Positions 1 through 64,000 of a stretch of 64,000 nucleotides of DNA are shown in pieces. Made by a program: the position numbers and the translations under genes. The stretch's first letter is position 1. Every line of letters begins with the position of its first letter. Source of the stretch: Thraustochytrium sp. TN22 (Eukaryota; Sar; Bigyra; Thraustochytrida; Thraustochytriidae); NCBI GenBank assembly GCA_013306675.1, contig JABLUY010000030.1:23531-87530 (forward strand), in the 5' to 3' direction. The notes beneath the pieces are model-generated. The model was not told where the DNA came from. It searched no databases and saw only the letters and a program-made list of their open reading frames with translations.

Positions 1-3000
1 GCTGCGCGCCCTGTCCTCATCGCAAGCCGATGTCGAGCACCCGCAAGTCGCAGTTCCGGACGCGTCGCCGCCGCAAGGAGACGGACAATTCTCATTCCCT
101 GCTGGAGCAGACCGCGCCCGCGCGACACGCAAAGGCCAGCCACGCTGGACTCAAAGAAGATCCATCATGCCATCGCTGCTTTGAGGGCCCGTTGAGGGCC
201 GCTGAGCACATGTCATTTCCGAGGTGCCTGATGCCGCTCACGAGCGCGATCACCTCACCGTTGATGGTGCGGAGGTCGGCCCGGTCGCTTTCGCTTTCGG
301 TGTCCTCTTCGTTGGCAATGAAGAAGCGAGCCCGCCATCGGCATCGTCGCTACCGCCGCTCCCATCGGCGTCGCCGTCACCAACGCTGTCCTTTGCGCGC
401 TCTATGTTTCAACCTCCTGCCGCAATTGCTTGCGCGCCTTCGTCGGCGGGTGCGCGAGGCTGCTGACCTCACGTTGGTGAAGCACCTTTGCAAGACCCAT
501 CGTCGCGCAGCTGGGACTACGATCACGGTACAACATCCGATCTCCATTCTGACCGAGAAGAAGCTACAGCCCTACGCAGCGTACTTGAGGAGCTTGTTGC
601 TCGTCTTGTTAGTATTGTCCTGCATGCGACGCTCGTAGCCATCTTCGCGACGACCTTGTCCGTGAAGAGCACCAAAGAGTTCAAGGCTGAGTGGATCATG
701 ATGCAGGAGCCTGAAGCTTGAACCCCCCGGCCTTCCGCGCGGCAAGGTTCATGGCCTCTTTGGACACGACGCTTTAAGCTCGTCGTGGCGAGCCGTAAGG
801 CGAGCTCTGCCTGCCGCAGCCGCCGCGCCGCGACTGCTGTGACGTGGCGTGGATTCGAGAGGCTAGAGAACTTGCCTCTCAAGCTCGTGTCTGCAATCTG
901 CAGAGGAAGCAGTCCTGCCGCCGCGCCCTCGCCGCGCCGTAGCCGCCCCGCTGCACGCCGTCCCTCGGCAGGTGCTTGATGATGGGACACTGGCACTGCC
1001 ACTGGCAGTGAAGAAGGCCGAGGCCTTCAAGTTGTCAGAGTGCATTTTCGAAGGCGAAGTTCAACTTTCAGACTGGCAAAAGGCGGTGCCAGCCTCGCTA
1101 TGATGCAACGCGGCGCAGGGCCGGCCAGGGGTGGCTGGCGCGGCGCACGCGCGGCCGAGGGCGGCCGAGGCCAGCCAAGGCCGGCTCAGCGCACGCCGCG
1201 CGGCCCTTGCTGTGCGCTGGCAGTGCCCTTCGTCCGCGTCGCACAGGCCGCCGCCCATCATGAGGCAGTCGAGTCCCGCTCGCCCTCGCCATCGCGCAGA
1301 GATCCGCACGCGACTCTGGCCGGCGGGGCGGCGGCAACCGGGGCGGGCGGCCGCAGCCCGCCAGCTGGCAACTCGCTCGCACTGGCAGTGAGGCCGTGCC
1401 GGCCGTGCCACGTCAGTACTAGGCCTTGGCCGCCCTGCCAGTACGCAGAACAGCCTGGCCAGGACAGTACACGGCCCGGCCGGCCGCCGCCCAGCGCCTC
1501 CAAGCGCAACGCCCAGCAACGCCCAGCGACGCCCAGCGACGCCCACCAGCACGGCACTCATTCCGCCGCACACCCAGCTTCAAGTTCTGAGCCCGCGGGC
1601 CGTCCGAAATCCGTCAGCAGAACTTGAACTTGAACAGCTTCAAGTCTGGGCAAGTCTGGCAAGTCCGGGTCGGCAAGGGCAGCCAGAGCGCTGGCACTGG
1701 CAGTACCGTAAGGCTGCCATCATGGGGTACTAGACCGTGGCCTTCACCGCGGCCTTCACCGTGACCGTGCCCATGCATGCCGTCCGAGTCGAGCTTGGGC
1801 GCGGGCCCGGACACGGCAGCCAACGAGAGCACGCCCAGCCAGAGCACGGCCAGCGAGCGCACAGCCACGGAGACATTGGTCGACATGAGCAGGGTCCCGG
1901 ACTCGCCGACCGATACGAGCCTAGCCTCGCAGGTGCCGGTCAATGACATCGTGGCAAGTCGCATGCAGCGTAGCCGCGTGCGCGAGCTGCTCTTAGGCCT
2001 CGAAGAGGTCCTGAGCGCGGCAGCTAGGCCTGAGAGTGTCCCTTTGGCCGAGTTGCGTCAGATCACCCCAACCCCCGCGGGAGGCCTTGGTGGCGCAAGT
2101 CAACCTCGGCTCGCCCTCTACATAGAGATGCTCTTCTCTCTGTCGGTTCAGATGCTCTCGGACCAGGACTTCTCGTGCGTCATGAGCCTTGAGGTCTTCT
2201 TCTAGGTGCTCTGGCTCAGGTGTGCGATGGCACAGGGGATCATAATTGCGGTTGCTCGCGCGGGTGCCATTCTCTGTGCGAGACAACGAGCTGGCCTCGC
2301 CCGTAAGTTTGTCCTGCTGATCAGAGCAGAATCTCCACGACGGAGAACTCGATTGTGCGGCTGACTCGCTGCTTGATTACTGAGCGCTGACAGTAAGTGC
2401 AACTCAGACAAGCATCTCCGACAAGCGCATCGTCTTCAAGTCCAAGGCCACGCCCGAGAGATCGATACAATCCCTCGAATGCTGAACGCCCTCATCCCTG
2501 GCAACACCGAGAACATGTGCAACCCCAGTAGCCCACCGTCCTTGCGAGCCAACGCGGGCGACCAGCTGCGCTCGGCGGCCGTACTTGCCGGCATTTCGAA
2601 GAGCATGCACCCAATGCAGTGCCTTCCTAGTCGCAACGCCGCCGTTCCTCTGGTTCATCAAGGGCGGTCCGTCATCATGACAGACACACCGTCCACCCGG
2701 GATGTGCTCTTGGGCCGTGGCCCTCGCGCCCGGCGCAAGACTCTCTTGGTATGTTTGATTCGAGACTCTGTGGTCGCGTGCACAACTAACAGGCCGACGT
2801 GCAGGCTCCGACGAGGCTCGCCACGAGCGCTCCGATGACGACGCAGACGACAGCGCAGACTGAGAACAATGTGACGTCGGGCCAGGCTTGAATCCTAAGG
2901 TTGTCGTTCTCAATGCGGCCTGGGGAGCTACTGTTCCTTTTAGTCGGGTTTGCTGGACCCGTCTCGCCACTAACACTGCCAGAAGCTCTTCGAGCTGGTG

Positions 3001-3809
3001 CTTGTGCAGGAGCTCGCATGGCGCTGGGCATGGCTAATGGATGCCACAAGACAGATGTTGTATGGTTCCGAGCCACAGTCGCGGGCGCTTCTGGCTCGGG
3101 CCGCGCGAAGTAACCCACTTACGGCGGCGCTCAGGGTCAGAGCACAGGCTTGCGTGGTCGTTGCGTGGGCGCGACCCAGCCACTCGAAGAGGTCTGCGCA
3201 AAGACTCACACCAAGTACTTGCCCTTCACGCACATGGTCGCCTCTTTTCGGACAGCAGCAGATCCAAGAAGACTCGCCGCGGCAAGCGTCTCGCGAAGAA
3301 CAGTCCTCGTGAGAGCTCTCCGCCGACCAGCTGCCCTGTGACATCAGAAGGCGATGAGTCGATGCATGAGACATACCAGTAGGCATAAAGAAAAATACAT
3401 CGAATGCTTTTTGGGATACTGCACAGTATTTGGTCGCAAAATTGCAGCTCCGTACTGCCCCACGCTCAGACGGCAACTGCCATAATTGCTGTCCGCAACC
3501 GCCAATCTGGCAGTCCAAACCATCAAGTTCCCAGCCTGTGGACTGCCAAATCGCCGGTCGGCGGGGGGACGGGAACACTCCGTCCCCCCTTCCTAGCCTG
3601 CCCCCCCGCCGGGGGAAACCCGGAATTTGGCGGTCTGCCGACCGGCAAATCGGCCGAATTTTGCACTTATTTTCCAGCAAGTCCGGAGACCCGGACTTTG
3701 GCAGTGCTCCGATACCTTAGACGGCCGCAACCAAGCTGCACCAACGGCTAGCTCGCTCCGAGTCGCTAGCTACTCGGAGCACGGGAGCGGCGGTACGCAG
3801 GGCGGCATC
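1..3809. other. Long gene-free stretch with short palindromic motifs
   Basis: No open frame here shows a domain, a signal peptide or a composition that I recognise. The open frames on both strands look like by-products of high GC. The sequence is rich in short mirror-like words around CTGGCAGT (near 987-1003, 1213, 1380, 1690, 3508 and 3697) and has a cluster of inverted repeats at about 3531-3650, just before the first convincing gene. A diverged gene or an RNA gene could be hidden here. Confidence 0.5.
3531..3650. repeat. Cluster of nested inverted repeats
   Basis: A perfect 10-bp stem (3563-3572 with 3580-3589, GGGGGGACGG) closes a 7-nt loop. Around it, GCCGGTCGGC near 3553-3562 is complementary to GCCGACCGGC near 3637-3646, and GACTGCCAAAT (3541) nearly mirrors ATTTGGCGGTC (3625). 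It lies about 160 bp upstream of the first gene's ATG, so it may be a promoter structure or the remnant of a small inverted-repeat element. Confidence 0.6.
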
Positions 3810-5705
3810 ATGGGCGGCGAGGCCGTGGCCATGGCGGACGATGGCGCCGACTCGGAGTCGTCCGCCAGCGCGAACGAGGCGTATCTGGCGGACGCCATCC
3901 GGGACTTCGACGACGAGATCAGCGAGACCTCACTCATCGGCGAGCGCCCGCTCCTCAGAAGAGAGAAGACCATGGCTGCGCCGCAAGTGACGGTCGAGGC
4001 CGGCTCGCACGAGGAGAACGCGCACACGCAGGCTGCGCATCGAGCTGTCGCGCCGCAGATTACAAGTGAGCAGGTTCACAGCTCAGCCACGGAGTTCGCG
4101 CCGCCAGAGTCGTCGGGCTCGTCAGGAGGGCCAGCGCCACCAGCTTCGCATCCGACGCCCGAGGCGGTCGCTCGAGCTGCGGCTGAACTGCCTGATGACC
4201 AAGCTTCGGACTCGCCTGAGGAGCGCGAGCCTGAGGAGCGAGCTTCGGAAGCGAGTGACGTGCCAAATGCGCGTGCTCCACAAGCGCCTAGCCCAGAGCC
4301 TTCTGCTTCTTCTGGTGAACGGCTTGCTTCTTCATCGCCGCACCAGAACGGCGACGAGGCATCCGCGCTGGATGCAGGGCAGAGCGACAATATCGAGGTA
4401 AATGTGGCCGCAGGGCAGCGCGACAATATCGAGGTAAATGTACCCGAGACGCCCGAGTCAGAACCCGACTCGACGAGCCCTCGCATCGCCTCCCCCGAGA
4501 CAAGGTTCAGGGCGAGGCCCATCTCTGCTGGCGCATCAAGGACAAGGCCCATGTCTGCGGGTCTCACGAGGCCCTCCTGGCAGGCGAATGTCCCACGCAT
4601 TGAAGCGTCATCCATCTCCAATGCACCGGACTCGGCGCTCCAGACAAGGTCAAGGGTACGGCCCATGTCTGCTGGCGCGACGAGGCCTTCGTGGCAGAGA
4701 CTGGAGCCCGCGGCGAGTCTCCCGCGGCTCCGACCACATTCCGCTGCGCAAAAGACGATGAAGAGGACGCAGAGCACGTACTCGAAAATCCGTGCCCGCG
4801 AGGAGGCTTGGGACAGCACCTTCGTTCGCGCGAAGAGTCTCGAGGAGCCCGTGCGCGGGTCCGGCCACCGCGCAGTAAGGCAGCTTGCGGCTCGCTCGCA
4901 GCCTGAACGTAACAAGAAGAAGACGAAGAAGAAGAGGGTCGTGCGCAAGCGGCGACAACGCAGCGCGGGGGAGGCCAGCGAGGCTGCGGCGCTGCGCGCG
5001 GAGATCGAGGAGCTGTGGAGGTCGCTTCACGTGCCTGCGCTCGACCGCGAGTATTTTGAAAAGCTCAGCTTTACCGCGCGGCCGTCGCCAGCGACGCTTC
5101 GCCAGCTCAGGGAGCAGCGCGACCTGCTCCACAAACACCGCGACGACACGGTCGGCGTGCTGCGCTGTGTCACCAAGCGGGAAGACTGCCTGGAGCGACT
5201 GCTTCAGCTCGTCTCCCAGGAAGCTGCCGACGAGGAGCTCGTGCGCGAGCACGTTGCTGCTCTCCGCGTCGCAAGTATTGACGTCGTCCACAGCATCCGG
5301 CATTGGCGTGCGAGGCTGTCCAGGCCACAAGGTTTCATCTACAATGGTCACAGCTACCTGCTCAAGATGAACATTGATGCCAACGCGTACAAGAAGAAGT
5401 GGGACGCGCAGTGCAAAGACATTGTCTTCTTCACCGACAGCTCTGCCCCAGACGAAGAAGTGAGCAAGCTACTCGAGATGGTGCGCCAGGAGCACCACCT
5501 CCAAGTCGAGCTACAGCGAGAGCAGCAGCGCCTACGCGGTGCTGGCTACTACATCCCGTACTTTAGGGCTTCCACCGCTGCCGCTGCTCCTGCCGTCGTG
5601 TCTCGCGTTGAGGACAAGGAGGCCGTCGCGGGCGCAGAGGAGCACATGCGCATGCTGGAGGGTATCCGCCTCCAGATCAAGGCAAGCTTAACCAACAATG
5701 AGTGA
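3810..5705 (+). CDS. Uncharacterised protein with RPxSA repeats and a C-terminal helical domain
   Basis: A 631-residue protein that I do not recognise. The ATG at 3810 is preferred because the frame upstream of it reads through the GC-rich inverted-repeat promoter. Residues 1-225 are acidic and Ser/Pro-rich, with a short internal duplication of the form G-Q-x-D-N-I-E-V-N-V near residues 190-210. Residues about 230-310 carry four or more copies of a basic motif, R-P-[MI]-S-A-G or R-P-x-S-A, two of them followed by T-R-P-S-W-Q. A strongly basic stretch (KKKTKKKR-type) precedes a C-terminal third (about 385-625) predicted to be helical, ending in a conserved-looking segment with FIYNGHSYLLKM. 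Basic RP-S repeats are seen in some cytoskeletal or ciliary proteins, but that is only an analogy. The sulfatase gene converges on it from the right. Confidence 0.7.
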   Translation: MGGEAVAMADDGADSESSASANEAYLADAIRDFDDEISETSLIGERPLLRREKTMAAPQVTVEAGSHEENAHTQAAHRAVAPQITSEQVHSSATEFAPPESSGSSGGPAPPASHPTPEAVARAAAELPDDQASDSPEEREPEERASEASDVPNARAPQAPSPEPSASSGERLASSSPHQNGDEASALDAGQSDNIEVNVAAGQRDNIEVNVPETPESEPDSTSPRIASPETRFRARPISAGASRTRPMSAGLTRPSWQANVPRIEASSISNAPDSALQTRSRVRPMSAGATRPSWQRLEPAASLPRLRPHSAAQKTMKRTQSTYSKIRAREEAWDSTFVRAKSLEEPVRGSGHRAVRQLAARSQPERNKKKTKKKRVVRKRRQRSAGEASEAAALRAEIEELWRSLHVPALDREYFEKLSFTARPSPATLRQLREQRDLLHKHRDDTVGVLRCVTKREDCLERLLQLVSQEAADEELVREHVAALRVASIDVVHSIRHWRARLSRPQGFIYNGHSYLLKMNIDANAYKKKWDAQCKDIVFFTDSSAPDEEVSKLLEMVRQEHHLQVELQREQQRLRGAGYYIPYFRASTAAAAPAVVSRVEDKEAVAGAEEHMRMLEGIRLQIKASLTNNE

Positions 5706-6210
5706 ATCTGATCTGACACCACTTCATGCTGTGTGCTGTGGCTTGGGCGAAGGCCTCACCGCGACGCTGCCAAGCAGGGCCTTCCTGAACCTACGTCAAG
5801 CTCCGCCGCCGAGGCACCGAGCCGTCTGCTCAGCTGCCACTCGAAGTGCGCGCGCCGCCCTCGCCCATGAACAGGAAGTTGGCCATGTCGCTCTGTCCAC
5901 GACCCACGTCAATCCCTTTCGGGGGACGCCGCACTCACTGTCGGCGCTGACAGGCTGGCCAGCCGGCCCAGGGCATTGACCACGGCAAATTGCCAAACCC
6001 CAACCTACTTCGGCAGCGCGCGCGGGTGGCGCCTGGCGGCGCCTGGCGGCGCCGGCATTGCGGCCGGCGAGCACCTAGCGACCCGATCCAGCGAAGTGCG
6101 CTGCACAAGCTGCTGGTGCTTGTGCAAGGCAAGGCGCGCACGTACGTAGGTGCGTGCAGTACAGGCAGACATGATGATGATGCAAAGGGGCTATTTTCAA
6201 TCTGCCTTCA
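5706..6210. other. Convergent intergenic region
   Basis: This is the 505-bp interval between the stop codons of the RPxSA protein and the sulfatase. It must contain both 3' ends. I see only a short tandem of GGCGCCTGGC near 6030-6050 and ATGATGATG near 6170. No gene is apparent. Confidence 0.6.
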
Positions 6211-7806
6211 TCATGAAGAGAGCCGCAAGGCAACGGCAGGGTCTGACTTGAGAAAGTCTTTCTCGCTCCAGTCGTTTGATCTGCACGCTTTGACGTACGT
6301 GAGAACGTCGTCCTCCATCACTTCATCGTCCATGGTGTTGGTCTCTAGCAGACCGTCTTGCATGTCAAAGAGGTACATTTTGGAGCGCAAGGAATTCCAG
6401 GCGATGCGCGTCTTAGAACGACGAAAGAAGACGATGGCGCGAGTCGTCTTGAAGCGAACCGAGGCCGCGATGATCTTTGAGGACTGGTACGAGTCATACA
6501 CGGAGATCGCGGCTAGTTTGACATTGGACGCATCCAGGTCGGAAAAGAAGGGCGTAAGGTCAGTACCCGGCATGGACTGCGAGTACGAGCCCGAGATGCC
6601 AGCCATCGCGAAGAGGGTTGGCATAATGTCGACCGACTCGACCGGATTGTCGATGACGCCGCCGTCGGAGAGCAGCTTGGGGTGAGCCTGAAAGTAGGTC
6701 GCAGACGGCCTGATGATGAGCGGCGTGCGCGTCGCCTGCTCGAGCACCGTCTTCTTGGCCCACTCGCCATGGTCGCCGAGGTGGAAACCATTGTCGCCCC
6801 AGAGCGCGATGATGGTGTTGGCCTTGACGGCCGGATACTCGTCAAGCGCATCAAGGACCAGGCCAATCATGTAGTCCGTCTGCGATATGGCTGTGTAGTA
6901 GCCCTGCATGAGCATCGCCGTCGTAGAGGACGAGAACCCGGTGTACGCCTTGCGCACTTCCTCATTGGGGCTCCTCAGCGAGCGATCCGTAACGTCTTGG
7001 AACCATTCCAACCCGATCGCGTCCGCCTCGGCTGCAGCAGCCTTAAAGTCCGACACCTGGTGCAAATCTTGAAATTCATCGGCGACGAACCAGGGAAGAT
7101 GGGGCTTGTTGAATCCAACGGCCATCATCCACTTCTCGCCGCTCTCGGCCACCTCCCGGAGCTCGCGGATGGCATACTGACTTACGCAGTAGTCGATCTG
7201 CGCGGCGACCGGACCGTCCACAGAGACGATCTTCGCCTTGGACTGGCCCTTGGCCCTCGGAGCACTTGAGTGCTGGCACATGGTTGCGTTGCTGATGGTC
7301 TCTTCCACGCTGTAGACGACGTCGAAGCTGCACTCTGGCGTCTTTTTCTTCTTGTTCTTGTTCTCCTCGCAGAGATCGGGCTTGACCTCGCTCAATTTGC
7401 CAGAGGAGAAGGAGCTCGTGTCAAAGACCTTGCCGACCGAGATCGTCTTGTAGCCCTGGTCCCTGAAGTGGCCCGGCAGCGTCGTCCGGTCCTTATTCCT
7501 CGACCTGAAAGCAGGCTCGAAGTGGAAAATCCGAGTCTGTGCGACACGCAGCCCGCTCAGCATGCTCACCCTCGAGGGCGCGCACTCCGCAGAGCTCACG
7601 TGATGGTTTGTGAAGACGAAGCTCGCGTCGCCGGCGATGCGCTGGTCGATGTTCGGAGTCGAGGCTAGATCATCGCCGTACGCGCCCAATGCCGTGTTCA
7701 AGTCATCAGCGACAAACAGCAAAATGTTTGGCGTCACCGTGGCTGCCGCCGCGACGCCGCTCAGCACGGCCGCCAGCAGGCATCGCGCAGCCGCGACGCT
7801 CAACAT
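6211..7806 (-). CDS. Secreted sulfatase, iduronate-2-sulfatase/choline-sulfatase type
   Basis: A 531-residue type I sulfatase that should hydrolyse sulfate esters, probably on sulfated polysaccharides, outside the cell or in an acidic vesicle. A hydrophobic signal peptide (about residues 1-22) follows the chosen ATG; the longer open frame upstream is low-complexity and was not used. Family hallmarks are visible: the metal-binding pair D34-D35 in FVADDLN, the formylglycine motif C75-A-P-S-R (C-x-P-S-R, so formylglycine-generating enzyme is needed), NKPHLPW around residue 236, and the second metal site WGDNGFHLGDHGEW at about 336-349. The HGEWAKK sequence is typical of iduronate-2-sulfatase relatives. 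Length matches the family. Substrate cannot be read from sequence. It is convergent with the upstream gene and is followed by the secreted xylanase on the opposite strand. Confidence 0.9.
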   Translation of the reverse strand: MLSVAAARCLLAAVLSGVAAAATVTPNILLFVADDLNTALGAYGDDLASTPNIDQRIAGDASFVFTNHHVSSAECAPSRVSMLSGLRVAQTRIFHFEPAFRSRNKDRTTLPGHFRDQGYKTISVGKVFDTSSFSSGKLSEVKPDLCEENKNKKKKTPECSFDVVYSVEETISNATMCQHSSAPRAKGQSKAKIVSVDGPVAAQIDYCVSQYAIRELREVAESGEKWMMAVGFNKPHLPWFVADEFQDLHQVSDFKAAAAEADAIGLEWFQDVTDRSLRSPNEEVRKAYTGFSSSTTAMLMQGYYTAISQTDYMIGLVLDALDEYPAVKANTIIALWGDNGFHLGDHGEWAKKTVLEQATRTPLIIRPSATYFQAHPKLLSDGGVIDNPVESVDIMPTLFAMAGISGSYSQSMPGTDLTPFFSDLDASNVKLAAISVYDSYQSSKIIAASVRFKTTRAIVFFRRSKTRIAWNSLRSKMYLFDMQDGLLETNTMDDEVMEDDVLTYVKACRSNDWSEKDFLKSDPAVALRLSS

Positions 7807-8708
7807 CGAGCTCTTTCGGCGATGATGATGCACTGCTGCTCGGTCCAGTTGGCACGGGGGAGGGAGTTCCCCGCGCTCCCCTCCGCGCCTGCCAGGTCCT
7901 GGCCCCAGGGGGGGCAGCGCACGCGCCAGCGGCGCCACCAGTGTGACTGAGAAGACCTTACACACAAGCTGCGTGCAGCGCCGCCGAGCGGCGGCGAGCG
8001 AGCGAGCAAGTTAGGTTTGCGGAAGCAGAGGTTGATCGACTCCCACCACCCCGCTGCCAGCCGGGCCGAGCCGGCTGATGTTGCACAATCTCGGTGTTAG
8101 CGCGCTAAAGGAGACGATCCGTGCGTGAGCAACCCGTGAGTCCTTGTCGGTGATGCGGCCAAGGCGGATCGGACGGCATCATCTCTCCCGCAGGACTGTG
8201 CAAGCCGCCTTGCTGTTGTAGGCGCAACCACTAGCGATTCATTGCCGCACAGCCACCATGGCCAGCGATGGAGCTTGCCAGTGCCTCTGCGACCGCCGTT
8301 GCCGCCGTGGCACAACTGCTCCGGCTGGTGGCTCCGCGGCTCCGATTGGTAGAGCTGCAAGCTTTTGGTTGGGCTCCTCACCGCGCTGGACCGGCCCCTA
8401 CACCGGCCTCATTCGGCACGCGACCAGCGGCCGGCGGCAGACGCGCGTCGTGCGAAAAAGTTGCAGCGGCCGCCTGGCACTAGCTGAGGTGGTCGGCGCT
8501 CCGTGACTGCCGCATAGCTCAACTAACGTAACGCGTACAACTTGAACAGCGCGACCAGCCGCCACCACCCGGCCAGCCCAGCGCCTCCTTGGCGCGGCGA
8601 CGGGAAAAGTGGCAGCCAGCCTCAAGCCAAAGGCACCGCGACAGCCAGCCAGTCAGCTGGCCGAGCTTGCCCGAGCTCGGCCGCAGGCCGGCCGCCAGAG
8701 AGCGAGCC

Positions 8709-8715
8709 TATAAAA
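8709..8715 (+). promoter_or_regulatory. TATAAAA box of unknown transcript
   Basis: An isolated TATAAAA in a GC-rich setting with no recognised gene directly downstream. It could start a non-coding transcript running into the 8.86-8.99 kb repeat cluster, or be chance. Confidence 0.25.
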
Positions 8716-8859
8716 TGACTCCGGGCCGTCCTGTCGAGTCAAGGGCCCGTGCCTGTGCTGGCCTGTGCTGCTTCTTCAAGCTGGGGTTGGCTCGCCCTGC
8801 CACCAGTGGCTGCTGCTGCAAGCGTGATGCAGGCTGTGTCTGATGCTCGGACTCGCCAT

Positions 8860-8985
8860 CAAAGGACCGCGTCTGGAGCAGACTCGGAGGACCGCGTCTG
8901 CAACATACCAGACGCGTCTGCAACATGCCAGACGCGCCTGCAGCATGCCAGACGGAGGACCGCGTCTGCAACCGGCTGCCGGCGG
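8860..8985 (+). repeat. Short degenerate direct repeats, GTCTGCAACATGCCAGAC type
   Basis: At least four imperfect copies of a unit of the form CGCGTCTGCAACATGCCAGA follow one another with variable spacing. Each unit is itself partly self-complementary (GTCTG...CAGAC), so a transcript would form small hairpins. Confidence 0.65.
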
Positions 8986-9637
8986 CCACCGTATCTGGTG
9001 GTGGCAGTGCGCCGAGTGCGCCAGCGGCCAGCGTGCGCCAGGAGGTGCACACGTCCTGGCGTCTCGAAGCGGCCGCCGCCGGCGCCTGCTACTACTGGCA
9101 CGGGAAGGGCGCGCGCTGTGGCTAACAGAGCGCGCCAGAGCGCGCTGAGCCGGCCGAGCCCACGCGTGCGCGAGGTGGGAGCAGAGGGCGAGCGATCAAC
9201 TGTGCCCGGTTGAGCACGCTTGCTGCCGCTTGGTGGGCTTACAGTTTTTTAAGTGAGTGAGTGGACACTGGACACCGTCAGCGGCGCTGACTGATTTTCT
9301 TTCTCTCTTCCAATGTGAAGAAGGACTCAACTTGAAAAAGGCCTAACAAAGGTAGGTGAGCTAAGCTGAGCCTGCCATCATCATGATCAGCCTGAGTCCA
9401 TGGTGATTGCACCCGGACACCAAGAGCACGCGCGTGCGCGCGCGCAGCGCGATGGGCGGGTGAGCGTGAGCGGGCAGCCACTGGCTTGTCAAAACCGCGC
9501 AAGAGAGACAAATAAGACAGTCGGGCACGCCTGATTGATCTCTGCTGATGGGTGGATCCTGGACGCAAGGCATGATTGCCATTGACTGGGCTGGAGACTG
9601 GAGTGCGAGGACCCAGCCAGTGCACGTGCTTGAGGTA

Positions 9638-9643
9638 TATAGG
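9638..9643 (+). promoter_or_regulatory. Putative TATA box of the xylanase gene
   Basis: TATATA in an otherwise GC-rich stretch about 300 bp upstream of the xylanase ATG and in the right orientation. The spacing implies a 5' leader of roughly 270 nt. Confidence 0.35.
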
Positions 9644-9940
9644 TGGAGAGGCAGCGCCGCCAGCGCGCGCCGCGCCACGCGCGACAGCCCTCTGACAATC
9701 GCGGCAGCGCTCTCGGGAGGAGCAAATCGAGTAGCGAGGCAAGACGTCGCGCACGGGCAGTAGCCTGGGCGGGCGGAGCCTGGGCGGGCGGCGTTGACGA
9801 CGCCCACCCCGCCGTGCGTGACCCAGCCTCGCCGCGCGCGACGTTGCGGGTGCTGCGACAAACCTGCAAGAGCAAGAGCTCCGAGGACGTGGGGCGGGTC
9901 GTCGTACGCGCCTCGCTGCCCAGGACACCAGCTCATCATC

Positions 9941-11014
9941 ATGACCAAGGCCTGGGCCGCCGTCGTGCTCGCATGCGTGTTTGCAGCCCTCGCGCCTGAG
10001 GCGCAAGCCATCATCGTCACGGCAGAAGTGGCCTGCGATGGTCTGTGCACCGTACCGACCTTGGCGGATGCCGCGACGCTTGGGGGCAAGCAGTTCGGCC
10101 TTGCCGCCAACTTCAAGAGCTCGACGATCTGGAGCAATGAAGCCGTTCACAGAGCGATTGAGCTTAACTATGGTGCTGGCTCTGTCTTCACCGATGAGAA
10201 CAGCTGCAAGGCGATCTTCATCAAGCCCTCGAGCAACAAGTGGAGCTGGACGTCTTGTGACCGCTCCTACGACTATGCGATCGGTCTGGGGATGGACTTC
10301 AGGGTCCACACGCTCCTCTGGGACCGTCAGCTGCCCGAGTGGATGGAGACACTCTCGGCTGCCAAGATCAAGGGCGTCATGGAGGAGCACATCTCCACGA
10401 TCATCCAGCGGTACCCGCTCGCGCGCTACATTGACGTTGTCAATGAGGTGTATACGCGCAAAGGGTACGAGCCGTGGAGCAAGGCTGTGCTGGACGAGGA
10501 CGACGGCGACTTTGTGACCTACGCCTTCAAGGTTGCGAATGCAAGCCGGGTCGACGGCCAGCTGCTCATCCTGAACGAGAATGGTGCGGAGCGGCTCAAC
10601 GGGCGAAGTGGCAAGCTGTACAAGATGGCGAAGCAGCTTCGAGCGATGGGACTCCTGGATGCTATCGGCTTGCAGATGCACCAGTCTTGCAAAAACATGA
10701 GGAGCAAGACTTATTTGAAATCCGTCGCGAGGAATTTGAAGCGCTTCGAAGAGCTCGGACTCGATATTCACTTCACCGAGCTCGACATTCAAGGGTGCAA
10801 GACGGAAAGCCTTTTGGCCGACGCCTACGCGAATGTAGTGAAGCTGTGCGCAGCCAGGCGCCGCTGCACTGTCATTCAGCACTGGGGAGCCACGGACAAC
10901 GACTCGTGGAAGAACCTGAGGAGAAGCACCACCAAGCGTATTCTGCCGCTGGCCGCCGGTGGCCTTGCCACCGAGACCACGCAGCGTATTGTCAATGAGC
11001 TTTTGAGCGCATGA
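9941..11014 (+). CDS. Secreted GH10 endo-1,4-beta-xylanase
   Basis: A 357-residue glycoside hydrolase family 10 enzyme predicted to cut beta-1,4-xylan internally with retention of configuration. The ATG at 9941 gives a clear signal peptide (about residues 1-23, ending in a PEAQA-type cleavage region), so the product is exported. The barrel shows the expected landmarks: FRVHTLLWDRQLPEW on strand 3, the acid/base glutamate E169 in DVVNEVY on strand 4, a histidine-containing segment IGLQMHQ on strand 6, the nucleophile E280 in HFTELDIQ on strand 7, and QHWGATDNDSW near the end. There is no carbohydrate-binding module. It is single-exon with codon use like its neighbours, so any lateral origin must be old or well ameliorated. 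Poly(A)-binding protein converges on it from the right. Confidence 0.93.
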   Translation: MTKAWAAVVLACVFAALAPEAQAIIVTAEVACDGLCTVPTLADAATLGGKQFGLAANFKSSTIWSNEAVHRAIELNYGAGSVFTDENSCKAIFIKPSSNKWSWTSCDRSYDYAIGLGMDFRVHTLLWDRQLPEWMETLSAAKIKGVMEEHISTIIQRYPLARYIDVVNEVYTRKGYEPWSKAVLDEDDGDFVTYAFKVANASRVDGQLLILNENGAERLNGRSGKLYKMAKQLRAMGLLDAIGLQMHQSCKNMRSKTYLKSVARNLKRFEELGLDIHFTELDIQGCKTESLLADAYANVVKLCAARRRCTVIQHWGATDNDSWKNLRRSTTKRILPLAAGGLATETTQRIVNELLSA

Positions 11015-11964
11015 CCAACGCCCTTTGCTCAGGTTTTAAAAGAGAAAAAAGTTCATCCATCCCGATCTTGGTGCTGGTGGCGGACCATGTCATCTCATCC
11101 TCAGGCGAGATCATATGGGCGAGCTCATCGAAAGGCGTGATGCTCTGAAGAGTGCTCTCATTGCCGAGTGCTCGCATTGCAGAGTGCTCTCATCATAACA
11201 GAGTGCTCTCATCGCACACTCTGCAGGTCTCCTTTGTGCTCCCGAGGCGGCAGCAACGGCAAGGAAACAAAAGACACGTCCTTGGCATCATGTGCTCTCG
11301 CTTTTCTTAGCTTTTTGTTAGACTTTTTCTCGCTAGGCTCGGACGAGAAGGTCACGTCCGGCCTGCATGCATGTAAGTTGTGACTTGAGCGCCGCGGCAG
11401 GCAGGAAGGCGGTTGAGCTCAGGGTAGATCATGGCTCGCGCTTCGGCCGCCGTCTTGGCCCGTTGGATTTTTTTGGTCTTTTCTTTCTTCGCTGTTTGGC
11501 CTGGCGCATAGCGCTAGGCACGCATGGGTAGTTGGATGCGCCGTGGGTGACACGGCATTACATCCGCTTAGCTGCCTGGCAATCACTGCCAGGCAATGGA
11601 CACACGTTAAAACACACCATGGCGATGGGCATGCGGGCATGCGGAGACGCAGAGATGGAGACGTGTCGTCGCGCCGCGCGTTGCCGTGGCGTTCGGCAAA
11701 TCATATGTTCCCGAGGGAGGGAAGAAAGGGGAGGCTTGTGCGCGCGCCTCGGTCGGTCACTTGGTACCTCGAATGTGTGATGCTCCCCGCTCTCCACCGG
11801 CTGGCTGCTGACCGGCACTTGGGCGCATCCCTCCCCTTGTCCCTCCCCTCGGGTGGGCTGGTGGTCTCGCTCGAAATTGCTGTCGCTGGCTCACTCGCTC
11901 GCTTGCACGCCTCCCCTCCCTCCTCTTGTCTCTTCACCGCCGCCGTCGCCGTCGAGAAGAAGAA
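11015..11964. other. Convergent intergenic region, xylanase and PABP
   Basis: About 950 bp containing the two 3' ends. A short direct repeat of AGAGTGCTCTCAT (itself palindromic, GAGTGCTCTC-like) recurs four times at about 11147-11212. No gene was recognised. Confidence 0.55.
11147..11212. repeat. Four copies of AGAGTGCTCTCAT
   Basis: Short direct repeats spaced 15-25 bp apart downstream of the xylanase stop. They may act in 3'-end formation or be a decaying simple repeat; sequence alone does not decide. Confidence 0.55.
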
Positions 11965-14286
11965 TTACTGCTGCTGCTCGGCCTTCTCCTTGGCCTGGCG
12001 CAGGACGCGCAGAGCCTCCTGGATCTTGTTATCGAGAGACTCAGGCGACTCGAGCAGGTGGAGGAGCTCGGGGTTGTCCATCTCGAGGAGCATGCCAGTG
12101 ATCTTGCTGGCGAGCTGCGGCTGCTCGCGCATGATGAGCGGGTAGAGGCGCTCGCCGATCATGTTCTTCTGCTCCTTCTCCGAGGCGGAGGCAAGGGCGG
12201 CGGCAGTGAGCGGCTCCGGGGCCTGCGGCATGCCGGGCATGCCCATCTGCTGCTGCATGCCACCCTGCGGCGGCATGGGCGGCATGGCGCCCTGCGGCTG
12301 GTTGCGCACGTTGGCGTTGTACTTGAAGTTGGCGCCCTGCTGCTGGCCCTGGCCCTGCATGGGCGCACCACCCTTGCCGCCACGGCCACCGCCGCGAGCG
12401 CCACCACGGCCGCCGCGGCCGCCACCACGGCCCATCTGCATACCGCCCATGCCGGGCTGCATGCCACCCATGCCGGGCTGCATGCCGCCCATGCCAGGCT
12501 GCATGCCACCCATACCGGGCTGCATGCCGGGCTGGGGCATGCCCGGCTGCATACCGGGCTGCATCGGGTACTGCGGCATGCCACGGCCCGGAACGCCGCG
12601 CGGCAGCATCATGGGCATGTAGCCAGGCGCGTAGCCGCGCGCCTGGGGCGGCATGGGGCCGGGCGGCATGCCGCCGGGGCCCATGCCGGGCATGCCCGGC
12701 ATGCCGTAGGGCATCATCGGGTTCGGGTACATGCCCGGCTGCATGCCAGGCATGCCGCGCGGCATGCGACGGTGCTGCGCCTCGAGCTCGGCGCGGCGGG
12801 ACTCCTTGCGCTGCGCGAGCGCGACGTAGATGGGCTTGCCCTTGAGCATGCGGCCCTGCATCTCGGTGATGGCCTTGAGGCTGCTCTCCGGGTCGGCGAA
12901 GCAGACGAAGCCAAAGCCCTTGGAGGCGCCGAGCTTCTTCTTGCCGTCCTCCGTGAGCTCGCCCTCCTCGGCGGACTCGCGCATGACGCGCACCGAGGTA
13001 ATAGAGCCGAACTTGCTAAAGGCGTCGTGCAGGTCCTCGTCCGTGACGGACTCGTGGAGGTTCTTGATGTAGACGTTGACGCCCTGGTACTTGCTCTGGC
13101 GGTCCTGCTTCATCTGCTCGAACTTCTCCGTGAGCTCGCGGTCGCGCTCCGACTTCTTCTGGGCGCGGGCCACGTAGAGGCGCACGGTGCGGCGCACGGG
13201 CGTCGAGTCCTCCTCCTCGGCGGCGGCGGCGGCGGCCGCCTCCTTGTCGGCGCCCTCCTCGGCCTCGGCCTTCTTGTCGGCGTCGGCCTCCGTCTTGTCG
13301 TCCTCGGCCCCGTCGTCCTTCTTCTTGTCGGCCTCGGCGGCCTCCTCCTTGGCGGCCTTGGCGGCGGCGGCCTCCTCGGCGGTCGGGGTGCCCTCCGGCA
13401 TCTTCTCGGACTCCTCATCCGCGGCGCACTCGAGCTCGTTGAACTTCTCAATGGCCGTGACGGCGTCCTTGTGCTCGGCAAAGTCGACAAAGCCAAAGCC
13501 CTTGGACTTGCCCTCGGCGTCCTTCATGATGACGCACGAGCTGACCGGGCCGGCCTCGCCGAAGCGCTCCTCCAGGCGGCGGTCGTCCCAGTGCTTGGGG
13601 ATGTTCTTGACGTAGAGGTTGGTCCACTCCGAGGCGCCCGGGCGCTCCGAGCGCTTCTGGAAGTGGCCCACGAAGACCTCCTTGCCGGCGATGTGCATGC
13701 CGTTGATCTTGCGGATGGCCTCCTCGGCAGCCTTGAGCGTCTCAAAGTGCACGAAGCCGTAGCCCTGCGAGTTGCCCTCGCGGTCCGTGACCACCTTGCA
13801 CGAGAGGATGTTGCCGAAGAGCGAGAAGGTGTCGTAGAGCGCCTTGTTGTCGATGCTCAGGTCCAGGTTCTTGACGAAGACGTTGCCGGCGCCGGTCTTG
13901 CGCAGCGACGGGTCGCGCTGCGACCACATGATGCGGCACGGGCGGTCCTTGATGAGCGTGTAGTTCATCGTGTCCAGCGCGCGCTCCGCGTCGCCCGGGT
14001 TCTGGAAGTTCACGTACGCGTAGCCCAGCGAGCGCCGGGTCACCGCGTCGCGGCACACCTTGATCGACCCGACGGGGCCGACCGCGTTGAAGATGTCAAA
14101 GAGCTGCGACTCGGTCACGTCCGGGTGCAGGTCGCCCACGTACAGCGACACCGACTGGAAGTTCGCCGCGGCCTGCGCCTGCGCGGCCTGGGCGGCCGCC
14201 ATCTCCTGCTGCTGCTGCTCCTGCTCGCCGGCGCCGCCCGCCTGCTGCTGCTGCTCCTCGCCATTCATGTTGCCCTCGCTCGACAT
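11965..14286 (-). CDS. PABPC: Cytoplasmic poly(A)-binding protein
   Basis: A 773-residue PABP that binds poly(A) tails and couples them to translation initiation and deadenylation. After a Gln/Ala-rich N terminus come RRM1 (about 46-123, SLYVGDLH), RRM2 (134-211, VFVKNLD, GYGFVHF), RRM3 (222-380) and RRM4 (403-492, VYIKNL, GFGFVCF). A long Met/Gly/Pro linker with repeated MQPGMGG and RGG-like glycines follows, then the C-terminal MLLE/PABC domain (about 695-773, KITGMLLEMDNPELLHLL). The ATG at 14286 (MSSEGN) is used; the longer frame begins with TTG. RRM3 is unusual: an Ala/Glu/Lys/Asp-rich insertion of about 80 residues (287-365) separates NELE from the final strand VRLYVARAQKK. The insertion is in frame and has no splice signals that I can see. 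NOP58 is divergent upstream. Confidence 0.96.
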   Translation of the reverse strand: MSSEGNMNGEEQQQQAGGAGEQEQQQQEMAAAQAAQAQAAANFQSVSLYVGDLHPDVTESQLFDIFNAVGPVGSIKVCRDAVTRRSLGYAYVNFQNPGDAERALDTMNYTLIKDRPCRIMWSQRDPSLRKTGAGNVFVKNLDLSIDNKALYDTFSLFGNILSCKVVTDREGNSQGYGFVHFETLKAAEEAIRKINGMHIAGKEVFVGHFQKRSERPGASEWTNLYVKNIPKHWDDRRLEERFGEAGPVSSCVIMKDAEGKSKGFGFVDFAEHKDAVTAIEKFNELECAADEESEKMPEGTPTAEEAAAAKAAKEEAAEADKKKDDGAEDDKTEADADKKAEAEEGADKEAAAAAAAEEEDSTPVRRTVRLYVARAQKKSERDRELTEKFEQMKQDRQSKYQGVNVYIKNLHESVTDEDLHDAFSKFGSITSVRVMRESAEEGELTEDGKKKLGASKGFGFVCFADPESSLKAITEMQGRMLKGKPIYVALAQRKESRRAELEAQHRRMPRGMPGMQPGMYPNPMMPYGMPGMPGMGPGGMPPGPMPPQARGYAPGYMPMMLPRGVPGRGMPQYPMQPGMQPGMPQPGMQPGMGGMQPGMGGMQPGMGGMQPGMGGMQMGRGGGRGGRGGARGGGRGGKGGAPMQGQGQQQGANFKYNANVRNQPQGAMPPMPPQGGMQQQMGMPGMPQAPEPLTAAALASASEKEQKNMIGERLYPLIMREQPQLASKITGMLLEMDNPELLHLLESPESLDNKIQEALRVLRQAKEKAEQQQ

Positions 14287-15282
14287 CCTTTTCAAACCGC
14301 CGTCGCGCCGCGCGCGAGTCGACTCGAGCCCTGCGCTCTGCGCTCCGCCGCCGCCAGGACGATCGCCGCTGCGCCGCTAGCCGACGCGCCGCCGCGCGCC
14401 TCGCCCGCTCGACCTGCGACGACTCGCCGAGCAAGCCGCGGTGCAGATGGTGATTGATTTGATTCATCGCGCCGCGCGCGTCCTCCCTCCCCTCCATGCC
14501 CGCCGCCGCCACCCATCGTCGCTGCCGAGCCAAGCCACCCGTTTCGCGCCCTTGCGGCCCTTGCCGCGCGCTTTGCCGCCCTTTGCCGCGCGCCGCGCGC
14601 CACTGGCGCTCGGTTCCATTCTTCACTTGCGCCCTCTCGCGCGCTGCCCCGCCGCGCAACCCCGGCCGCGGCGTGCGCGCGCTCCGCGCCGACCCGCCGC
14701 CGGCCGCCGAGGGGGCACGCACCGAGTTCCCGCGCCCGCCGCCCCGGTCTTGCGCGCCGCGCGCGGCCGTGGCTGGCTGCGCTGCGGCGGCGGCCGCCGC
14801 CGGCACGGGCCGCGGTTCCGCGCCGCCCCGTGCGCCGGCGGGCCCGTGCGCGCCGCCTCCGCCCGCCGGGGCGCGCCGCGGCGGGGCCCTCCCTTGCCAT
14901 CACAGGAAGGCAGCTGCGGCCGGGGGCCACGCGGTCCTTCGGCGCCCGCGCGCGCCGGAGGCGCCGCTGCCCTACTTCGGCCGCCGCCGCGTCCCGTAGT
15001 ATCCTCGCGTACCGGGTTCGCCGTCGCGCGGGAACGCGGGGCGCGGGCGGGAACGCGGGGCGCGCGCGGGATGGCTGGTTCTCGCTGCCTGCGCATCCAT
15101 CCACTGGCGGCGGCGGCGGGCCAAGGCGGGCAGGCCCTCGCATTCTGGCATCGTTGGTCGGTCGGGGCACGGGAGGTGCTCGGGCTGCCCGCGGGTCGCT
15201 CAGTGAGCTCGCTCGCTCGCTCGCTCGCGCGCTCGCTAGCTAGCTCGCTAGCTCGCTAGCTCGCCACGGGCAGGCAGGAAAG
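14287..15282. promoter_or_regulatory. Divergent promoter region, PABP and NOP58
   Basis: About 1 kb of extremely GC-rich DNA shared by two highly expressed RNA-binding protein genes. The NOP58 side ends in a GCTC/GCTA tetranucleotide run (15206-15264) only 18 bp before the ATG. The open frames in this interval have low-complexity Arg/Ala/Pro composition and I do not regard them as genes. Confidence 0.55.
15206..15264 (+). repeat. GCTC/GCTA tetranucleotide array before NOP58
   Basis: A run of GCTC units grading into GCTA/GCTC units, ending just before the NOP58 start codon, so it is almost certainly in the 5' leader or core promoter. Equivalent arrays precede several other genes in the window. 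Confidence 0.85.
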
Positions 15283-16935
15283 ATGCTTGTGCTCTTCGAG
15301 ACGCCGGCGGGCTACTCGCTCTTCAAGTTGCTGGATGAGGGCAAGCTGGCCGAGCCGGGCAACCTGTACAAGGCGTTCCAGGATGCGCCGTCCAACATGG
15401 TGAGCCTGCAGGCCTTTCAGAAGTTCGCCGACACCACCGAGGCGCTGGCCGCCGCCACCGCGCTGGTGGACGGCAAGATGGACAAGACGCTCAAGAGCTT
15501 CCTCAAGAAGAACATCGTCAAGAAGGAGCTCACGGACCAGCTGGCCGTCACGGACGCCAAGCTCGGCGGCGTCATCAAGGAGAAGCTCAGCATCGCCTGC
15601 GTCAACGACTCGCCCGTGCAGGAGCTCATCCGCGCCATCCGCGCCAACTTCGACACGCTCGTGCCGGGCATGGAGGACGGCGGCATGACCGCCATGGCCC
15701 TCGGCCTCTCGCACTCGCTCTCGCGCTACAAGCTCAAGTTCAGCCCGGAGAAGGTCGACGTCATGATCATCCAGGCCATCAACCTGCTGGACGAGCTCGA
15801 CAAGGAGATCAACACCTACGCCATGCGCGTGCGAGAGTGGTACGGCTGGCACTTCCCCGAGATGTCCAAGATCGTCACGGACAACATGCAGTACGCCAAG
15901 GTCGTGCTCAAGGCCGGCATCCGCAAAAACATGGCCACGATGGACTTTTCCGACATCCTCGCCGACGACGTCGAGGCCGAGATGAAGCGCACCTGCGAGA
16001 TCTCCATGGGTACCGACATCTCCGAGGACGATATCTCCAACCTCTCCTCGCTCTGCCGCCAGGTCATCTCGCTCTCCGAGTACCGCGTGCAGCTCTACGA
16101 CTACCTCAAGAACCGCATGGCCGCCATCGCGCCCAACCTCTCCGTCATGGTCGGCGACCTCGTCGGCGCGCGCCTCATTGCGCACGCTGGCAGCCTCATG
16201 AACCTCGCCAAGGCCCCGGCCAGCACCGTGCAGATCCTCGGCGCCGAGAAGGCGCTCTTCCGCGCGCTCAAGACCAAGCACGACACCCCAAAATACGGTC
16301 TCATCTACCACGCCTCGCTCATCGGCCAGTCGGCCCCCAAGAACAAGGGCAAGATCTCCCGCGTGCTCGCCGCCAAGACCTCGCTCGCCATCCGCGTCGA
16401 CGCCCTCGGCGAGGAGTCCGAGGCCACCATCGGCTACTCCTGCAGGGAAAAGGTCGAGGCTCGCCTGCGCCAGCTCGAGACTGGCAAGCCCTACTCGCTT
16501 GAGTCCGCGCAAAAGGGGCCCGCCAAGTACGACAAGCCAAAAGAAACTGCCGCCTACAACGGCAACGCCGACAACACCATGGACGTCGACGAGAACGGCG
16601 GCGATAAGACCTCTTCCGCCAAGAAGGCCAAGAAGGAGAAGAAGAAGAAGGCCAAGAAGGCCGACAGCGACAGCGAGGAGGACGAGGAGGAGGAGGAGGC
16701 GGAGCCCGTCACCCCCAAGAAGGAGAAGAAGTCCAAGAAGGACAAGAGCGACAAGAAGAAGAAGTCCAAGAAGGCCAAGGCCGACAGCGACGACGAAGAC
16801 GACGAAGACCTGGTCGAGACTGTGGACGCCTCGGCCAAGAAGTCCTCCAAGAAGCGCAAGTCAAAGGGCGGCGATGATGACGACGACGATGGCAAGAAGA
16901 AGAAGAAGAAGAAGAAGTCCAAGTCCGACGAGTGA
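15283..16935 (+). CDS. NOP58: NOP58, box C/D snoRNP core protein
   Basis: A 550-residue nucleolar protein that, with NOP56, fibrillarin and the 15.5K protein, forms box C/D snoRNPs guiding rRNA 2'-O-methylation. The protein begins MLVLFETPAGYSLFKLL, which matches NOP58 rather than NOP56. The NOSIC region (about 160-215) and the Nop domain (about 245-400, containing GDLVGARLIAHAGSLMNLAK and QILGAEKALFRALKT) are intact. A long KKE/D tail (about 440-550), rich in Lys with acidic Ser clusters, forms the usual nucleolar-targeting extension. There is no intron. It is divergent from PABP and convergent with the Yip1-like gene. Confidence 0.97.
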   Translation: MLVLFETPAGYSLFKLLDEGKLAEPGNLYKAFQDAPSNMVSLQAFQKFADTTEALAAATALVDGKMDKTLKSFLKKNIVKKELTDQLAVTDAKLGGVIKEKLSIACVNDSPVQELIRAIRANFDTLVPGMEDGGMTAMALGLSHSLSRYKLKFSPEKVDVMIIQAINLLDELDKEINTYAMRVREWYGWHFPEMSKIVTDNMQYAKVVLKAGIRKNMATMDFSDILADDVEAEMKRTCEISMGTDISEDDISNLSSLCRQVISLSEYRVQLYDYLKNRMAAIAPNLSVMVGDLVGARLIAHAGSLMNLAKAPASTVQILGAEKALFRALKTKHDTPKYGLIYHASLIGQSAPKNKGKISRVLAAKTSLAIRVDALGEESEATIGYSCREKVEARLRQLETGKPYSLESAQKGPAKYDKPKETAAYNGNADNTMDVDENGGDKTSSAKKAKKEKKKKAKKADSDSEEDEEEEEAEPVTPKKEKKSKKDKSDKKKKSKKAKADSDDEDDEDLVETVDASAKKSSKKRKSKGGDDDDDDGKKKKKKKKSKSDE

Positions 16936-17048
16936 CTGTAGTAGAACACCGCTCCTCTGCTTCTTTTCTGCCTCATGCACCATAACCACTCAAACTCGTG
17001 ACCTGCCGTTTCCTTATTTGACCTTCGTCCTCCCACGACGCCTCTTCA

Positions 17049-17807
17049 TCATAGGAGCTGACTGTACAAGAGCACGACAGGGTAGACCACGAGCACTTGC
17101 TTGTGCAGCATCTTGTGAATGCGAGAGATCCACAGCCCAACGCATCGGCTTGCGAGGAGGACGCCGGCGACGCGCAGCGCGGCGCCCAAGCTCGCAACCC
17201 CCGTCACGAGCTCCACGCAGGCGCCGGCCACACCAAAGGCGCACAAGGCCAGGCTACAGTAGCCCGTGGCGGTCAGCACGCCCTGGAGCGCCTCGCGCGT
17301 GGCGCCTACGCCGCCGCTGAGCAGCACGAGCACGGCCCACACGCACGCTGACCCGACCAGCCAGCACAGCACGCTCGTGCCCAGCAGCGGTGTCGCGTGC
17401 GACGACCCGCACACCAGGCTGACGGCCGTCAGCGCCACCCAGGACGCCACCACGCACACGCCGGCACCGGCGCCGTCCGGCCGCTGGTGCAGCGCCTGCG
17501 CGTCCTTGCGCCGCGGCCGGAAGCCCAGCATGGCCACGTGCCTCAACCTGCTTTGCACCATCGCCACATCCACGCCCAGCTCGTCCGTCAGCGGCGCCTC
17601 TGACCCGGAGCTCGCGCCGGGGCCCCCGCCCTCCACGTCGCCCTCGCGCGCCCTCACCACGCCCGTGCGCCACTCCTCCTCGAACTCGTCGCGCAGCCGC
17701 CTCGCCAGCGACGCCAGCGCCAGCGCGCGCGTGCGCACCGCCTTTTCCGCCTGCTCCAGGCTCACGCGCGACGCGCGCCACCACTCCGCCGCCCCCGCGC
17801 GCGCCAT
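17049..17807 (-). CDS. Yip1-family-like multi-pass membrane protein
   Basis: A 252-residue protein. The ATG at 17807 begins MARAGAAEWWRAS. An amphipathic, probably helical N-terminal region (about 10-60) and a Gly/Ser linker precede five hydrophobic segments (about 115-133, 141-164, 178-200, 208-226 and 236-252). The segment TGYCSLALCAFG and the final LVVYPVVLLYSQLL resemble the G-Y-x-L-L-P-L and R-x-L-x-x-Y-P-x-x-L-x-Y signatures of Yip1/YIPF proteins of the ER-Golgi system that bind Rab GTPases. The match is to spacing and a few motifs only, so another small polytopic family is possible. Convergent with NOP58. Confidence 0.5.
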   Translation of the reverse strand: MARAGAAEWWRASRVSLEQAEKAVRTRALALASLARRLRDEFEEEWRTGVVRAREGDVEGGGPGASSGSEAPLTDELGVDVAMVQSRLRHVAMLGFRPRRKDAQALHQRPDGAGAGVCVVASWVALTAVSLVCGSSHATPLLGTSVLCWLVGSACVWAVLVLLSGGVGATREALQGVLTATGYCSLALCAFGVAGACVELVTGVASLGAALRVAGVLLASRCVGLWISRIHKMLHKQVLVVYPVVLLYSQLL

Positions 17808-18534
17808 GCTCGCGCGGCCTCCTCCAACGTCTGCCAGTTGGACTTTTGCTTGCTTCGTGAGGTGAGGTTGATCTCGGTCTGGTTCGCCGTTTGTCGAGTC
17901 CATCATCGTCATCACAGTCAATCAGTCACCGGCGAGCACGCTGATCATGACAGCGTCATAGGCGAGCACTGCAGGCACGCTTCATCGCAGGCCCGCTTCA
18001 TCAGTCGCCGAAGCTGGCCCAGGAGAGGGAGAGGACAGACACGGATGCCCGTCAGCGCGACACAGGCTCAGGCTCGCAACCTGGTGCTATGAGGTGGAGA
18101 GGTCGCCCTGGCCGTTCTGCGAGGTCAGCAGTTCTTGAGAAGCTTGCTCACTGCCAGGCAGCCTTTGAGAAGCGCAGACTGCTTCGGGCTGGCGGGAGAT
18201 CCACGACGAGTTTCCTAAGATCCTGAAGCTACCACTTGTACACAAAACATGTTTACCGGATGTGTGGGCCGGAGCTCTGGCAGTGCGCGCTAACTTCACG
18301 GAAGTGAGTCCATTCATGATACTCTTGCGCCGATGGCACGGGCGGAGCCTGAGAGCGGCGCGGTCGGAGCGCACATGTCGCGGCATTGTCGCCGGCCGGC
18401 CGCGCGACTACCCGGCTCGAGATGATGGGCCTCGCGGCCGAGGCCCAGAAATAGGCCCTTTACATGGAGGCGTCTCGGTGCGCGCGGCGCCGCGGCCGCG
18501 CGGCGCAGGGGTGGCTGCCCAATCGCTGCACGAA

Positions 18535-18566
<32 letters not shown>

Positions 18567-18636
18567 AACTCCAGTCGGGTGCGGCGCGCGCGCGGGCGGG
18601 CAGGCGGGCAGGCGGGCAGGCAGGCGGGCAGGCACC
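17808..18636. other. Divergent intergenic region with AAGC array
   Basis: About 830 bp between the Yip1-like gene and mitochondrial uL23. There is an AAGC tetranucleotide run at 18537-18567 and a GGCAGGCG run at 18597-18634 directly before the uL23m ATG. No other gene was recognised. Confidence 0.6.
18537..18634 (+). repeat. AAGC and GGCAGGCG simple repeats in uL23m leader
   Basis: About seven AAGC units are followed, after 30 bp, by alternating GGCA/GGCG units up to the start codon of the ribosomal protein gene. It belongs to the family of 4-bp arrays found near starts across the window. Confidence 0.85.
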
Positions 18637-19112
18637 ATGGCGTGGCGGCGGCCGGAGGTGGCGAAGATGCTGCGGCCGTGGAACTTCAAGTGGTAGGTGC
18701 GGCCGGCGACAGAGGGGTGGCTTGCGCGGCTGGCACGCCGCGAGGCGCGCGGATGGCGGCCGGGAAGACTAACGCGGGCTCGTGCGCGCGCAGGATGCCG
18801 TCGGAGAACGTCATCATGGTCAACAACCCGCTCAAGGAGACGAACCGGGAGTTTTACGAGTTCCGCGTGCCGCCGCACATGAACAAGTTCCAGATCACGG
18901 ACTACTTGGAGAGCATCTACGACCTGCGCGTCAAGAAGGTGCACACCGTGAACTATGACGGCAAGATCAAGCGCCGCAATGGCAAGCCGTTCAAGTATGC
19001 CGCCTACAAGAAGGCCACCGTCTTTTTGCACATGGACGAGGGCACCGACATCGTTGGGGGCGGCGGCTCGGGCTCGTCGGGGGGCTCGGGCTCTGGTGCG
19101 CCGTCCTCTTGA
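18637..19112 (+). CDS. MRPL23: Mitochondrial large-subunit ribosomal protein uL23m, one intron
   Basis: A 124-residue mitoribosomal protein that binds 23S-type rRNA near the exit tunnel. It is read as exon 1 (18637-18692) joined to exon 2 (18794-19112) across a 101-nt intron with GTAGGT donor and GCGCAG acceptor. The splice forms a Trp codon and gives M-A-W-R-R-P...F-K-W-M-P-S-E-N. Exon 2 contains the L23 fold: NVIMVNNPLKET at the start, YEFRVPPHMNKFQITDYLE, and VKKVHTVNYDGKIKRRNGK. A short basic N terminus suits mitochondrial import. A Gly/Ser tail ends the protein. Use of the internal ATG at 18795 without splicing would remove 19 residues and is less attractive. Confidence 0.88.
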
Positions 19113-19541
19113 GCCTCTGTTGTATACGCGGCGGCATGGCACAGCACGATTCGGCTCGACGCGGCACGGCACGCTCTCTCGCATCTCGAGATCCGCGCAA
19201 AAAAGGGCAAGCTCGGACATGACATTGCACACACATAATCAAACTTGGAGTCGGGCGAAGAGAAGAAGAGGGCATGGCCAGCGGTCCTGGATGATTTCAA
19301 ACGCTGCACATGCATGGCCGGGGGTCGCCTCGGTCTTGAAGATGGTCTCTGAAAGAGGGCATGGCCGGCCGCGCTTGGGTCTCAAAGAAGGACTCGGCAT
19401 GGTCCTTGGGCCCGACTCACAGCAGGCTACTGGTCTCGTCTCCTACTAGCTAGGCTCTTGACATGAATGACACTTGGGGTCTCGAGAAGGGCTTTGCCAA
19501 AAAAAAAAAGGGCGCGTAGGCCTCTTGCTCACTCACTATGA
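19113..19541. other. Convergent intergenic region with A-tract
   Basis: About 430 bp between uL23m and the WW/triphosphatase-like gene. An A10 tract lies at 19500-19509. No gene was recognised. Confidence 0.6.
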
Positions 19542-20846
19542 TTACTTGCATTCGCTAATATGCCAGACGCTCTTCTTGGTGACCGGGTTGAAAAAGTACT
19601 CGCGATTCTCACGCTTGCTGAACGCCCGCTGCCAGGGCGCGGGCACGGCAGGCTCGCTCGCCGCCGCGGGCTTGGGCTTGGGCTTGCTGGGCAGGGCCGG
19701 CATCGGAAAGGCTCCACCGCCACCTGAAGTCAAACCCGAAGAAGCCGACGGAGCAGGCGCAGGAGCAGTGAGCGCCGGCATGGTCACCGGCTGCTCTGGC
19801 GCAGCCTTGAGCAAGACCGAGACGGCGTCCCAGGCCGGCGCCGCCGGCGCATGAATGGCGACCGCAGAGCCGTACCGTCGCTGGAGCGCCTGCAGACACA
19901 GCGTGCTATAGACGCCTGGTGGGCGGCACTTGGCGAAACGAGCCAGCGCGATTCGCAAGTCCAGCTTGAGGACCTCCACCAGGTAGGCGACGATGAGGAC
20001 GCCGGCGCGGTTGCACCCAAGCGTCGAGACCACCAGGACCCTGGCGTCGCGCTCCTCGTGCGTCTTGGCCGCCACGCTTCGGATAAAGTCCGCCACCTGC
20101 GGCCGGCTTGGCGGCACGAACCTGTACATGGGCGGTATGAGCGCCGGGCCGACCTGGGAGGCCTCAATGGGCACCGCCAGACGCTCCATGTCCCACTCCT
20201 CGTAGATCTCGTTGCGGTCGTACAGGTACGAAGTCTGGTCCGCCACCGCGTCCACGACGAGCGGAACAAAGGTTCCGTTCTTGTTGAGGCCTTCCACGAG
20301 GGCGTCGATGGAGAAGACCTCGCTCGCGTCGGCCTTGCTCGCTCCACTGGCGGCGATCTCGGACTCATAGATACTCGAGAGCGGCGTCTTGGCGGCCAGC
20401 AGCGGCGTGCCCTCGATCGCCGTCACGCCCTTGCAGGCAGCCCAGCCCGCGAAGAGCTCCTTCGGCCAAACGAGCTGCTCGCTGCGGTCGGCGGCCTCGG
20501 CTTGGCCGCCGCCGTTGCCCGCGGGCCCGGCCTTGCCCTTGCCTGCGGCCTCGGCGCGGGCGGCGGCTGGCGCTAGCGTCTGCTGCGTGGCCTCCTCGCG
20601 TTGCCGTTTGGCGCGAGCCGCCGCCAGCTTGCGTGCCACCTCTTTCTTGAGCGCCTCGGCGCGCATCACCTCCTCCACGGACTTGGTGGCTACCTGCTGC
20701 TTGCGCGGCTTGGCCATGGACGAGGACGAGGAGGACGACGACGAGGACGAGGACGACGACGAGGAGGAGGCGGCGGCGCCCGAACCGCTGCCGCCGCCGC
20801 CGCCCGCCCGCACCTTGGGCCGCTTCGGCGCGCGACCGTCCTCCAT
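19542..20846 (-). CDS. RNA 5'-triphosphatase-like pseudophosphatase with WW domain
   Basis: A 434-residue protein. The basic N terminus (PKRPKVR) looks like a nuclear signal and is followed by a serine run (27-43) and a charged helical region. Residues about 125-330 follow the cysteine-phosphatase fold of metazoan/plant-type mRNA capping enzymes: SYLYDRNEIYEEW corresponds to their F-Y-D-R-x-E segment, and a conserved LRIALARFAKCRPPGVYS follows the P-loop. The P-loop itself reads V273-S-T-L-G-C-N-R280-A-G where active enzymes have H-C-x-x-G-x-N-R-T-G. The nucleophilic Cys aligns with Ser274, so catalysis is probably lost. The last 33 residues form a WW domain (PWQRAFSKRENREYFFN...SVW), which could bind proline-rich or phospho-CTD ligands. 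I infer a nuclear adaptor or regulator of capping or transcription. No guanylyltransferase domain is attached. Confidence 0.72.
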   Translation of the reverse strand: MEDGRAPKRPKVRAGGGGGSGSGAAASSSSSSSSSSSSSSSSSMAKPRKQQVATKSVEEVMRAEALKKEVARKLAAARAKRQREEATQQTLAPAAARAEAAGKGKAGPAGNGGGQAEAADRSEQLVWPKELFAGWAACKGVTAIEGTPLLAAKTPLSSIYESEIAASGASKADASEVFSIDALVEGLNKNGTFVPLVVDAVADQTSYLYDRNEIYEEWDMERLAVPIEASQVGPALIPPMYRFVPPSRPQVADFIRSVAAKTHEERDARVLVVSTLGCNRAGVLIVAYLVEVLKLDLRIALARFAKCRPPGVYSTLCLQALQRRYGSAVAIHAPAAPAWDAVSVLLKAAPEQPVTMPALTAPAPAPSASSGLTSGGGGAFPMPALPSKPKPKPAAASEPAVPAPWQRAFSKRENREYFFNPVTKKSVWHISECK

Positions 20847-21051
20847 GGTACGGCGGCAGCTCCGGGCTGCAACAAGGTTTGCTTGCCTGCCTTTGTTTTC
20901 ATCTTTTTGTCCAAGCAAGCACAAGAAGGGCAGCGTCTCGCCAGCAGGCAGGCCAAACGTAAAAAAGGTTCTGGCATCTGTGTCTCAGTGTCTCTGTCTC
21001 TGTGTGTGTTCGTGTTTGTGCGGAGGAGCTTCCTGTGTGTTGCCACCTAAC

Positions 21052-22449
21052 TTAGGAGACCGTGCAGGACCTCTTCGCATCGCCAAACTCACTCTGAAAG
21101 CCCAGAGCCATGGACACGTAGGCGCCCGCAAAGATGCGCGAGACATGCACGCGCGTGTGGCTCGAGAGCGCCGTGGACGGGACCAGCATGGGCTTGGACA
21201 CGTAGAGCGCGGAGGAGTTGATGCCGAGACGGCCCTGCTCGTTGTGGCCCCATGCAAAGAGGACGCCCCGCTCCGTGAGCGCCAAGGAGTGGTAGGCGCC
21301 GCCGGAGACAGCCACGACATCGTCCGGGAGGCCCTCCACCATGAGCGGGAACTGGCGCGGCTCCTGGTCGCCATGCCCCAGTCGTCCGAACTCGCCGCGG
21401 CCCCACGAGAAGACCTCGCCGCGGTCCGAAACGGCGAGGGTGTGCTTGCCGCCGCAACTAATGTGCTTAATCCGGGGCGCGGGCGAGAGGTCAGACTCGA
21501 CGTTCTTGGTGCCGCGGCGCCGCCAGCGCATGACCTTGATCGGGTTGCTCATGAAGGCAATGTCGTCTTCCTCCGTGGCTGACCGCAAGATGGGCAGCAC
21601 CTCCTCGCTGCTCGCCGTGACGCCGAGCCCCATGCCACCCAGCTGGTAGCTGCGGCCACAGCCCCAGGTGTACACATTGCCTTGGCGCTTGGTGAGGACG
21701 GCGCTGTGATCCCAGCCGCAGGCGATGAGCTGCACCTTGATGCGCTGCTCGGCGAGCGAGCGCACGCGCTTGGGCTCGAGCTGCGTCACCTGGTCGCCGT
21801 GGCCCAGGCGGCCCAGCTTGCCGAGCCCCCACGTGTACACGTAGCCACGGTCGTCCAGCGCTAGGCTGTGCGAGTGGCCGCAGGCGACCGCGACGAGGTG
21901 CGTTGGCCCATGGTCTGGCCGCTGCGCGTGGTCCGCGTCGTCTGGATGCGCCAGCACGCCGCGATGGTCCCGCTTAATGTCGTCGAGATCCCGCTCCACG
22001 CGGAACCACTCGATGAGGCGCGGCATGTTGCAGTCCTCTTGGGACCCGTGGCCCAGCTTGCCGTAGCTGCCCTTGCCCCACGAGAAGACCTCGCCGGTGG
22101 CCAGCATGGCCATGGCGTGGTCGCGGCCCGCCGCGACCGCCGACACGTTGCGACGCTGCGCGAAGAACTTAATCTTGCGCGGCGTGCCCTGCACGCCCTT
22201 GACGGGTGCGCCCAGCTGGTGCTCATGGTTGTTGCCCCAGGAGAAGATGTCGCCGCGCGTCGTGACCGCAAGGTTGAAGTCGAACCCGCACGCCACCTCG
22301 CGCACCGTCTGCCCCTGCAGCAGCACGCGGTCGATCGGCCTCATCGTGGACAGCACCGTCTCCGTGCTCAACCCGTGGCCCAACTCGCCCTTGCTGCCGG
22401 CGCCCCAGCTGTACAGCTCGTCGCCGAGCTGCTGCCTCGCCGCCGGCAT
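21052..22449 (-). CDS. RCC1-repeat beta-propeller protein
   Basis: A 465-residue protein that is almost entirely RCC1 repeats. Successive blades show the E/D-(L/V)-(Y/F)-S/T-W-G...G-x-L-G-H-G pattern: ELYSWGAGSKGELGHG (about 11), DIFSWGNNHEHQLG, EVFSWGKGSYGKLGHG, YVYTWGLGKLGRLGHG, NVYTWGCGRSYQLGG, EVFSWGRGEFGRLGHG and VLFAWGHNEQGRLG. Each is followed by a C/A-G-x-x-H-S/T-L/A-A-L turn. Seven blades fit one closed propeller. A charged insertion of about 30 residues (DDIKRDHRGVLAHPDDADHAQ) lies after blade three. No HECT, FYVE or membrane segment is present, so Ran-GEF activity should not be assumed; many such proteins are scaffolds or ubiquitin-pathway adaptors. Confidence 0.92.
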   Translation of the reverse strand: MPAARQQLGDELYSWGAGSKGELGHGLSTETVLSTMRPIDRVLLQGQTVREVACGFDFNLAVTTRGDIFSWGNNHEHQLGAPVKGVQGTPRKIKFFAQRRNVSAVAAGRDHAMAMLATGEVFSWGKGSYGKLGHGSQEDCNMPRLIEWFRVERDLDDIKRDHRGVLAHPDDADHAQRPDHGPTHLVAVACGHSHSLALDDRGYVYTWGLGKLGRLGHGDQVTQLEPKRVRSLAEQRIKVQLIACGWDHSAVLTKRQGNVYTWGCGRSYQLGGMGLGVTASSEEVLPILRSATEEDDIAFMSNPIKVMRWRRRGTKNVESDLSPAPRIKHISCGGKHTLAVSDRGEVFSWGRGEFGRLGHGDQEPRQFPLMVEGLPDDVVAVSGGAYHSLALTERGVLFAWGHNEQGRLGINSSALYVSKPMLVPSTALSSHTRVHVSRIFAGAYVSMALGFQSEFGDAKRSCTVS

Positions 22450-22932
22450 GCTGCCGCCTTCTCCAGTGCGTCAGCGCCTTGCGAGCGCGTCTCAGCGCCG
22501 CGACGGCCTGCGCCCCGCCGCGCAGCCGCCGCGCAGCCGCCGCGAACGGGCGACGAGCCCAGCAAGTCTTGACGGGACGGGGGCAAGCAAGTTGGCAAGC
22601 GGAAGCGGGCCAGGCCAGCCAGCAACAAGCGAGCCTGATGCGGGCTCGGAGCCGTTACAAGGGAGGGGACACCTGCCATGGGGCTCTGCGCACAAGCAGT
22701 AAAGGGCGGCTTCTTGTCACACTCCTTCGCTCTCACTGCCCGCCCGCCTGGTTGCAGAGAGGCATCATGCATGCATGCGTTGCAGTGACGGGCGTGCATG
22801 GACACCCGTTCTTCGCGGCCGCGCGGCCGACTCCCGGGCGCAGTTGTGGTCCAGTCCTGCGGTCGTGCGGTCGCCGGTCCCGAACTCTAGCCTCGCTCTG
22901 ACAGGCAGGCTGTAAGCAGCCCGCTCGCTCTC

Positions 22933-22980
22933 GCGCTCCCGCTCGCTCGCTCGCTCGCTCGCTCGCCCGCCCGCTCGCTC
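22933..22980 (+). repeat. GCTC tetranucleotide array
   Basis: About ten near-perfect GCTC units with two GCCC variants, between the divergent RCC1 and bHLH genes. Confidence 0.85.
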
Positions 22981-23261
22981 ACAGGCAGGACTTGCCATCG
23001 CCGTCCGTCCCCGGCGCCCTCGTGGCTGCCGTCAGCGTCCACTTCACAGTAGTCCATGGCCGGGCGCGCGTCCTCAGCGTCCACTCCCGCCGTCACGCCC
23101 TCGCGTTGCCGCCAGCCTCCCAGCCCGAGGTCCCGCGCATCGAAGCGCGTCCCTCTCTGCTCTGCATCGTCCCAGGCCGCTCCCGCTCGCCGCCCAGACC
23201 CTCGTCGTGCGCCGCAGAATTCCTCTGCCGCCGGCGCCTGCGCTCTCGGCTCCATACCATC

Positions 23262-23362
23262 GCCACTCTCCACCTCTCCACCTCTCCACCTCTCCATCTC
23301 TCCATCTCTCCGTCTCCAGCTCCAGCTCCATCTCCATCTCCAGCTCCAGCTCCACCTCCACC
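23262..23362 (+). repeat. CTCCAY hexamer-like microsatellite
   Basis: A pyrimidine-rich tract of CTCCAC, CTCCAT and CTCCAG units, about 190 bp upstream of the bHLH ATG and probably in its leader. The asymmetric purine/pyrimidine strands could form triplex DNA. Confidence 0.8.
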
Positions 23363-23549
23363 TCGGCGGCGCGGAGGGACCGGGAGCGGCGGTCCCGGCG
23401 CGCGGCGGCCGAGCAAGCAGGCGAGCAAGTCGAAGCGAGCAAGCAAAGTGGATTCCGTCGCGCGGCGGCGTGCTCGGGCGTGCTCGGCGCGCGAAACGGG
23501 CGCGGGGCGGGCGCGGGGCGGGCGGCGGGGCGGGCGGCGGCGCGGCCGC

Positions 23550-24188
23550 ATGCTGCCCGGCGCGCGGCTGCCAGTGCCGTACGCGGCCGGCGGCTTCGGG
23601 GGCGGGGCCATGGCGCCGGCTCTTGCGCACGGCCAGGGCGGCGCGCGGCCGGCGGCGCACAAGAAGCGCGACCCCAAGCGCCGCGAGCGCAAGTACGAGC
23701 GGGAGAAGCGCAGGCGCGACGTCGTGTCGCGCCAGTTTGATGAGATTTGCGCCATGCTCAGCATCGAGGTCGGCGCCGTGGACCGCACGGCTGTGCTCGA
23801 GGAGCTGCTCAAGGCGCTGCGCAAGAAGAACGAGGCACAGCGCCGCGCGCGCGAGGGCATGCCGCCCGGCACGCCCTCGCCGCAGCAGCAGCAGCAGCGC
23901 CGCCTCAAGTCCGAGGCCGCCACCAGCAGCCCGACCTCGCCGGCCTCCTCCTTCTCCCCGGCCCCGAGCTCGGGCGGCCGCAGGAGAAGCTCCAGTCTCG
24001 GCGCCATCGCCGCGTCCTCTTGCAACACGGTCGCCGGCCTCGGCCCGCGTGGGAGCGCCGGCGCCGCGCCGCCGCCGCCGCCCTCGGGCATCTCCGGCGG
24101 CGACGGTCTCTACTCCTCGGCTCTCGACGACCTCGAGTCTGAGCTCACGCTCAGTGGGACGGGTCAGCTCTTCGACGATCTCGAGTAA
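23550..24188 (+). CDS. bHLH transcription factor
   Basis: A 212-residue protein starting MLPGARLPVPY. Residues about 45-95 form a basic helix-loop-helix domain: the basic arm ERKYEREKRRRDVVSRQFDE, a short loop around SIEVGAVDR, and helix 2 AVLEELLKALRKKNEAQRR. The arm has the E-x-x-R-R pattern expected for E-box-type DNA contact, and the domain probably dimerises. The rest is Ser/Pro/Ala-rich with a Q4 run (about 114), and ends in an acidic stretch (DDLESELTLSGTGQLFDDLE) that could activate transcription. No leucine zipper or PAS domain follows. The long open frame upstream of this ATG overlaps repeats and was not used. Confidence 0.78.
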   Translation: MLPGARLPVPYAAGGFGGGAMAPALAHGQGGARPAAHKKRDPKRRERKYEREKRRRDVVSRQFDEICAMLSIEVGAVDRTAVLEELLKALRKKNEAQRRAREGMPPGTPSPQQQQQRRLKSEAATSSPTSPASSFSPAPSSGGRRRSSSLGAIAASSCNTVAGLGPRGSAGAAPPPPPSGISGGDGLYSSALDDLESELTLSGTGQLFDDLE

Positions 24189-24382
24189 ACCATGTGTGAA
24201 CCAGCCATGTCACCCTAGCTAGCAAATCATACCGTAGCGTAGTAGAATAACGCAAGAAGGCAAAGAAAGATTGTACCCCTGCTCAGCGCCGCCCTATTCT
24301 TTTCTTTTTTTTTTTCGTTCTTGGCAAGCCGTCGCGCGCGATCTCGTGTCGGCGACGATTGAGGCTTGGGTCGTCATCTTCA

Positions 24383-24439
24383 CAGGTCTCTCGCATTGCT
24401 CACAACCTTTTTCTGTCGACGCGGAGAGCGAGAGACCTG
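24383..24439 (-). other. Stem-loop in the 3' UTR of the MsrB gene, SECIS candidate
   Basis: A perfect 12-bp stem (24428-24439 with 24383-24394; arm CAGGTCTCTCGC on the minus strand) closes a 33-nt loop with an A5 tract. It begins about 49 nt after the MsrB terminal stop and 115 nt after the in-frame UGA. At its base the minus strand reads ATGC opposite TGAA, close to but not matching the AUGA/GA quartet of a eukaryotic SECIS. Confidence 0.4.
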
Positions 24440-24488
24440 CATGGTCAGACCAAAACGGGACGGCGAGTCGAGTCGAGTGGGTCTCAAA

Positions 24489-25115
24489 TCACTGGCTCGC
24501 TGTTGCTGCCACCTCCGCCGTCGCCGCGACAAAGCGCAGCGACAGCGAGAGGACTCAGTGGCGCCAACGTGCGTCTGGATGCGCATCCCCCATCGTGCGC
24601 GCGTCCTCAAAGGCGTGGCCCAGAAACAGCTCGCAGCCGCCGCAGTACACCTCAAACACCTCGCACGTGTAGCCATTGTAGCCAGCGGCGTTGACGCGGA
24701 GCAAGGCGCCCTCCTCCGCCTCGGAGCGAAACGAGGGCCACCGGCAAGGCCCGCGGAACTTGTCCCGCGACGTGTACAGCAGCCGGTCACACCGTGCGCA
24801 CAGGTAGCTGCCCGTGCGCCAGTGGTCGCGCAGGTCCTCGTGCGTGACCACGTCCGAGACAAGTTCAAGGTCGTCCTCGATCCTCTTGGTCAGCGGGCGC
24901 GCGCTGATGCGGAAGAAGTTCTCGCGGTCCTCCAGCGTCACCTCCTCGTACCGCGCGTACCTGCGCGCCTTGGGCTCCAGCAGCGCCAGGCTCGCCGGCT
25001 CCGCCGGCTCCGAGTTGGCGCCCTGGCAGCTGCCGGCGCGTCGCGGCCGCTTCGTGGGCCGCCCCGGCCCACCGCCGGCCGCCTCCGCCGCGTCGCGGGC
25101 GCTGCCTCGCGCCAT
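24489..25115 (-). CDS. MSRB: Methionine-R-sulfoxide reductase B, probable selenoprotein
   Basis: A SelR/MsrB enzyme that reduces methionine-R-sulfoxide in proteins using thioredoxin. From the ATG at 25115, residues 1-60 are a basic, low-complexity leader. The MsrB fold follows, with the zinc-binding pairs C106-A-R-C109 and C158-G-G-C161, the substrate-site segment CRWPSF (124-129) and LGHAFED (165-171). The frame then meets TGA at 24555-24557, exactly where the catalytic Cys/Sec lies. Read as residue 187 = U, the sequence is R-H-U-V-L-S-L-S-L-R-F-V, matching the family C terminus R-Y/F-C/U-I/V-x-S-x-S-L-x-F. The frame ends 21 codons later at TGA 24489-24491. If UGA is a plain stop the protein lacks its nucleophile. 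A canonical SECIS was not found by eye. The start lies only 114 bp from the divergent TTL gene; an ATG at 25187 is possible. Confidence 0.82.
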
Positions 25116-25229
25116 GGGGCGTGCGAGCGAGCAGTGGGACTCGGTCTGCAGGCCGCGCAGGTCGCGCGCGCCCGTGCTGGCGTGCATGCCAGAACCCCAT
25201 CTCTCACCTCAGCCGCGCGCCGCGCCACC

Positions 25230-26432
25230 ATGCGGCCGCGCAGCGGGCTGGCAGCGGCGGCGGCGGCCGCCCGCCAGCGCCAGCAGGACCGCGCCGCGCG
25301 CTCCGGCGCGCCCACGGCGGCCTCGAGCGGCGTCGGCTCCGCGGTCCAGGTCGCCAACCACCACCACGACGCCAAGAACAAGGACGCCGACGAGGACAAG
25401 AAGCCCTCCAAGACGTCCGCGTCGTCCGGCGAGGCCAGCAACAGCGACAGCGACAGCGACAGCAGCAGCGGCAGCAGTGGCAGCAGCAGCAGCAGCAGCA
25501 GCAGTGGCGAGGAGGAGTCCTCCGACGAGGACCTGGAGAGCGCCAACGCGACGAGCACCGGGCTCGCCAGGCGACGCCCGCACGCCGGCCAGGGCCAGAG
25601 CAAGCCGGGCAGGCCACGCGACCCGCTGCACGGCAAAAAGAAGAAGCGAACCGCGAGGCCATGGCCCAGAGACCTTGCCGACCTGCGCAGGATGCTGCTG
25701 CGCACGAGCAGCCGCAGACGCCTGGGGTTGGCGGCCGCGGCCGTGGCCGTCGTGCTCCTGGGCCTCGTGCAGCTCGTGGTCTTCTCCGACCTCCTCGCCG
25801 GCGGCTCGTACGAGGCGGACGCCGGCGCGCTCTCGGACGAGCAACGCCTGCTGAAGCGCCTCGACGTGAATCGGGGTCCGGCGAGCTGGGCGCTGCGGCC
25901 AGACCGCGAGCGACGCGCCATGTCGGCGTCCGCGCTTACGACGGCTCGCGAGCGCTTCGGCGGGGCGTCCAAGTTGCACATCGCGCGGCAGATCACCAAC
26001 CCCGAGATCAACGCCAAGGCCAACAAGCGCACCTTTGGGTGCCTGCGCGACGAGTGCCGCGGGCTGGCGCTCGAGGACCTGACGAACCGCAAGTGGAAGA
26101 TGATGTACAAGAACGCCAAGACGCAGTCGGCGACGAACGCCACGGTCTTTCGCGACAATCTCAACGTGCGGCTGACCTGGCTCGAGTCCGACACCACGGA
26201 GCTCACCAAGCTCAAGAAGGAACGCCCCGAGACCTTTGAGCAGGCCTACACGCAGCAAATCGGCAAGACGTACCTGAGCGTGCTGGACGGCGCCGACGCC
26301 ATCGGCGGCAACAAGGGCCAGCAGCTGCGCGGCAAGCAGGCCTTTGTGCGGCGACGCAGCCTGGTGCGCGACGTGCCGAGCCTCGTGGGCGACGCTCTGG
26401 CCGGCCTGCCTGCCGCTGAGGACGGCGCCGAG

Positions 26433-26464
<32 letters not shown>

Positions 26465-29015
26465 TGGCGGCGGCGTGCAGCACCGCAAGCGTCGTCGCCG
26501 CAAGCGGAAGGCAGCCGCGCCGATCCACATCGAGGGCCTGCCCACGCACGAGTGCTCGTACAACGACCTCGGGCTGCAGCCGGCGCAGTACCGGCTGTAC
26601 TTTAAGGAGGAGTGTGAGGCTTTCTTGCGCAACGAGGGCAACGGCAAGTCCTTTCTGCTCAAGCCGGAGACCGGCTCCCAGGGCAAGGGCATCACCTTCC
26701 ACGCCGGTGTGCAGTCCGTCATGAAGAAGGCGTCCAGTTTCTTCCCCTGCAAGCACAACCCATCCATGTCGGCGCTGGAGCGCATGCTCGTGCAGGAGTA
26801 CATTGCCAAGCCGCTGCTGCTGGAAAAGTGCAAGTTTGACCTGCGCGTGTACATGCTCATCGCCAGCTCGGACCCGTGGATGGTCTTTTACCACGAGGGC
26901 TACCTGCGGAGGTCGCTCTTCGAGTACAGCCCGTCGTCGCGCAACCGCGCCGTGTACCTGACGAACACGCACTACCAAAGCATGAAGCCCGGCTTCAAGC
27001 TGAGCGAGCACATTTGGACCTTTGAGCGCCTGCAGTCGTACCTGACGTCCAACGCGCGCGCCGGCGGCCACTACGTGGACAGCGTGCTGGACCCGTACAT
27101 TAAGCGCGCGGCGAACTTTGTCTTTCAGAGCGCGCGCCAGAAGCTGCAGCGCCGCAAGGGCTCCTTTCACATCTTCGGCCTCGACTTTATGATCGACGAC
27201 AACTTCAAGGTGCACTTCATCGAGGCCAACGGGTACCCGGGCTACACCTGGAGTCTGAACTTTGATACGCGCGGCTTCGTGGCGGAGCAGTTTAACCTCG
27301 TCATGGAGCTGCACGAGCACCCGACGGCCTTTGAGAAGATGCGCGCTGGCGACCGCTTCGGCCAGTTCGAGCTCATCTTTAGCGAGCTCGAGGAGGCCGA
27401 GAGCGGCCGCCTCTACGACCCGTGCTACGAGTTCTTCAACAACGAGCGCTCCTTCCAGACGCTGCGTCCCGCCATGCAGCGCTTCTCGCGCTACACGGGC
27501 TTCGCCGCGAGCAAGGCGCTGCTCACGGGCGCCGCCGGCGACGCCTCGTGCCAGTCGAAGAAGTGCAAGGCACGCCGCAAGGAGGCGCGCAAGGAGGCCG
27601 CCAAGGCGCGCCACGCCGCGGAGCGTCTCTTCCAGGGCTACATGGACGACATCGTCGGCGCCGAGCTCATCGGTGGCTTCAAGACAGACCAGATCTCCAC
27701 GCTCGCGCGCTACGCGCGCCTCAGCGGCTGTTCGCTCAACAAGATGTTCCTCATGCCCGCCACCTACCGCATGTACATGGACGACGAGTGTTCCAACGTC
27801 GTCAAGTACCGCACCGCGTCGGCCTGGCTCGCCAAGCCCATGGACGGCGCGCACGCGGGCGGCTTTGAGTACTTTGCCAACCAGGCGGCGCTCGAGGCGC
27901 GCTTCCAGGGCTGCACCGGCGGCCTGCCCAAGGACAAGCTCTCCTACAAGGACCCCAACGACGCGCGCAACCATCAGCGCGCCGTCATGAATGCGCCGCA
28001 GCCGCTGCAGTACGTCGTGCAAAAGTACGTTGGCAACCGCCTGCCCGTGCACGACCGCGCCTGGGACCTTCGCGCCTACATGCTCATCGCCTGCACGGAG
28101 CCCTACTTTGTCTTTTACCACGACGGGTTCGCGCGCACCACGGAGCTGCGCGGCGCCGGCGGCGACGACGACGATGACGGCGGCGCCGGCCGCGGCGGCG
28201 CGTACCTGGCGCTCAGCAAGACGGAGCTCACCTTTGCGGACTTTCAGATCCTGCTCTCGCAAGAGGCCAAGGGCGGCGACTCCTTCATGAGCGCCGCCTT
28301 CGAGACGTACGCGAAACAGGTCATGCGCCTGCTCTTTCACGCCGTCAAGCCCTCGCTGCAGCGCCGCGCCAAGGCCTACCAGCTCCTCGAGCTCACCTTT
28401 GCGCTCGACGACACGTACACCTTTTGGTACCTGGGCGCCAACAACTCGCCCCAGTTCTCCCGCGCCGTCAAGGTTCGCGAGCAGGTCATTGAGCCCATGC
28501 AAGACGAGCTCAAGTCCGTGGTCTTGGAGACCTCGGACTCCCCCGAGGCCCTCGCCGGCATGCGCTTCGGCGACCGCTACGGCGACTGGCGCCTCGTGTA
28601 CAGCGAGTACGAGGACTACGTGCGTAACACCACCTACAACCCATGCCAGGCCTTTCACGGCAAGTGGTCCCTCGCCAAGTCTGCCGTCGTCGCAACCGCC
28701 AAGCTCCACGACTACAAAACGCGCGTTGACTCCGCGAACCAGCGCGAGCTCGCCAAGTACACGCGCGCCGCATGGCAAAAGTGCCGCCTCAAGGGCAAGG
28801 TGGAGACGTGCATGCAGTCCGACTACGTCCGCAAGACGCTCCGCGAGCGCTATGAGGAGTACCTCGACAAGTCCTCCGTCGTCATGTCCTCCAGCGAGGA
28901 AGACGAGGAGGAGAACGCGCGGCAGCGCGAGGAGCTCATCTCCACCTACATTGAAGACCGCATCGCTGCCTTTGCAGGCCCCGGAGCAGGCGCGACTGCA
29001 GACGGAGCAAACTAA
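25230..29015 (+). CDS. Membrane-anchored protein with two TTL-like domains, second degenerate
   Basis: A 1261-residue protein. The N terminus (1-160) is Ser/Asp-rich and basic. One hydrophobic segment (about 165-187, LGLAAAAVAVVLLGLVQLVV) follows a basic cluster, predicting a type II anchor with the rest lumenal or extracellular, though inverted topology is possible. Two tubulin-tyrosine-ligase-like ATP-grasp domains follow. Domain 1 (about 431-690) has LLKPETGSQGKGI, VQEYIAKP, KFDLRVYMLIA and the metal-binding FGLDFMIDD...FIEAN. Domain 2 (about 815-1110) keeps WLAKP, VVQKYV and WDLRAYMLIA but has lost the glycine-rich loop. Its metal site reads LELTFALDD...YLGAN, so the E-x-N glutamate is Gly and the enzyme is probably dead there. 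Poly-Asp runs occur near 400 and 975. Amino-acid ligation to tubulin or another substrate is a family-based guess. Confidence 0.8.
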
Positions 29016-29118
29016 GTTACTGACAGTGAGATCTCATTTGCATTTACAGCTAGCTAGCACAGTGATGGGGCACCTCTCCTGTGGCAGCTTGGACACACCC
29101 AGATCGTGCGCTGCACAG

Positions 29119-30033
29119 TCACATGAGCCTGAAAACGAGCATCAGCACGCTGAGGGCGATGATGATGGCCTTGTCCAAGTCAAGACGAGTGCTGTTCGAG
29201 AGGCAGTTCTCGAGCTCGCACACCGGGAACGCTTTCCCTGAGCAGTCCCAATCATCCCATTGCGTCCTATCCCAGCTGGCGAAGGTCGTGCATGTCATGG
29301 ACCAGTACAGGTGGTCCGGCTGTCCGGCTACGTACAAGGAGAAGTCCACCTCGGCGCCATTGAGCCACCTCCACTCGCTCCTGCGATTGTAGGTAGCCCC
29401 GCTAAAGGGGGCCATACCCAGCCAGCATCGCTTGTCAGAACAGAAGTTTTCCACGATGAAATCGTTGGTCACCTGGTTGTGCACGGTTGCAAGACTTCCG
29501 CCTTTGCTCTTGCAAAAGGAAATCGCTTCGACGAAGGTCATCGCCGGCGCGCCGAAAATCAATCCAGAGATGCTTATTTGACGGCTCTCGGCACGGGGAG
29601 GCAGGCGTTGCACGGCGCTGGGGGAGGCCGTCTCATGGCGGAGAGATGTATAGCAATCGCCGACTTGGCAGAGCGGGTAAGCCTTGTCCGTGCAAACCCA
29701 GTCCACCCAATCGCGTCCTTCGAGGCGTGTGCACGTCATGTCTTCTTTTTCGTTGCGAGCTTTGTTGTTTGGCTCGCCGCTTCTAAACCCGTTGTAATCA
29801 TCGAGCGACGACCCGTCCAACCACAGCCATTTATCCTGATGCTTGTATGTCTCAGCAGAGAACGGGACCACCCCTAGCCAGCACTCCACGTCGGAGCAGA
29901 GCTCTTTTGCGACCCGGTCGTTCTGCTCCTTCGAGTGGATCGCAGCAAGCGTCCCTCCTTTGCTGTAGCAGTAAGATAGCGCGTCTACAAAGGTCAAGGG
30001 CTCCAAGCCGCGGAGAAGTTTTGAGCTTGGCAT
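29119..30033 (-). CDS. Double C-type lectin-domain protein with C-terminal hydrophobic tail
   Basis: A 304-residue protein with two C-type lectin-like domains (about 9-123 and 158-273), each with the conserved cysteines, S-K-G-G-x-L-A and W-L-G cores and W-x-W-L-[DN]-G. Domain 1 carries E87-P-N and the WVDWVC turn; domain 2 carries Q238-P-D and WDDWDC. In animal lectins EPN usually marks mannose-type and QPD galactose-type Ca2+-dependent binding, so the pair may have two specificities (inference). The last 18 residues are hydrophobic after a charged LDLDK, consistent with a membrane or GPI anchor. No signal peptide follows the only ATG in this frame, so an upstream exon or start may be missing, or the gene is 5'-truncated. 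A 74-bp tandem duplication lies just upstream. Confidence 0.8.
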   Translation of the reverse strand: MPSSKLLRGLEPLTFVDALSYCYSKGGTLAAIHSKEQNDRVAKELCSDVECWLGVVPFSAETYKHQDKWLWLDGSSLDDYNGFRSGEPNNKARNEKEDMTCTRLEGRDWVDWVCTDKAYPLCQVGDCYTSLRHETASPSAVQRLPPRAESRQISISGLIFGAPAMTFVEAISFCKSKGGSLATVHNQVTNDFIVENFCSDKRCWLGMAPFSGATYNRRSEWRWLNGAEVDFSLYVAGQPDHLYWSMTCTTFASWDRTQWDDWDCSGKAFPVCELENCLSNSTRLDLDKAIIIALSVLMLVFRLM

Positions 30034-30090
30034 GATGATAAAGACGTGCCTTCGTGCACGCTGCTCCTCAGCTGGCTACAATGCGGCGGC

Positions 30091-30242
30091 CGCGTGCGTC
30101 CTACGTTTGCTTGCGTGTGGCGGGGTGCGCCGCAATTCTGATCTGCTGCTACAGCAGCTCGAGTCGCGTGCGTCCTACGTTTGCTTGCGTGTGGCGGGGT
30201 GCGCCGCAATTCTGATTTGCTGCTACAGCAGCTCGAGTCGCG
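30091..30242. repeat. 74-bp tandem duplication
   Basis: Two adjacent 74-bp units, beginning GCGTGCGTCCTACGTTTGC and ending with CAGCAGCTCGAGTC. I see one difference between them (GATCTGC versus GATTTGC), so the duplication is recent. It lies 58 bp upstream of the lectin ATG. Confidence 0.9.
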
Positions 30243-30974
30243 TAACTTAGTTGACAAGACTGATCACAGCGTTCAAGTTCACACACCACATTTTCCTGAT
30301 CAACTGCAAACGAGCGGAACGACTGGTTGTAAACGAGCGGGACCAGGTGTGCGCAGTGCACGTGACCCGGGGCGCCTCAGGGCGCCTCAGGCTTGACACG
30401 TGCAACCCTATCTCTAGCTGTAGCTATGCCGTTGGTGCACAATGCACATGGCCGCTGCCGGCCCGTTCCGATCAAGCCTTTGTCATCATTGCGAACGGAG
30501 ATCGGCAGCGACGAGGCGTGGTGCCGTGCCAAGCAAACAGAGTCCTGTCGTGCTTGTTTGGACCAGCCAACTTGCCAAAACCTGGCGTGTGGACACCGCG
30601 CCGCTTGCTCGCCGAACACGACTCGGACAGGCCACCGCAAAGTCGACGAACGCGAGCTTCGCCGGGGACCCTCCTCCAGTCAGCTGTGCTTGGCAGGCCC
30701 GATGCCGCCGCGCGCGCCGCCGCGGCAGGCGCTCTCCGCCCCTGCCAGGCTGCCACCAGCACTGCAAGTCGACGCAGCCTGAGTCGACGCGTCTGCAGTG
30801 CTTGGAAGCTGCGTGCGCTTCGACCGACTTGCCTTTGAAAATGCGGCCCTGGCAGCGGCCGAGTCTGCGCACACGAGGCGATACACGGCGACAGCGGCGG
30901 GCCAATCATCGGCCCACGCAGCCTCAGGCTGGACTCAGACGTTCGCCAGAACTTCGCCTGTTTCACGCATCGGC

Positions 30975-31355
30975 ACGCATCGCGACCTCGGAGATCGGAC
31001 GTTCATCTTCGCGTGTAGACGGCGTCACGCACTTGCCCGGGCCGTGCAGGCGGCTGCAGGTGTAGGATGTTCCGGCCTAACTGTAACCTTAAGATACACC
31101 CGGGCCTGCAAGCGAGCTAGCCTGGCGGTAACTGTAAGGGCGTCATAGGCCGCTCGCCCCAGCACCACTGCACCCACTGGCAGACGGAGGGAAGCTTGTG
31201 GCCGCGAAGGCGAAGCCTGGCGGCCCTGGCTTCGCCTTCGTGGCCGGCCGCCAGGCTTCGCCTTCGCGGCCCTGCTACGCATCGCCACGCCTCGAGATGG
31301 GATGTTCTACATCGAGTGTGGACGGCGTCACGCCGTGCAGGCGTAGAATGCTCCC
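30975..31355. repeat. Diverged direct repeats flanking a perfect inverted repeat
   Basis: Two diverged copies share CGCATCG, GACGGCGTCACGC, GTGCAGGCG and GTAG(G/A)ATG in the same order at 30975-31073 and 31275-31355. Between them, 26-bp arms at 31200-31225 and 31246-31271 are perfectly complementary with a 20-nt spacer that repeats part of the arm (GGCTTCGCCTTCG). Confidence 0.75.
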
Positions 31356-31636
31356 GTCTCGGATGCACCTAGGCTAGCGTCGTCCACTATTCGAGCAGCT
31401 CGTCTCGGTACCACCTGGACGAAGAGAATCTTGCAACCGCAATGACGAAGCTGACTCGGACGGCCAGAACCGCGAAGTTGGCGTTAGCGACCGCGAAGTT
31501 GGCGGTCGCAACCCAAATTGGGACACGCACCCGAACATCGGGATGCTTTCTCCCAACCTGCGGCGGGGCTGGGCCTGCCGCTAGGTTCTGGGCTATCTGA
31601 CCTGAAGTCATCACCTACTGAGCCAGAGGCTCATCC

Positions 31637-31663
31637 GAGTCCGAGTCCGAGTCCGAGTCCGAC
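31637..31663 (+). repeat. GAGTCC hexamer run
   Basis: Four to five tandem GAGTCC units in intergenic DNA. It is not in a supported reading frame. Confidence 0.7.
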
Positions 31664-32271
31664 AGCCCGGCTGCTGGGCACGGCCTGCTTCAGCCGGGGC
31701 GCTCCAAGATCCCTCACATTGAAGCTACGGTGCCTAGCCTGTACGCCTGGGTTCTAGCTCGCAAGCATTGCAGGCTCGCACCTTCTCAAGTCATGTAAGT
31801 GTCAACTACAGCGAGCGATGCGGGCGCAGTCTGCGAGCCCAAAGTTGAGGAAAGCTTGGTGTTGCCCTGGTTATCTTTGTGCGAGTCATTGAACCCGATG
31901 AAAATGAGAGAATTGCGGGCTTTCGTCATGATGCATGCACTGGCAGACGCCAACTCGCACGTAGAGTTATGCAGCCGCCATGTCCTGCAGCCGGGCTTGA
32001 ACACGCGAAGCGCTGCGACGCCAAGTAGGAGCAGCTTCTGAAGGAGGTGGTGGCACCATTGAAAAAGAAACAAGTCACGAGCCCTTTTTTTTTGCAAGGT
32101 CGAGTCCGCGTCACTACGGACTCGTCAGGTGGGTTTTCTACGTTGTTCGTCTGTGGTGGCAAAGGGGGACACACGCACACTGCACATCGAGGATAGAATT
32201 GTACAACAAGGGGTTCGCTTGACTTGGGTTGGCTTGGGTGGGCTGGATCCGAGCTGCGCAGCGAGGGTGGC

Positions 32272-33195
32272 TCAGATGGTGATGGTGTTGCGCAGCGAGG
32301 CCCGGAGACGCGCCCAAGCGGAGTCGCGGGGCGTGTGCGGGGCGTCGAGGGAGCCGAGGATCTGGCGCTCCTTGGTGGTGAGGAGCGCGTTGTCGCCGAT
32401 CATGTGCAGGGACTTGGGGCAGCGTGCCTTGCGCATGTCGGAGGTGACGACCTGGCGCGACATGGCCTCGAGGCGGTCATCGCCGAAGAAGCGCAGTGCC
32501 TTGTCCGGGACGGCGCGGTCCGCGACGGGCTCGGGCAGCTCGAGCTGCCCGGCGCTGGGGCGCGCGCGCAGGAGGTCGGCGAGGCGGCGGCGCGCCTCGG
32601 CCGCGCGGTGCTTGGCCTCGGCCAGGTCCTGCACGAGCTGCGCACGGCGCTGCTTGAGGTCCATTTCGGAGCCGCAGCGGCTGAGCGCCTTGAGGCCGGC
32701 CAGGGCGGGTTCGCCCAGCAGCTGCACGACCTTGGGGTGGCCCTTGGCGCAGCGGCGCTCGTCGCCCGTCAGCACGCGGCGCGAGGCGTCGGCGAGCTCC
32801 TCGTCGCCCAGCATGCGCAGCGCCTTGTCGCTCACGCGCTGGTCCGGGCGGGGCAGCGCGCGCTGCTCGGCCGTGGGCCGCATACGCGTCACCTCCTCCA
32901 GCTTGCGCCGCTGCTCGCGCTCCTGGCGCCGCTCCGTGGCGCGCATGGCCTTGGCCAGCGCGGGCGAGGGCGCCTGCTCCTCGTCCAGGCCCAGCACGCG
33001 CCGCGCCTTGTCCGCGACCTCGTTCTGCCGCTGCCGCCGCTGCCGCTTGGCCGCCACCACGGCCGCCTCCGCGGTCGCCCTTTCGGTTTTGGCTTCAAGC
33101 AGCGCCTGGTGCCCCTCCTTGTCCTCCGCGGGCTCCGCGACGGCCAGCTGCACCTTGTCCTCGCCCAGGCCGTCGTCCTGGGGCATTTCGCTCAT
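32272..33195 (-). CDS. Coiled-coil protein with repeated K-x-x-R-h-h-G motif
   Basis: A 307-residue, highly charged protein that I do not recognise. The ATG at 33195 (MSEMPQDD) is used. Long helical segments (about 30-105 and 175-215) look like coiled coil. Interspersed is a short motif of the form K-x-x-[RQH]-h-[LIF]-G-x-x-x-L: DKARRVLGLDEE (62), DKALRMLGDEEL (123), PKVVQLLGEPAL (154), DKALRFFGDDRL (231), PKSLHMIGDNAL (260) and KERQILGSLDA (275). Copies at 123+154 and 231+260 form a duplicated two-motif module with similar spacing. This suggests a repeated short binding site, for example for a cytoskeletal or signalling partner, but the partner is unknown. Confidence 0.7.
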   Translation of the reverse strand: MSEMPQDDGLGEDKVQLAVAEPAEDKEGHQALLEAKTERATAEAAVVAAKRQRRQRQNEVADKARRVLGLDEEQAPSPALAKAMRATERRQEREQRRKLEEVTRMRPTAEQRALPRPDQRVSDKALRMLGDEELADASRRVLTGDERRCAKGHPKVVQLLGEPALAGLKALSRCGSEMDLKQRRAQLVQDLAEAKHRAAEARRRLADLLRARPSAGQLELPEPVADRAVPDKALRFFGDDRLEAMSRQVVTSDMRKARCPKSLHMIGDNALLTTKERQILGSLDAPHTPRDSAWARLRASLRNTITI

Positions 33196-35532
33196 GCTGC
33201 CGTACCGGACCGGAGCGCCGAGCGGAGTGGCGCGACCTCGCTCGCGACCCTCTCCCTCCCTCACTCCCTCGCTCGCTCGCTCGTGCGCCTGCGCGCGCGC
33301 CGCTCAAGCTCTCCCTCGCGCGTGGCGCGTGCGTCGAGTTCCGCCTTGCCGTGAGAGAGAGAGAAAGAGAGCGAGAAAAAGCTTGCTCGCGATGCTCGAT
33401 GCCGGCCCGTTCAAACCCGCGCCAGCGACTCGCGCCGCGCTCTGCCGCTCGCGCCCGGGCGCCGCGCCGGCCGCGGGCTCGCGCTCTGCCGCCGCTCGCG
33501 CCGCCGCCGCGCCTCGCCGCGCCGCGCCGCGCAGGTCGCGGTTCTGCTGCCGGGCGCGGCGCCGCGGACCCGGCGCGCTAGGCCGCGCCTACCGCAAACG
33601 CTAGGTCCAGGCGCCGCGTGCAGGCCCTCGCCCCAAACCTCGCCGCCGCCGGCCTGCCGCCGCGCTGCGCTGCCCTGGCTCGCGTCGCGCCGCGCGGCAG
33701 GCGCCGCGTGCAGTGCGGCGCGGCGTCTGCGCTGAGCGTCGCGAGCCTGGCCTGCCAGCGCCGCTCGACGGCCTCGGTTTGAATTTTGGCCTGCGGCGGC
33801 GGCTTGGGGACTTGGACCAGGCTGCACTCCGTCAGCGCGCTCGCGGCCGTCTCCCCGCCGGCCAGACCGTGCTGCGGCCAGCGCCGCGCCGCGCCGCGCC
33901 GCGCCGCGCCGCCGCGGGCTTGGGGACGAGCACGCGCGCGCGGCCGCCGCTGGCCTTTTGCCGCGCGCAGGGCGCGTGCGGGGTCAGCTTTTGCCGCTAC
34001 GAGTCGCGGGTCAGGTCGGGTCGCTGCGCTACGCCCGCGGCGTCGCGCTCGCAGCCTGAGCTGCGCGTCGCCGCAGGGACTCCACCGCGGCGTCGGCGGC
34101 GGCGTCGGCGGCGTCGCGCGGCGTCGCGTCCTCCGCGCCGCGCACGGCGTCCAGGTCCTGCTCCGCGTCCACCTCGCGCCCGTCCTTGGCTTGCAAATTC
34201 TACGCTACGCCCGCGTCGCGCTCGCAGCTGCGCGTCGAAACTTGGTCGCGTCGTTTTTGTCGTCGTCGTTTTGTCGTCGTCTTCGTTGTCGTCGCGCGGC
34301 GCCGTATCCTCCGCGCCGCGCACGGCGCCCAGGTCCTGCTCCGCGTCCACCTCGCGCCCGTCCTTGGCTTGCAAATTCTACGCTACGCCCGCGTCGCGCT
34401 CGCAGCTGCGCGTCGAAACTTGGTCGCGTCGTTTTTGTCGTCGTCGTTTTGTCGTCGTCTTCGTTGTCGTCGCGCGGCGCCGTATCCTCCGCGCCGCGCA
34501 CGGCGTCCAGGTCCTGCTCCGCGTCCACCTCGCGCCCGTCCTTGGCTTGCAAATTCTACGCTACGCCCGCGTCGCGCTCGCAGCTGCGCGCCGAAACTTC
34601 GTCGCTTCTTTGTCGTCTTTGTCGTCTTTGTCGTCGCGCGGCGCCGTATCCCCCGCGCCGCGCACGGCGTCCAGGTCCTGCGCCGCGTCCAGCAGCTCCA
34701 GCTCGCGCCCGTCCTTGGCTCGCAAACGCTGCGACGATGCCCCGTTCCGCCGCCACTGGCGGTTCCCCGAGCGCGGCTGCGGGCGGTCCCCCGGCGCGGC
34801 CCCCCTCGGCGGAACCCTGCCCGGAACCCCCGAGGCGGGTCAGGCGGCGCGCGCGGGGGGCAGCTGTGTGGGGGGCGGGCCCAGTGGCCGCGGGGGGCAG
34901 CGCGCAGGTCCGCCGCCCCGTTCAAATTTGCAAGCGCGGAAAGCAGCCAAGCCCTCGCCGCGCGGCGCCGCGCAGAGGCGCTCGCTCGCTCGCCCGGGCC
35001 CGCGCGCGGCCCGCCGCCGGACGCGACCCGCGGCCGCGCACGCCGCCGCCGCCGCGCGTGGCTCGCGCGGGTCCTGCCGAGTCGAGTCATTTCATTTCAA
35101 TCGTTCATTTCATCAACTCAAGAGGCCGGGCCGGAGCGCGCCGCGGAGCGCCGCGTGCGCGCGCGCGCGCGGCCCGCGACCAGCCAGCCCGCGAGCGAGC
35201 GGACGCCGCCCGAGCGACGGACGCGCCGGGGCGAGCGGGGACGGGCTCTGCGCGTTGGAGCGCGGCCGCGGGCGCTGCCGGCGGGCCGCCGGCGCGCGGG
35301 CCAGGGCGCAGGCGCTGCGACCCGGACCTGGGCGGCTGGCACGCGCCGACGTCCGTCGCGTTCCATCCATCCATCCATCCCTCTATCCTCGATCCATCCG
35401 TCCAGGAGAGGAGCTGCTCCGCCGGCCGCCGGCGCTGCGGCTGCTGGCCTGCGTGCGCGAGCGCCGGAGGTCTCGCCGCCCGGCCGCGCGCCCGGCCGCG
35501 CGCGGCCCCCGGCCGCCCGCCCCGCGGCCGCC
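33196..35532. other. Divergent intergenic region dominated by a 178-bp tandem array
   Basis: About 2.3 kb between the coiled-coil gene and the Q-rich regulator. GCTC-type runs lie at 33269-33284 and 34979-34992, and a four-unit 178-bp array lies at about 34021-34735. CATC tetramers (about 35363-35380) and a very GC-rich leader precede the next ATG. The open frames through the array rotate frame at each unit, so I do not call them genes. Confidence 0.6.
34021..34735. repeat. Four-unit 178-bp tandem repeat
   Basis: Successive units share TACGCCCGC, CGCTCGCAGCTGCGCG, GCGCCGCGCACGGCG, CCAGGTCCTGC and GCGCCCGTCCTTGGCT. The word GCAAATTC recurs at 34193, 34371 and 34549, giving an exact 178-bp period. 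The middle two units are nearly identical; the first and last are diverged. The unit length is not a multiple of three, yet the array stays open in several frames on both strands. Confidence 0.92.
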
Positions 35533-38370
35533 ATGGACAGCGTGGAGCAGGGCGGGCTGCAGCTGCAGTGGACGCAGCTGGGCAGGTACAGCAGCAAGTA
35601 CCAGCGCAACAACAAGCGGACAGGGCTCAAGAACCTGCGGTGCTTCCCGTACTGCTCGGACCCGCACAAGGATAAGGGCTTCTGCGGGACGGCTGTGCGG
35701 CTCACGGTGACGCGCGGGCCGGGCGCGCCGCAGGGCCCGCTCTTCGCGTGGGCCGAGTTCCGCCGCATCGATGAGGTTGTGGACCTGCGCGCGGGCGACC
35801 TGGTCAGCGCCGGCAAGATGCGCGCCGGCGAGCGCCACAAGGGCGAGCCGCGCCTGCCGTACTACGTGGGCGAGCTCTGCGAGTCGAGCGCCGACGTGGC
35901 GCCGCCCGAGGACGATGACGACGAGGACGACGAGGAGGAGCAGAAGATGACGGCCGGCGCCGACAAGACCCCGGCGACGACGTCGACGCTTTCCGGCTCC
36001 CTGCAGGAGCGCTCCAACGACGTCTTGCACTTTGCCTTCAATCGCAAGCGCCGCGGCTGGAACTACTCGTGGGCGGCCAACAAGCACACGGGCGACGCGC
36101 AGCACGCGCTCTTCGTCTACGTCATGACGCCTTCTTCTGAGACGGACTTTCGCTGCGTCGCGGTCGTGGCCGGGCCGGCCTTTGTGGTATGTTGCCGCAA
36201 GCGGCCCTCCGAAGATGAGCGTGAGGTCGACAGCATCTTGCAGGGCATCCGCCTGGCCGACGACCTCACCGTCAAGGTCAAGCCGGCCAAGGGCCGCGCC
36301 GCCGCAGCACGTTCGCCGCGGCCCGTGGCGGTGGCGGCCACCACGGCGGCCGCGGCCGTCGCCGGCCTGCCCGTCTCGCCGGCCTCCTCCTCGGCCACCA
36401 CGCCCTTGCCGCCGTCGCCACACGGCCCACCCTTGCTGGGCCACGGCGGCGGGCCCCTCCCAGACCTCCCGGTGGCACACATTTTCGTGGACGATGATGC
36501 TCTCTTGCCCCATCAGCAGCAACCGCAGCATCATCAGCAGTTGCCGCCGCCCTCTTCGCCTCAGCAGGACGCCCTCTTGGACTTTTCGCTCGAGTTCCCG
36601 CTTCCGGACGAAGACCCACATCAGCAGCAGCAGGAGGAGGAGCAGCAGCAGCAGAAGCGTGCCGAGGCGGCCGGGGCGGTCACGACCGCCTCCTCATCCA
36701 GCTCCTCGTCCTCCTCATCAGCGACGCCCAGCGCCACCTTCCCCGGCATGACGGCGGACGAGGAGGCGGAGGAGTTTCGGCGCTTCTTTCTGGACGCCTT
36801 TTGGGCGGACGATGACGTCAAGATCAACGAGTTCTCGGCGCCGCGTAAGCGCGAACGCCCCACCCCCCCTCCGCTGCCTCCATCCACGCTCATGCCACTC
36901 GAGAATTTCTCGGGCGGCAAGCTCGAGGGCACGGGGTTCGGTCCCGAGGAGGTGGTGCCGCAGGCGCCGCCGTCGCCGCCGCCGCTTCGCGCCTTTGTCA
37001 AGAAGGAGGACGCGCCGCGCGAGAACGACCCGCCACCGCCGCCGCGCGAGGTCACCTCGCTCTTCGGCCAGTCGCTCGACACCGAGGAGGACATCATCAA
37101 CGGCAAGGTCTGGCGCCTCGTGCTCGTGCTGGCGCTCGTCGAGGCGCACTGGTGCTCGATGGGCGTCAACAAGCGCGGCATGCCCGGGCACGCCGGCACC
37201 GCCTACGGGCCCTCGGCCACCTCCACGGCCGGCGTCGGCGGCTCCGTGCCGGAGCCCGTGCCGTGCCACGCCACCGACATGTTCTCACGCATCCTGCAAA
37301 ACGACGCGCTTCCCGACGACGTCCCGCCCTCGGTCAAGGCCGAGCACGAGAACCTGCTTGCGCTGCAGCGCGAGCAGCGCCGCCAGGAAGCCGAGCGCGC
37401 CGCCGCGGACGCGCCCGCTGACCGCTACCTGCTGCACATGTCCGACGGCAACCGTCAGATCGTGCGCCAGCTCGCCACCTTTCTCGTCGAGGAGCAGGCG
37501 TTCACGCACGCCATCGAGGAGACGCTCAACGGCCTGCCGCCCGGCGCCTCCATGAAGATGCTCAAGACCGCCTTTGTGCGCGTCGCGCACGAGCAGCTCC
37601 GCGCCTTTTGCGACCTCTACGGGCTCACGCTTGAGCAGTTCGACCGCCTCTTCGACGACCGCCCAACGCTCTCCTTCCTCAAGCAGGCCGCCGTGCGCCT
37701 GCGCATGCTCAACGAGACCATGGCCCAGTACAAGGACCTTGGCCGCGAGGACGGCGGCGCCGGCGCTGCCGATCCCAACGACCCACACGATCCGGCGCGC
37801 AAGCGCGGCCGCCACAATCTCTCGCTCCCCGCCTCCATTCGCGACCAGCACGTCAACGTCAGCGGCGAGTACGAGATGGACGACAACCTCTCCGAGGCGC
37901 ACGCATTCTTTCGCGCGCTGCGCGGCATGCCCTGGACGCTGCGCACCATGATTGGCTACATTGAGAAGACCGTCTGCATCGACCAGGTCTGCTACGAGCG
38001 CATCCACATGCAGGGTCAGCGCAAGCTGCTGTCCAACGGCGGCAACCTCTACATCACCGACGGCCGCCTTCGCAAGTTCACCCTCCTCAGTCCCGTGCCC
38101 TGGAGTCGGCCCCTCGCAGAGTACTACCGCGCCTGGTTCGCCGAGCCCTACTTTTACCTTGTACACTACTACTCCGAGACCGAACGTCAGACGCGCATCA
38201 TCCACTACCAGCCCTATCGCCTCCACTTTCGCATCTCCGCCGAGTCGCTTGACCTCTCCACCAACGAGTGGCGCACCAAGGCCACGCGCGAGGGCTTTGC
38301 CAACCTCGTGCGCCCCTTCCCAGCCTTCAACGCCGACAAGTGGACTGCCTTTCCTCTCTACGAGACATGA
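35533..38370 (+). CDS. Q-rich putative transcriptional regulator, uncharacterised family
   Basis: A 945-residue protein starting MDSVEQGGLQLQW. I recognise no named domain. Residues about 1-230 look globular and beta-rich, with cysteine/aromatic landmarks CFPYCSD, GFCGTAVRLTV, LHFAFNRKRRGWNYSW and FRCVAVVAGPAFVVCC, interrupted by a poly-acidic loop (about 122-136). Residues about 250-470 are Ala/Pro/Ser-rich with Gln/His runs (Q3-Q4 clusters), a Ser10 run and acidic patches, as in activation domains. The C-terminal half (about 500-945) is globular, with LLHMSDGNRQIVRQLATFLVEEQAF and a tyrosine-rich end (AEYYRAWFAEPYFYLVHYYSETERQ). Composition suggests a nuclear regulator, but no DNA-binding fold is proved. 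The long in-frame extension upstream crosses the 178-bp array and was excluded. Confidence 0.72.
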   Translation: MDSVEQGGLQLQWTQLGRYSSKYQRNNKRTGLKNLRCFPYCSDPHKDKGFCGTAVRLTVTRGPGAPQGPLFAWAEFRRIDEVVDLRAGDLVSAGKMRAGERHKGEPRLPYYVGELCESSADVAPPEDDDDEDDEEEQKMTAGADKTPATTSTLSGSLQERSNDVLHFAFNRKRRGWNYSWAANKHTGDAQHALFVYVMTPSSETDFRCVAVVAGPAFVVCCRKRPSEDEREVDSILQGIRLADDLTVKVKPAKGRAAAARSPRPVAVAATTAAAAVAGLPVSPASSSATTPLPPSPHGPPLLGHGGGPLPDLPVAHIFVDDDALLPHQQQPQHHQQLPPPSSPQQDALLDFSLEFPLPDEDPHQQQQEEEQQQQKRAEAAGAVTTASSSSSSSSSSATPSATFPGMTADEEAEEFRRFFLDAFWADDDVKINEFSAPRKRERPTPPPLPPSTLMPLENFSGGKLEGTGFGPEEVVPQAPPSPPPLRAFVKKEDAPRENDPPPPPREVTSLFGQSLDTEEDIINGKVWRLVLVLALVEAHWCSMGVNKRGMPGHAGTAYGPSATSTAGVGGSVPEPVPCHATDMFSRILQNDALPDDVPPSVKAEHENLLALQREQRRQEAERAAADAPADRYLLHMSDGNRQIVRQLATFLVEEQAFTHAIEETLNGLPPGASMKMLKTAFVRVAHEQLRAFCDLYGLTLEQFDRLFDDRPTLSFLKQAAVRLRMLNETMAQYKDLGREDGGAGAADPNDPHDPARKRGRHNLSLPASIRDQHVNVSGEYEMDDNLSEAHAFFRALRGMPWTLRTMIGYIEKTVCIDQVCYERIHMQGQRKLLSNGGNLYITDGRLRKFTLLSPVPWSRPLAEYYRAWFAEPYFYLVHYYSETERQTRIIHYQPYRLHFRISAESLDLSTNEWRTKATREGFANLVRPFPAFNADKWTAFPLYET

Positions 38371-38584
38371 CCCGCGGCACTGTGTTGTGAGAACCCCCTG
38401 ATCCGATCGATGGTGGCATCATGACCCTGTTTTGTAAAGCAATGATTGCCCGCACGTTTTTCAGCATTCGCCTCATCCGTGGCTGCATCGTCGCAGGCGC
38501 ACTTGCGCATTCTTCCTTGCGCGCGCTTCGTTTCGTGTTGACGATTCGCTTCGACAAAACGATTCATTTCGATGGGAAACCTCG

Positions 38585-38682
38585 TTGCGAGATGACTCTT
38601 TGTTGCGAGATGACCTTTCGTTGCGAGATGACCTTTCGTTGCGAGATGACCTTTCGTTGCGAGATGACCTTTCGATGCGAGA
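38585..38682 (+). repeat. 18-bp minisatellite
   Basis: About five units of ACCTTTCGTTGCGAGATG, with degenerate copies at both ends, downstream of the regulator's stop codon. It lies just left of the transposon nest. It has no unique spacers, so it is not a CRISPR array. Confidence 0.9.
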
Positions 38683-38743
38683 GGACACTCCATTTTGAGA
38701 CAGGTCTTCACATTTCGAGACCACACGTCACTTCGCATTTCGC

Positions 38744-38747
38744 ATAT
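38744..38747. repeat. ATAT target-site duplication, left side of the nest
   Basis: ATAT directly precedes the CCC terminus of copy A. The matching ATAT lies at 45767-45770, after the GGG terminus of its detached tail. ATAT also occupies the three internal junctions (41040-41043, 43381-43384 and 45722-45725). Confidence 0.85.
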
Positions 38748-39203
38748 CCCAATCACACCTCTATGCTTACTCGTATCCGCCTACCACGCGGGGGTCCCTC
38801 GGTGACGCCCGGCACAGGGGGCACTAAAGCGTATTAAGAGGGTACTTTACTCCCGATTTGCTCCAAAAAAGTGGCCTAGAGTCTGGCGAAGTTAGTTCCG
38901 CATTCGATCAAAAACGCAGCGATGGGGCCGAGCTTGAAGAGGCCCACTCGAAGCGACCCAAGGCTCCTGCCCCCTATTCATTTTGGCCGAAGGCGTGGTG
39001 GTTAGGATGAGATGAGCTCGGCAGTTCGCCCAGAGCGGCTTTGGGGGGAGCTCGCGCGCGACTTCGTCGCGGAGCGCGCTGGAGCCGCAGGCGCTGCGGC
39101 GCGCGGCTGCAGGCGGCCCTGGCGGGTGCCTTGTGCCTGCTCTCAGCTCGCACGCCCCTGCCGCAGCGCTTGGACGTGGAGTCGGGCCCGCACTGCGACA
39201 TCA

Positions 39204-39414
39204 TGGCATCGGCGAGGCCTAACCACCGCGTGGAGGACGACAGCGACAGCGACAGCGACAGCGAGTTCGTGCCCCTGGACAAGCGGGACACAGGGGACGA
39301 AGACGAAGAAGGAGAGGAGCTTGGCGACGAGGATGCTCGTGCTGAGGCCGCTGCGCAGCAAGACTTCGAAGACATACTTGCGTTGGTCGACGAACCGACG
39401 CGTGGTGCGAGTGC
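39204..39414 (+). CDS. Transposon copy A: acidic N-terminal coding segment
   Basis: From the ATG at 39204 the frame encodes about 70 residues beginning MASARPNHRVEDD, with four Asp-Ser dipeptides and a long Asp/Glu run ending QDFEDILALVDEP. Acidic N termini of this kind precede many piggyBac-family transposases. The frame runs on past this point without similarity, and the nuclease-like sequence continues in another frame. Confidence 0.5.
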
Positions 39415-39850
39415 ATGTTCGAGGTCGGCCTCATTCAGCACAAGACCGTTCCGGGGCTCGCAGTCTCGCCGGATGGAGTCGCTCGCGTCCGGCTTCCAGG
39501 CGCGGAGTGCGACGCATCGTCAGTACTATGCAGCGTCGAGATCAAGACGCGCGTCGCGCCTGGAGGCGCGGTAGACGCACGTATCGTGAGCACCCAGATG
39601 AACACGTGGGGGACGAGACTTGGTGGAAGGCCATACCTGCCGAGCACCGCGCGCAAGTCTTGCACCAAGCTGTGGTCCTCCAAATCGATCACGTGCTCTA
39701 CGTTGCTGCCAGCACGAGTTCGTGTTTGTACGCCTGCCTCGTTGAAGTGCCTCCGGACGCCCGGCTCGCCATGGAGCGCGCTCTGAAACCGTGGGCGGAC
39801 AAGCTCACGACATGGGCGCACCAGAGCATCGACAGCGGGTGCGCCGCCCA
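39415..39850 (+). CDS. Transposon copy A: YqaJ/lambda-exonuclease-like nuclease segment
   Basis: The first part (to about 39590) reads EVGLIQHKTVPGLAVSPDGVA and then CSVEIKTRV. This is the D-x(n)-E-x-K core of YqaJ/lambda-exonuclease PD-(D/E)XK nucleases, with Asp at 39472-39474, Glu at 39538-39540 and Lys at 39544-39546. The second part continues in another frame as HRAQVLHQAVVLQIDHVLYVAAS, matching the Q-x-x-H-Q helix and following strand of the same family. The N-terminal helix of a typical YqaJ domain is not seen. Whether splicing, frameshifting or decay explains the frame change is open. All three copies share it. Confidence 0.7.
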
Positions 39851-40878
39851 AGCCACCTGCCATCTTCGGCGAGGAGGAGGGGGCGGTGCTGAGCTCGCAC
39901 TTCCGGCTGTGGCGCGCCATGCGCAAGCTTGTCGCTCTGAAGGGGCCCATGCGGCCCGTGCATGTCATCAAGTGCTTACCGCAGGAGCTATACAACGTCG
40001 CAAAGGGCGGCGTCGACGGAAGCACACAGTACGTGGAGCAGATCACCAACACGCAGTGCATGAATCTGAGCTGCGACCAGAACATCGCGTTGCGCACGTA
40101 CAAGCAGCTCGTTGTCAACGCCATCGTGGTCTACCGCTACTTACAGGCTGCGAGGAAGAGCAACCTCGAAGACAGCGACGGGCTAAAGGCCCTCCGCGAC
40201 AAGGTGAACCGCTCTGAAGCGCTCAGCACTGTCTCGTTCCGCCTCACTGTCGACATGGTCCGTCACGTCTACAGGAGCAGGCAGCTCGATACGGCGCAGG
40301 TGGAGTTCAACATGCAGCCAAGCATGCCCAAGCCCACTGGGCTCACCAGGGAAGCGGCGAGGGACCTCGTGACCGCCGGTAAGCGCAAGCGAACCCCCGA
40401 GTTGCAGAAGTTCTTCAACCACGGCCAAGCCCGCGACATCCGCCTCGATGCCGCACTGCAACATGACTCAGAGGCAGCGGGAAAGGCATCCTTCAACGCC
40501 AACAACAAGAGGATTCCCGCCAAGCGGCTCTGCGTCATCTGCGGCAAGCAAACGCACCGTCGTTGCACCATCTGCGGTGTGCCTCTGCACGTGTTCATGA
40601 GAAAGAATGAACGCACAACCTGCTTTTCCAAGTGGCACACGCGCGTGCGCGTCGAGCCTCACGAAGGCTTCAAGAAGCGCAAGACAAACGTCAACGGAAC
40701 ACCTTCGCCCATTTGCCTCGATCATGTCGATTCGAGCAGCGCCAGTGCCTCGTCCGGTACCCCTACAGCGCAGAGCAGGAACGACCACGTAGCCCAAGCC
40801 AGCTACACCGACACCCCATCAAGCCATAGTTCAAGATCCTCTCGCAGCAGCCTCAGCACGAGTCCATCGTGCCCTTGA
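39838..40878 (+). CDS. Transposon copy A: piggyBac-type transposase C-terminal region
   Basis: About 346 residues beginning PPKPPAIFGEEEGAV. The segment LYNVAKGGVDGSTQYVEQI, followed after about 25 residues by KQLVVNAIVVYRYL, matches the K-G-G-V-D...N-x-x-x-x-Y block around the third catalytic Asp of piggyBac transposases (codon 40015-40017). The C-terminal Cys-rich finger is intact: C-V-I-C-x7-C-T-I-C-G-V-P-L-H...C-x-x-x-W-H (about 40534-40640), followed by a Ser-rich tail. I found no counterpart of the first two catalytic Asp residues anywhere in the element, so it either lacks a full DDD core or works differently. Confidence 0.78.
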   Translation, partial: GAPPKPPAIFGEEEGAVLSSHFRLWRAMRKLVALKGPMRPVHVIKCLPQELYNVAKGGVDGSTQYVEQITNTQCMNLSCDQNIALRTYKQLVVNAIVVYRYLQAARKSNLEDSDGLKALRDKVNRSEALSTVSFRLTVDMVRHVYRSRQLDTAQVEFNMQPSMPKPTGLTREAARDLVTAGKRKRTPELQKFFNHGQARDIRLDAALQHDSEAAGKASFNANNKRIPAKRLCVICGKQTHRRCTICGVPLHVFMRKNERTTCFSKWHTRVRVEPHEGFKKRKTNVNGTPSPICLDHVDSSSASASSGTPTAQSRNDHVAQASYTDTPSSHSSRSSRSSLSTSPSCP

Positions 40879-41249
40879 TGCAGCCCAAGTTGGCCTCAGC
40901 ATCCGCACAGGCCAGTCGGAAGTGACCAACACTTTACGCTTCCATACAAACCCAGTAGTTGAAAGTTCCAAAAATGATTAGAATCATGATAGCAACAGGT
41001 CAGTCGAGCGCAAGCAGGAGAGCCGATTTACTAGGGATAATATCCCAATCCCATCGCCCTAGACGGAGTTTAATCAGGATAGCCATATTATCCCTAGTAA
41101 ATCGGCTCTCCTGCTTGCGCTCGACTGACCTGTTGCTATCATGATTCTAATCATTTTTGGAACTTTCAACTACTGGGTTTGTATGGAAGCGTAAAGTGTT
41201 GGTCACTTCCGACTGGCCTGTGCGGATGCTGAGGCCAACTTGGGCTGCA

Positions 41250-42290
41250 TCAAGGGCACGATGGACTCGTGCTGAGGCTGCTGCGAGAGGATCTTGAACT
41301 ATGGCTTGATGGGGTGTCGGTGTAGCTGGCTTGGGCTACGTGGTCGTTCCTGCTCTGCGCTGTAGGGGTACCGGACGAGGCACTGGCGCTGCTCGAATCG
41401 ACATGATCGAGGCAAATGGGCGAAGGTGTTCCGTTGACGTTTGTCTTGCGCTTCTTGAAGCCTTCGTGAGGCTCGACGCGCACGCGCGTGTGCCACTTGG
41501 AAAAGCAGGTTGTGCGTTCATTCTTTCTCATGAACACGTGCAGAGGCACACCGCAGATGGTGCAACGACGGTGCGTTTGCTTGCCGCAGATGACGCAGAG
41601 CCGCTTGGCGGGAATCCTCTTGTTGTTGGCGTTGAAGGATGCCTTTCCCGCTGCCTCTGAGTCATGTTGCAGTGCGGCATCGAGGCGGATGTCGCGGGCT
41701 TGGCCGTGGTTGAAGAACTTCTGCAACTCGGGGGTTCGCTTGCGCTTACCGGCGGTCACGAGGTCCCTCGCCGCTTCCCTGGTGAGCCCAGTGGGCTTGG
41801 GCATGCTTGGCTGCATGTTGAACTCCACCTGCGCCGTATCGAGCTGCCTGCTCCTGTAGACGTGACGGACCATGTCGACAGTGAGGCGGAACGAGACAGT
41901 GCTGAGCGCTTCAGAGCGGTTCACCTTGTCGCGGAGGGCCTTTAGCCCGTCGCTGTCTTCGAGGTTGCTCTTCCTCGCAGCCTGTAAGTAGCGGTAGACC
42001 ACGATGGCGTTGACAACGAGCTGCTTGTACGTGCGCAACGCGATGTTCTGGTCGCAGCTCAGATTCATGCACTGCGTGTTGGTGATCTGCTCCACGTACT
42101 GTGTGCTTCCGTCGACGCCGCCCTTTGCGACGTTGTATAGCTCCTGCGGTAAGCACTTGATGACATGCACGGGCCGCATGGGCCCCTTCAGAGCGACAAG
42201 CTTGCGCATGGCGCGCCACAGCCGGAAGTGCGAGCTCAGCACCGCCCCCTCCTCCTCGCCGAAGATGGCAGGTGGCTTGGGCGGCGCACC
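41250..42290 (-). CDS. Transposon copy B: piggyBac-type transposase C-terminal region
   Basis: Identical in predicted sequence to the copy A segment: the GGVD block (Asp codon at 42111-42113) and the C-terminal Cys-rich finger are both present. Same limits and same missing upstream catalytic residues as in A. Confidence 0.78.
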   Translation of the reverse strand, partial: GAPPKPPAIFGEEEGAVLSSHFRLWRAMRKLVALKGPMRPVHVIKCLPQELYNVAKGGVDGSTQYVEQITNTQCMNLSCDQNIALRTYKQLVVNAIVVYRYLQAARKSNLEDSDGLKALRDKVNRSEALSTVSFRLTVDMVRHVYRSRQLDTAQVEFNMQPSMPKPTGLTREAARDLVTAGKRKRTPELQKFFNHGQARDIRLDAALQHDSEAAGKASFNANNKRIPAKRLCVICGKQTHRRCTICGVPLHVFMRKNERTTCFSKWHTRVRVEPHEGFKKRKTNVNGTPSPICLDHVDSSSASASSGTPTAQSRNDHVAQASYTDTPSSHSSRSSRSSLSTSPSCP

Positions 42291-42713
42291 CGCTGTCGAT
42301 GCTCTGGTGCGCCCATGTCGTGAGCTTGTCCGCCCACGGTTTCAGAGCGCGCTCCATGGCGAGCCGGGCGTCCGGAGGCACTTCAACGAGGCAGGCGTAC
42401 AAACACGAACTCGTGCTGGCAGCAACGTAGAGCACGTGATCGATTTGGAGGACCACAGCTTGGTGCAAGACTTGCGCGCGGTGCTCGGCAGGTATGGCCT
42501 TCCACCAAGTCTCGTCCCCCACGTGTTCATCTGGGTGCTCACGATACGTGCGTCTACCGCGCCTCCAGGCGCGACGCGCGTCTTGATCTCGACGCTGCAT
42601 AGTACTGACGATGCGTCGCACTCCGCGCCTGGAAGCCGGACGCGAGCGACTCCATCCGGCGAGACTGCGAGCCCCGGAACGGTCTTGTGCTGAATGAGGC
42701 CGACCTCGAACAT
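42278..42713 (-). CDS. Transposon copy B: YqaJ-like nuclease segment
   Basis: Same sequence as in copy A, including PDG, E-I-K and the downstream Q-x-x-H-Q helix, with the same change of frame. Confidence 0.7.
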
Positions 42714-42924
42714 GCACTCGCACCACGCGTCGGTTCGTCGACCAACGCAAGTATGTCTTCGAAGTCTTGCTGCGCAGCGGCCTCAGCACGAGCATCCTCG
42801 TCGCCAAGCTCCTCTCCTTCTTCGTCTTCGTCCCCTGTGTCCCGCTTGTCCAGGGGCACGAACTCGCTGTCGCTGTCGCTGTCGCTGTCGTCCTCCACGC
42901 GGTGGTTAGGCCTCGCCGATGCCA
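42714..42924 (-). CDS. Transposon copy B: acidic N-terminal segment
   Basis: Same acidic stretch as copy A. The base differences that separate B from A lie just upstream of this ATG. Confidence 0.5.
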
Positions 42925-43590
42925 TGATGTCGCAGTGCGGGCCCGACTCCACGTCCAAGCGCTGCGGCAGGGTCGTACGAGCTGAGAGCAGGCACAAGGC
43001 ACCCGCCAGGGCCGCCTGCAGCCGCGCGCCGCAGCGCCTGCGGCTCCAGCGCGCTCCGCGACGAAGTCGCGCGCGAGCTCCCCCCAAAGCCGCTCTGGGC
43101 GAACTGCCGAGCTCATCTCATCCTAACCACCACGCCTTCGGCCAAAATGAATAGGGGGCAGGAGCCTTGGGTCGCTTCGAGTGGGCCTCTTCAAGCTCGG
43201 CCCCATCGCTGCGTTTTTGATCGAATGCGGAACTAACTTCGCCAGACTCTAGGCCACTTTTTTGGAGCAAATCGGGAGTAAAGTACCCTCTTAATACGCT
43301 TTAGTGCCCCCTGTGCCGGGCGTCACCGAGGGACCCCCGCGTGGTAGGCGGATACGAGTAAGCATAGAGGTGTGATTGGGATATCCCAATCCCATCGCCC
43401 TAGACGGAGTTTAATCAGGATAGCCATATTATCCCTAGTAAATCGGCTCTCCTGCTTGCGCTCGACTGACCTGTTGCTATCATGATTCTAATCATTTTTG
43501 GAACTTTCAACTACTGGGTTTGTATGGAAGCGTAAAGTGTTGGTCACTTCCGACTGGCCTGTGCGGATGCTGAGGCCAACTTGGGCTGCA

Positions 43591-44631
43591 TCAAGGGCAC
43601 GATGGACTCGTGCTGAGGCTGCTGCGAGAGGATCTTGAACTATGGCTTGATGGGGTGTCGGTGTAGCTGGCTTGGGCTACGTGGTCGTTCCTGCTCTGCG
43701 CTGTAGGGGTACCGGACGAGGCACTGGCGCTGCTCGAATCGACATGATCGAGGCAAATGGGCGAAGGTGTTCCGTTGACGTTTGTCTTGCGCTTCTTGAA
43801 GCCTTCGTGAGGCTCGACGCGCACGCGCGTGTGCCACTTGGAAAAGCAGGTTGTGCGTTCATTCTTTCTCATGAACACGTGCAGAGGCACACCGCAGATG
43901 GTGCAACGACGGTGCGTTTGCTTGCCGCAGATGACGCAGAGCCGCTTGGCGGGAATCCTCTTGTTGTTGGCGTTGAAGGATGCCTTTCCCGCTGCCTCTG
44001 AGTCATGTTGCAGTGCGGCATCGAGGCGGATGTCGCGGGCTTGGCCGTGGTTGAAGAACTTCTGCAACTCGGGGGTTCGCTTGCGCTTACCGGCGGTCAC
44101 GAGGTCCCTCGCCGCTTCCCTGGTGAGCCCAGTGGGCTTGGGCATGCTTGGCTGCATGTTGAACTCCACCTGCGCCGTATCGAGCTGCCTGCTCCTGTAG
44201 ACGTGACGGACCATGTCGACAGTGAGGCGGAACGAGACAGTGCTGAGCGCTTCAGAGCGGTTCACCTTGTCGCGGAGGGCCTTTAGCCCGTCGCTGTCTT
44301 CGAGGTTGCTCTTCCTCGCAGCCTGTAAGTAGCGGTAGACCACGATGGCGTTGACAACGAGCTGCTTGTACGTGCGCAACGCGATGTTCTGGTCGCAGCT
44401 CAGATTCATGCACTGCGTGTTGGTGATCTGCTCCACGTACTGTGTGCTTCCGTCGACGCCGCCCTTTGCGACGTTGTATAGCTCCTGCGGTAAGCACTTG
44501 ATGACATGCACGGGCCGCATGGGCCCCTTCAGAGCGACAAGCTTGCGCATGGCGCGCCACAGCCGGAAGTGCGAGCTCAGCACCGCCCCCTCCTCCTCGC
44601 CGAAGATGGCAGGTGGCTTGGGCGGCGCACC
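43591..44631 (-). CDS. Transposon copy C: piggyBac-type transposase C-terminal region
   Basis: Predicted sequence identical to A and B, with the GGVD block and Cys-rich finger. Confidence 0.78.
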   Translation of the reverse strand, partial: GAPPKPPAIFGEEEGAVLSSHFRLWRAMRKLVALKGPMRPVHVIKCLPQELYNVAKGGVDGSTQYVEQITNTQCMNLSCDQNIALRTYKQLVVNAIVVYRYLQAARKSNLEDSDGLKALRDKVNRSEALSTVSFRLTVDMVRHVYRSRQLDTAQVEFNMQPSMPKPTGLTREAARDLVTAGKRKRTPELQKFFNHGQARDIRLDAALQHDSEAAGKASFNANNKRIPAKRLCVICGKQTHRRCTICGVPLHVFMRKNERTTCFSKWHTRVRVEPHEGFKKRKTNVNGTPSPICLDHVDSSSASASSGTPTAQSRNDHVAQASYTDTPSSHSSRSSRSSLSTSPSCP

Positions 44632-45054
44632 CGCTGTCGATGCTCTGGTGCGCCCATGTCGTGAGCTTGTCCGCCCACGGTTTCAGAGCGCGCTCCATGG
44701 CGAGCCGGGCGTCCGGAGGCACTTCAACGAGGCAGGCGTACAAACACGAACTCGTGCTGGCAGCAACGTAGAGCACGTGATCGATTTGGAGGACCACAGC
44801 TTGGTGCAAGACTTGCGCGCGGTGCTCGGCAGGTATGGCCTTCCACCAAGTCTCGTCCCCCACGTGTTCATCTGGGTGCTCACGATACGTGCGTCTACCG
44901 CGCCTCCAGGCGCGACGCGCGTCTTGATCTCGACGCTGCATAGTACTGACGATGCGTCGCACTCCGCGCCTGGAAGCCGGACGCGAGCGACTCCATCCGG
45001 CGAGACTGCGAGCCCCGGAACGGTCTTGTGCTGAATGAGGCCGACCTCGAACAT
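44619..45054 (-). CDS. Transposon copy C: YqaJ-like nuclease segment
   Basis: Same as in copies A and B, with D, E-x-K and Q-x-x-H-Q landmarks present and the same frame change. Confidence 0.7.
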
Positions 45055-45265
45055 GCACTCGCACCACGCGTCGGTTCGTCGACCAACGCAAGTATGACTT
45101 CGAAGTCTTGCTGCGCAGCGGCCTCAGCACGAGCATCCTCGTCGCCAAGCTCCTCTCCTTCTTCGTCTTCGTCCCCTGTGTCCCGCTTGTCCAGGGGCAC
45201 GAACTCGCTGTCGCTGTCGCTGTCGCTGTCGTCCTCCACGCGGTGGTTAGGCCTCGCCGATGCCA
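45055..45265 (-). CDS. Transposon copy C: acidic N-terminal segment
   Basis: The acidic stretch as in A, with one Asp-to-Val replacement near its end. Confidence 0.5.
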
Positions 45266-45725
45266 TGATGTCGCAGTGCGGGCCCGACTCCACGTCCAAG
45301 CGCTGCGGCAGGGGCGTGCGAGCTGAGAGCAGGCACAAGGCACCCGCCAGGGCCGCCTGCAGCCGCGCGCCGCAGCGCCTGCGGCTCCAGCGCGCTCCGC
45401 GACGAAGTCGCGCGCGAGCTCCCCCCAAAGCCGCTCTGGGCGAACTGCCGAGCTCATCTCATCCTAACCACCACGCCTTCGGCCAAAATGAATAGGGGGC
45501 AGGAGCCTTGGGTCGCTTCGAGTGGGCCTCTTCAAGCTCGGCCCCATCGCTGCGTTTTTGATCGAATGCGGAACTAACTTCGCCAGACTCTAGGCCACTT
45601 TTTTGGAGCAAATCGGGAGTAAAGTACCCTCTTAATACGCTTTAGTGCCCCCTGTGCCGGGCGTCACCGAGGGACCCCCGCGTGGTAGGCGGATACGAGT
45701 AAGCATAGAGGTGTGATTGGGATAT

Positions 45726-45766
45726 GGCTATCCTGATTAAACTCCGTCTAGGGCGATGGGATTGGG
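45726..45766 (+). mobile_element. Detached 41-bp right end of transposon copy A
   Basis: This tail (GGCTATCCTGATTAAACTCC at its start, GATTGGG at its end) completes copy A exactly. Main part, one ATAT and tail sum to 2,337 bp, the same length as B and C. It is followed by ATAT at 45767-45770. Confidence 0.95.
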
Positions 45767-45780
45767 ATATTTCAAGACAC

Positions 45781-45965
45781 ACACGCCCTTTCGCTTTTGA
45801 GGCGCTACTTTCAAAAGACATACACGCCCTTTCGCTTGTGAGGCGCTACTTTCGCTTGTGAGGCGCTTCTTTCGCTTGTGAGGCGCTTCTTTCGCTTGTG
45901 AGGCGCTACTTTCGCTTGTGAGGCGCTACTTTCGCTTGTGAGGCGCTACTTTCGCTTGTGATGCG
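45781..45965 (+). repeat. 20-bp minisatellite
   Basis: About eight units of CTTTCGCTTGTGAGGCGCTA, alternating with an ...CGCTTC variant, immediately right of the transposon nest and running up to the 3' end of the L/F-transferase gene. The unit length differs from the 18-bp array on the other side, so the two are separate arrays of similar composition. Confidence 0.92.
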
Positions 45966-45990
45966 CTTCTTCTTGGTGGAAAGCACTGTA

Positions 45991-47157
45991 TCAATCATCC
46001 GCCTCCTCCGCTCCATCGCCGGTGGCTGCTCTTGGTGGCGCCTTTTTGCTATCGGCACGCGCGCGCTTCATCTCAAGACGACGCGCCATCCGCGCCCGCT
46101 TTTTGGCCTGCGACTTGGACATGGACGAGCCAGCACCGCCCGTTTCTGAGCTCCCACTCGCGGCAGGACTCGACGCGCTACTGCTGCCCATGTCGCCTGG
46201 TGCTCTTGGTGGTGCCATTGGCATGGCTGCTGCAGCAGCGGCTGTCGACGCCGGAGCTCCCGCGCGCGCGGCGCTTGCCTTCTCCTCGTCTTGGCGCTGC
46301 TTGACGTAGGGCTCAATGAGTTCGTTCGCCGGCGTGCGTGCCAACGAGAGGTAGTCTATGCGGTGGCCGGTGGCCGCGCGGAGCCGTGCGAGGAAGGCAG
46401 GCCGCCGCACGGAGCGCGCGCCCAGGCGCTCCTTGTAGGGGAGGATCATGCCGAGGTCCCAAAGAGTGATGCCTTTGGAGTAGAGAAACGCTCCGGTGGC
46501 GAGCATCTGCACGGACCCTGCGCTGTCGACGCGTGAGAAGCCCGATAGCGCCGTGTAACAGGCGCCCACGACGTAGCCCACCTCGCCCGCCACGAGTTGG
46601 TCGCCCTGCCACAGCTCGAACGAATGCACAAAGGCGCGGCCCTGGTCGCTGCCCTGCGCACCACGCGCCTGCATTTCACGAAAGGCCACCACGATCGGCG
46701 GGTAGAACCAAGACTCGCCATGCTGCCGGATGATGCCCTCGCACACCGCGTCGAACGCCTGGTCCATGCTCAGCTCAAACCGCCGCGCCTTCTTTCGCGC
46801 GGACTTGGGCACGTGCATGTCGCGCAGCTCCAGCAGGCACCGCGTGCGGTGCAGCTTCGGCAGCAGCGCGTGCTGTCCACCCCCGAGCGACTGGCACATG
46901 GGCAGATACCCCTGCCGCATGAGCGCGCCCACAAAGTCCGGGTCAAACGAGAGCGCCCAGTTGAAATCGCTCCCGTTCCGCTCCGCCACCAGCCTCGTCG
47001 TCTCCTCCAGGTCCATGAACGGGTGCAGGAACGGCAGCCGCGCGAGCCACGAGTTCCTGAGCGCCACCGCCTTCGCCGCGCGCATGTGGGCCGCCATCGC
47101 GTCGCGCGTCCCTGCCTCGCCGCGGCCGCCCGCGCTCGTGCTTGCGCTCGCGCTCAT
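45991..47157 (-). CDS. Leucyl/phenylalanyl-tRNA-protein transferase (Aat) homologue
   Basis: A 388-residue protein related to bacterial Aat, which adds Leu/Phe from aminoacyl-tRNA to N-terminal Arg/Lys and so marks proteins for degradation. The family core spans about 65-260: FDPDFVGALMRQGYLPM, LELRDMHVPKSARKKARRFELSMDQAFDAVCEGI, FVHSFELWQGDQLVAGEVGYVVG, YTALSGFS....AGSVQ, and WDLGMILPYKERLGA. The invariant HS-x-E-x-W and L-V-A/G-G-E-x-G segments are kept. Residues 265-388 are a low-complexity tail ending in a basic region (KKRARMARRLEMKRAR). The ATG at 47157 is used. The long open extension upstream is GC-driven. Organellar or cytosolic location is unclear because no convincing transit peptide is seen. 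Confidence 0.85.
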   Translation of the reverse strand: MSASASTSAGGRGEAGTRDAMAAHMRAAKAVALRNSWLARLPFLHPFMDLEETTRLVAERNGSDFNWALSFDPDFVGALMRQGYLPMCQSLGGGQHALLPKLHRTRCLLELRDMHVPKSARKKARRFELSMDQAFDAVCEGIIRQHGESWFYPPIVVAFREMQARGAQGSDQGRAFVHSFELWQGDQLVAGEVGYVVGACYTALSGFSRVDSAGSVQMLATGAFLYSKGITLWDLGMILPYKERLGARSVRRPAFLARLRAATGHRIDYLSLARTPANELIEPYVKQRQDEEKASAARAGAPASTAAAAAAMPMAPPRAPGDMGSSSASSPAASGSSETGGAGSSMSKSQAKKRARMARRLEMKRARADSKKAPPRAATGDGAEEADD

Positions 47158-47832
47158 CTCGGCCCGCGAGGGCCGCCGCGCCGCCGCCGCTGCCGCCGAG
47201 CCCTGCGCTGCGCCGCGCCGCGCCGCGCCGCCCGCGCGCGCGCCTCCGCCCCGCGCCTGCCCTCGCCCCCGCACCGCGCCGCGCCGCGCCCCGCGCGCGG
47301 CTTCGGTTTTGCCGCGCCGCGCGCAGCTCGCCGTCGCCGGACTCGGACCAGCGCGACCTCGGGCTCCAGCTCGGCCTCGGCTCGCGCCTGCCGCGGCGCT
47401 CCTGCCCGGCTGCTGCGCGTCGGGCGCGCCTCGGAGTCCGCGTCGCAAGTCTTCACGGCGAGTGCTTGCATGCCGTCGTCCTGCTCGAGCGTCTCGTCTC
47501 GGGCGAGGCGCTGCGAGACGCTGGTGGACTGCCCTGTGCGCTCCTCCCTGTGCGCCTGCGCGTGGTGGCTCGCGCTCGTCGTGCTCGTCGCGCTCGTCGC
47601 GCTCTGCACGCTCTGCACGCTCGTCGCACTCTGCACGCCCGTCGCGCTCTGCACGCCCGCCGCGCTCTGCAGGTTCGTGGCGCTCTGCAGGTTCGTGGCG
47701 CTCTGCACGCGCGGCGTGGAGTGTGGAGTGGCCGCGGGACGAGGACGAGGCGACCACGGCGCCACCAACCAGCTCCAGAAGCTGGGGCTGCAGCACCATT
47801 CCCCATTCCGGCAACGCCGCGGCGCGAGGAGC
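47158..47832. promoter_or_regulatory. Divergent promoter region with 18-bp repeats
   Basis: 675 bp shared by the L/F-transferase and TPR-TTL genes. The middle (about 47585-47712) is a minisatellite of an 18-bp unit, GTCGCGCTCTGCACGCCC and variants, in five or six copies. No other gene was recognised. Confidence 0.6.
47585..47712. repeat. 18-bp minisatellite in divergent promoter
   Basis: Five to six imperfect units with core CGCTCTGCA and alternating CGCCC/GGTTC ends, in the middle of the shared promoter. Confidence 0.85.
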
Positions 47833-49602
47833 ATGAGCGCGCAGGCGGAGGCGGCGGACGCGCTGAGCGAGCGCGGCGACTGGGCCGGCGCGGCGCGGCT
47901 GTACGAGGCGAGCCTGGCGAGCGCGCCGGACCTGCTGCATGCGCTCGCCAACTACGCCGTGCTGCTGACGGAGATCGCGGACAGCGGCGGCGCCGATGCG
48001 GTCGGCGGCGTGAGCGCGCTGCGCGCCAAGGCGACCGACCTGTACGCGCGGGCGCTGCGCGCCAAGCCGGACTGGTTCGACGGGCACTACAACCTGGCCA
48101 ACCTGCTCGCGGAGAGCGGCCCCGAGGGCGAGGCCGCGGCCATCGAGCACTACCGCGAGGCGCTCAAGCTGGAGCCGGAGGACGCCGACGCGCACAACAA
48201 CCTGTCCATCTGCCTGCTGCGCGCGGGCCAGCTCGAGACGGCGCTCTTGCACGCCAAGGCGGCGGTGCGCATCGACAAGGCGCGGCCCGCGTTTCTGGCC
48301 AACATCGCGGAGCTCTACAACGCCACGGGCGACGCCAAAAAGGCCATCTTCTTCGCGCGCAGGAGCGCCGACCCGCAGGCGCTCCTGCTGCTCGCCTCGC
48401 TGCACGCGCAGCAAGGCGACCTGGACGGGGCGCGCGCTGCGCTGCAGCAGCTCGTGGACGCCGACGCGCACGCCGACAACCTGCCCGCGCGCCTGCGGCT
48501 CTTCTCGCTGCTCGCCGCCAGGCCGGCCTGGCGCCAGGACGCGCTTGACCTCGCGGCGCGCACCGCCGACCTCTACGCGGCGCGCTGCCCGGCGGACACG
48601 GTCGGCGCCGCGGCGCTGCGGGCGCTCAGCGGCGCGCCGCACGAGGCGACCGACGCCCACGACGAGGCGCCGCTCTCGCACGCCGCCGAGATGTGCGTGC
48701 TGCACCTCAAGCTCGACGACGCCAGCGCGCTCGCGCACAAGTGCCTCGTGCACGAGCGGCTCGTGGCGGCCGGCTCCACGGACATCGCGCCGCGCACGAG
48801 CATCTGCGCCACGGACGAGGAGCTCGCCGCCGCGCTGGCCAAGGTGCCTGAGGGCACGCTCATGTACGTCAAGGACCCGGCCGTGCAGCGCGGCCAGGGC
48901 ATCCGCATCGTGCGCACGCCCGTGCCCGCCGGCGAGGTGCGCGACTGGGTGCCTGCCGGCCGCCGCGTGTGCCTGCAGGAGGCCGTCACGCCCGCGCTCC
49001 TGGACGGCCGCAAGTTCGGCGTGCGCATGCACGTCGCCGTCGTGGCGGACCCGGCCTCCGCCGCCGCCGCTCGCGTCTTTGTCAGCCGCGACGGCATCCT
49101 CACCAAGTGCGGCAAGCCGTACGCGCACGACGACACGGGCGCGCTCGCGCAGATCACCTGCACCAGCGTGCAGCGCGCCGAGGCCGGCTTCGACCGCGAG
49201 GCCGTCAAGGGCCCGGCCGCGCAGCTCTGGGACGCCTTCGACGACGCGCTGCCGCTCATCGACGACGCCGTCCTGCGCTCCGTGCGCGCCGTTGCCGCCG
49301 AGCTCTATGTTCCGCCTGCCGCCGCCGACGGCGCCGGCGATGCCGCCGCCGCCGCGCGGCCGCCGCGCGCGCAGTTCTTCGGCTACGACTTTTGCTTTGA
49401 CGAGGCTGGCCGCCCCGTCTTCATCGAGGCCAACATCTCGCCGCAGTTCCAGGACGCCAAGAGCCTCGCGTCGCTCCGCTCCCGTCTCGCGCCGGACCTC
49501 ATCAACTCCGTGCCGCTGCTGCTGGCGCCCGACGCGGCCGAGGCCTTCGCCGAGCCTGCGCGCGGCTGGAAGTTCGTCGGCACCACCGCCAATGCAATGT
49601 AA
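47833..49602 (+). CDS. TPR-TTL fusion protein
   Basis: A 589-residue protein starting MSAQAEAADALSERGDW. Residues about 3-200 contain at least four tetratricopeptide repeats (A-x-x-L-Y-x-x-x-L; WFDGHYNLANLLAE; ADAHNNLSICLLRAG; PAFLANIAELYNATGD). Residues about 310-575 are a TTL-type ATP-grasp domain: MYVKDPAVQRGQGIRIV (ATP loop), CLQEAVTPALLDGRKFGVRMHVAVV, and FFGYDFCFDEAGRPVFIEANISPQF, with the metal-binding D and E-x-N intact. It is therefore probably an active amino-acid ligase on tubulin or another protein, recruited through the TPRs. It is soluble, unlike the membrane-anchored TTL protein at 25 kb. Its stop codon lies 16 bp from the SPT4 stop on the opposite strand. Confidence 0.87.
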   Translation: MSAQAEAADALSERGDWAGAARLYEASLASAPDLLHALANYAVLLTEIADSGGADAVGGVSALRAKATDLYARALRAKPDWFDGHYNLANLLAESGPEGEAAAIEHYREALKLEPEDADAHNNLSICLLRAGQLETALLHAKAAVRIDKARPAFLANIAELYNATGDAKKAIFFARRSADPQALLLLASLHAQQGDLDGARAALQQLVDADAHADNLPARLRLFSLLAARPAWRQDALDLAARTADLYAARCPADTVGAAALRALSGAPHEATDAHDEAPLSHAAEMCVLHLKLDDASALAHKCLVHERLVAAGSTDIAPRTSICATDEELAAALAKVPEGTLMYVKDPAVQRGQGIRIVRTPVPAGEVRDWVPAGRRVCLQEAVTPALLDGRKFGVRMHVAVVADPASAAAARVFVSRDGILTKCGKPYAHDDTGALAQITCTSVQRAEAGFDREAVKGPAAQLWDAFDDALPLIDDAVLRSVRAVAAELYVPPAAADGAGDAAAAARPPRAQFFGYDFCFDEAGRPVFIEANISPQFQDAKSLASLRSRLAPDLINSVPLLLAPDAAEAFAEPARGWKFVGTTANAM

Positions 49603-49618
49603 CATCACTACGTAGTCC

Positions 49619-50160
49619 TCATGCGTTTTCATCCATGCTAACCTTCGCCAGAACCTTGCGGTTCGAGTCGCGGCAGATCTCCTGCACCTCGTCGATCGGC
49701 TCCTCGTTCACCTTGATGGCATACGTGCCCGGCGTGAAGTTTGCTGCGCATCAACATCACCCGTCAGTCTTTAATCGAGCAAGCACGCAAGCAAGACACG
49801 TAAGCCACAGCAGGGCGACGCGTGAACGTACAGATGCGCTGCCACTTGGCCACCCAGCTTGTCTTGGGCTGCATCATGGCCACGAGTCCCTCGTAGTTCT
49901 TGGTCGTCGCGCCATCCACGATCCTCCTCTCGCCCCAGTCCAAGTGCGGGCAGTTCGGGCACCCATCATCGATAAACTGTGTCACGCGGTCAGTCAGCCC
50001 TCGCCCCGCCGCGCCCGCACTTATCCTCCTCGCGTGCGCAACCTACCTGCGCGTACGTCTTGACGAGCATGCAGACCATGCAGGCGCGGAGGCCCTTCAT
50101 CTCGTCCGGCACGCTGTACTTGCCCACCTGCTCGCCGCCGCCCATCTCATCGTCCGACAT
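49619..50160 (-). CDS. SPT4: Transcription elongation factor SPT4, two introns
   Basis: A 127-residue zinc-finger subunit of the Spt4-Spt5 (DSIF) complex that clamps RNA polymerase II. Exon 1 is 50160-50047 (MSDDEMGGG...RACMVCMLVKTYAQ), exon 2 is 49976-49832 (FIDDGCPNCPHLDW...TSWVAKWQRI), and exon 3 is 49743-49619 (SNFTPGTYAIKVNEEPIDE...). Introns of 70 and 88 nt have GTAGGT and GTACGT donors and CAG acceptors. The joins restore KTYAQ-FIDDGC and WQRI-SNFTPG, which match the family (human WQRVSNFKPG). The four zinc ligands C-x-x-C and C-x-x-C (C27, C30, C44, C47) and the EGLVAMM segment are present. Length is close to the usual 110-120 residues. Confidence 0.95.
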
Positions 50161-50728
50161 CCTGCCGCCGCCGCGCGCCGCGCCGCGCCGCGCCGCCGCC
50201 GCCGCCGCCGCCGCCGGCCGGCCGCTCCCGATCAATCGACTTTGATTGTTTCTTTTGTTTGATCGATCGTTTGAACGCGACGCCTCGGGCAAAGGGGCCG
50301 AATTTCAAATAAACCGGCCCAGATTCAAACTCAACCCGGCCGCATTCGACTTTCAAACACGCTCCGCGACGCCGGCTCGGGTTGCCAGCCGCCGATCAAT
50401 CAAAGCGCCTGGCCCTCGGCGCGTCCCGCCCGCGCCCGCGCGCCGCGCGCCCGCCGGCCGCCTGGCCAGCGGCCAATCTGCAGGAAGATGCCGCGCCGTT
50501 GCGGGAATGCGTGCGCGATCGCGGCACTTGGCCAGGCAAGGGAGACAGGGCCAGACTGACACAAGTTCGAGCGCGCTCGCTCGCTCGCTCGCTGGCGGCG
50601 GCAGTCCGCCTACGTCCCCGCGCGGGCCAGAGCTGCTCAGTCGCTGGCTCGGTCGCAGGCTCGGTCGCAGGCTCGGTCGCTGGCTCGGTCGCTGGCGGCA
50701 GTGGTCAACGCTCCGTCGTCTCGCGAGC
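50161..50728. other. Divergent intergenic region with GCTC and 12-bp repeats
   Basis: About 570 bp between SPT4 and the methyltransferase. There is a GCTC run at 50571-50595 and a 12-bp tandem (GGCTCGGTCGCT/GCA, about five units, 50638-50698) ending 30 bp before the methyltransferase ATG. Confidence 0.6.
50571..50698 (+). repeat. GCTC run and 12-bp GGCTCGGTCGCT tandem repeat
   Basis: Two neighbouring simple arrays in the 5' leader or promoter of the methyltransferase gene. The second is a higher-order form of the same GCTC/GGTC theme. Confidence 0.8.
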
Positions 50729-52072
50729 ATGTCTGAAGTCGGGCGGTGGGTCGAGGCGGCGCTGGGCGCCGTGGCGGGTCGGGCTCATGCGATGGTGGTC
50801 ACGGTCTCGCGCGCCGACGTGGGCAACGCCGGCGCGAAGTCGCAGCAGTGGCTGTACAGCGCGCTGGGCATGACGACGCTGGCCTTTTGGTTCGGCATGT
50901 CGACCGGCGCCGTGCTCATGGGCGCCAAGGTGCGCTTTAAGCAGCGCAAGAGCGCCGTGGAGGCTGCTGCCGAGGACGCCGCCGCCGTCGTGCGTGCCGC
51001 GAGCAAGGCCAAGGCCGACGACTACCTGTACGCCCTCTTCGGCAAGATGCTCACGTCGGCAGCGTTGCACGTTGGCGACCAGCTCGGGCTCTACAAGGAG
51101 CTCCAGCTGGTCGGCCCCATCACGTGCGCAAAGTTCGCCGAGCGCACCGGCCTGCACGAGCGCTGGCTGCTCGAGTGGCTGCGCCAGCAGGCCAGCGCGG
51201 GCCTACTCACGTACGAGCCTGGCGCGCGCACCTTTGCGCTCGCGCCGGGCTTCGCGGAGTCGCTGGTGGACGACGGGATCATGGGCATGTTCCAGATGGG
51301 GCCCGGCCTGCACGCGCGCATCGCCGGGCTCACCACCGTGATGCAGGACCCGGAGGGCCGCGGCGAGCCGTACGACGGCTCCTTCAAGGACGACATCGCG
51401 CGCGGCATCGAGCGCCTGCACAAGCACGCCTACACGTCGGCCATCCCGGACGGCCTCTTCGCCGCGCCCGAGGTCATGGACGGCCGCCTGCCCGACCTCC
51501 TTGGCAAGGGCGGCGTTCGCGTCGCGGAGATCGGCTGCGGCTCCGGCGGCGGCCTCGTCGAGCTTGGACGCCGCTACCCGAACGGCGACTTCCACGGCTT
51601 TGAGCTCTCGCAAGAGGCCATCACCCAGGCGCGCAACCGCATCGCCTCGGCGCGCCTCAAGAACGTCACCATCCACGATGTGCGCGATTCGCCCATTCAG
51701 CCAGACTCCTTCGACTTCATTTACTGCCACGACGTCATCCATGACTGCGCGCACCCGATGCCACTGCTGCGCGACGCCTACAAGGGCCTTCGCCCCGGCA
51801 GCGTCTTCGTTGCCGTCGATATTAGCACGCACGAGGAGGAGTCCGATCTAATCGCCGACCCCGCCTCCCACGTGCGCTTTGGCTTCTCGTGCGGCCTTTG
51901 CCTTCACTCGGGCTCCAGCGAGCCGGACGGCGCGCGCATCGGCACCCTCGGCCTGAGCCCCTCCATGCTAGGCAAGATGCTCGCTGAGATCGGCTTCGAG
52001 GACTACAAGCACTTTGACGTCCCCGTCCTGGCTGGCAACTTTTGCTACGTTGCGCGCAAGCCTGCCAAGTAA
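50729..52072 (+). CDS. Membrane-anchored winged-helix SAM-dependent methyltransferase
   Basis: A 447-residue class I methyltransferase. One hydrophobic segment (about 42-65, WLYSALGMTTLAFWFGMSTG) precedes a charged helix. Residues about 95-190 resemble the winged-helix dimerisation domain of small-molecule methyltransferases (LHVGDQLGLYKEL, FAERTGLHERWLLEWLRQQ, GLLTYEPGARTFALAPGFAE). The Rossmann domain follows, with motif I VRVAEIGCGSGGG (about 262-275), an acidic end of strand 2 in FHGFELSQEA, and DFIYCHDVIHDCAHP after strand 4. The last part (HVRFGFSCGLCLHSGS...LAEIGFEDY) matches Rv2258c-like proteins. The substrate is unknown; a lipid or quinone-like molecule would suit a membrane anchor, as inference. 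Confidence 0.83.
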   Translation: MSEVGRWVEAALGAVAGRAHAMVVTVSRADVGNAGAKSQQWLYSALGMTTLAFWFGMSTGAVLMGAKVRFKQRKSAVEAAAEDAAAVVRAASKAKADDYLYALFGKMLTSAALHVGDQLGLYKELQLVGPITCAKFAERTGLHERWLLEWLRQQASAGLLTYEPGARTFALAPGFAESLVDDGIMGMFQMGPGLHARIAGLTTVMQDPEGRGEPYDGSFKDDIARGIERLHKHAYTSAIPDGLFAAPEVMDGRLPDLLGKGGVRVAEIGCGSGGGLVELGRRYPNGDFHGFELSQEAITQARNRIASARLKNVTIHDVRDSPIQPDSFDFIYCHDVIHDCAHPMPLLRDAYKGLRPGSVFVAVDISTHEEESDLIADPASHVRFGFSCGLCLHSGSSEPDGARIGTLGLSPSMLGKMLAEIGFEDYKHFDVPVLAGNFCYVARKPAK

Positions 52073-52202
52073 AGATGTTGCTCTTGATCTCACTGTCAAT
52101 ACATACTACACGCGCCTGCTCCGACCTGATCGTACATCGCACGGAGTGCCGCCAGGCAGGGCTCCCCAGCCCGTGCCTGCCGCGGCCTCGGTTCTCGCAT
52201 CA

Positions 52203-53078
52203 TCACGCAGAAGAGGAGGGCTCGCTGAGAGCACCGTCGTCGCCATCGTGGCCACCGCGCTTCGAAGACTTGCCCGTCGAGGCGAGGTCCGCGTTGCCGA
52301 GGCCGTGGCTGTTCTCGGCGGCAGACGGCGTGGCGCGGTTGCCGAAGCGCCGCAGCGTCGTGGTGAGCGACCTGGCGCCGAGGTCGCCGAGCGAGTCCTC
52401 GTCCAGAATCTCCAGCTCCAGCTCGCGCTCGCGCGTCAGCTGGTCCACCTTGGCCGACGTCGCCTGCAGCTGCTGCAGCAGCTGCTCAATTGTGCGCTGC
52501 TGCTGCGCGAGCCGGCCCTCCAAGACGCCCGGCGGCGACGGCAGCCCCGCGTCCACGGGCGCCTCCTCGAACGCGGGGGCGGACGCGGCCGAGGGCCGCG
52601 GCCTACTATATGGCGAGCCCGCGCTCGCGCTCGCGCCGCTCGTCCTCCTCGCGCCCGGCGAGCCGTAGGCGCTGCCGGTGTTGCTAGAGTACTTGCCCTC
52701 GCCGCTCTCGGCGGCGCCGCCGCGCTGGTCGAGCAGCTGGTCCACCTTGGCGGCGAGGTCCGCGAGCTGCTGTGCCCACATCGCGGCTGGCGGCGCCGCT
52801 GCGGCTGGCGAGGCGGCCGCAGCGGCGCCGGCAGCGGCGGCGCCCGCGGGCGGCGCGAGCCCCTGCGACGCCTCGGCCAGCAGCGCGGCGCCGTGCTCGC
52901 GGATGTGCTTGACGAAGAGGCGCATGCGCGCGGGCACCTCGGGCTCAACGGCCGAGCCCAGGCCGCCGCCGCGCGCGCCGGGCCCGCCGCCGCCGCTGCG
53001 CTCGGACCCGCTCGCGGACCCCGCGTCGGACCCGCTCGACCTGCTCGCCTCGCTCTCTGAGCCCGAGTCGTCGCTCAT
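52203..53078 (-). CDS. Uncharacterised Ser/Ala-rich coiled-coil protein
   Basis: A 291-residue protein starting MSDDSGSESEASRSS. The N terminus is Ser/Gly-rich and acidic. A short helical segment (about 52-72, RMRLFVKHIREHGAALLAEAS), an Ala/Pro linker, a second helix (AQQLADLAAKVDQLLDQR) and a longer coiled coil (about 190-225, RLAQQQRTIEQLLQQLQATSAKVDQLTRERELELEIL) follow. The coiled coil has heptad-like spacing that suggests dimerisation. No catalytic motif is seen. I do not recognise a family. Confidence 0.6.
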   Translation of the reverse strand: MSDDSGSESEASRSSGSDAGSASGSERSGGGGPGARGGGLGSAVEPEVPARMRLFVKHIREHGAALLAEASQGLAPPAGAAAAGAAAAASPAAAAPPAAMWAQQLADLAAKVDQLLDQRGGAAESGEGKYSSNTGSAYGSPGARRTSGASASAGSPYSRPRPSAASAPAFEEAPVDAGLPSPPGVLEGRLAQQQRTIEQLLQQLQATSAKVDQLTRERELELEILDEDSLGDLGARSLTTTLRRFGNRATPSAAENSHGLGNADLASTGKSSKRGGHDGDDGALSEPSSSA

Positions 53079-53471
53079 GGCGGCAGGGGCGTTGGCGCTT
53101 TGCTCGTCATCGATGGTTGGGACTCTTGCTGGAGTAAGTGAAGCGACACCGCCGACACGACTCGGACCGACCGCGACCGACCACGACCTCCTGAACGAGC
53201 CCAAGCGCCAAAGCTGCCAAGCTGCCATGGTCTTTTCCAGCTCCCAGGTCTTTTCAGCCCACATCGTCATGTGCTAAGTCCACCAGCGATTTTGCATTTG
53301 ATTATCAATGTCATGGCAGGCCGCATGAGGCGGCAGGTTGGGAGCACTGCCCCGGAGCTCGCTCGCTCGCTCGCTCGCACGCTTGACAAGGGTCGTCATT
53401 TCATCTCATCTCATCTCGTCTCATCGTCGCGTCGCGTCGTGTTGCGTCGCATCGCGTTTTGCGTGCCAACT
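53079..53471. other. Short intergenic region with GCTC run
   Basis: 393 bp between two minus-strand genes. It holds the promoter of the coiled-coil gene, a GCTC run at 53356-53380 and CATCT/CGTCG simple repeats at 53397-53450, near the 3' end of the Mog fusion gene. Confidence 0.6.
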
Positions 53472-54108
53472 CTACTGTTGGGTCTCGGCCGGGCGCGGCG
53501 TGGACTGGAGCTGCGAGAGGGCGTGCGGGACGACGGGCAGGAGCACCGCAAGACCCTCGCGCACAGCCTTGGGTCGGCCAGGCAGATTGACGACAAGCGT
53601 ACTGTCGTTCATGATGCCGGCGACGGCGCGAGAGAGCATGGCCAGCGGCTCGACCCGCGCGGTCTCGCGACGGATGGTCTCCGGGATGCCGCGCACCTCG
53701 CGCTGCACGACGCGGAGCGTCGCCTCGGGCGTCACATCGCGCGGCGCCAGGCCAGTGCCGCCCGTGGTGAGAATGAGGTTGCACGTGGCCGCCAACTCGA
53801 CGAGCGCGCGCGAGATGTCGCTCTCCTCGTCGGGCACAACCTTGGTCTCCGGCTCGGCGGCCAGCGCCAGCGCCGCGCCATCCTGCTTGCATAGCGAGCG
53901 GACAATGGAGCTGATTTCCGGACCCGAGATGTCCTTGTAGATGCCATGGAAGACGCGGTCGCTAACTGTCAGCACGCCGAGACGCACTTCGACCGGCTTG
54001 CCGGTCAAGGCCGGCGTCTGCTGCGCCGCTTGCGCTGCCACGCTGGCACCATCCAGCGCGCATGGATCCTCGCAGCACACGTCTGACATGACGGGTCCGG
54101 TCGATGCC

Positions 54109-54142
<34 letters not shown>

Positions 54143-54521
54143 TGGCAGCCGCCTTTCGCGGCTTCTTGTCGGCGCTCGTCGAGAGGTCCAGGTCCGGGTG
54201 CTGCGCGTGGATGTCCTTGCTGGCCTCGAGCGCGTCCAGCTGTTCCTGCGAAGCCTTACCCTGGAACTGCTTCTTCCAGTCCGCGTACGGCATGCCATAC
54301 ACCTCCTGCAGCGCGTCCTCATAGTCCGCGTCCACGCCGTGCTCTCGCGCGGCGCGCAGCAGCCACTTGCTCAGACAGTTCCTGCAGAACCCAGACACCG
54401 TCATCATGTCGATGTTCTGCACGCCCGTGTTCTTGCGCAGGTGTTGCACCAGGCTCTCGAACGCGCTCGCCTCCAGCTCGCGCCGCGTCGCCGCGTCCAC
54501 GTCCATGCCCACGGCCGCCAT
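53472..54521 (-). CDS. DUF1244-MogA/MoaB fusion, molybdenum cofactor biosynthesis
   Basis: A 349-residue two-domain protein. Residues about 10-97 are a DUF1244 domain (ESLVQHLRKNTGVQNIDMM, GFCRNCLSKW, YGMPYADWKKQFQ), a small helical family best known from alphaproteobacteria. An Ala-Pro repeat linker (about 126-140) and a short Cys-rich stretch (DVCCEDPC, 147-154) lead to a MogA/MoaB domain (about 178-335) with LGVLTVSDRV, the ATP/molybdopterin-binding TTGGTG (252-257), D262 and VVNLPGRPKAV. MogA/Cnx1G enzymes adenylylate molybdopterin before molybdate insertion; MoaB is similar in sequence, so which applies is not settled. The ATG at 54521 is used. The fusion suggests that DUF1244 works with the cofactor pathway, possibly in the mitochondrion. 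Confidence 0.87.
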
Positions 54522-55993
54522 GGCGCCAGCGAGGCGAGACGCTTCGCCTCGCTGCGTCGGGCTGGGCGTGCTTGCGCTCTCCGCGGAGCTGCGCCCGCTG
54601 ATCTCGCGCCGCCCGGCCTCCGCTTTCTCCGCGCGCACGAGCGACGGCCGCGACCTCCGAGGTCTGCCGAGGTCTGCCGAGCCTCCAGAATCTCTCTGTT
54701 GTAGTAGCACCGCAACAGTGCCCAGGGTCTCTGCGACGGCCGTGCCGGCGGCCCCGTCGCGCGGCGCGAGGCGGCGGAGGCCTTGGTGTCCTCGTCGCAC
54801 AGTGTGCCGCGCTGCAAGACGCTTTGTTTAGCTCTGAGACTCGAGCTCGCGCGGGGAGTTGAGCTCGCGAAAGCCTCGGACGTCCTGTGGTGACGGCACA
54901 AGCACAAGCACTGCTGGACCGACCGCGAACTCTATTCAAGTTGTGCGAGGCGCGCAGCGGCGCGCACTGCAGACACTGACAACTTGATGGAAGGCACTGC
55001 AGCTTCGACGGAACACAACCACTAGCGCTGGCGGAGGCCTCTTGGTCGGCAGCACTGCAGCGGTGAATCCCACACGTGCATTTGTCGCGGGTCCACTGGC
55101 AAAGCAATATGCCAGCCTCGCGCCGCTTGCAGTAACCCAACCCCTCGCCCTGAGCCGGCCTTCTTGTGCCTTGGACCTTCTGCAAGCCCGTCACCAGCCA
55201 TGCAGGCGTCCTGCATCCTTGCAACACGCCACATTGAGTTGATGACATCCTGCCGGGCCCTGTTCAATCAATAGCTCGCCTTGACTTTGTCGAGCCCGCC
55301 TTTTGCAACGATGAGCAGCGACCTCAGCATCTTCATCGGGGATGGTCTTCGGCATCGCTTCTCGTGCGGCTGAGAGCTCGTCCGTGGCAAGCAGGTCGAA
55401 GATGCCGTGTTCGCGCCACGCCACTCGCTACCAGTATCGCTTCAACGCCACGTTCGCCTCTCCCTGAGCCGAGTCTCCCGCCGCCACCTCAAGCCACCCC
55501 ATCGGTCCCCTATTCGCCCGCACGCCTGCCATGCCCATTGACGGTGAGCTCGCAGCGCATCCCAGTCCCCATCTCATTGAGCTCGCCGCTCCGCACGCGC
55601 CGCACCTCATCACGAGTCCATCCGCCTAAAACTCCCGCCTCGCCGCAGTTCTAGGCCGAAATCAGCCACCTGCAGCAGCAGGACGTCGTGCAGCAGCCGT
55701 GCGGCCTCGCCCCGCCCTCGTGCCGGCGCCCGCGGCCAGTTCTCGCGGTCCCTGACGGCCCTGGCCGAGCTCGGGTCGCCGCCGAGCACGACGAAAGACC
55801 GCCTTGTCGAGCCCAAGTTGGAGCCCGCCCGGCGGCGAGCAAACCCGAGACCCAGAGCTCCGCGCGCCTCGCTCGCCTCGGCAGGCGGCGCGGCGCGGCA
55901 GGCGGCGGCGCGCGAGCGCAGGACCGGCCGCGCGGCCCCGGCCGCGCGCGGTGGAGCCGCGCGCAGCGGCGGCGCGGTCTCGGCGGCGGCGGG
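54522..55993. other. Divergent intergenic region, Mog fusion and kinesin
   Basis: About 1.5 kb with no recognised gene. Both strands have short GC-driven open frames without domains. The last 300 bp before the kinesin ATG are extremely GC-rich. Confidence 0.55.
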
Positions 55994-58900
55994 ATGGCGG
56001 GCACGGCGCAGCATAACCGCCGCGGCGCGTGGGCGCCCGCGACGCCCGCGCGCGCGGGCGGCGGCGCGGGCGGCGCGGGCGAGGCGGCGGGGAACGGGTC
56101 GCACGTGCGCGTGTTCGTGCGGATCCGGCCGGGGGAGGTGGTGTCGGGCAGCAGCGATGCGGCGCGCAAGAACGCGCCGGCGGCGGTGGCCAAGGTGAGC
56201 GAGACCATCCTGGGCGCGGACGCGAGCGCGCTGCCGGGCGCGGAGGAGAGGCACTTCGTGTACGATGGCGTCTTCGACGGCGCCGCCACGCAGGAGCAGG
56301 TGTACGCGGCGTGCGGCGAGCCGCTCGTGTCGGAGGTGGTCAAGGGGTTCAACTGCACGGTGCTGGCGTACGGCCAGACCGGGTCCGGCAAGACGCACAC
56401 CATCTTCGGGCCGGAGGGCGCGTTGGAGGACGAGGCCGCGCAGGAGGGCGACCTGCGCGGCGTGCTGCCGCGGCTGCTGGAGGACCTCTTCGCGCGCTTC
56501 AAGACGGAGGCGCGCGAGCACGCCAACGTGGAGTTCCTGTGCAAGGGCGGCCTGGTGGAGATCTACAACGAGCGCGTGCACGACCTGCTGGACGGCGCCT
56601 CGGACAGCAACCTGCAGCTGCGCGAGTCCATGCACCGCGGCGTGTACGTGGAAGGCCAGACCGAGGTGGTCTTCGACACGGCGCAGGAGGCGCTCGACAC
56701 GGTGCGGCGTGGCGCGGAGGGCCGGCGCGTGGGCGCGACGGCCATGAACCGCGAGAGCAGCCGGTCGCACACCGTCTTCACGCTGACGCTGGAGAGCCGC
56801 GCGCCGGACGCGGACGGCGTGCTGGTCTCGCGCAAGTCTCGCGTTAACATCGTGGACCTGGCCGGCAGCGAGCGCCAAAAGCTCACCAAGGCCACGGACG
56901 AGCGCCTGGTGGAGGCCAACTACATCAACAAGTCGCTGCTCTGCCTCGGCACGGTCATCAGCTCGCTCGCGGCGCTGGCCGACGCGACCGGGCCCAACCT
57001 GCGCCCGCACATCAAGTACCGCGACTCCAAGCTGACCTTTCTGCTGCGCGACTCCCTGGGCGGCAACTCCAAGACGCACATGATCGCCAACGTGAACCCG
57101 TCCATGCACTACGTGGCCGAGACGCTCTCGACGCTCAAGTTTGCGCAGCGCGCCAAGCGCATCCGCAACAAGGCCAAGGTCAACGAGGACCTGGCCAGCG
57201 CCAGCCTCGCCTCGCTGCGCGCGCAGGTGGCGCGACTCAAGGCGGATCTCGAGGCCGCGCAGGCCGCCGCGCCCGTGCCGCGCCCGCTCGGCGAGGCGTC
57301 CGGCGACGCTGGTGGCGAGGACGCCTTCGCGCTGGAGCGCGTCGAGCAGCTGCTGGCGCACGCGCTGGCCTCGGCCGAGGCGGCGCGCCAGCGCGCCGAG
57401 GACCTCACTGGGCTCGTCAAGTCGCAGGAGCAGGCGCGCGACAAGCTCGCCAAGGCCCTGGCCGGCCAGAAGTCGCTCTTCAAGCTCAAGACCAGCCAGG
57501 TCGCGCAGCTTGTCAAGGACCGCTCGGCCGTCGACACCGCCGCGCTGGAGCGCTGGCAGACGCACGAGGCCGGCCTCAGCCGCGCCCTGCTCGAGGTCAA
57601 CCCGGACGCCGTGGAGTGGCGCTCCAAGTTCGAGGAGCTGCGCACCTCGACTCGCATTGACGAGGCGCGCCGCGAGGCGCTCGACGAGACCGAGGCCATG
57701 AACCGCCAGCTTTCCAAGGAGGTCAAGGCGCTCCTCGACAGCAAGCGCGCGCTCCAGGACATGCTCGCCGCGCGCCCCGCCCCGAGCCAAAAGGTGGAAG
57801 AAGAAGAGGAGGCGGGTTCGGCCGAGGCTGGGGTGGGTGCAGAAGCGGAGGGCGACCAGGCCGGCGAGGAGGACGACCACCAGGCTGAGGACTCCCGGAC
57901 CTCGTCCTTCTCCGGCGGGGATGGCACCGCCAGCGCCTCGAGCAGCTTCAAGAAGCTGGCCTTTGAGACGCCGCTCAAGGGCAACCTCAAGGACGGCTTC
58001 TTGCGGCCGCCGCGCACGGGGCGCGCGGGCGCAAGCGCGAGCGCGAGCGCGGCGCGCGCCTCGCTGACGCCGGCGCGCATCATGGCGACCCGGCGGCGCG
58101 AGTCGAACGGGTCTAACGGGTCGGTGTGCCCAACGCCCTCGCCCGCCGACATGGAGCGCGCCGAGCTCTCGATGCTGCAGGACCAGAAACGCAAGATCAT
58201 GTCGAGCATCGACGAGCAGCAGCGCAGCGCCGAGCTGGAGAAGCTGCGCGCCGAGGCCGGCTCGTTGCGCGAGGAGCGCGACGGCCTGCAGGACCGTGTC
58301 TCGCAGGCCGAGCGCGCCGTCGAAGAGGCGCGCGCCGCCAACGAGCAGCTGCGCGCCGCCGAGGCCGCCGCCAACAAGGAGGTCATGGCGCTGGAGAAGC
58401 GCATCTCCGAGGCCATGGAGCAGCAGATCGAGCTCGACAAGGTGCGCGAGGACCTGGAGAACTTGCAGGCGCAGCACCTCGTGACGGAGCGCGCGCTTAC
58501 GGACCTGCAAAAGACCTCGCGCGAGGACCGCGACCGCCTCGAGGCCGAGCTCCTCGACGCGCGCGCCGCCGTCGAGTCGCTCATGCAGTCGCACACCGAG
58601 CGCGAGGCCGCCGCCGAGGAGCAGGAGCAGCAGCAGCAGGTGCTGCAGGAGGAGGTTGAGCAGCTCACGCAGCTGCGCGAGGCCCAGCAGACCACGGACC
58701 GCCTGCGCATTGCCAAGCTCAAGGCTGACATCGCCGACGCCGAGACGCGCGAGCGCGCCACCTCCGCCAAGGCCGGCGAGCTCGAGCACGCCGTGGCGCA
58801 GTTCCGCGACAGCCTGCGCAAGGAGCGCGCCCGCGCCGAGGAGGCTGAGGCCGACCGCGAGCGCCTCGCTGCCGACAAGGCCGACCTCGAGACGGCTGTC

Positions 58901-59806
58901 GACGCCTCGGCCGCCCAGGCCGAGGTGCTGCGCACCAGTCTGGATGAGGCCACCGCCGAGCTCGCGCGCCTCGAAGAGGCGCAGCGCGCGCGCGAGCGCC
59001 ACCTCATCGCCGAGCTTGCCAGCCAGCATGCGCGCCTCAAGCTGGGCGACGTGGACGGCACGGCCGCCGAGGCCGAGACCGCCGCGACAAGCGGCGACGA
59101 CGGCGACAGCGCCCTGGTCGACGAGGACGCCCTCAAGGCCGCTGAGGCGGACGAGCACCAGCTGCGCCTCGAGGCCGAGGCGCGCGTCGTGGAGCTCCAG
59201 CTCAAGGTTGAGGAGCTCTCGGCCGCCAACGCCAAGCTCGCTGGCAACGCCAACGCCAAGCAGCGCATCCGCTACGTGCAGGGCCTCCGCGACGAGATTT
59301 TGAGCCTGCGCGACACCGAGGAGCGCCTGCGCCGCCGTCTGCGTGCCCTCGAAACCCGGCCCGCTGCGGCCGGCTCCGCCGAGCACCGGCCGTCCTCGCC
59401 CGCCGAGCACCATGACCGCCCCGAGAAGCCCAGCGAGGACGTGCAGATAAACTACGTGCGCGATCTAGAGGCGCAGATCGCCGACCTACAGGCCGTGCGC
59501 GACCGTGAGGCGGAGCGCGCCGAAAAGCTCGAGGCCGACCTCGAGCAGCGCAACGCGGCCTTCTCCTCGCTCACTGAAAAGTCCCTGCACCTGAAGAACC
59601 TCATCATGCAGATCAAGGAGCGCCGCCCCGAGGCGCTCGAGCTCGGCCATGCGCCGCTCCCGGAAGACATGGAGGACCTGCTGCGCGAGCACAACAGCTT
59701 GCTCGAGGAGAGGGACGCCTGGCTCGTCGAGCGCAAGGCTCTGCGCGCTGCCCTCGCGCACCTGCACGGTGGCGCCAACGAAAACAGCGTGGATGCTGCC
59801 AACTAA
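55994..59806 (+). CDS. Kinesin motor protein, kinesin-12/KIF15-like
   Basis: A 1270-residue plus-end kinesin with an N-terminal motor (about 36-400) and a long tail. Motor landmarks are VRVFVRIRP, the P-loop GQTGSGKTHT (127-136), switch I NRESSRSHTVF, switch II NIVDLAGSERQ, NKSLLCLGTVISSLA and IKYRDSKLTFLLRDSLGGNSKT. The last resembles kinesin-12 (KIF15/PAKRP). After the neck (KRIRNKAKVNED) the tail is mostly coiled coil (about 405-600, 715-1110 and 1140-1260), rich in E/A/R heptads. A Ser-rich, acidic break (about 595-710) holds RRRESNGSNGSVCPTPSP, a plausible phosphorylation site cluster. It is likely a dimeric motor for spindle or phragmoplast-type microtubule arrays. No intron. Confidence 0.94.
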   Translation: MAGTAQHNRRGAWAPATPARAGGGAGGAGEAAGNGSHVRVFVRIRPGEVVSGSSDAARKNAPAAVAKVSETILGADASALPGAEERHFVYDGVFDGAATQEQVYAACGEPLVSEVVKGFNCTVLAYGQTGSGKTHTIFGPEGALEDEAAQEGDLRGVLPRLLEDLFARFKTEAREHANVEFLCKGGLVEIYNERVHDLLDGASDSNLQLRESMHRGVYVEGQTEVVFDTAQEALDTVRRGAEGRRVGATAMNRESSRSHTVFTLTLESRAPDADGVLVSRKSRVNIVDLAGSERQKLTKATDERLVEANYINKSLLCLGTVISSLAALADATGPNLRPHIKYRDSKLTFLLRDSLGGNSKTHMIANVNPSMHYVAETLSTLKFAQRAKRIRNKAKVNEDLASASLASLRAQVARLKADLEAAQAAAPVPRPLGEASGDAGGEDAFALERVEQLLAHALASAEAARQRAEDLTGLVKSQEQARDKLAKALAGQKSLFKLKTSQVAQLVKDRSAVDTAALERWQTHEAGLSRALLEVNPDAVEWRSKFEELRTSTRIDEARREALDETEAMNRQLSKEVKALLDSKRALQDMLAARPAPSQKVEEEEEAGSAEAGVGAEAEGDQAGEEDDHQAEDSRTSSFSGGDGTASASSSFKKLAFETPLKGNLKDGFLRPPRTGRAGASASASAARASLTPARIMATRRRESNGSNGSVCPTPSPADMERAELSMLQDQKRKIMSSIDEQQRSAELEKLRAEAGSLREERDGLQDRVSQAERAVEEARAANEQLRAAEAAANKEVMALEKRISEAMEQQIELDKVREDLENLQAQHLVTERALTDLQKTSREDRDRLEAELLDARAAVESLMQSHTEREAAAEEQEQQQQVLQEEVEQLTQLREAQQTTDRLRIAKLKADIADAETRERATSAKAGELEHAVAQFRDSLRKERARAEEAEADRERLAADKADLETAVDASAAQAEVLRTSLDEATAELARLEEAQRARERHLIAELASQHARLKLGDVDGTAAEAETAATSGDDGDSALVDEDALKAAEADEHQLRLEAEARVVELQLKVEELSAANAKLAGNANAKQRIRYVQGLRDEILSLRDTEERLRRRLRALETRPAAAGSAEHRPSSPAEHHDRPEKPSEDVQINYVRDLEAQIADLQAVRDREAERAEKLEADLEQRNAAFSSLTEKSLHLKNLIMQIKERRPEALELGHAPLPEDMEDLLREHNSLLEERDAWLVERKALRAALAHLHGGANENSVDAAN

Positions 59807-60326
<520 letters not shown>

Positions 60327-63300
60327 TCATCCCACGCTGCCACGACGGCTCCCGCCACCGCGGCCCGAGCCGGAGCGCCGAAAGAGAAGATCGTTGGACT
60401 TGGCCTCCTCCGCCTCGAAACAGTCGATGCACCGGCATTTGCTCTCCACGTCGCATGAGAGCAGCGAGCTGTGCGGCCGGTGCGCCGTGCACTTGCGACA
60501 GTACACCAGGTGGCAGCCGCCGCACGTATGGCGATTGTGGGCCTTGACTTTGACGCTGCACCGCGCGCACTGCCGGATGCTCGCTTCGATGGAGGAGCTG
60601 CCAGCGCCCTCGAGCATCATCTGCCGGCGCACCGAGGAAGGCGGCGGCGAGGCCGAGGGCGCCCGCGCGCCGGCACCGCTGTCGCGGCCCGAGGTGGAGG
60701 AACCCACCTTCTCCAGAGACTGGGCCAGCTTGCGCCCGCCCTTGCGCAGGCTTGTGCCGATCCACCGCTTATACCGCTGACGCGGGGAAGCACCGGCATC
60801 AGCGGACGGGTTGCTCGCCTCGCTGAGAGAGGACGAGACCTCGGAGCCGAGCGGCGCGGAGAAGGCGTTGATGACGCGCTGCAGCACCACGTGCCGCTTC
60901 ACCACCTCCCACTTGGACTCGGACGTGGGCGAGAGCGGGATCGGGATGTGGCGCGCCGAGCCCTCGGTCGGGCAGCTGCGCGACGAGGAGGAGGCCGTCA
61001 GCCCGGAGAACTGCAGGCCGCGGTTCGACGCGAAACCGGACCCGGATGCCTGCGCCTGCGGCGGCATGGCCGTGCCGGCCCCGCCGCCACGCGGCCGCAC
61101 GCTGCCAGAGCCGACCGTGGGGAAGGTGGCGCGCACGGCGCGGTCGATGATGGCGTGGTGCGGCGAACGCGGCGACGAGGAGCTCTCCATCATGCCGCTG
61201 TCCGTGCGCTCGCTGTCGTCGCCGGAGCCCAGGCCGCGCCTACTGCTGGCCTTGCGCTCCAAGTACCGAATGCCCATGTTGAGCAGGCGATCCACGCCAA
61301 AGGCCGTGCCACAGTACGTCTCAAAGAGCAGCACGAAGCGGTCGCGCACGGACCGCAGCAGGCGCGCCTTCTCGCGCGTCGGGATGTTGCGGAACATAGT
61401 GAAGGCGCCCACGGCCGAGACCACAGCCATGATGCGGTAGTAGTTGTCGATGATGGCCAGGCTGAGGTAGAAAGGCGCAAACACCAGGTTTGTTGCGATC
61501 CGCCACGCCAGGCTCGACACCGTCACGCACGAGTCCGAATTAGCGCGCACGGGCTGCGACTCGCCCGGCGGCGAAACGCCCATGAGGTTCCATGCCTCGA
61601 CACGGTATACAAAGTCGACGCTGGTCTTGAGGCCCGTGTCAAAGGCCGTCGTCGAGAGCCCGCTGTACACTGTGGTCCACGCGTCCGTCTCCTTGGCAGG
61701 CCGCCGCAGCAGCCGATACTTGTGGATGGGCAGCTCGTCGCTGCGCGAGATGGAATGCGAGACCTTGGCCCAGTGCAGGCGCACCGACCCGCATGCGTCG
61801 CCCGGCGTCGCCTCCAGGTAAAAGTGCTCCGTGGGCGGCGTGCCGAGGCCCATGAAGAGCACCGCAATGGCGCGCGTCAGCAGGTGCTGATGGTGAGGGT
61901 CAGTCACGCCGAGGTCCTCGAGGCGCTCCTCGCCGTCCTCGCCGATGAGCTGCGCCAGCTCATAGCCCGTGATGCCGCGCTTGCGGAAGTTGTCCGCATA
62001 CTGCGGCAGCTCCACGCCGTGCGCGACCCAGTCGGCGGTCTTGGACGCGGTCATGAGCCGCTGCATACCCTTCCAGCGCAGCTCGAACTCATTTTGAAGG
62101 ATCACCTTGTCCTCATCGTCGTCCATGGCGGTCATGCCGGCCTTGACGCCCTTCTCCTCGATGAACCGCCGCAGCTCCGACTCGCGCCGCGAGTCGTTCC
62201 CGGGTTTGCGCTTGATGGCGTCGCTCAGCTCGCTCGCGTAGTGCGCCAGCTCTGGCCCGTCGATGTCACCGTCGCCGTCTAGGTCGGCGTTCGAGAACAC
62301 GGATTTCATCGCCACGCCCGCCTCGCCCTGCTGCGGCGCCCTGCTGGTATTCTTCTTCTTCACATTCTTGCTGCTCATGCGCTGCTTGTCTCCCTGAGAC
62401 GCTGCGCGGGGGTCCAGCGGCGCAGCCGACTCGCTCGAGAACGGCGAGGATGGCAGCGACTTCGGGATGCCCTCGGGCTCTTCTTTCTCCGGTGTCTTGG
62501 ACTTGGACTTGGCTGTCTCCGCCTTGCCCTTGGCAGCCTCTTGAGGGCACTCCGCGTAGCTGTAAGGACTGCGCCCCACGACGCTCCAGGCCTCCACGCG
62601 GATCTCAACGGGGCCGTCGCCCGCTGGTGACAGGTTTGTGACGGCGAGACTGCGCGCGCTCACGTCGTCGATGTCGCCAATGGGCTCCCAGTCGGCCGCG
62701 GCGGCCGCGCGCACAAAGGCGCGGAGGCGGTGCACGGGCGGCCGGCGGCTCGGCGTGGCGCACTCGCCGCCGCCGCCGCCGCCGCCGCCGGCGGCAGCCT
62801 CGTCGCTGGCCAGCTCCCAGCGTAGCACCACGCCACTGCCGTCCGTGCGTTCGCAGGCGACGCGCGGCGCGAGCGGCGGCTCGGCCAGGCCCAGCAGGCG
62901 CACCGAGATGGACCGTAGCAGCTGGCGCTCGTGGAAGCGCGATGACACGCCCAGCTCGCGCAGGTACGCCGGCTCCTCCAGGAACATGGGCAGGTCGAAG
63001 CCCTTGACGCTGTTCTCGCGGAAGGCGTCCGCATACTGCGGCAGCAGCACGGCGTGCTCGACCCAGTCTGCCACCTCCTCTGGCGTGGCGAGCGAGGTCA
63101 GCCTGCGCCAGTGGCTGGACAGCTCGTTCGCCTGAATCCCCGACGTATCGTCCAGGTTCACGCGCTCCACGGCGTCCAGCACGCCCTGCTCCACGTCGCC
63201 CACCAGGTCACCTGCGCCGAACCTGCGCGCCACCTTGAGCAGCTCCTGCCCGGACAGCTCGCCGTCCGCGTCCAGGTCTGCGCCCCTGAAGAACCCCGAC

Positions 63301-63425
63301 GCCTCCAGCTCTGCGTCTGACAGCTCTCCGTCGCCGTCCTGGTCCAGCGTCGCGCCGCCCGCGCGCGTCAGGTACGCGGCCGCGGCCAGCGTCATCACCA
63401 TGAACACGCCCACCCTGGCGCCCAT
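60327..63425 (-). CDS. STIM-like protein: two EF-hand/SAM/FN3 modules, membrane segment, FYVE-type finger
   Basis: A 1032-residue protein from the ATG at 63425 (an in-frame ATG at 63503 would add 26 basic residues). A signal peptide (about 1-23) is followed by EF-hands D28-Q-D-G-D-G and D50-L-D-A-D-G, a weak third loop (90-101), SAM domain 1 (about 119-180, ADWVEHAVLLPQYADAF) and an FN3-like domain (about 183-290). After a basic linker the module repeats: EF-hands D381-L-D-G-D-G and D435-x-D-x-D, SAM 2 (about 464-527, ADWVAHGVELPQYADNF) and FN3 (about 533-627). Hydrophobic segments at about 637-659 and 662-679 follow, then a Ser-rich region and a C-terminal FYVE-type finger (953-1003, C-x-x-C...HNRHTCGGC...YCRKC...CRCIDC). 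Lumenal EF-SAM next to a membrane span is the STIM Ca2+-sensor plan. I infer ER or vesicle Ca2+ sensing with lipid contact through the finger. If both hydrophobic segments cross, the finger would be on the wrong side. Confidence 0.85.
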   Translation of the reverse strand: MGARVGVFMVMTLAAAAYLTRAGGATLDQDGDGELSDAELEASGFFRGADLDADGELSGQELLKVARRFGAGDLVGDVEQGVLDAVERVNLDDTSGIQANELSSHWRRLTSLATPEEVADWVEHAVLLPQYADAFRENSVKGFDLPMFLEEPAYLRELGVSSRFHERQLLRSISVRLLGLAEPPLAPRVACERTDGSGVVLRWELASDEAAAGGGGGGGGECATPSRRPPVHRLRAFVRAAAAADWEPIGDIDDVSARSLAVTNLSPAGDGPVEIRVEAWSVVGRSPYSYAECPQEAAKGKAETAKSKSKTPEKEEPEGIPKSLPSSPFSSESAAPLDPRAASQGDKQRMSSKNVKKKNTSRAPQQGEAGVAMKSVFSNADLDGDGDIDGPELAHYASELSDAIKRKPGNDSRRESELRRFIEEKGVKAGMTAMDDDEDKVILQNEFELRWKGMQRLMTASKTADWVAHGVELPQYADNFRKRGITGYELAQLIGEDGEERLEDLGVTDPHHQHLLTRAIAVLFMGLGTPPTEHFYLEATPGDACGSVRLHWAKVSHSISRSDELPIHKYRLLRRPAKETDAWTTVYSGLSTTAFDTGLKTSVDFVYRVEAWNLMGVSPPGESQPVRANSDSCVTVSSLAWRIATNLVFAPFYLSLAIIDNYYRIMAVVSAVGAFTMFRNIPTREKARLLRSVRDRFVLLFETYCGTAFGVDRLLNMGIRYLERKASSRRGLGSGDDSERTDSGMMESSSSPRSPHHAIIDRAVRATFPTVGSGSVRPRGGGAGTAMPPQAQASGSGFASNRGLQFSGLTASSSSRSCPTEGSARHIPIPLSPTSESKWEVVKRHVVLQRVINAFSAPLGSEVSSSLSEASNPSADAGASPRQRYKRWIGTSLRKGGRKLAQSLEKVGSSTSGRDSGAGARAPSASPPPSSVRRQMMLEGAGSSSIEASIRQCARCSVKVKAHNRHTCGGCHLVYCRKCTAHRPHSSLLSCDVESKCRCIDCFEAEEAKSNDLLFRRSGSGRGGGSRRGSVG

Positions 63426-64000
63426 GCCGCCCAGCAGCCGCCGCCGCCGCCGGGGCCGCGGCGGCGGCGCCTCGCCTCGCCGCGCCTCGCCTCGCCGCGC
63501 CATGCCGCCCGCCCTCGCGCGCGCCGCGCCCTCTTCGGAGCGGAGAGATCGGGTTTTGCGGGGTCCAGAACGAACGTCGGGCATGATGAGGCGCACCGGG
63601 CGGACGCCGCGCGGAAGGCGCGCGCGCGGCGGCGCCTCTGCGGCGCCCTGCGCGGCCAAACTCGCCCGCGGGGGGCTCTCCGGGCGGCCCCGGTCTTGCT
63701 GCTCGCGGCCCGCGCCTCGGGTCCGCTCGCTCCTGCGTGCTCCGCCCAGAAATCGCGCGCGAGGGGCCTGGGACTGCGCAACTGGCCGTTCGAGGCCACC
63801 GTGGCGCCGGACAGCCTCCTGGACAAGCCAAACCAAACCAACCCGAGTCCGAGACCTTGCAGCTGCTCCTCGAGGTCTGCCAGTGCCGGCTCGGCGCGCG
63901 CGAGAGGGAGGCCACGCGCGCCGGGGCGCGCCGGCGAGCGGCGAGCGGAGACCGGGCGCGCAGGATTAGGGTACAACTTGAAGGCTGCTGGCGTGGATAA
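63426..64000. other. Upstream region of the STIM-like gene
   Basis: About 575 bp to the window edge, expected to contain the promoter. A CGCCGCGCCTCGCCT-type direct repeat lies at about 63470-63500. Open frames here are GC-driven. Confidence 0.5.

Follow-up and report, generated by a model that had tools for sequence, protein, structure and literature searches.

We describe a lineage of DNA transposons from Thraustochytrium sp. TN22 in which the full-length transposase appears to be a DDD enzyme carrying a YqaJ/RecE-type PD-(D/E)XK nuclease between its second (D2) and third (D3) catalytic aspartates, followed by a C-terminal Cys finger. As judged from the order of the motifs, the novelty lies in the full-length parent and its cousins, where a DDD transposase has the nuclease nested between D2 and D3. 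The 2,337-bp element that is present three times in the window, i.e., the whole 64,000-nucleotide stretch of DNA analysed, is an internal-deletion derivative of this larger element and is predicted to be non-autonomous. We estimate a probability of roughly 75% for the joint reading that short deletion derivatives of a nested-nuclease DDD parent are mobilised in trans by hairpin-mediated cut-and-paste, with the nuclease acting on the transposition ends.

Results

Three nested units in the window

The window contains three units of exactly 2,337 bp with CCC...GGG ends, as proposed in the initial annotation, which differ from each other at two (A/B), one (A/C), and three (B/C) positions (Table 1). 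Unit A is split near its right end by units B and C, both inverted, at an internal ATAT. This nesting of B and C inside A rules out a simple tandem array. Every junction is a precise ATAT, and B and C are each bounded by this tetramer.

Across differing frames, the units encode an acidic stretch, SPDG...VEIK, HRAQ...HQA, GGVD, and the Cys finger, and thus all the elements listed in the initial annotation (acidic stretch, SPDG...VEIK, Q-x-x-H-Q, GGVD, and finger) were recovered. The same annotation took the window element itself for a combination of a nuclease with a piggyBac C-terminus. Instead, what is left in the window copies is the second half of the nuclease and the transposase C-terminus, in broken frames, and the first catalytic aspartate (D1) and D2 are gone. 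In copy A, the N-terminal part of the nuclease with W..LR..IT and G-x-x-N-E is deleted. A Pfam run on the window fragments was uninformative.

Table 1. Features of the nested array (positions in the window)
Positions	Strand	Feature	Remarks
38744..38747	.	ATAT	left target site duplication of unit A
38748..41043	+	unit A, left part	CCCAATC end to internal ATAT; A is 2,337 bp including 45726-45766
39203..39397	+	copy A, acidic N-terminal segment (MASARPN...)	ends at 1,771-bp deletion junction
39398..39605	+	copy A, mid-nuclease, YqaJ/RecE-type (FEVGL..SPDG..VEIK)	ends at 19-bp deletion
39606..39839	+	copy A, nuclease end (GDETWWKAIPAEHRAQVLHQA...)	in another frame
39840..40878	+	copy A, transposase C-terminus	GGVD (third catalytic Asp) and Cys finger
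41040..41043	.	ATAT	separates A from B; internal target site of A
41044..43380	-	unit B, complete	2,337 bp; inverted within internal ATAT of A
41250..42242	-	copy B, C-terminal ORF	330 aa, as in A
43381..43384	.	ATAT	separates B from C
43385..45721	-	unit C, complete	2,337 bp; inverted, adjoining B
43591..44583	-	copy C, C-terminal ORF	330 aa, as in A
45722..45725	.	ATAT	separates C from tail of A
45726..45766	+	unit A, right 41-bp tail	ends GATTGGG; split from rest of A by nested units
45767..45770	.	ATAT	right target site duplication of unit A

Internal deletion from a full-length copy

A full-length copy (L058) of 4,127 bp, less 1,771 bp and 19 bp, gives exactly 2,337 bp, and two of the three frame switches in the window copies are due to these two deletions. 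The third switch, which shifts the D3/finger frame from the nuclease frame, occurs in copy A and likewise in L058. An intron at this position is unlikely on inspection of the sequence, as the sole candidate stretch of suitable length would delete residues conserved in L049 and L050. Among 115 C-terminal copies and the one full-length copy read, we found no complete transposase of the exact window family.

Copies and target sites across the genome

The 37.9-Mb genome contains at least 115 C-terminal copies at 88 loci (residues 2–330, 98–100% identity, including the three in the window), all with the same 363-codon open frame. With 35 of 108 candidates scored, a DNA search gave at least 57 long matches of about 100% identity, of which one is interrupted by an assembly gap. 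This copy number is far beyond chance. When we searched the genome for the same ends, the flanking tetramers were identical in 51 of the 57 paired units (41 ATAT, three each of ATAG, ATAA, and CTAT, and one TTAT) and unlike each other in the remaining six. Ten of the 51 identical tetramers are non-palindromic, conforming to NTAN other than ATAT, and none is TTAA. Because the flanks follow ATAT/NTAN, the TTAA hallmark of piggyBac is lacking. The near-identical copies, 4-bp NTAN duplications, and nested self-insertions bear out the suggestion of a young cut-and-paste DNA transposon, and movement by cut-and-paste appears well supported.

Architecture of the full-length transposase

The locus L049 (C239) encodes 1,213 residues in a single open frame, in the order IDDEL (D1), DRGYS (D2), W..LR..IT, G-x-x-N-E, SPDG, VEIK, Q..QQA, GGVD (D3), and finger, so that D2 is separated from D3 by the nuclease motifs W..LR..IT through Q..QQA. 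The NCBI protein P0004 has the same order, finger included, and P0005 (NCBI, "YqaJ domain-containing protein [Durusdinium trenchii]") follows it to D3 and stops before any finger. In all three, D1, D2, and (G/C)GVD lie in one frame as a DDD triad. An extra N-terminal Cys finger is found in L049, L050, L058, and P0003. The L049 element and L051 seem to be homologous from a CCC at one end to a GGG at the other, with no clear duplication. Scans of viral and prokaryotic contigs, with two peptide patterns each, yielded no confirmed relative.

Identity of the nested nuclease

The nested domain is assigned to the YqaJ/RecE-type exonuclease family by its PHROG profile and its predicted active-site residues. 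The RecE-like exonuclease phrog_434 was the top PHROG match for four out of four whole proteins, and it also matched all four isolated nuclease domains (best E-value 1.2e-7), three of which matched the exonuclease phrog_149. The positions R, E, D, E-x-K, and Q, which we take to play the active-site roles of lambda exonuclease, do not vary among the four sequences in which the D1 and D2 motifs are intact and the nuclease is complete, and the active-site motifs are all in the right order. Profile searches of the PDB had as their best match either the exonuclease 3syy or mimivirus R354, with weak E-values, and a ribosomal protein scored between R354 and 3syy with the nuclease profile. A single-sequence PDB search gave no relevant match, and hhalign against lambda exonuclease alone was not significant. 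A scan for the reference diversity of lambda exonuclease kept 80 loci, all with 98–99% identity to lambda.

The YqaJ-type nuclease proposed at the outset is thus supported through the full-length relatives. The suggested Pfam check gave a mixed outcome: YqaJ (PF09588) did match, with an E-value of 0.013 in P0004 and in two of the four isolated domains (best 7.1e-4), always below the cut-off. The unrelated 46-residue family SgrT scored similarly to YqaJ in three of the four isolated domains, and P0005 had no Pfam match of any kind.

The link to piggyBac

The piggyBac-type C-terminus fared similarly. The family DDE_Tnp_1_7 (PF13843), proposed as a further check, was above cut-off in P0003 (E-value 7.1e-6), i.e., in one of the seven relatives scanned, and was not reported for P0001, P0002, P0004, P0005, the L058 ORF, and L052. 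Three other loci matched PF13843 in a genome-wide search, none of the nested-nuclease lineage. P0001 scored 0.0015 against DDE_Tnp_1, below cut-off, and had a partial NCBIfam match to IS4_2 at 1.3e-4, far below cut-off; the NCBIfam match of P0003 was at chance level. The finger block C-x2-C...C-x2-C-GVPLH...CF..H is conserved in four out of four sequences, and the top PDB match of the C-terminal finger was piggyBat (9c0f), a weak one with an E-value of 0.19. The matches of P0003 and, weakly, of the finger point tentatively to a piggyBac affinity, and the absence of TTAA speaks against it.

Discussion

Comparison with known systems

GGVD at D3 and CCC...GGG ends are typical of the piggyBac superfamily. 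The present elements share both features with it, together with a DDD transposase, a 4-bp target duplication, and a C-terminal Cys-rich finger weakly resembling that of piggyBat. Unlike piggyBac, they target ATAT/NTAN instead of TTAA and can have the additional N-terminal finger. In piggyBat, an insertion subdomain sits between D2 and D3. The piggyBat catalytic residues are D237, D309, and D413, and the insertion subdomain is beta-stranded (PMC11707139, in part). The D1-D2 spacing of about 78 residues in P0001, P0004, and P0005 is close to the 72 residues of piggyBat, whereas D2 and D3 are 458 (P0001), 549 (P0004), and 500 (P0005) residues apart with the YqaJ/RecE-type nuclease, compared with 104 in piggyBat (PMC11707139, in part).

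The nearest described transposase-YqaJ pairing is ISL2EU (PHIS/Harbinger-like), which also combines a DDE transposase and a YqaJ exonuclease in one element (PMC4482050, PMC9179366, both in part). In ISL2EU, YqaJ is encoded by an ORF of its own, HTH/THAP domains are found in the transposase, the target site duplication is a 2-bp AT, and the terminal inverted repeats usually start with GG (same sources). The present element falls outside ISL2EU: its nuclease shares a frame with D1/D2 upstream of D3, its duplication is a 4-bp NTAN, and its ends are CCC. With the YqaJ/lambda exonuclease/RecE family, the nested domain shares the motif order W..LR..IT[A/G][S/T], G..E, S-x-D, E-x-K, and Q, but it forms part of a eukaryotic transposase, whereas those recombination exonucleases of phages and viruses stand alone. 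Teratorn, in which a virus and a piggyBac-like element are fused, similarly joins a piggyBac-like element to other mobile DNA (PMC10175614, in part). There, however, the transposon is joined to a large element in its entirety, and the excerpts of that paper mention no nuclease nested in a transposase. Among openly licensed PMC papers, we found no description of a YqaJ nuclease inside a piggyBac-like transposase, which is weak evidence of absence.

Alternative explanations

The window array could be an assembly artefact from fold-back or collapsed repeats rather than true nested insertions. Another array (C37) indeed has mirror-image flanks on both sides like fold-back artefacts, and a copy at C111:399500 contains a gap of N, a stretch that we also considered as captured host DNA and rejected, it being an assembly gap. 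The window array, however, has different left and right flanks, distinguishable copies, and precise ATAT at all junctions, and the same nesting pattern recurs at other loci with unique flanks; we regard an artefact as very improbable. The 2,337-bp element might also be functional as it is, its own ORFs (half nuclease, and GGVD plus finger) supplying a stand-alone set of proteins that moves it or represses its relatives. This idea, which seems to us improbable, draws on the C-terminal frame open in 115 of 115 copies and on the short form being the commonest, with 78 of 86 nuclease matches covering only its retained piece (86 of 239 candidates scored). However, the element encodes neither D1 nor D2 nor the first half of the nuclease, the remainder of which is split between frames. 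Moreover, intact ORFs are expected from recent spread alone without any function, because the copies are nearly identical.

As for the insert, the nuclease likeness might be coincidental, a piggyBac-like transposase having expanded by some unrelated domain; this would accord with the sub-threshold Pfam score, the equal scoring of SgrT, and the non-significant hhalign result. The consistent phrog_434 matches to whole proteins and isolated domains, 3syy or R354 as the best PDB matches, the correctly ordered active-site motifs, and the NCBI name of P0005 make such a coincidence highly unlikely. A more serious competitor, albeit still unlikely, is a nuclease domain that is non-catalytic in transposition and has a structural or DNA-binding role, at the place occupied by an insertion domain in other DDE transposases. 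The insertion subdomain of piggyBat offers a precedent (PMC11707139, in part), and four of the six lineages in the genome (L050, L052, L143, and L144) retain the domain having lost at least one active-site residue. Yet no active-site position varies among the four sequences that retain intact D1, D2, and full nuclease. In L050 and L052, moreover, D2 is absent and the D1 motif is altered or missing; the two therefore resemble non-mobile genes more closely than active transposases whose nuclease is dead.

Possible mechanism and implications

In the joint reading of deletion derivatives and a nested-nuclease parent, the short copies would be moved in trans by the transposase of full-length or cousin elements. 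Cut-and-paste might proceed via a piggyBac-like hairpin carrying four flanking bases, which would explain the six of 57 units with differing tetramers by a donor tetramer on one side and a target tetramer on the other. The built-in nuclease might act on the DNA ends made in transposition, resecting or trimming them. Our best guess is that it would resect the emptied donor ends in the 5'-3' direction and so favour copy-restoring gap repair; where such repair aborts, internally deleted copies could result. The function of the YqaJ nuclease in ISL2EU is stated to be unknown (PMC4482050, in part). Tentatively, one might go further and envisage a two-nuclease transposase, with the exonuclease in a piggyBac-like catalytic domain active at every jump, in a lineage that might extend across distant protists and also be the source of host genes keeping the domains without active sites. 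Such a nuclease might open or trim hairpin ends, or resect the donor break, thereby forcing copy-restoring repair.

Cut-and-paste transposases are generally thought to leave the repair of the emptied site to the host. An end-resecting nuclease inside the transposase could let the element steer the donor site to copy-gaining repair. With such an element, one could directly test the reason for the presence of YqaJ nucleases in some DNA transposons, and its ATAT/NTAN flanks would broaden the targets of piggyBac-like enzymes beyond TTAA.

The window family and its recent spread

The block at window positions 38,748-45,766 (units A, B and C in the Table) consists of three transposon units, each exactly 2,337 bp by sequence comparison, in which the inverted-repeat arms were also detected; unit-by-unit comparison bore out the three copies with CCC...GGG ends described in the initial annotation, and pairwise they differ at 2, 1 and 3 positions. 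ATAT is present at each junction and on both outer flanks of the block. Two of the tandem repeats in the window border the block, and an adjoining frame carries a leucyl/phenylalanyl-tRNA protein transferase domain, which is mainly bacterial.

In the assembly holding the window (453 contigs, 37.9 Mb), a DNA search gave at least 57 long matches, all close to 100% identical and one of them interrupted by an assembly gap (35 of 108 candidates scored). With the C-terminal ORF as protein query, at least 123 matches were obtained (121 of 135 candidates scored). Among the latter, 115 span residues 2-330 at 98-100% identity, including the C-termini of four full-length copies; one more is identical but shortened by the same assembly gap, and seven lie in diverged relatives. 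The 115 copies are distributed over 88 loci, 22 of which have at least two copies within 5 kb. The jumps of the window family are recent and numerous, and the copy that was moved is unable to encode a complete transposase.

Table. Coordinates and lengths of the elements, repeats and relatives.
Feature	Position or length	Strand or source	Remarks
Unit A	window 38,748 (CCCAATC) to 45,766 (GATTGGG)	+	interrupted at internal ATAT
Unit B	window 41,044-43,380	inverted	seated in unit A's internal ATAT
Unit C	window 43,385-45,721	inverted	seated in unit A's internal ATAT
Tandem repeat	window 45809-45971		~20 bp; borders block
Tandem repeat	window 38595-38690		~18 bp, by eye; borders block
Tandem repeat	window 34097-34630		~178 bp
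Tandem repeat	window 30091-30238		~74 bp
Transferase frame	window 45991-49632	-	PF03588, E 3.3e-24
Inverted pair	C79:18289-18635
Inverted pair	C426:122113-122459
C37 array	C37:47874-52564
Repeated tail	C189:36800-36915
Repeated tail	C255:154054-154124
Repeated tail	C349:7339-7409
L050	1280-5026		long open frame with nuclease domain
L052	1229-4423		long open frame with nuclease domain
P0003	657 aa	source label lgn	stops within nuclease start
P0004	1,068 aa	NCBI protein
P0005	975 aa	Durusdinium trenchii	named YqaJ domain-containing protein; model without C-terminal finger

Target sites and self-insertion

Insertion is 4-bp staggered with precise junctions and often hits the family's own internal site. 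Flanks were read by pattern searches printing 8 bases beside exact ends; because the outermost printed base was required not to be G, the 89 left ends and 100 of 106 right ends are a subset. Pairing them at unit length gave 57 units across the assembly, 51 with identical flanking tetramers (ATAT 41, ATAG 3, ATAA 3, CTAT 3, TTAT 1), among which TTAA was absent. The 10 matching non-palindromic tetramers set the true duplication length at 4 bp. Unequal tetramers flank six units, themselves nearly identical copies (on contigs C18, C35, C266, C332, C414 and C426), and two more single units whose loci were read directly (L024 and L037); they look as if the donor tetramer had been retained on one side. 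Judged by flank letters, 38 pairs touch no other family copy on either side (33 equal, 5 unequal). A rearrangement may account for C426:122433, one of the six unequal units, which has another inverted copy 0.3 kb away. Inverted element pairs on C79 and C426 share inner flanking letters across the two contigs, possibly through segmental duplication of host DNA carrying insertions.

Clusters contain 27 neighbouring pairs, of which 6 are inverted and spaced by 1,364 bp and 7 are tandem and spaced by 2,296 bp; these are the distances seen where one unit sits in another's internal site. The ATAT within the element close to its right end (window 41040-41043, and the equivalent site in other copies) is a same-family insertion hot spot in both orientations, with 13 of the 27 pairs, whereas a rough expectation from the window frequency of ATAT (12 in 57 kb) is 1.7 events if ATAT alone is used and 0.2 if the five tetramers are equally used. 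The tandem junction at locus L015 is CTAT, not ATAT. One of the 13, the C37 array, is possibly an assembly fold-back: its flanks are mirror images, and on one side the tail is degenerate. At three places, a 41-bp tail plus ATAT is repeated two or three times in tandem by a single element body.

Parent element and internal deletions

Searching the assembly with the DDE-nuclease region of a cousin, L049, gave full-length copies on C81, C109 and C394 without stops in the matched frame and one on C33 with one stop, each adjoining a window-family C-terminus. The C81 copy (L058), the sole one read entire, is 4,127 bp, and the window unit is exactly this element minus 1,771 bp after position 650 and 19 bp after position 858. 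The larger deletion takes out the N-terminal finger, the first two catalytic Asp residues (D1 and D2) and the nuclease's first half. Internal deletions of two other types occur in L053 (C48), a diverged member that has two stops and a C-terminus at 74%, and in L051, which belongs to the L049 family. In L058 the frame of the third Asp (D3) and finger is shifted relative to that of D2 and the nuclease, and a 363-codon frame is common to all 115 C-terminal copies, the four full-length elements included; L049 lacks the frame break between nuclease and D3. Either expression joins two pieces in the window family, or the family now relies on a mover unseen in this assembly.

Architecture and nuclease identity

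In L049 (C239), a single 1,213-aa open frame encodes all parts, in the order acidic region, Cys finger, piggyBac-like N part, IDDEL (D1), DRGYS (D2), nuclease, GGVD (D3) and C-terminal Cys finger. In the protein relatives P0001, P0004 and P0005, D1 and D2 lie ~78 residues apart, and the D2-D3 spacing is 458, 549 and 500, respectively; a passage of PMC11707139 gives the piggyBat catalytic triad as D237/D309/D413. A third protein search yielded no relatives beyond P0003, P0004 and P0005, and the searches each scored the ~8,000 candidates sharing most words, so that this distribution is a lower bound.

The best PHROG in all four whole proteins was phrog_434, a RecE-like recombination exonuclease (3.1e-6, 7.1e-5, 1.4e-3 and 0.027), which also matched all four isolated nuclease domains (best 1.2e-7); phrog_149, an exonuclease, matched three of the four. 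In whole proteins, Pfam YqaJ matched P0004 (E 0.013, positions 2-148 of 150) and L058 (0.084), with no match reported in P0005; two of four isolated domains matched it (best 7.1e-4), below cut-off, and three matched SgrT, an unrelated Pfam family (best 6.1e-4). Top matches in nuclease profile searches of the PDB were all weak, being the exonuclease 3syy (E 0.15) or mimivirus R354 (1.4; 0.26), which we take to have a YqaJ/RecE-type nuclease fold; in the search with R354 at 0.26, a ribosomal protein (0.34) outranked 3syy (0.7). P0001 used alone as a PDB query had no relevant match, and hhalign of the nuclease against lambda exonuclease alone failed, its lone aligned piece being the W..LR..IT motif, in register. 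The invariant positions of the nuclease alignment, which include W, L-R, T-x-T, G..N-E, S-x-D, E-x-K, Q and Q-A, are active-site motifs of lambda exonuclease by comparison with its sequence, the catalytic residues among them being presumed. Taking all together, the nested insert is predicted to be a YqaJ/RecE nuclease, firmly in kind though not in detail; the earlier YqaJ call is supported by the PHROG matches and motifs, with Pfam YqaJ below its cut-off.

Relationship to piggyBac

The transposase C terminus had initially been annotated as piggyBac-type. PF13843 exceeds the cut-off in P0003, which is homologous to L049 across D1-D2 (E 2e-33, two-sequence comparison), and the best PDB match of the C-terminal finger profile is piggyBat (E 0.19). 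However, PF13843 was unreported in the six other relatives scanned, its search across the assembly found three loci only, all outside the nuclease-bearing lineage, and the window family lacks the TTAA duplication of piggyBac. The residue three after D3 is Thr in the window lineage, whereas T. ni piggyBac has a second Asp there. We therefore call the window lineage a putative piggyBac-like sister lineage, not placed within piggyBac. Two PF13843 loci above cut-off, L001 (C398) and L002 (C16), have long open frames, in which nuclease motifs were not seen by eye.

Possible mechanism and diverged relatives

Short copies would be mobilised in trans, possibly through a hairpin whose overhang is 4 bases long. 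Such a hairpin would now and then leave unequal tetramers where the donor and target sequences are not the same, and 6 of the 57 units have them. The nuclease might take part in end resection. The internally deleted derivatives would fit aborted gap repair, as weak support because such derivatives are common in other DNA transposons. According to passages of PMC4482050 and PMC9179366, ISL2EU encodes its DDE transposase and a YqaJ exonuclease in separate ORFs, the role of the latter being stated there as unknown, whereas the nuclease of L049 is nested in the transposase frame. Searches of an openly licensed subset of PMC found no description of this nested arrangement, nor is it described in the passages there that name piggyBac and YqaJ in papers containing both.

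Four diverged relatives in the assembly keep the nuclease domain, with at least one nuclease active-site residue gone in each. L050 and L052 are open over the 1,249 and 1,065 codons read, where ~33 and ~21 stops are expected from base composition, with a coding-like third-position GC of 0.81-0.82; additionally, their D1 motif is changed or missing and D2 is absent. L143 and L144 are open over the 500 and 433 codons read. These four might be domesticated host genes derived from the window lineage.
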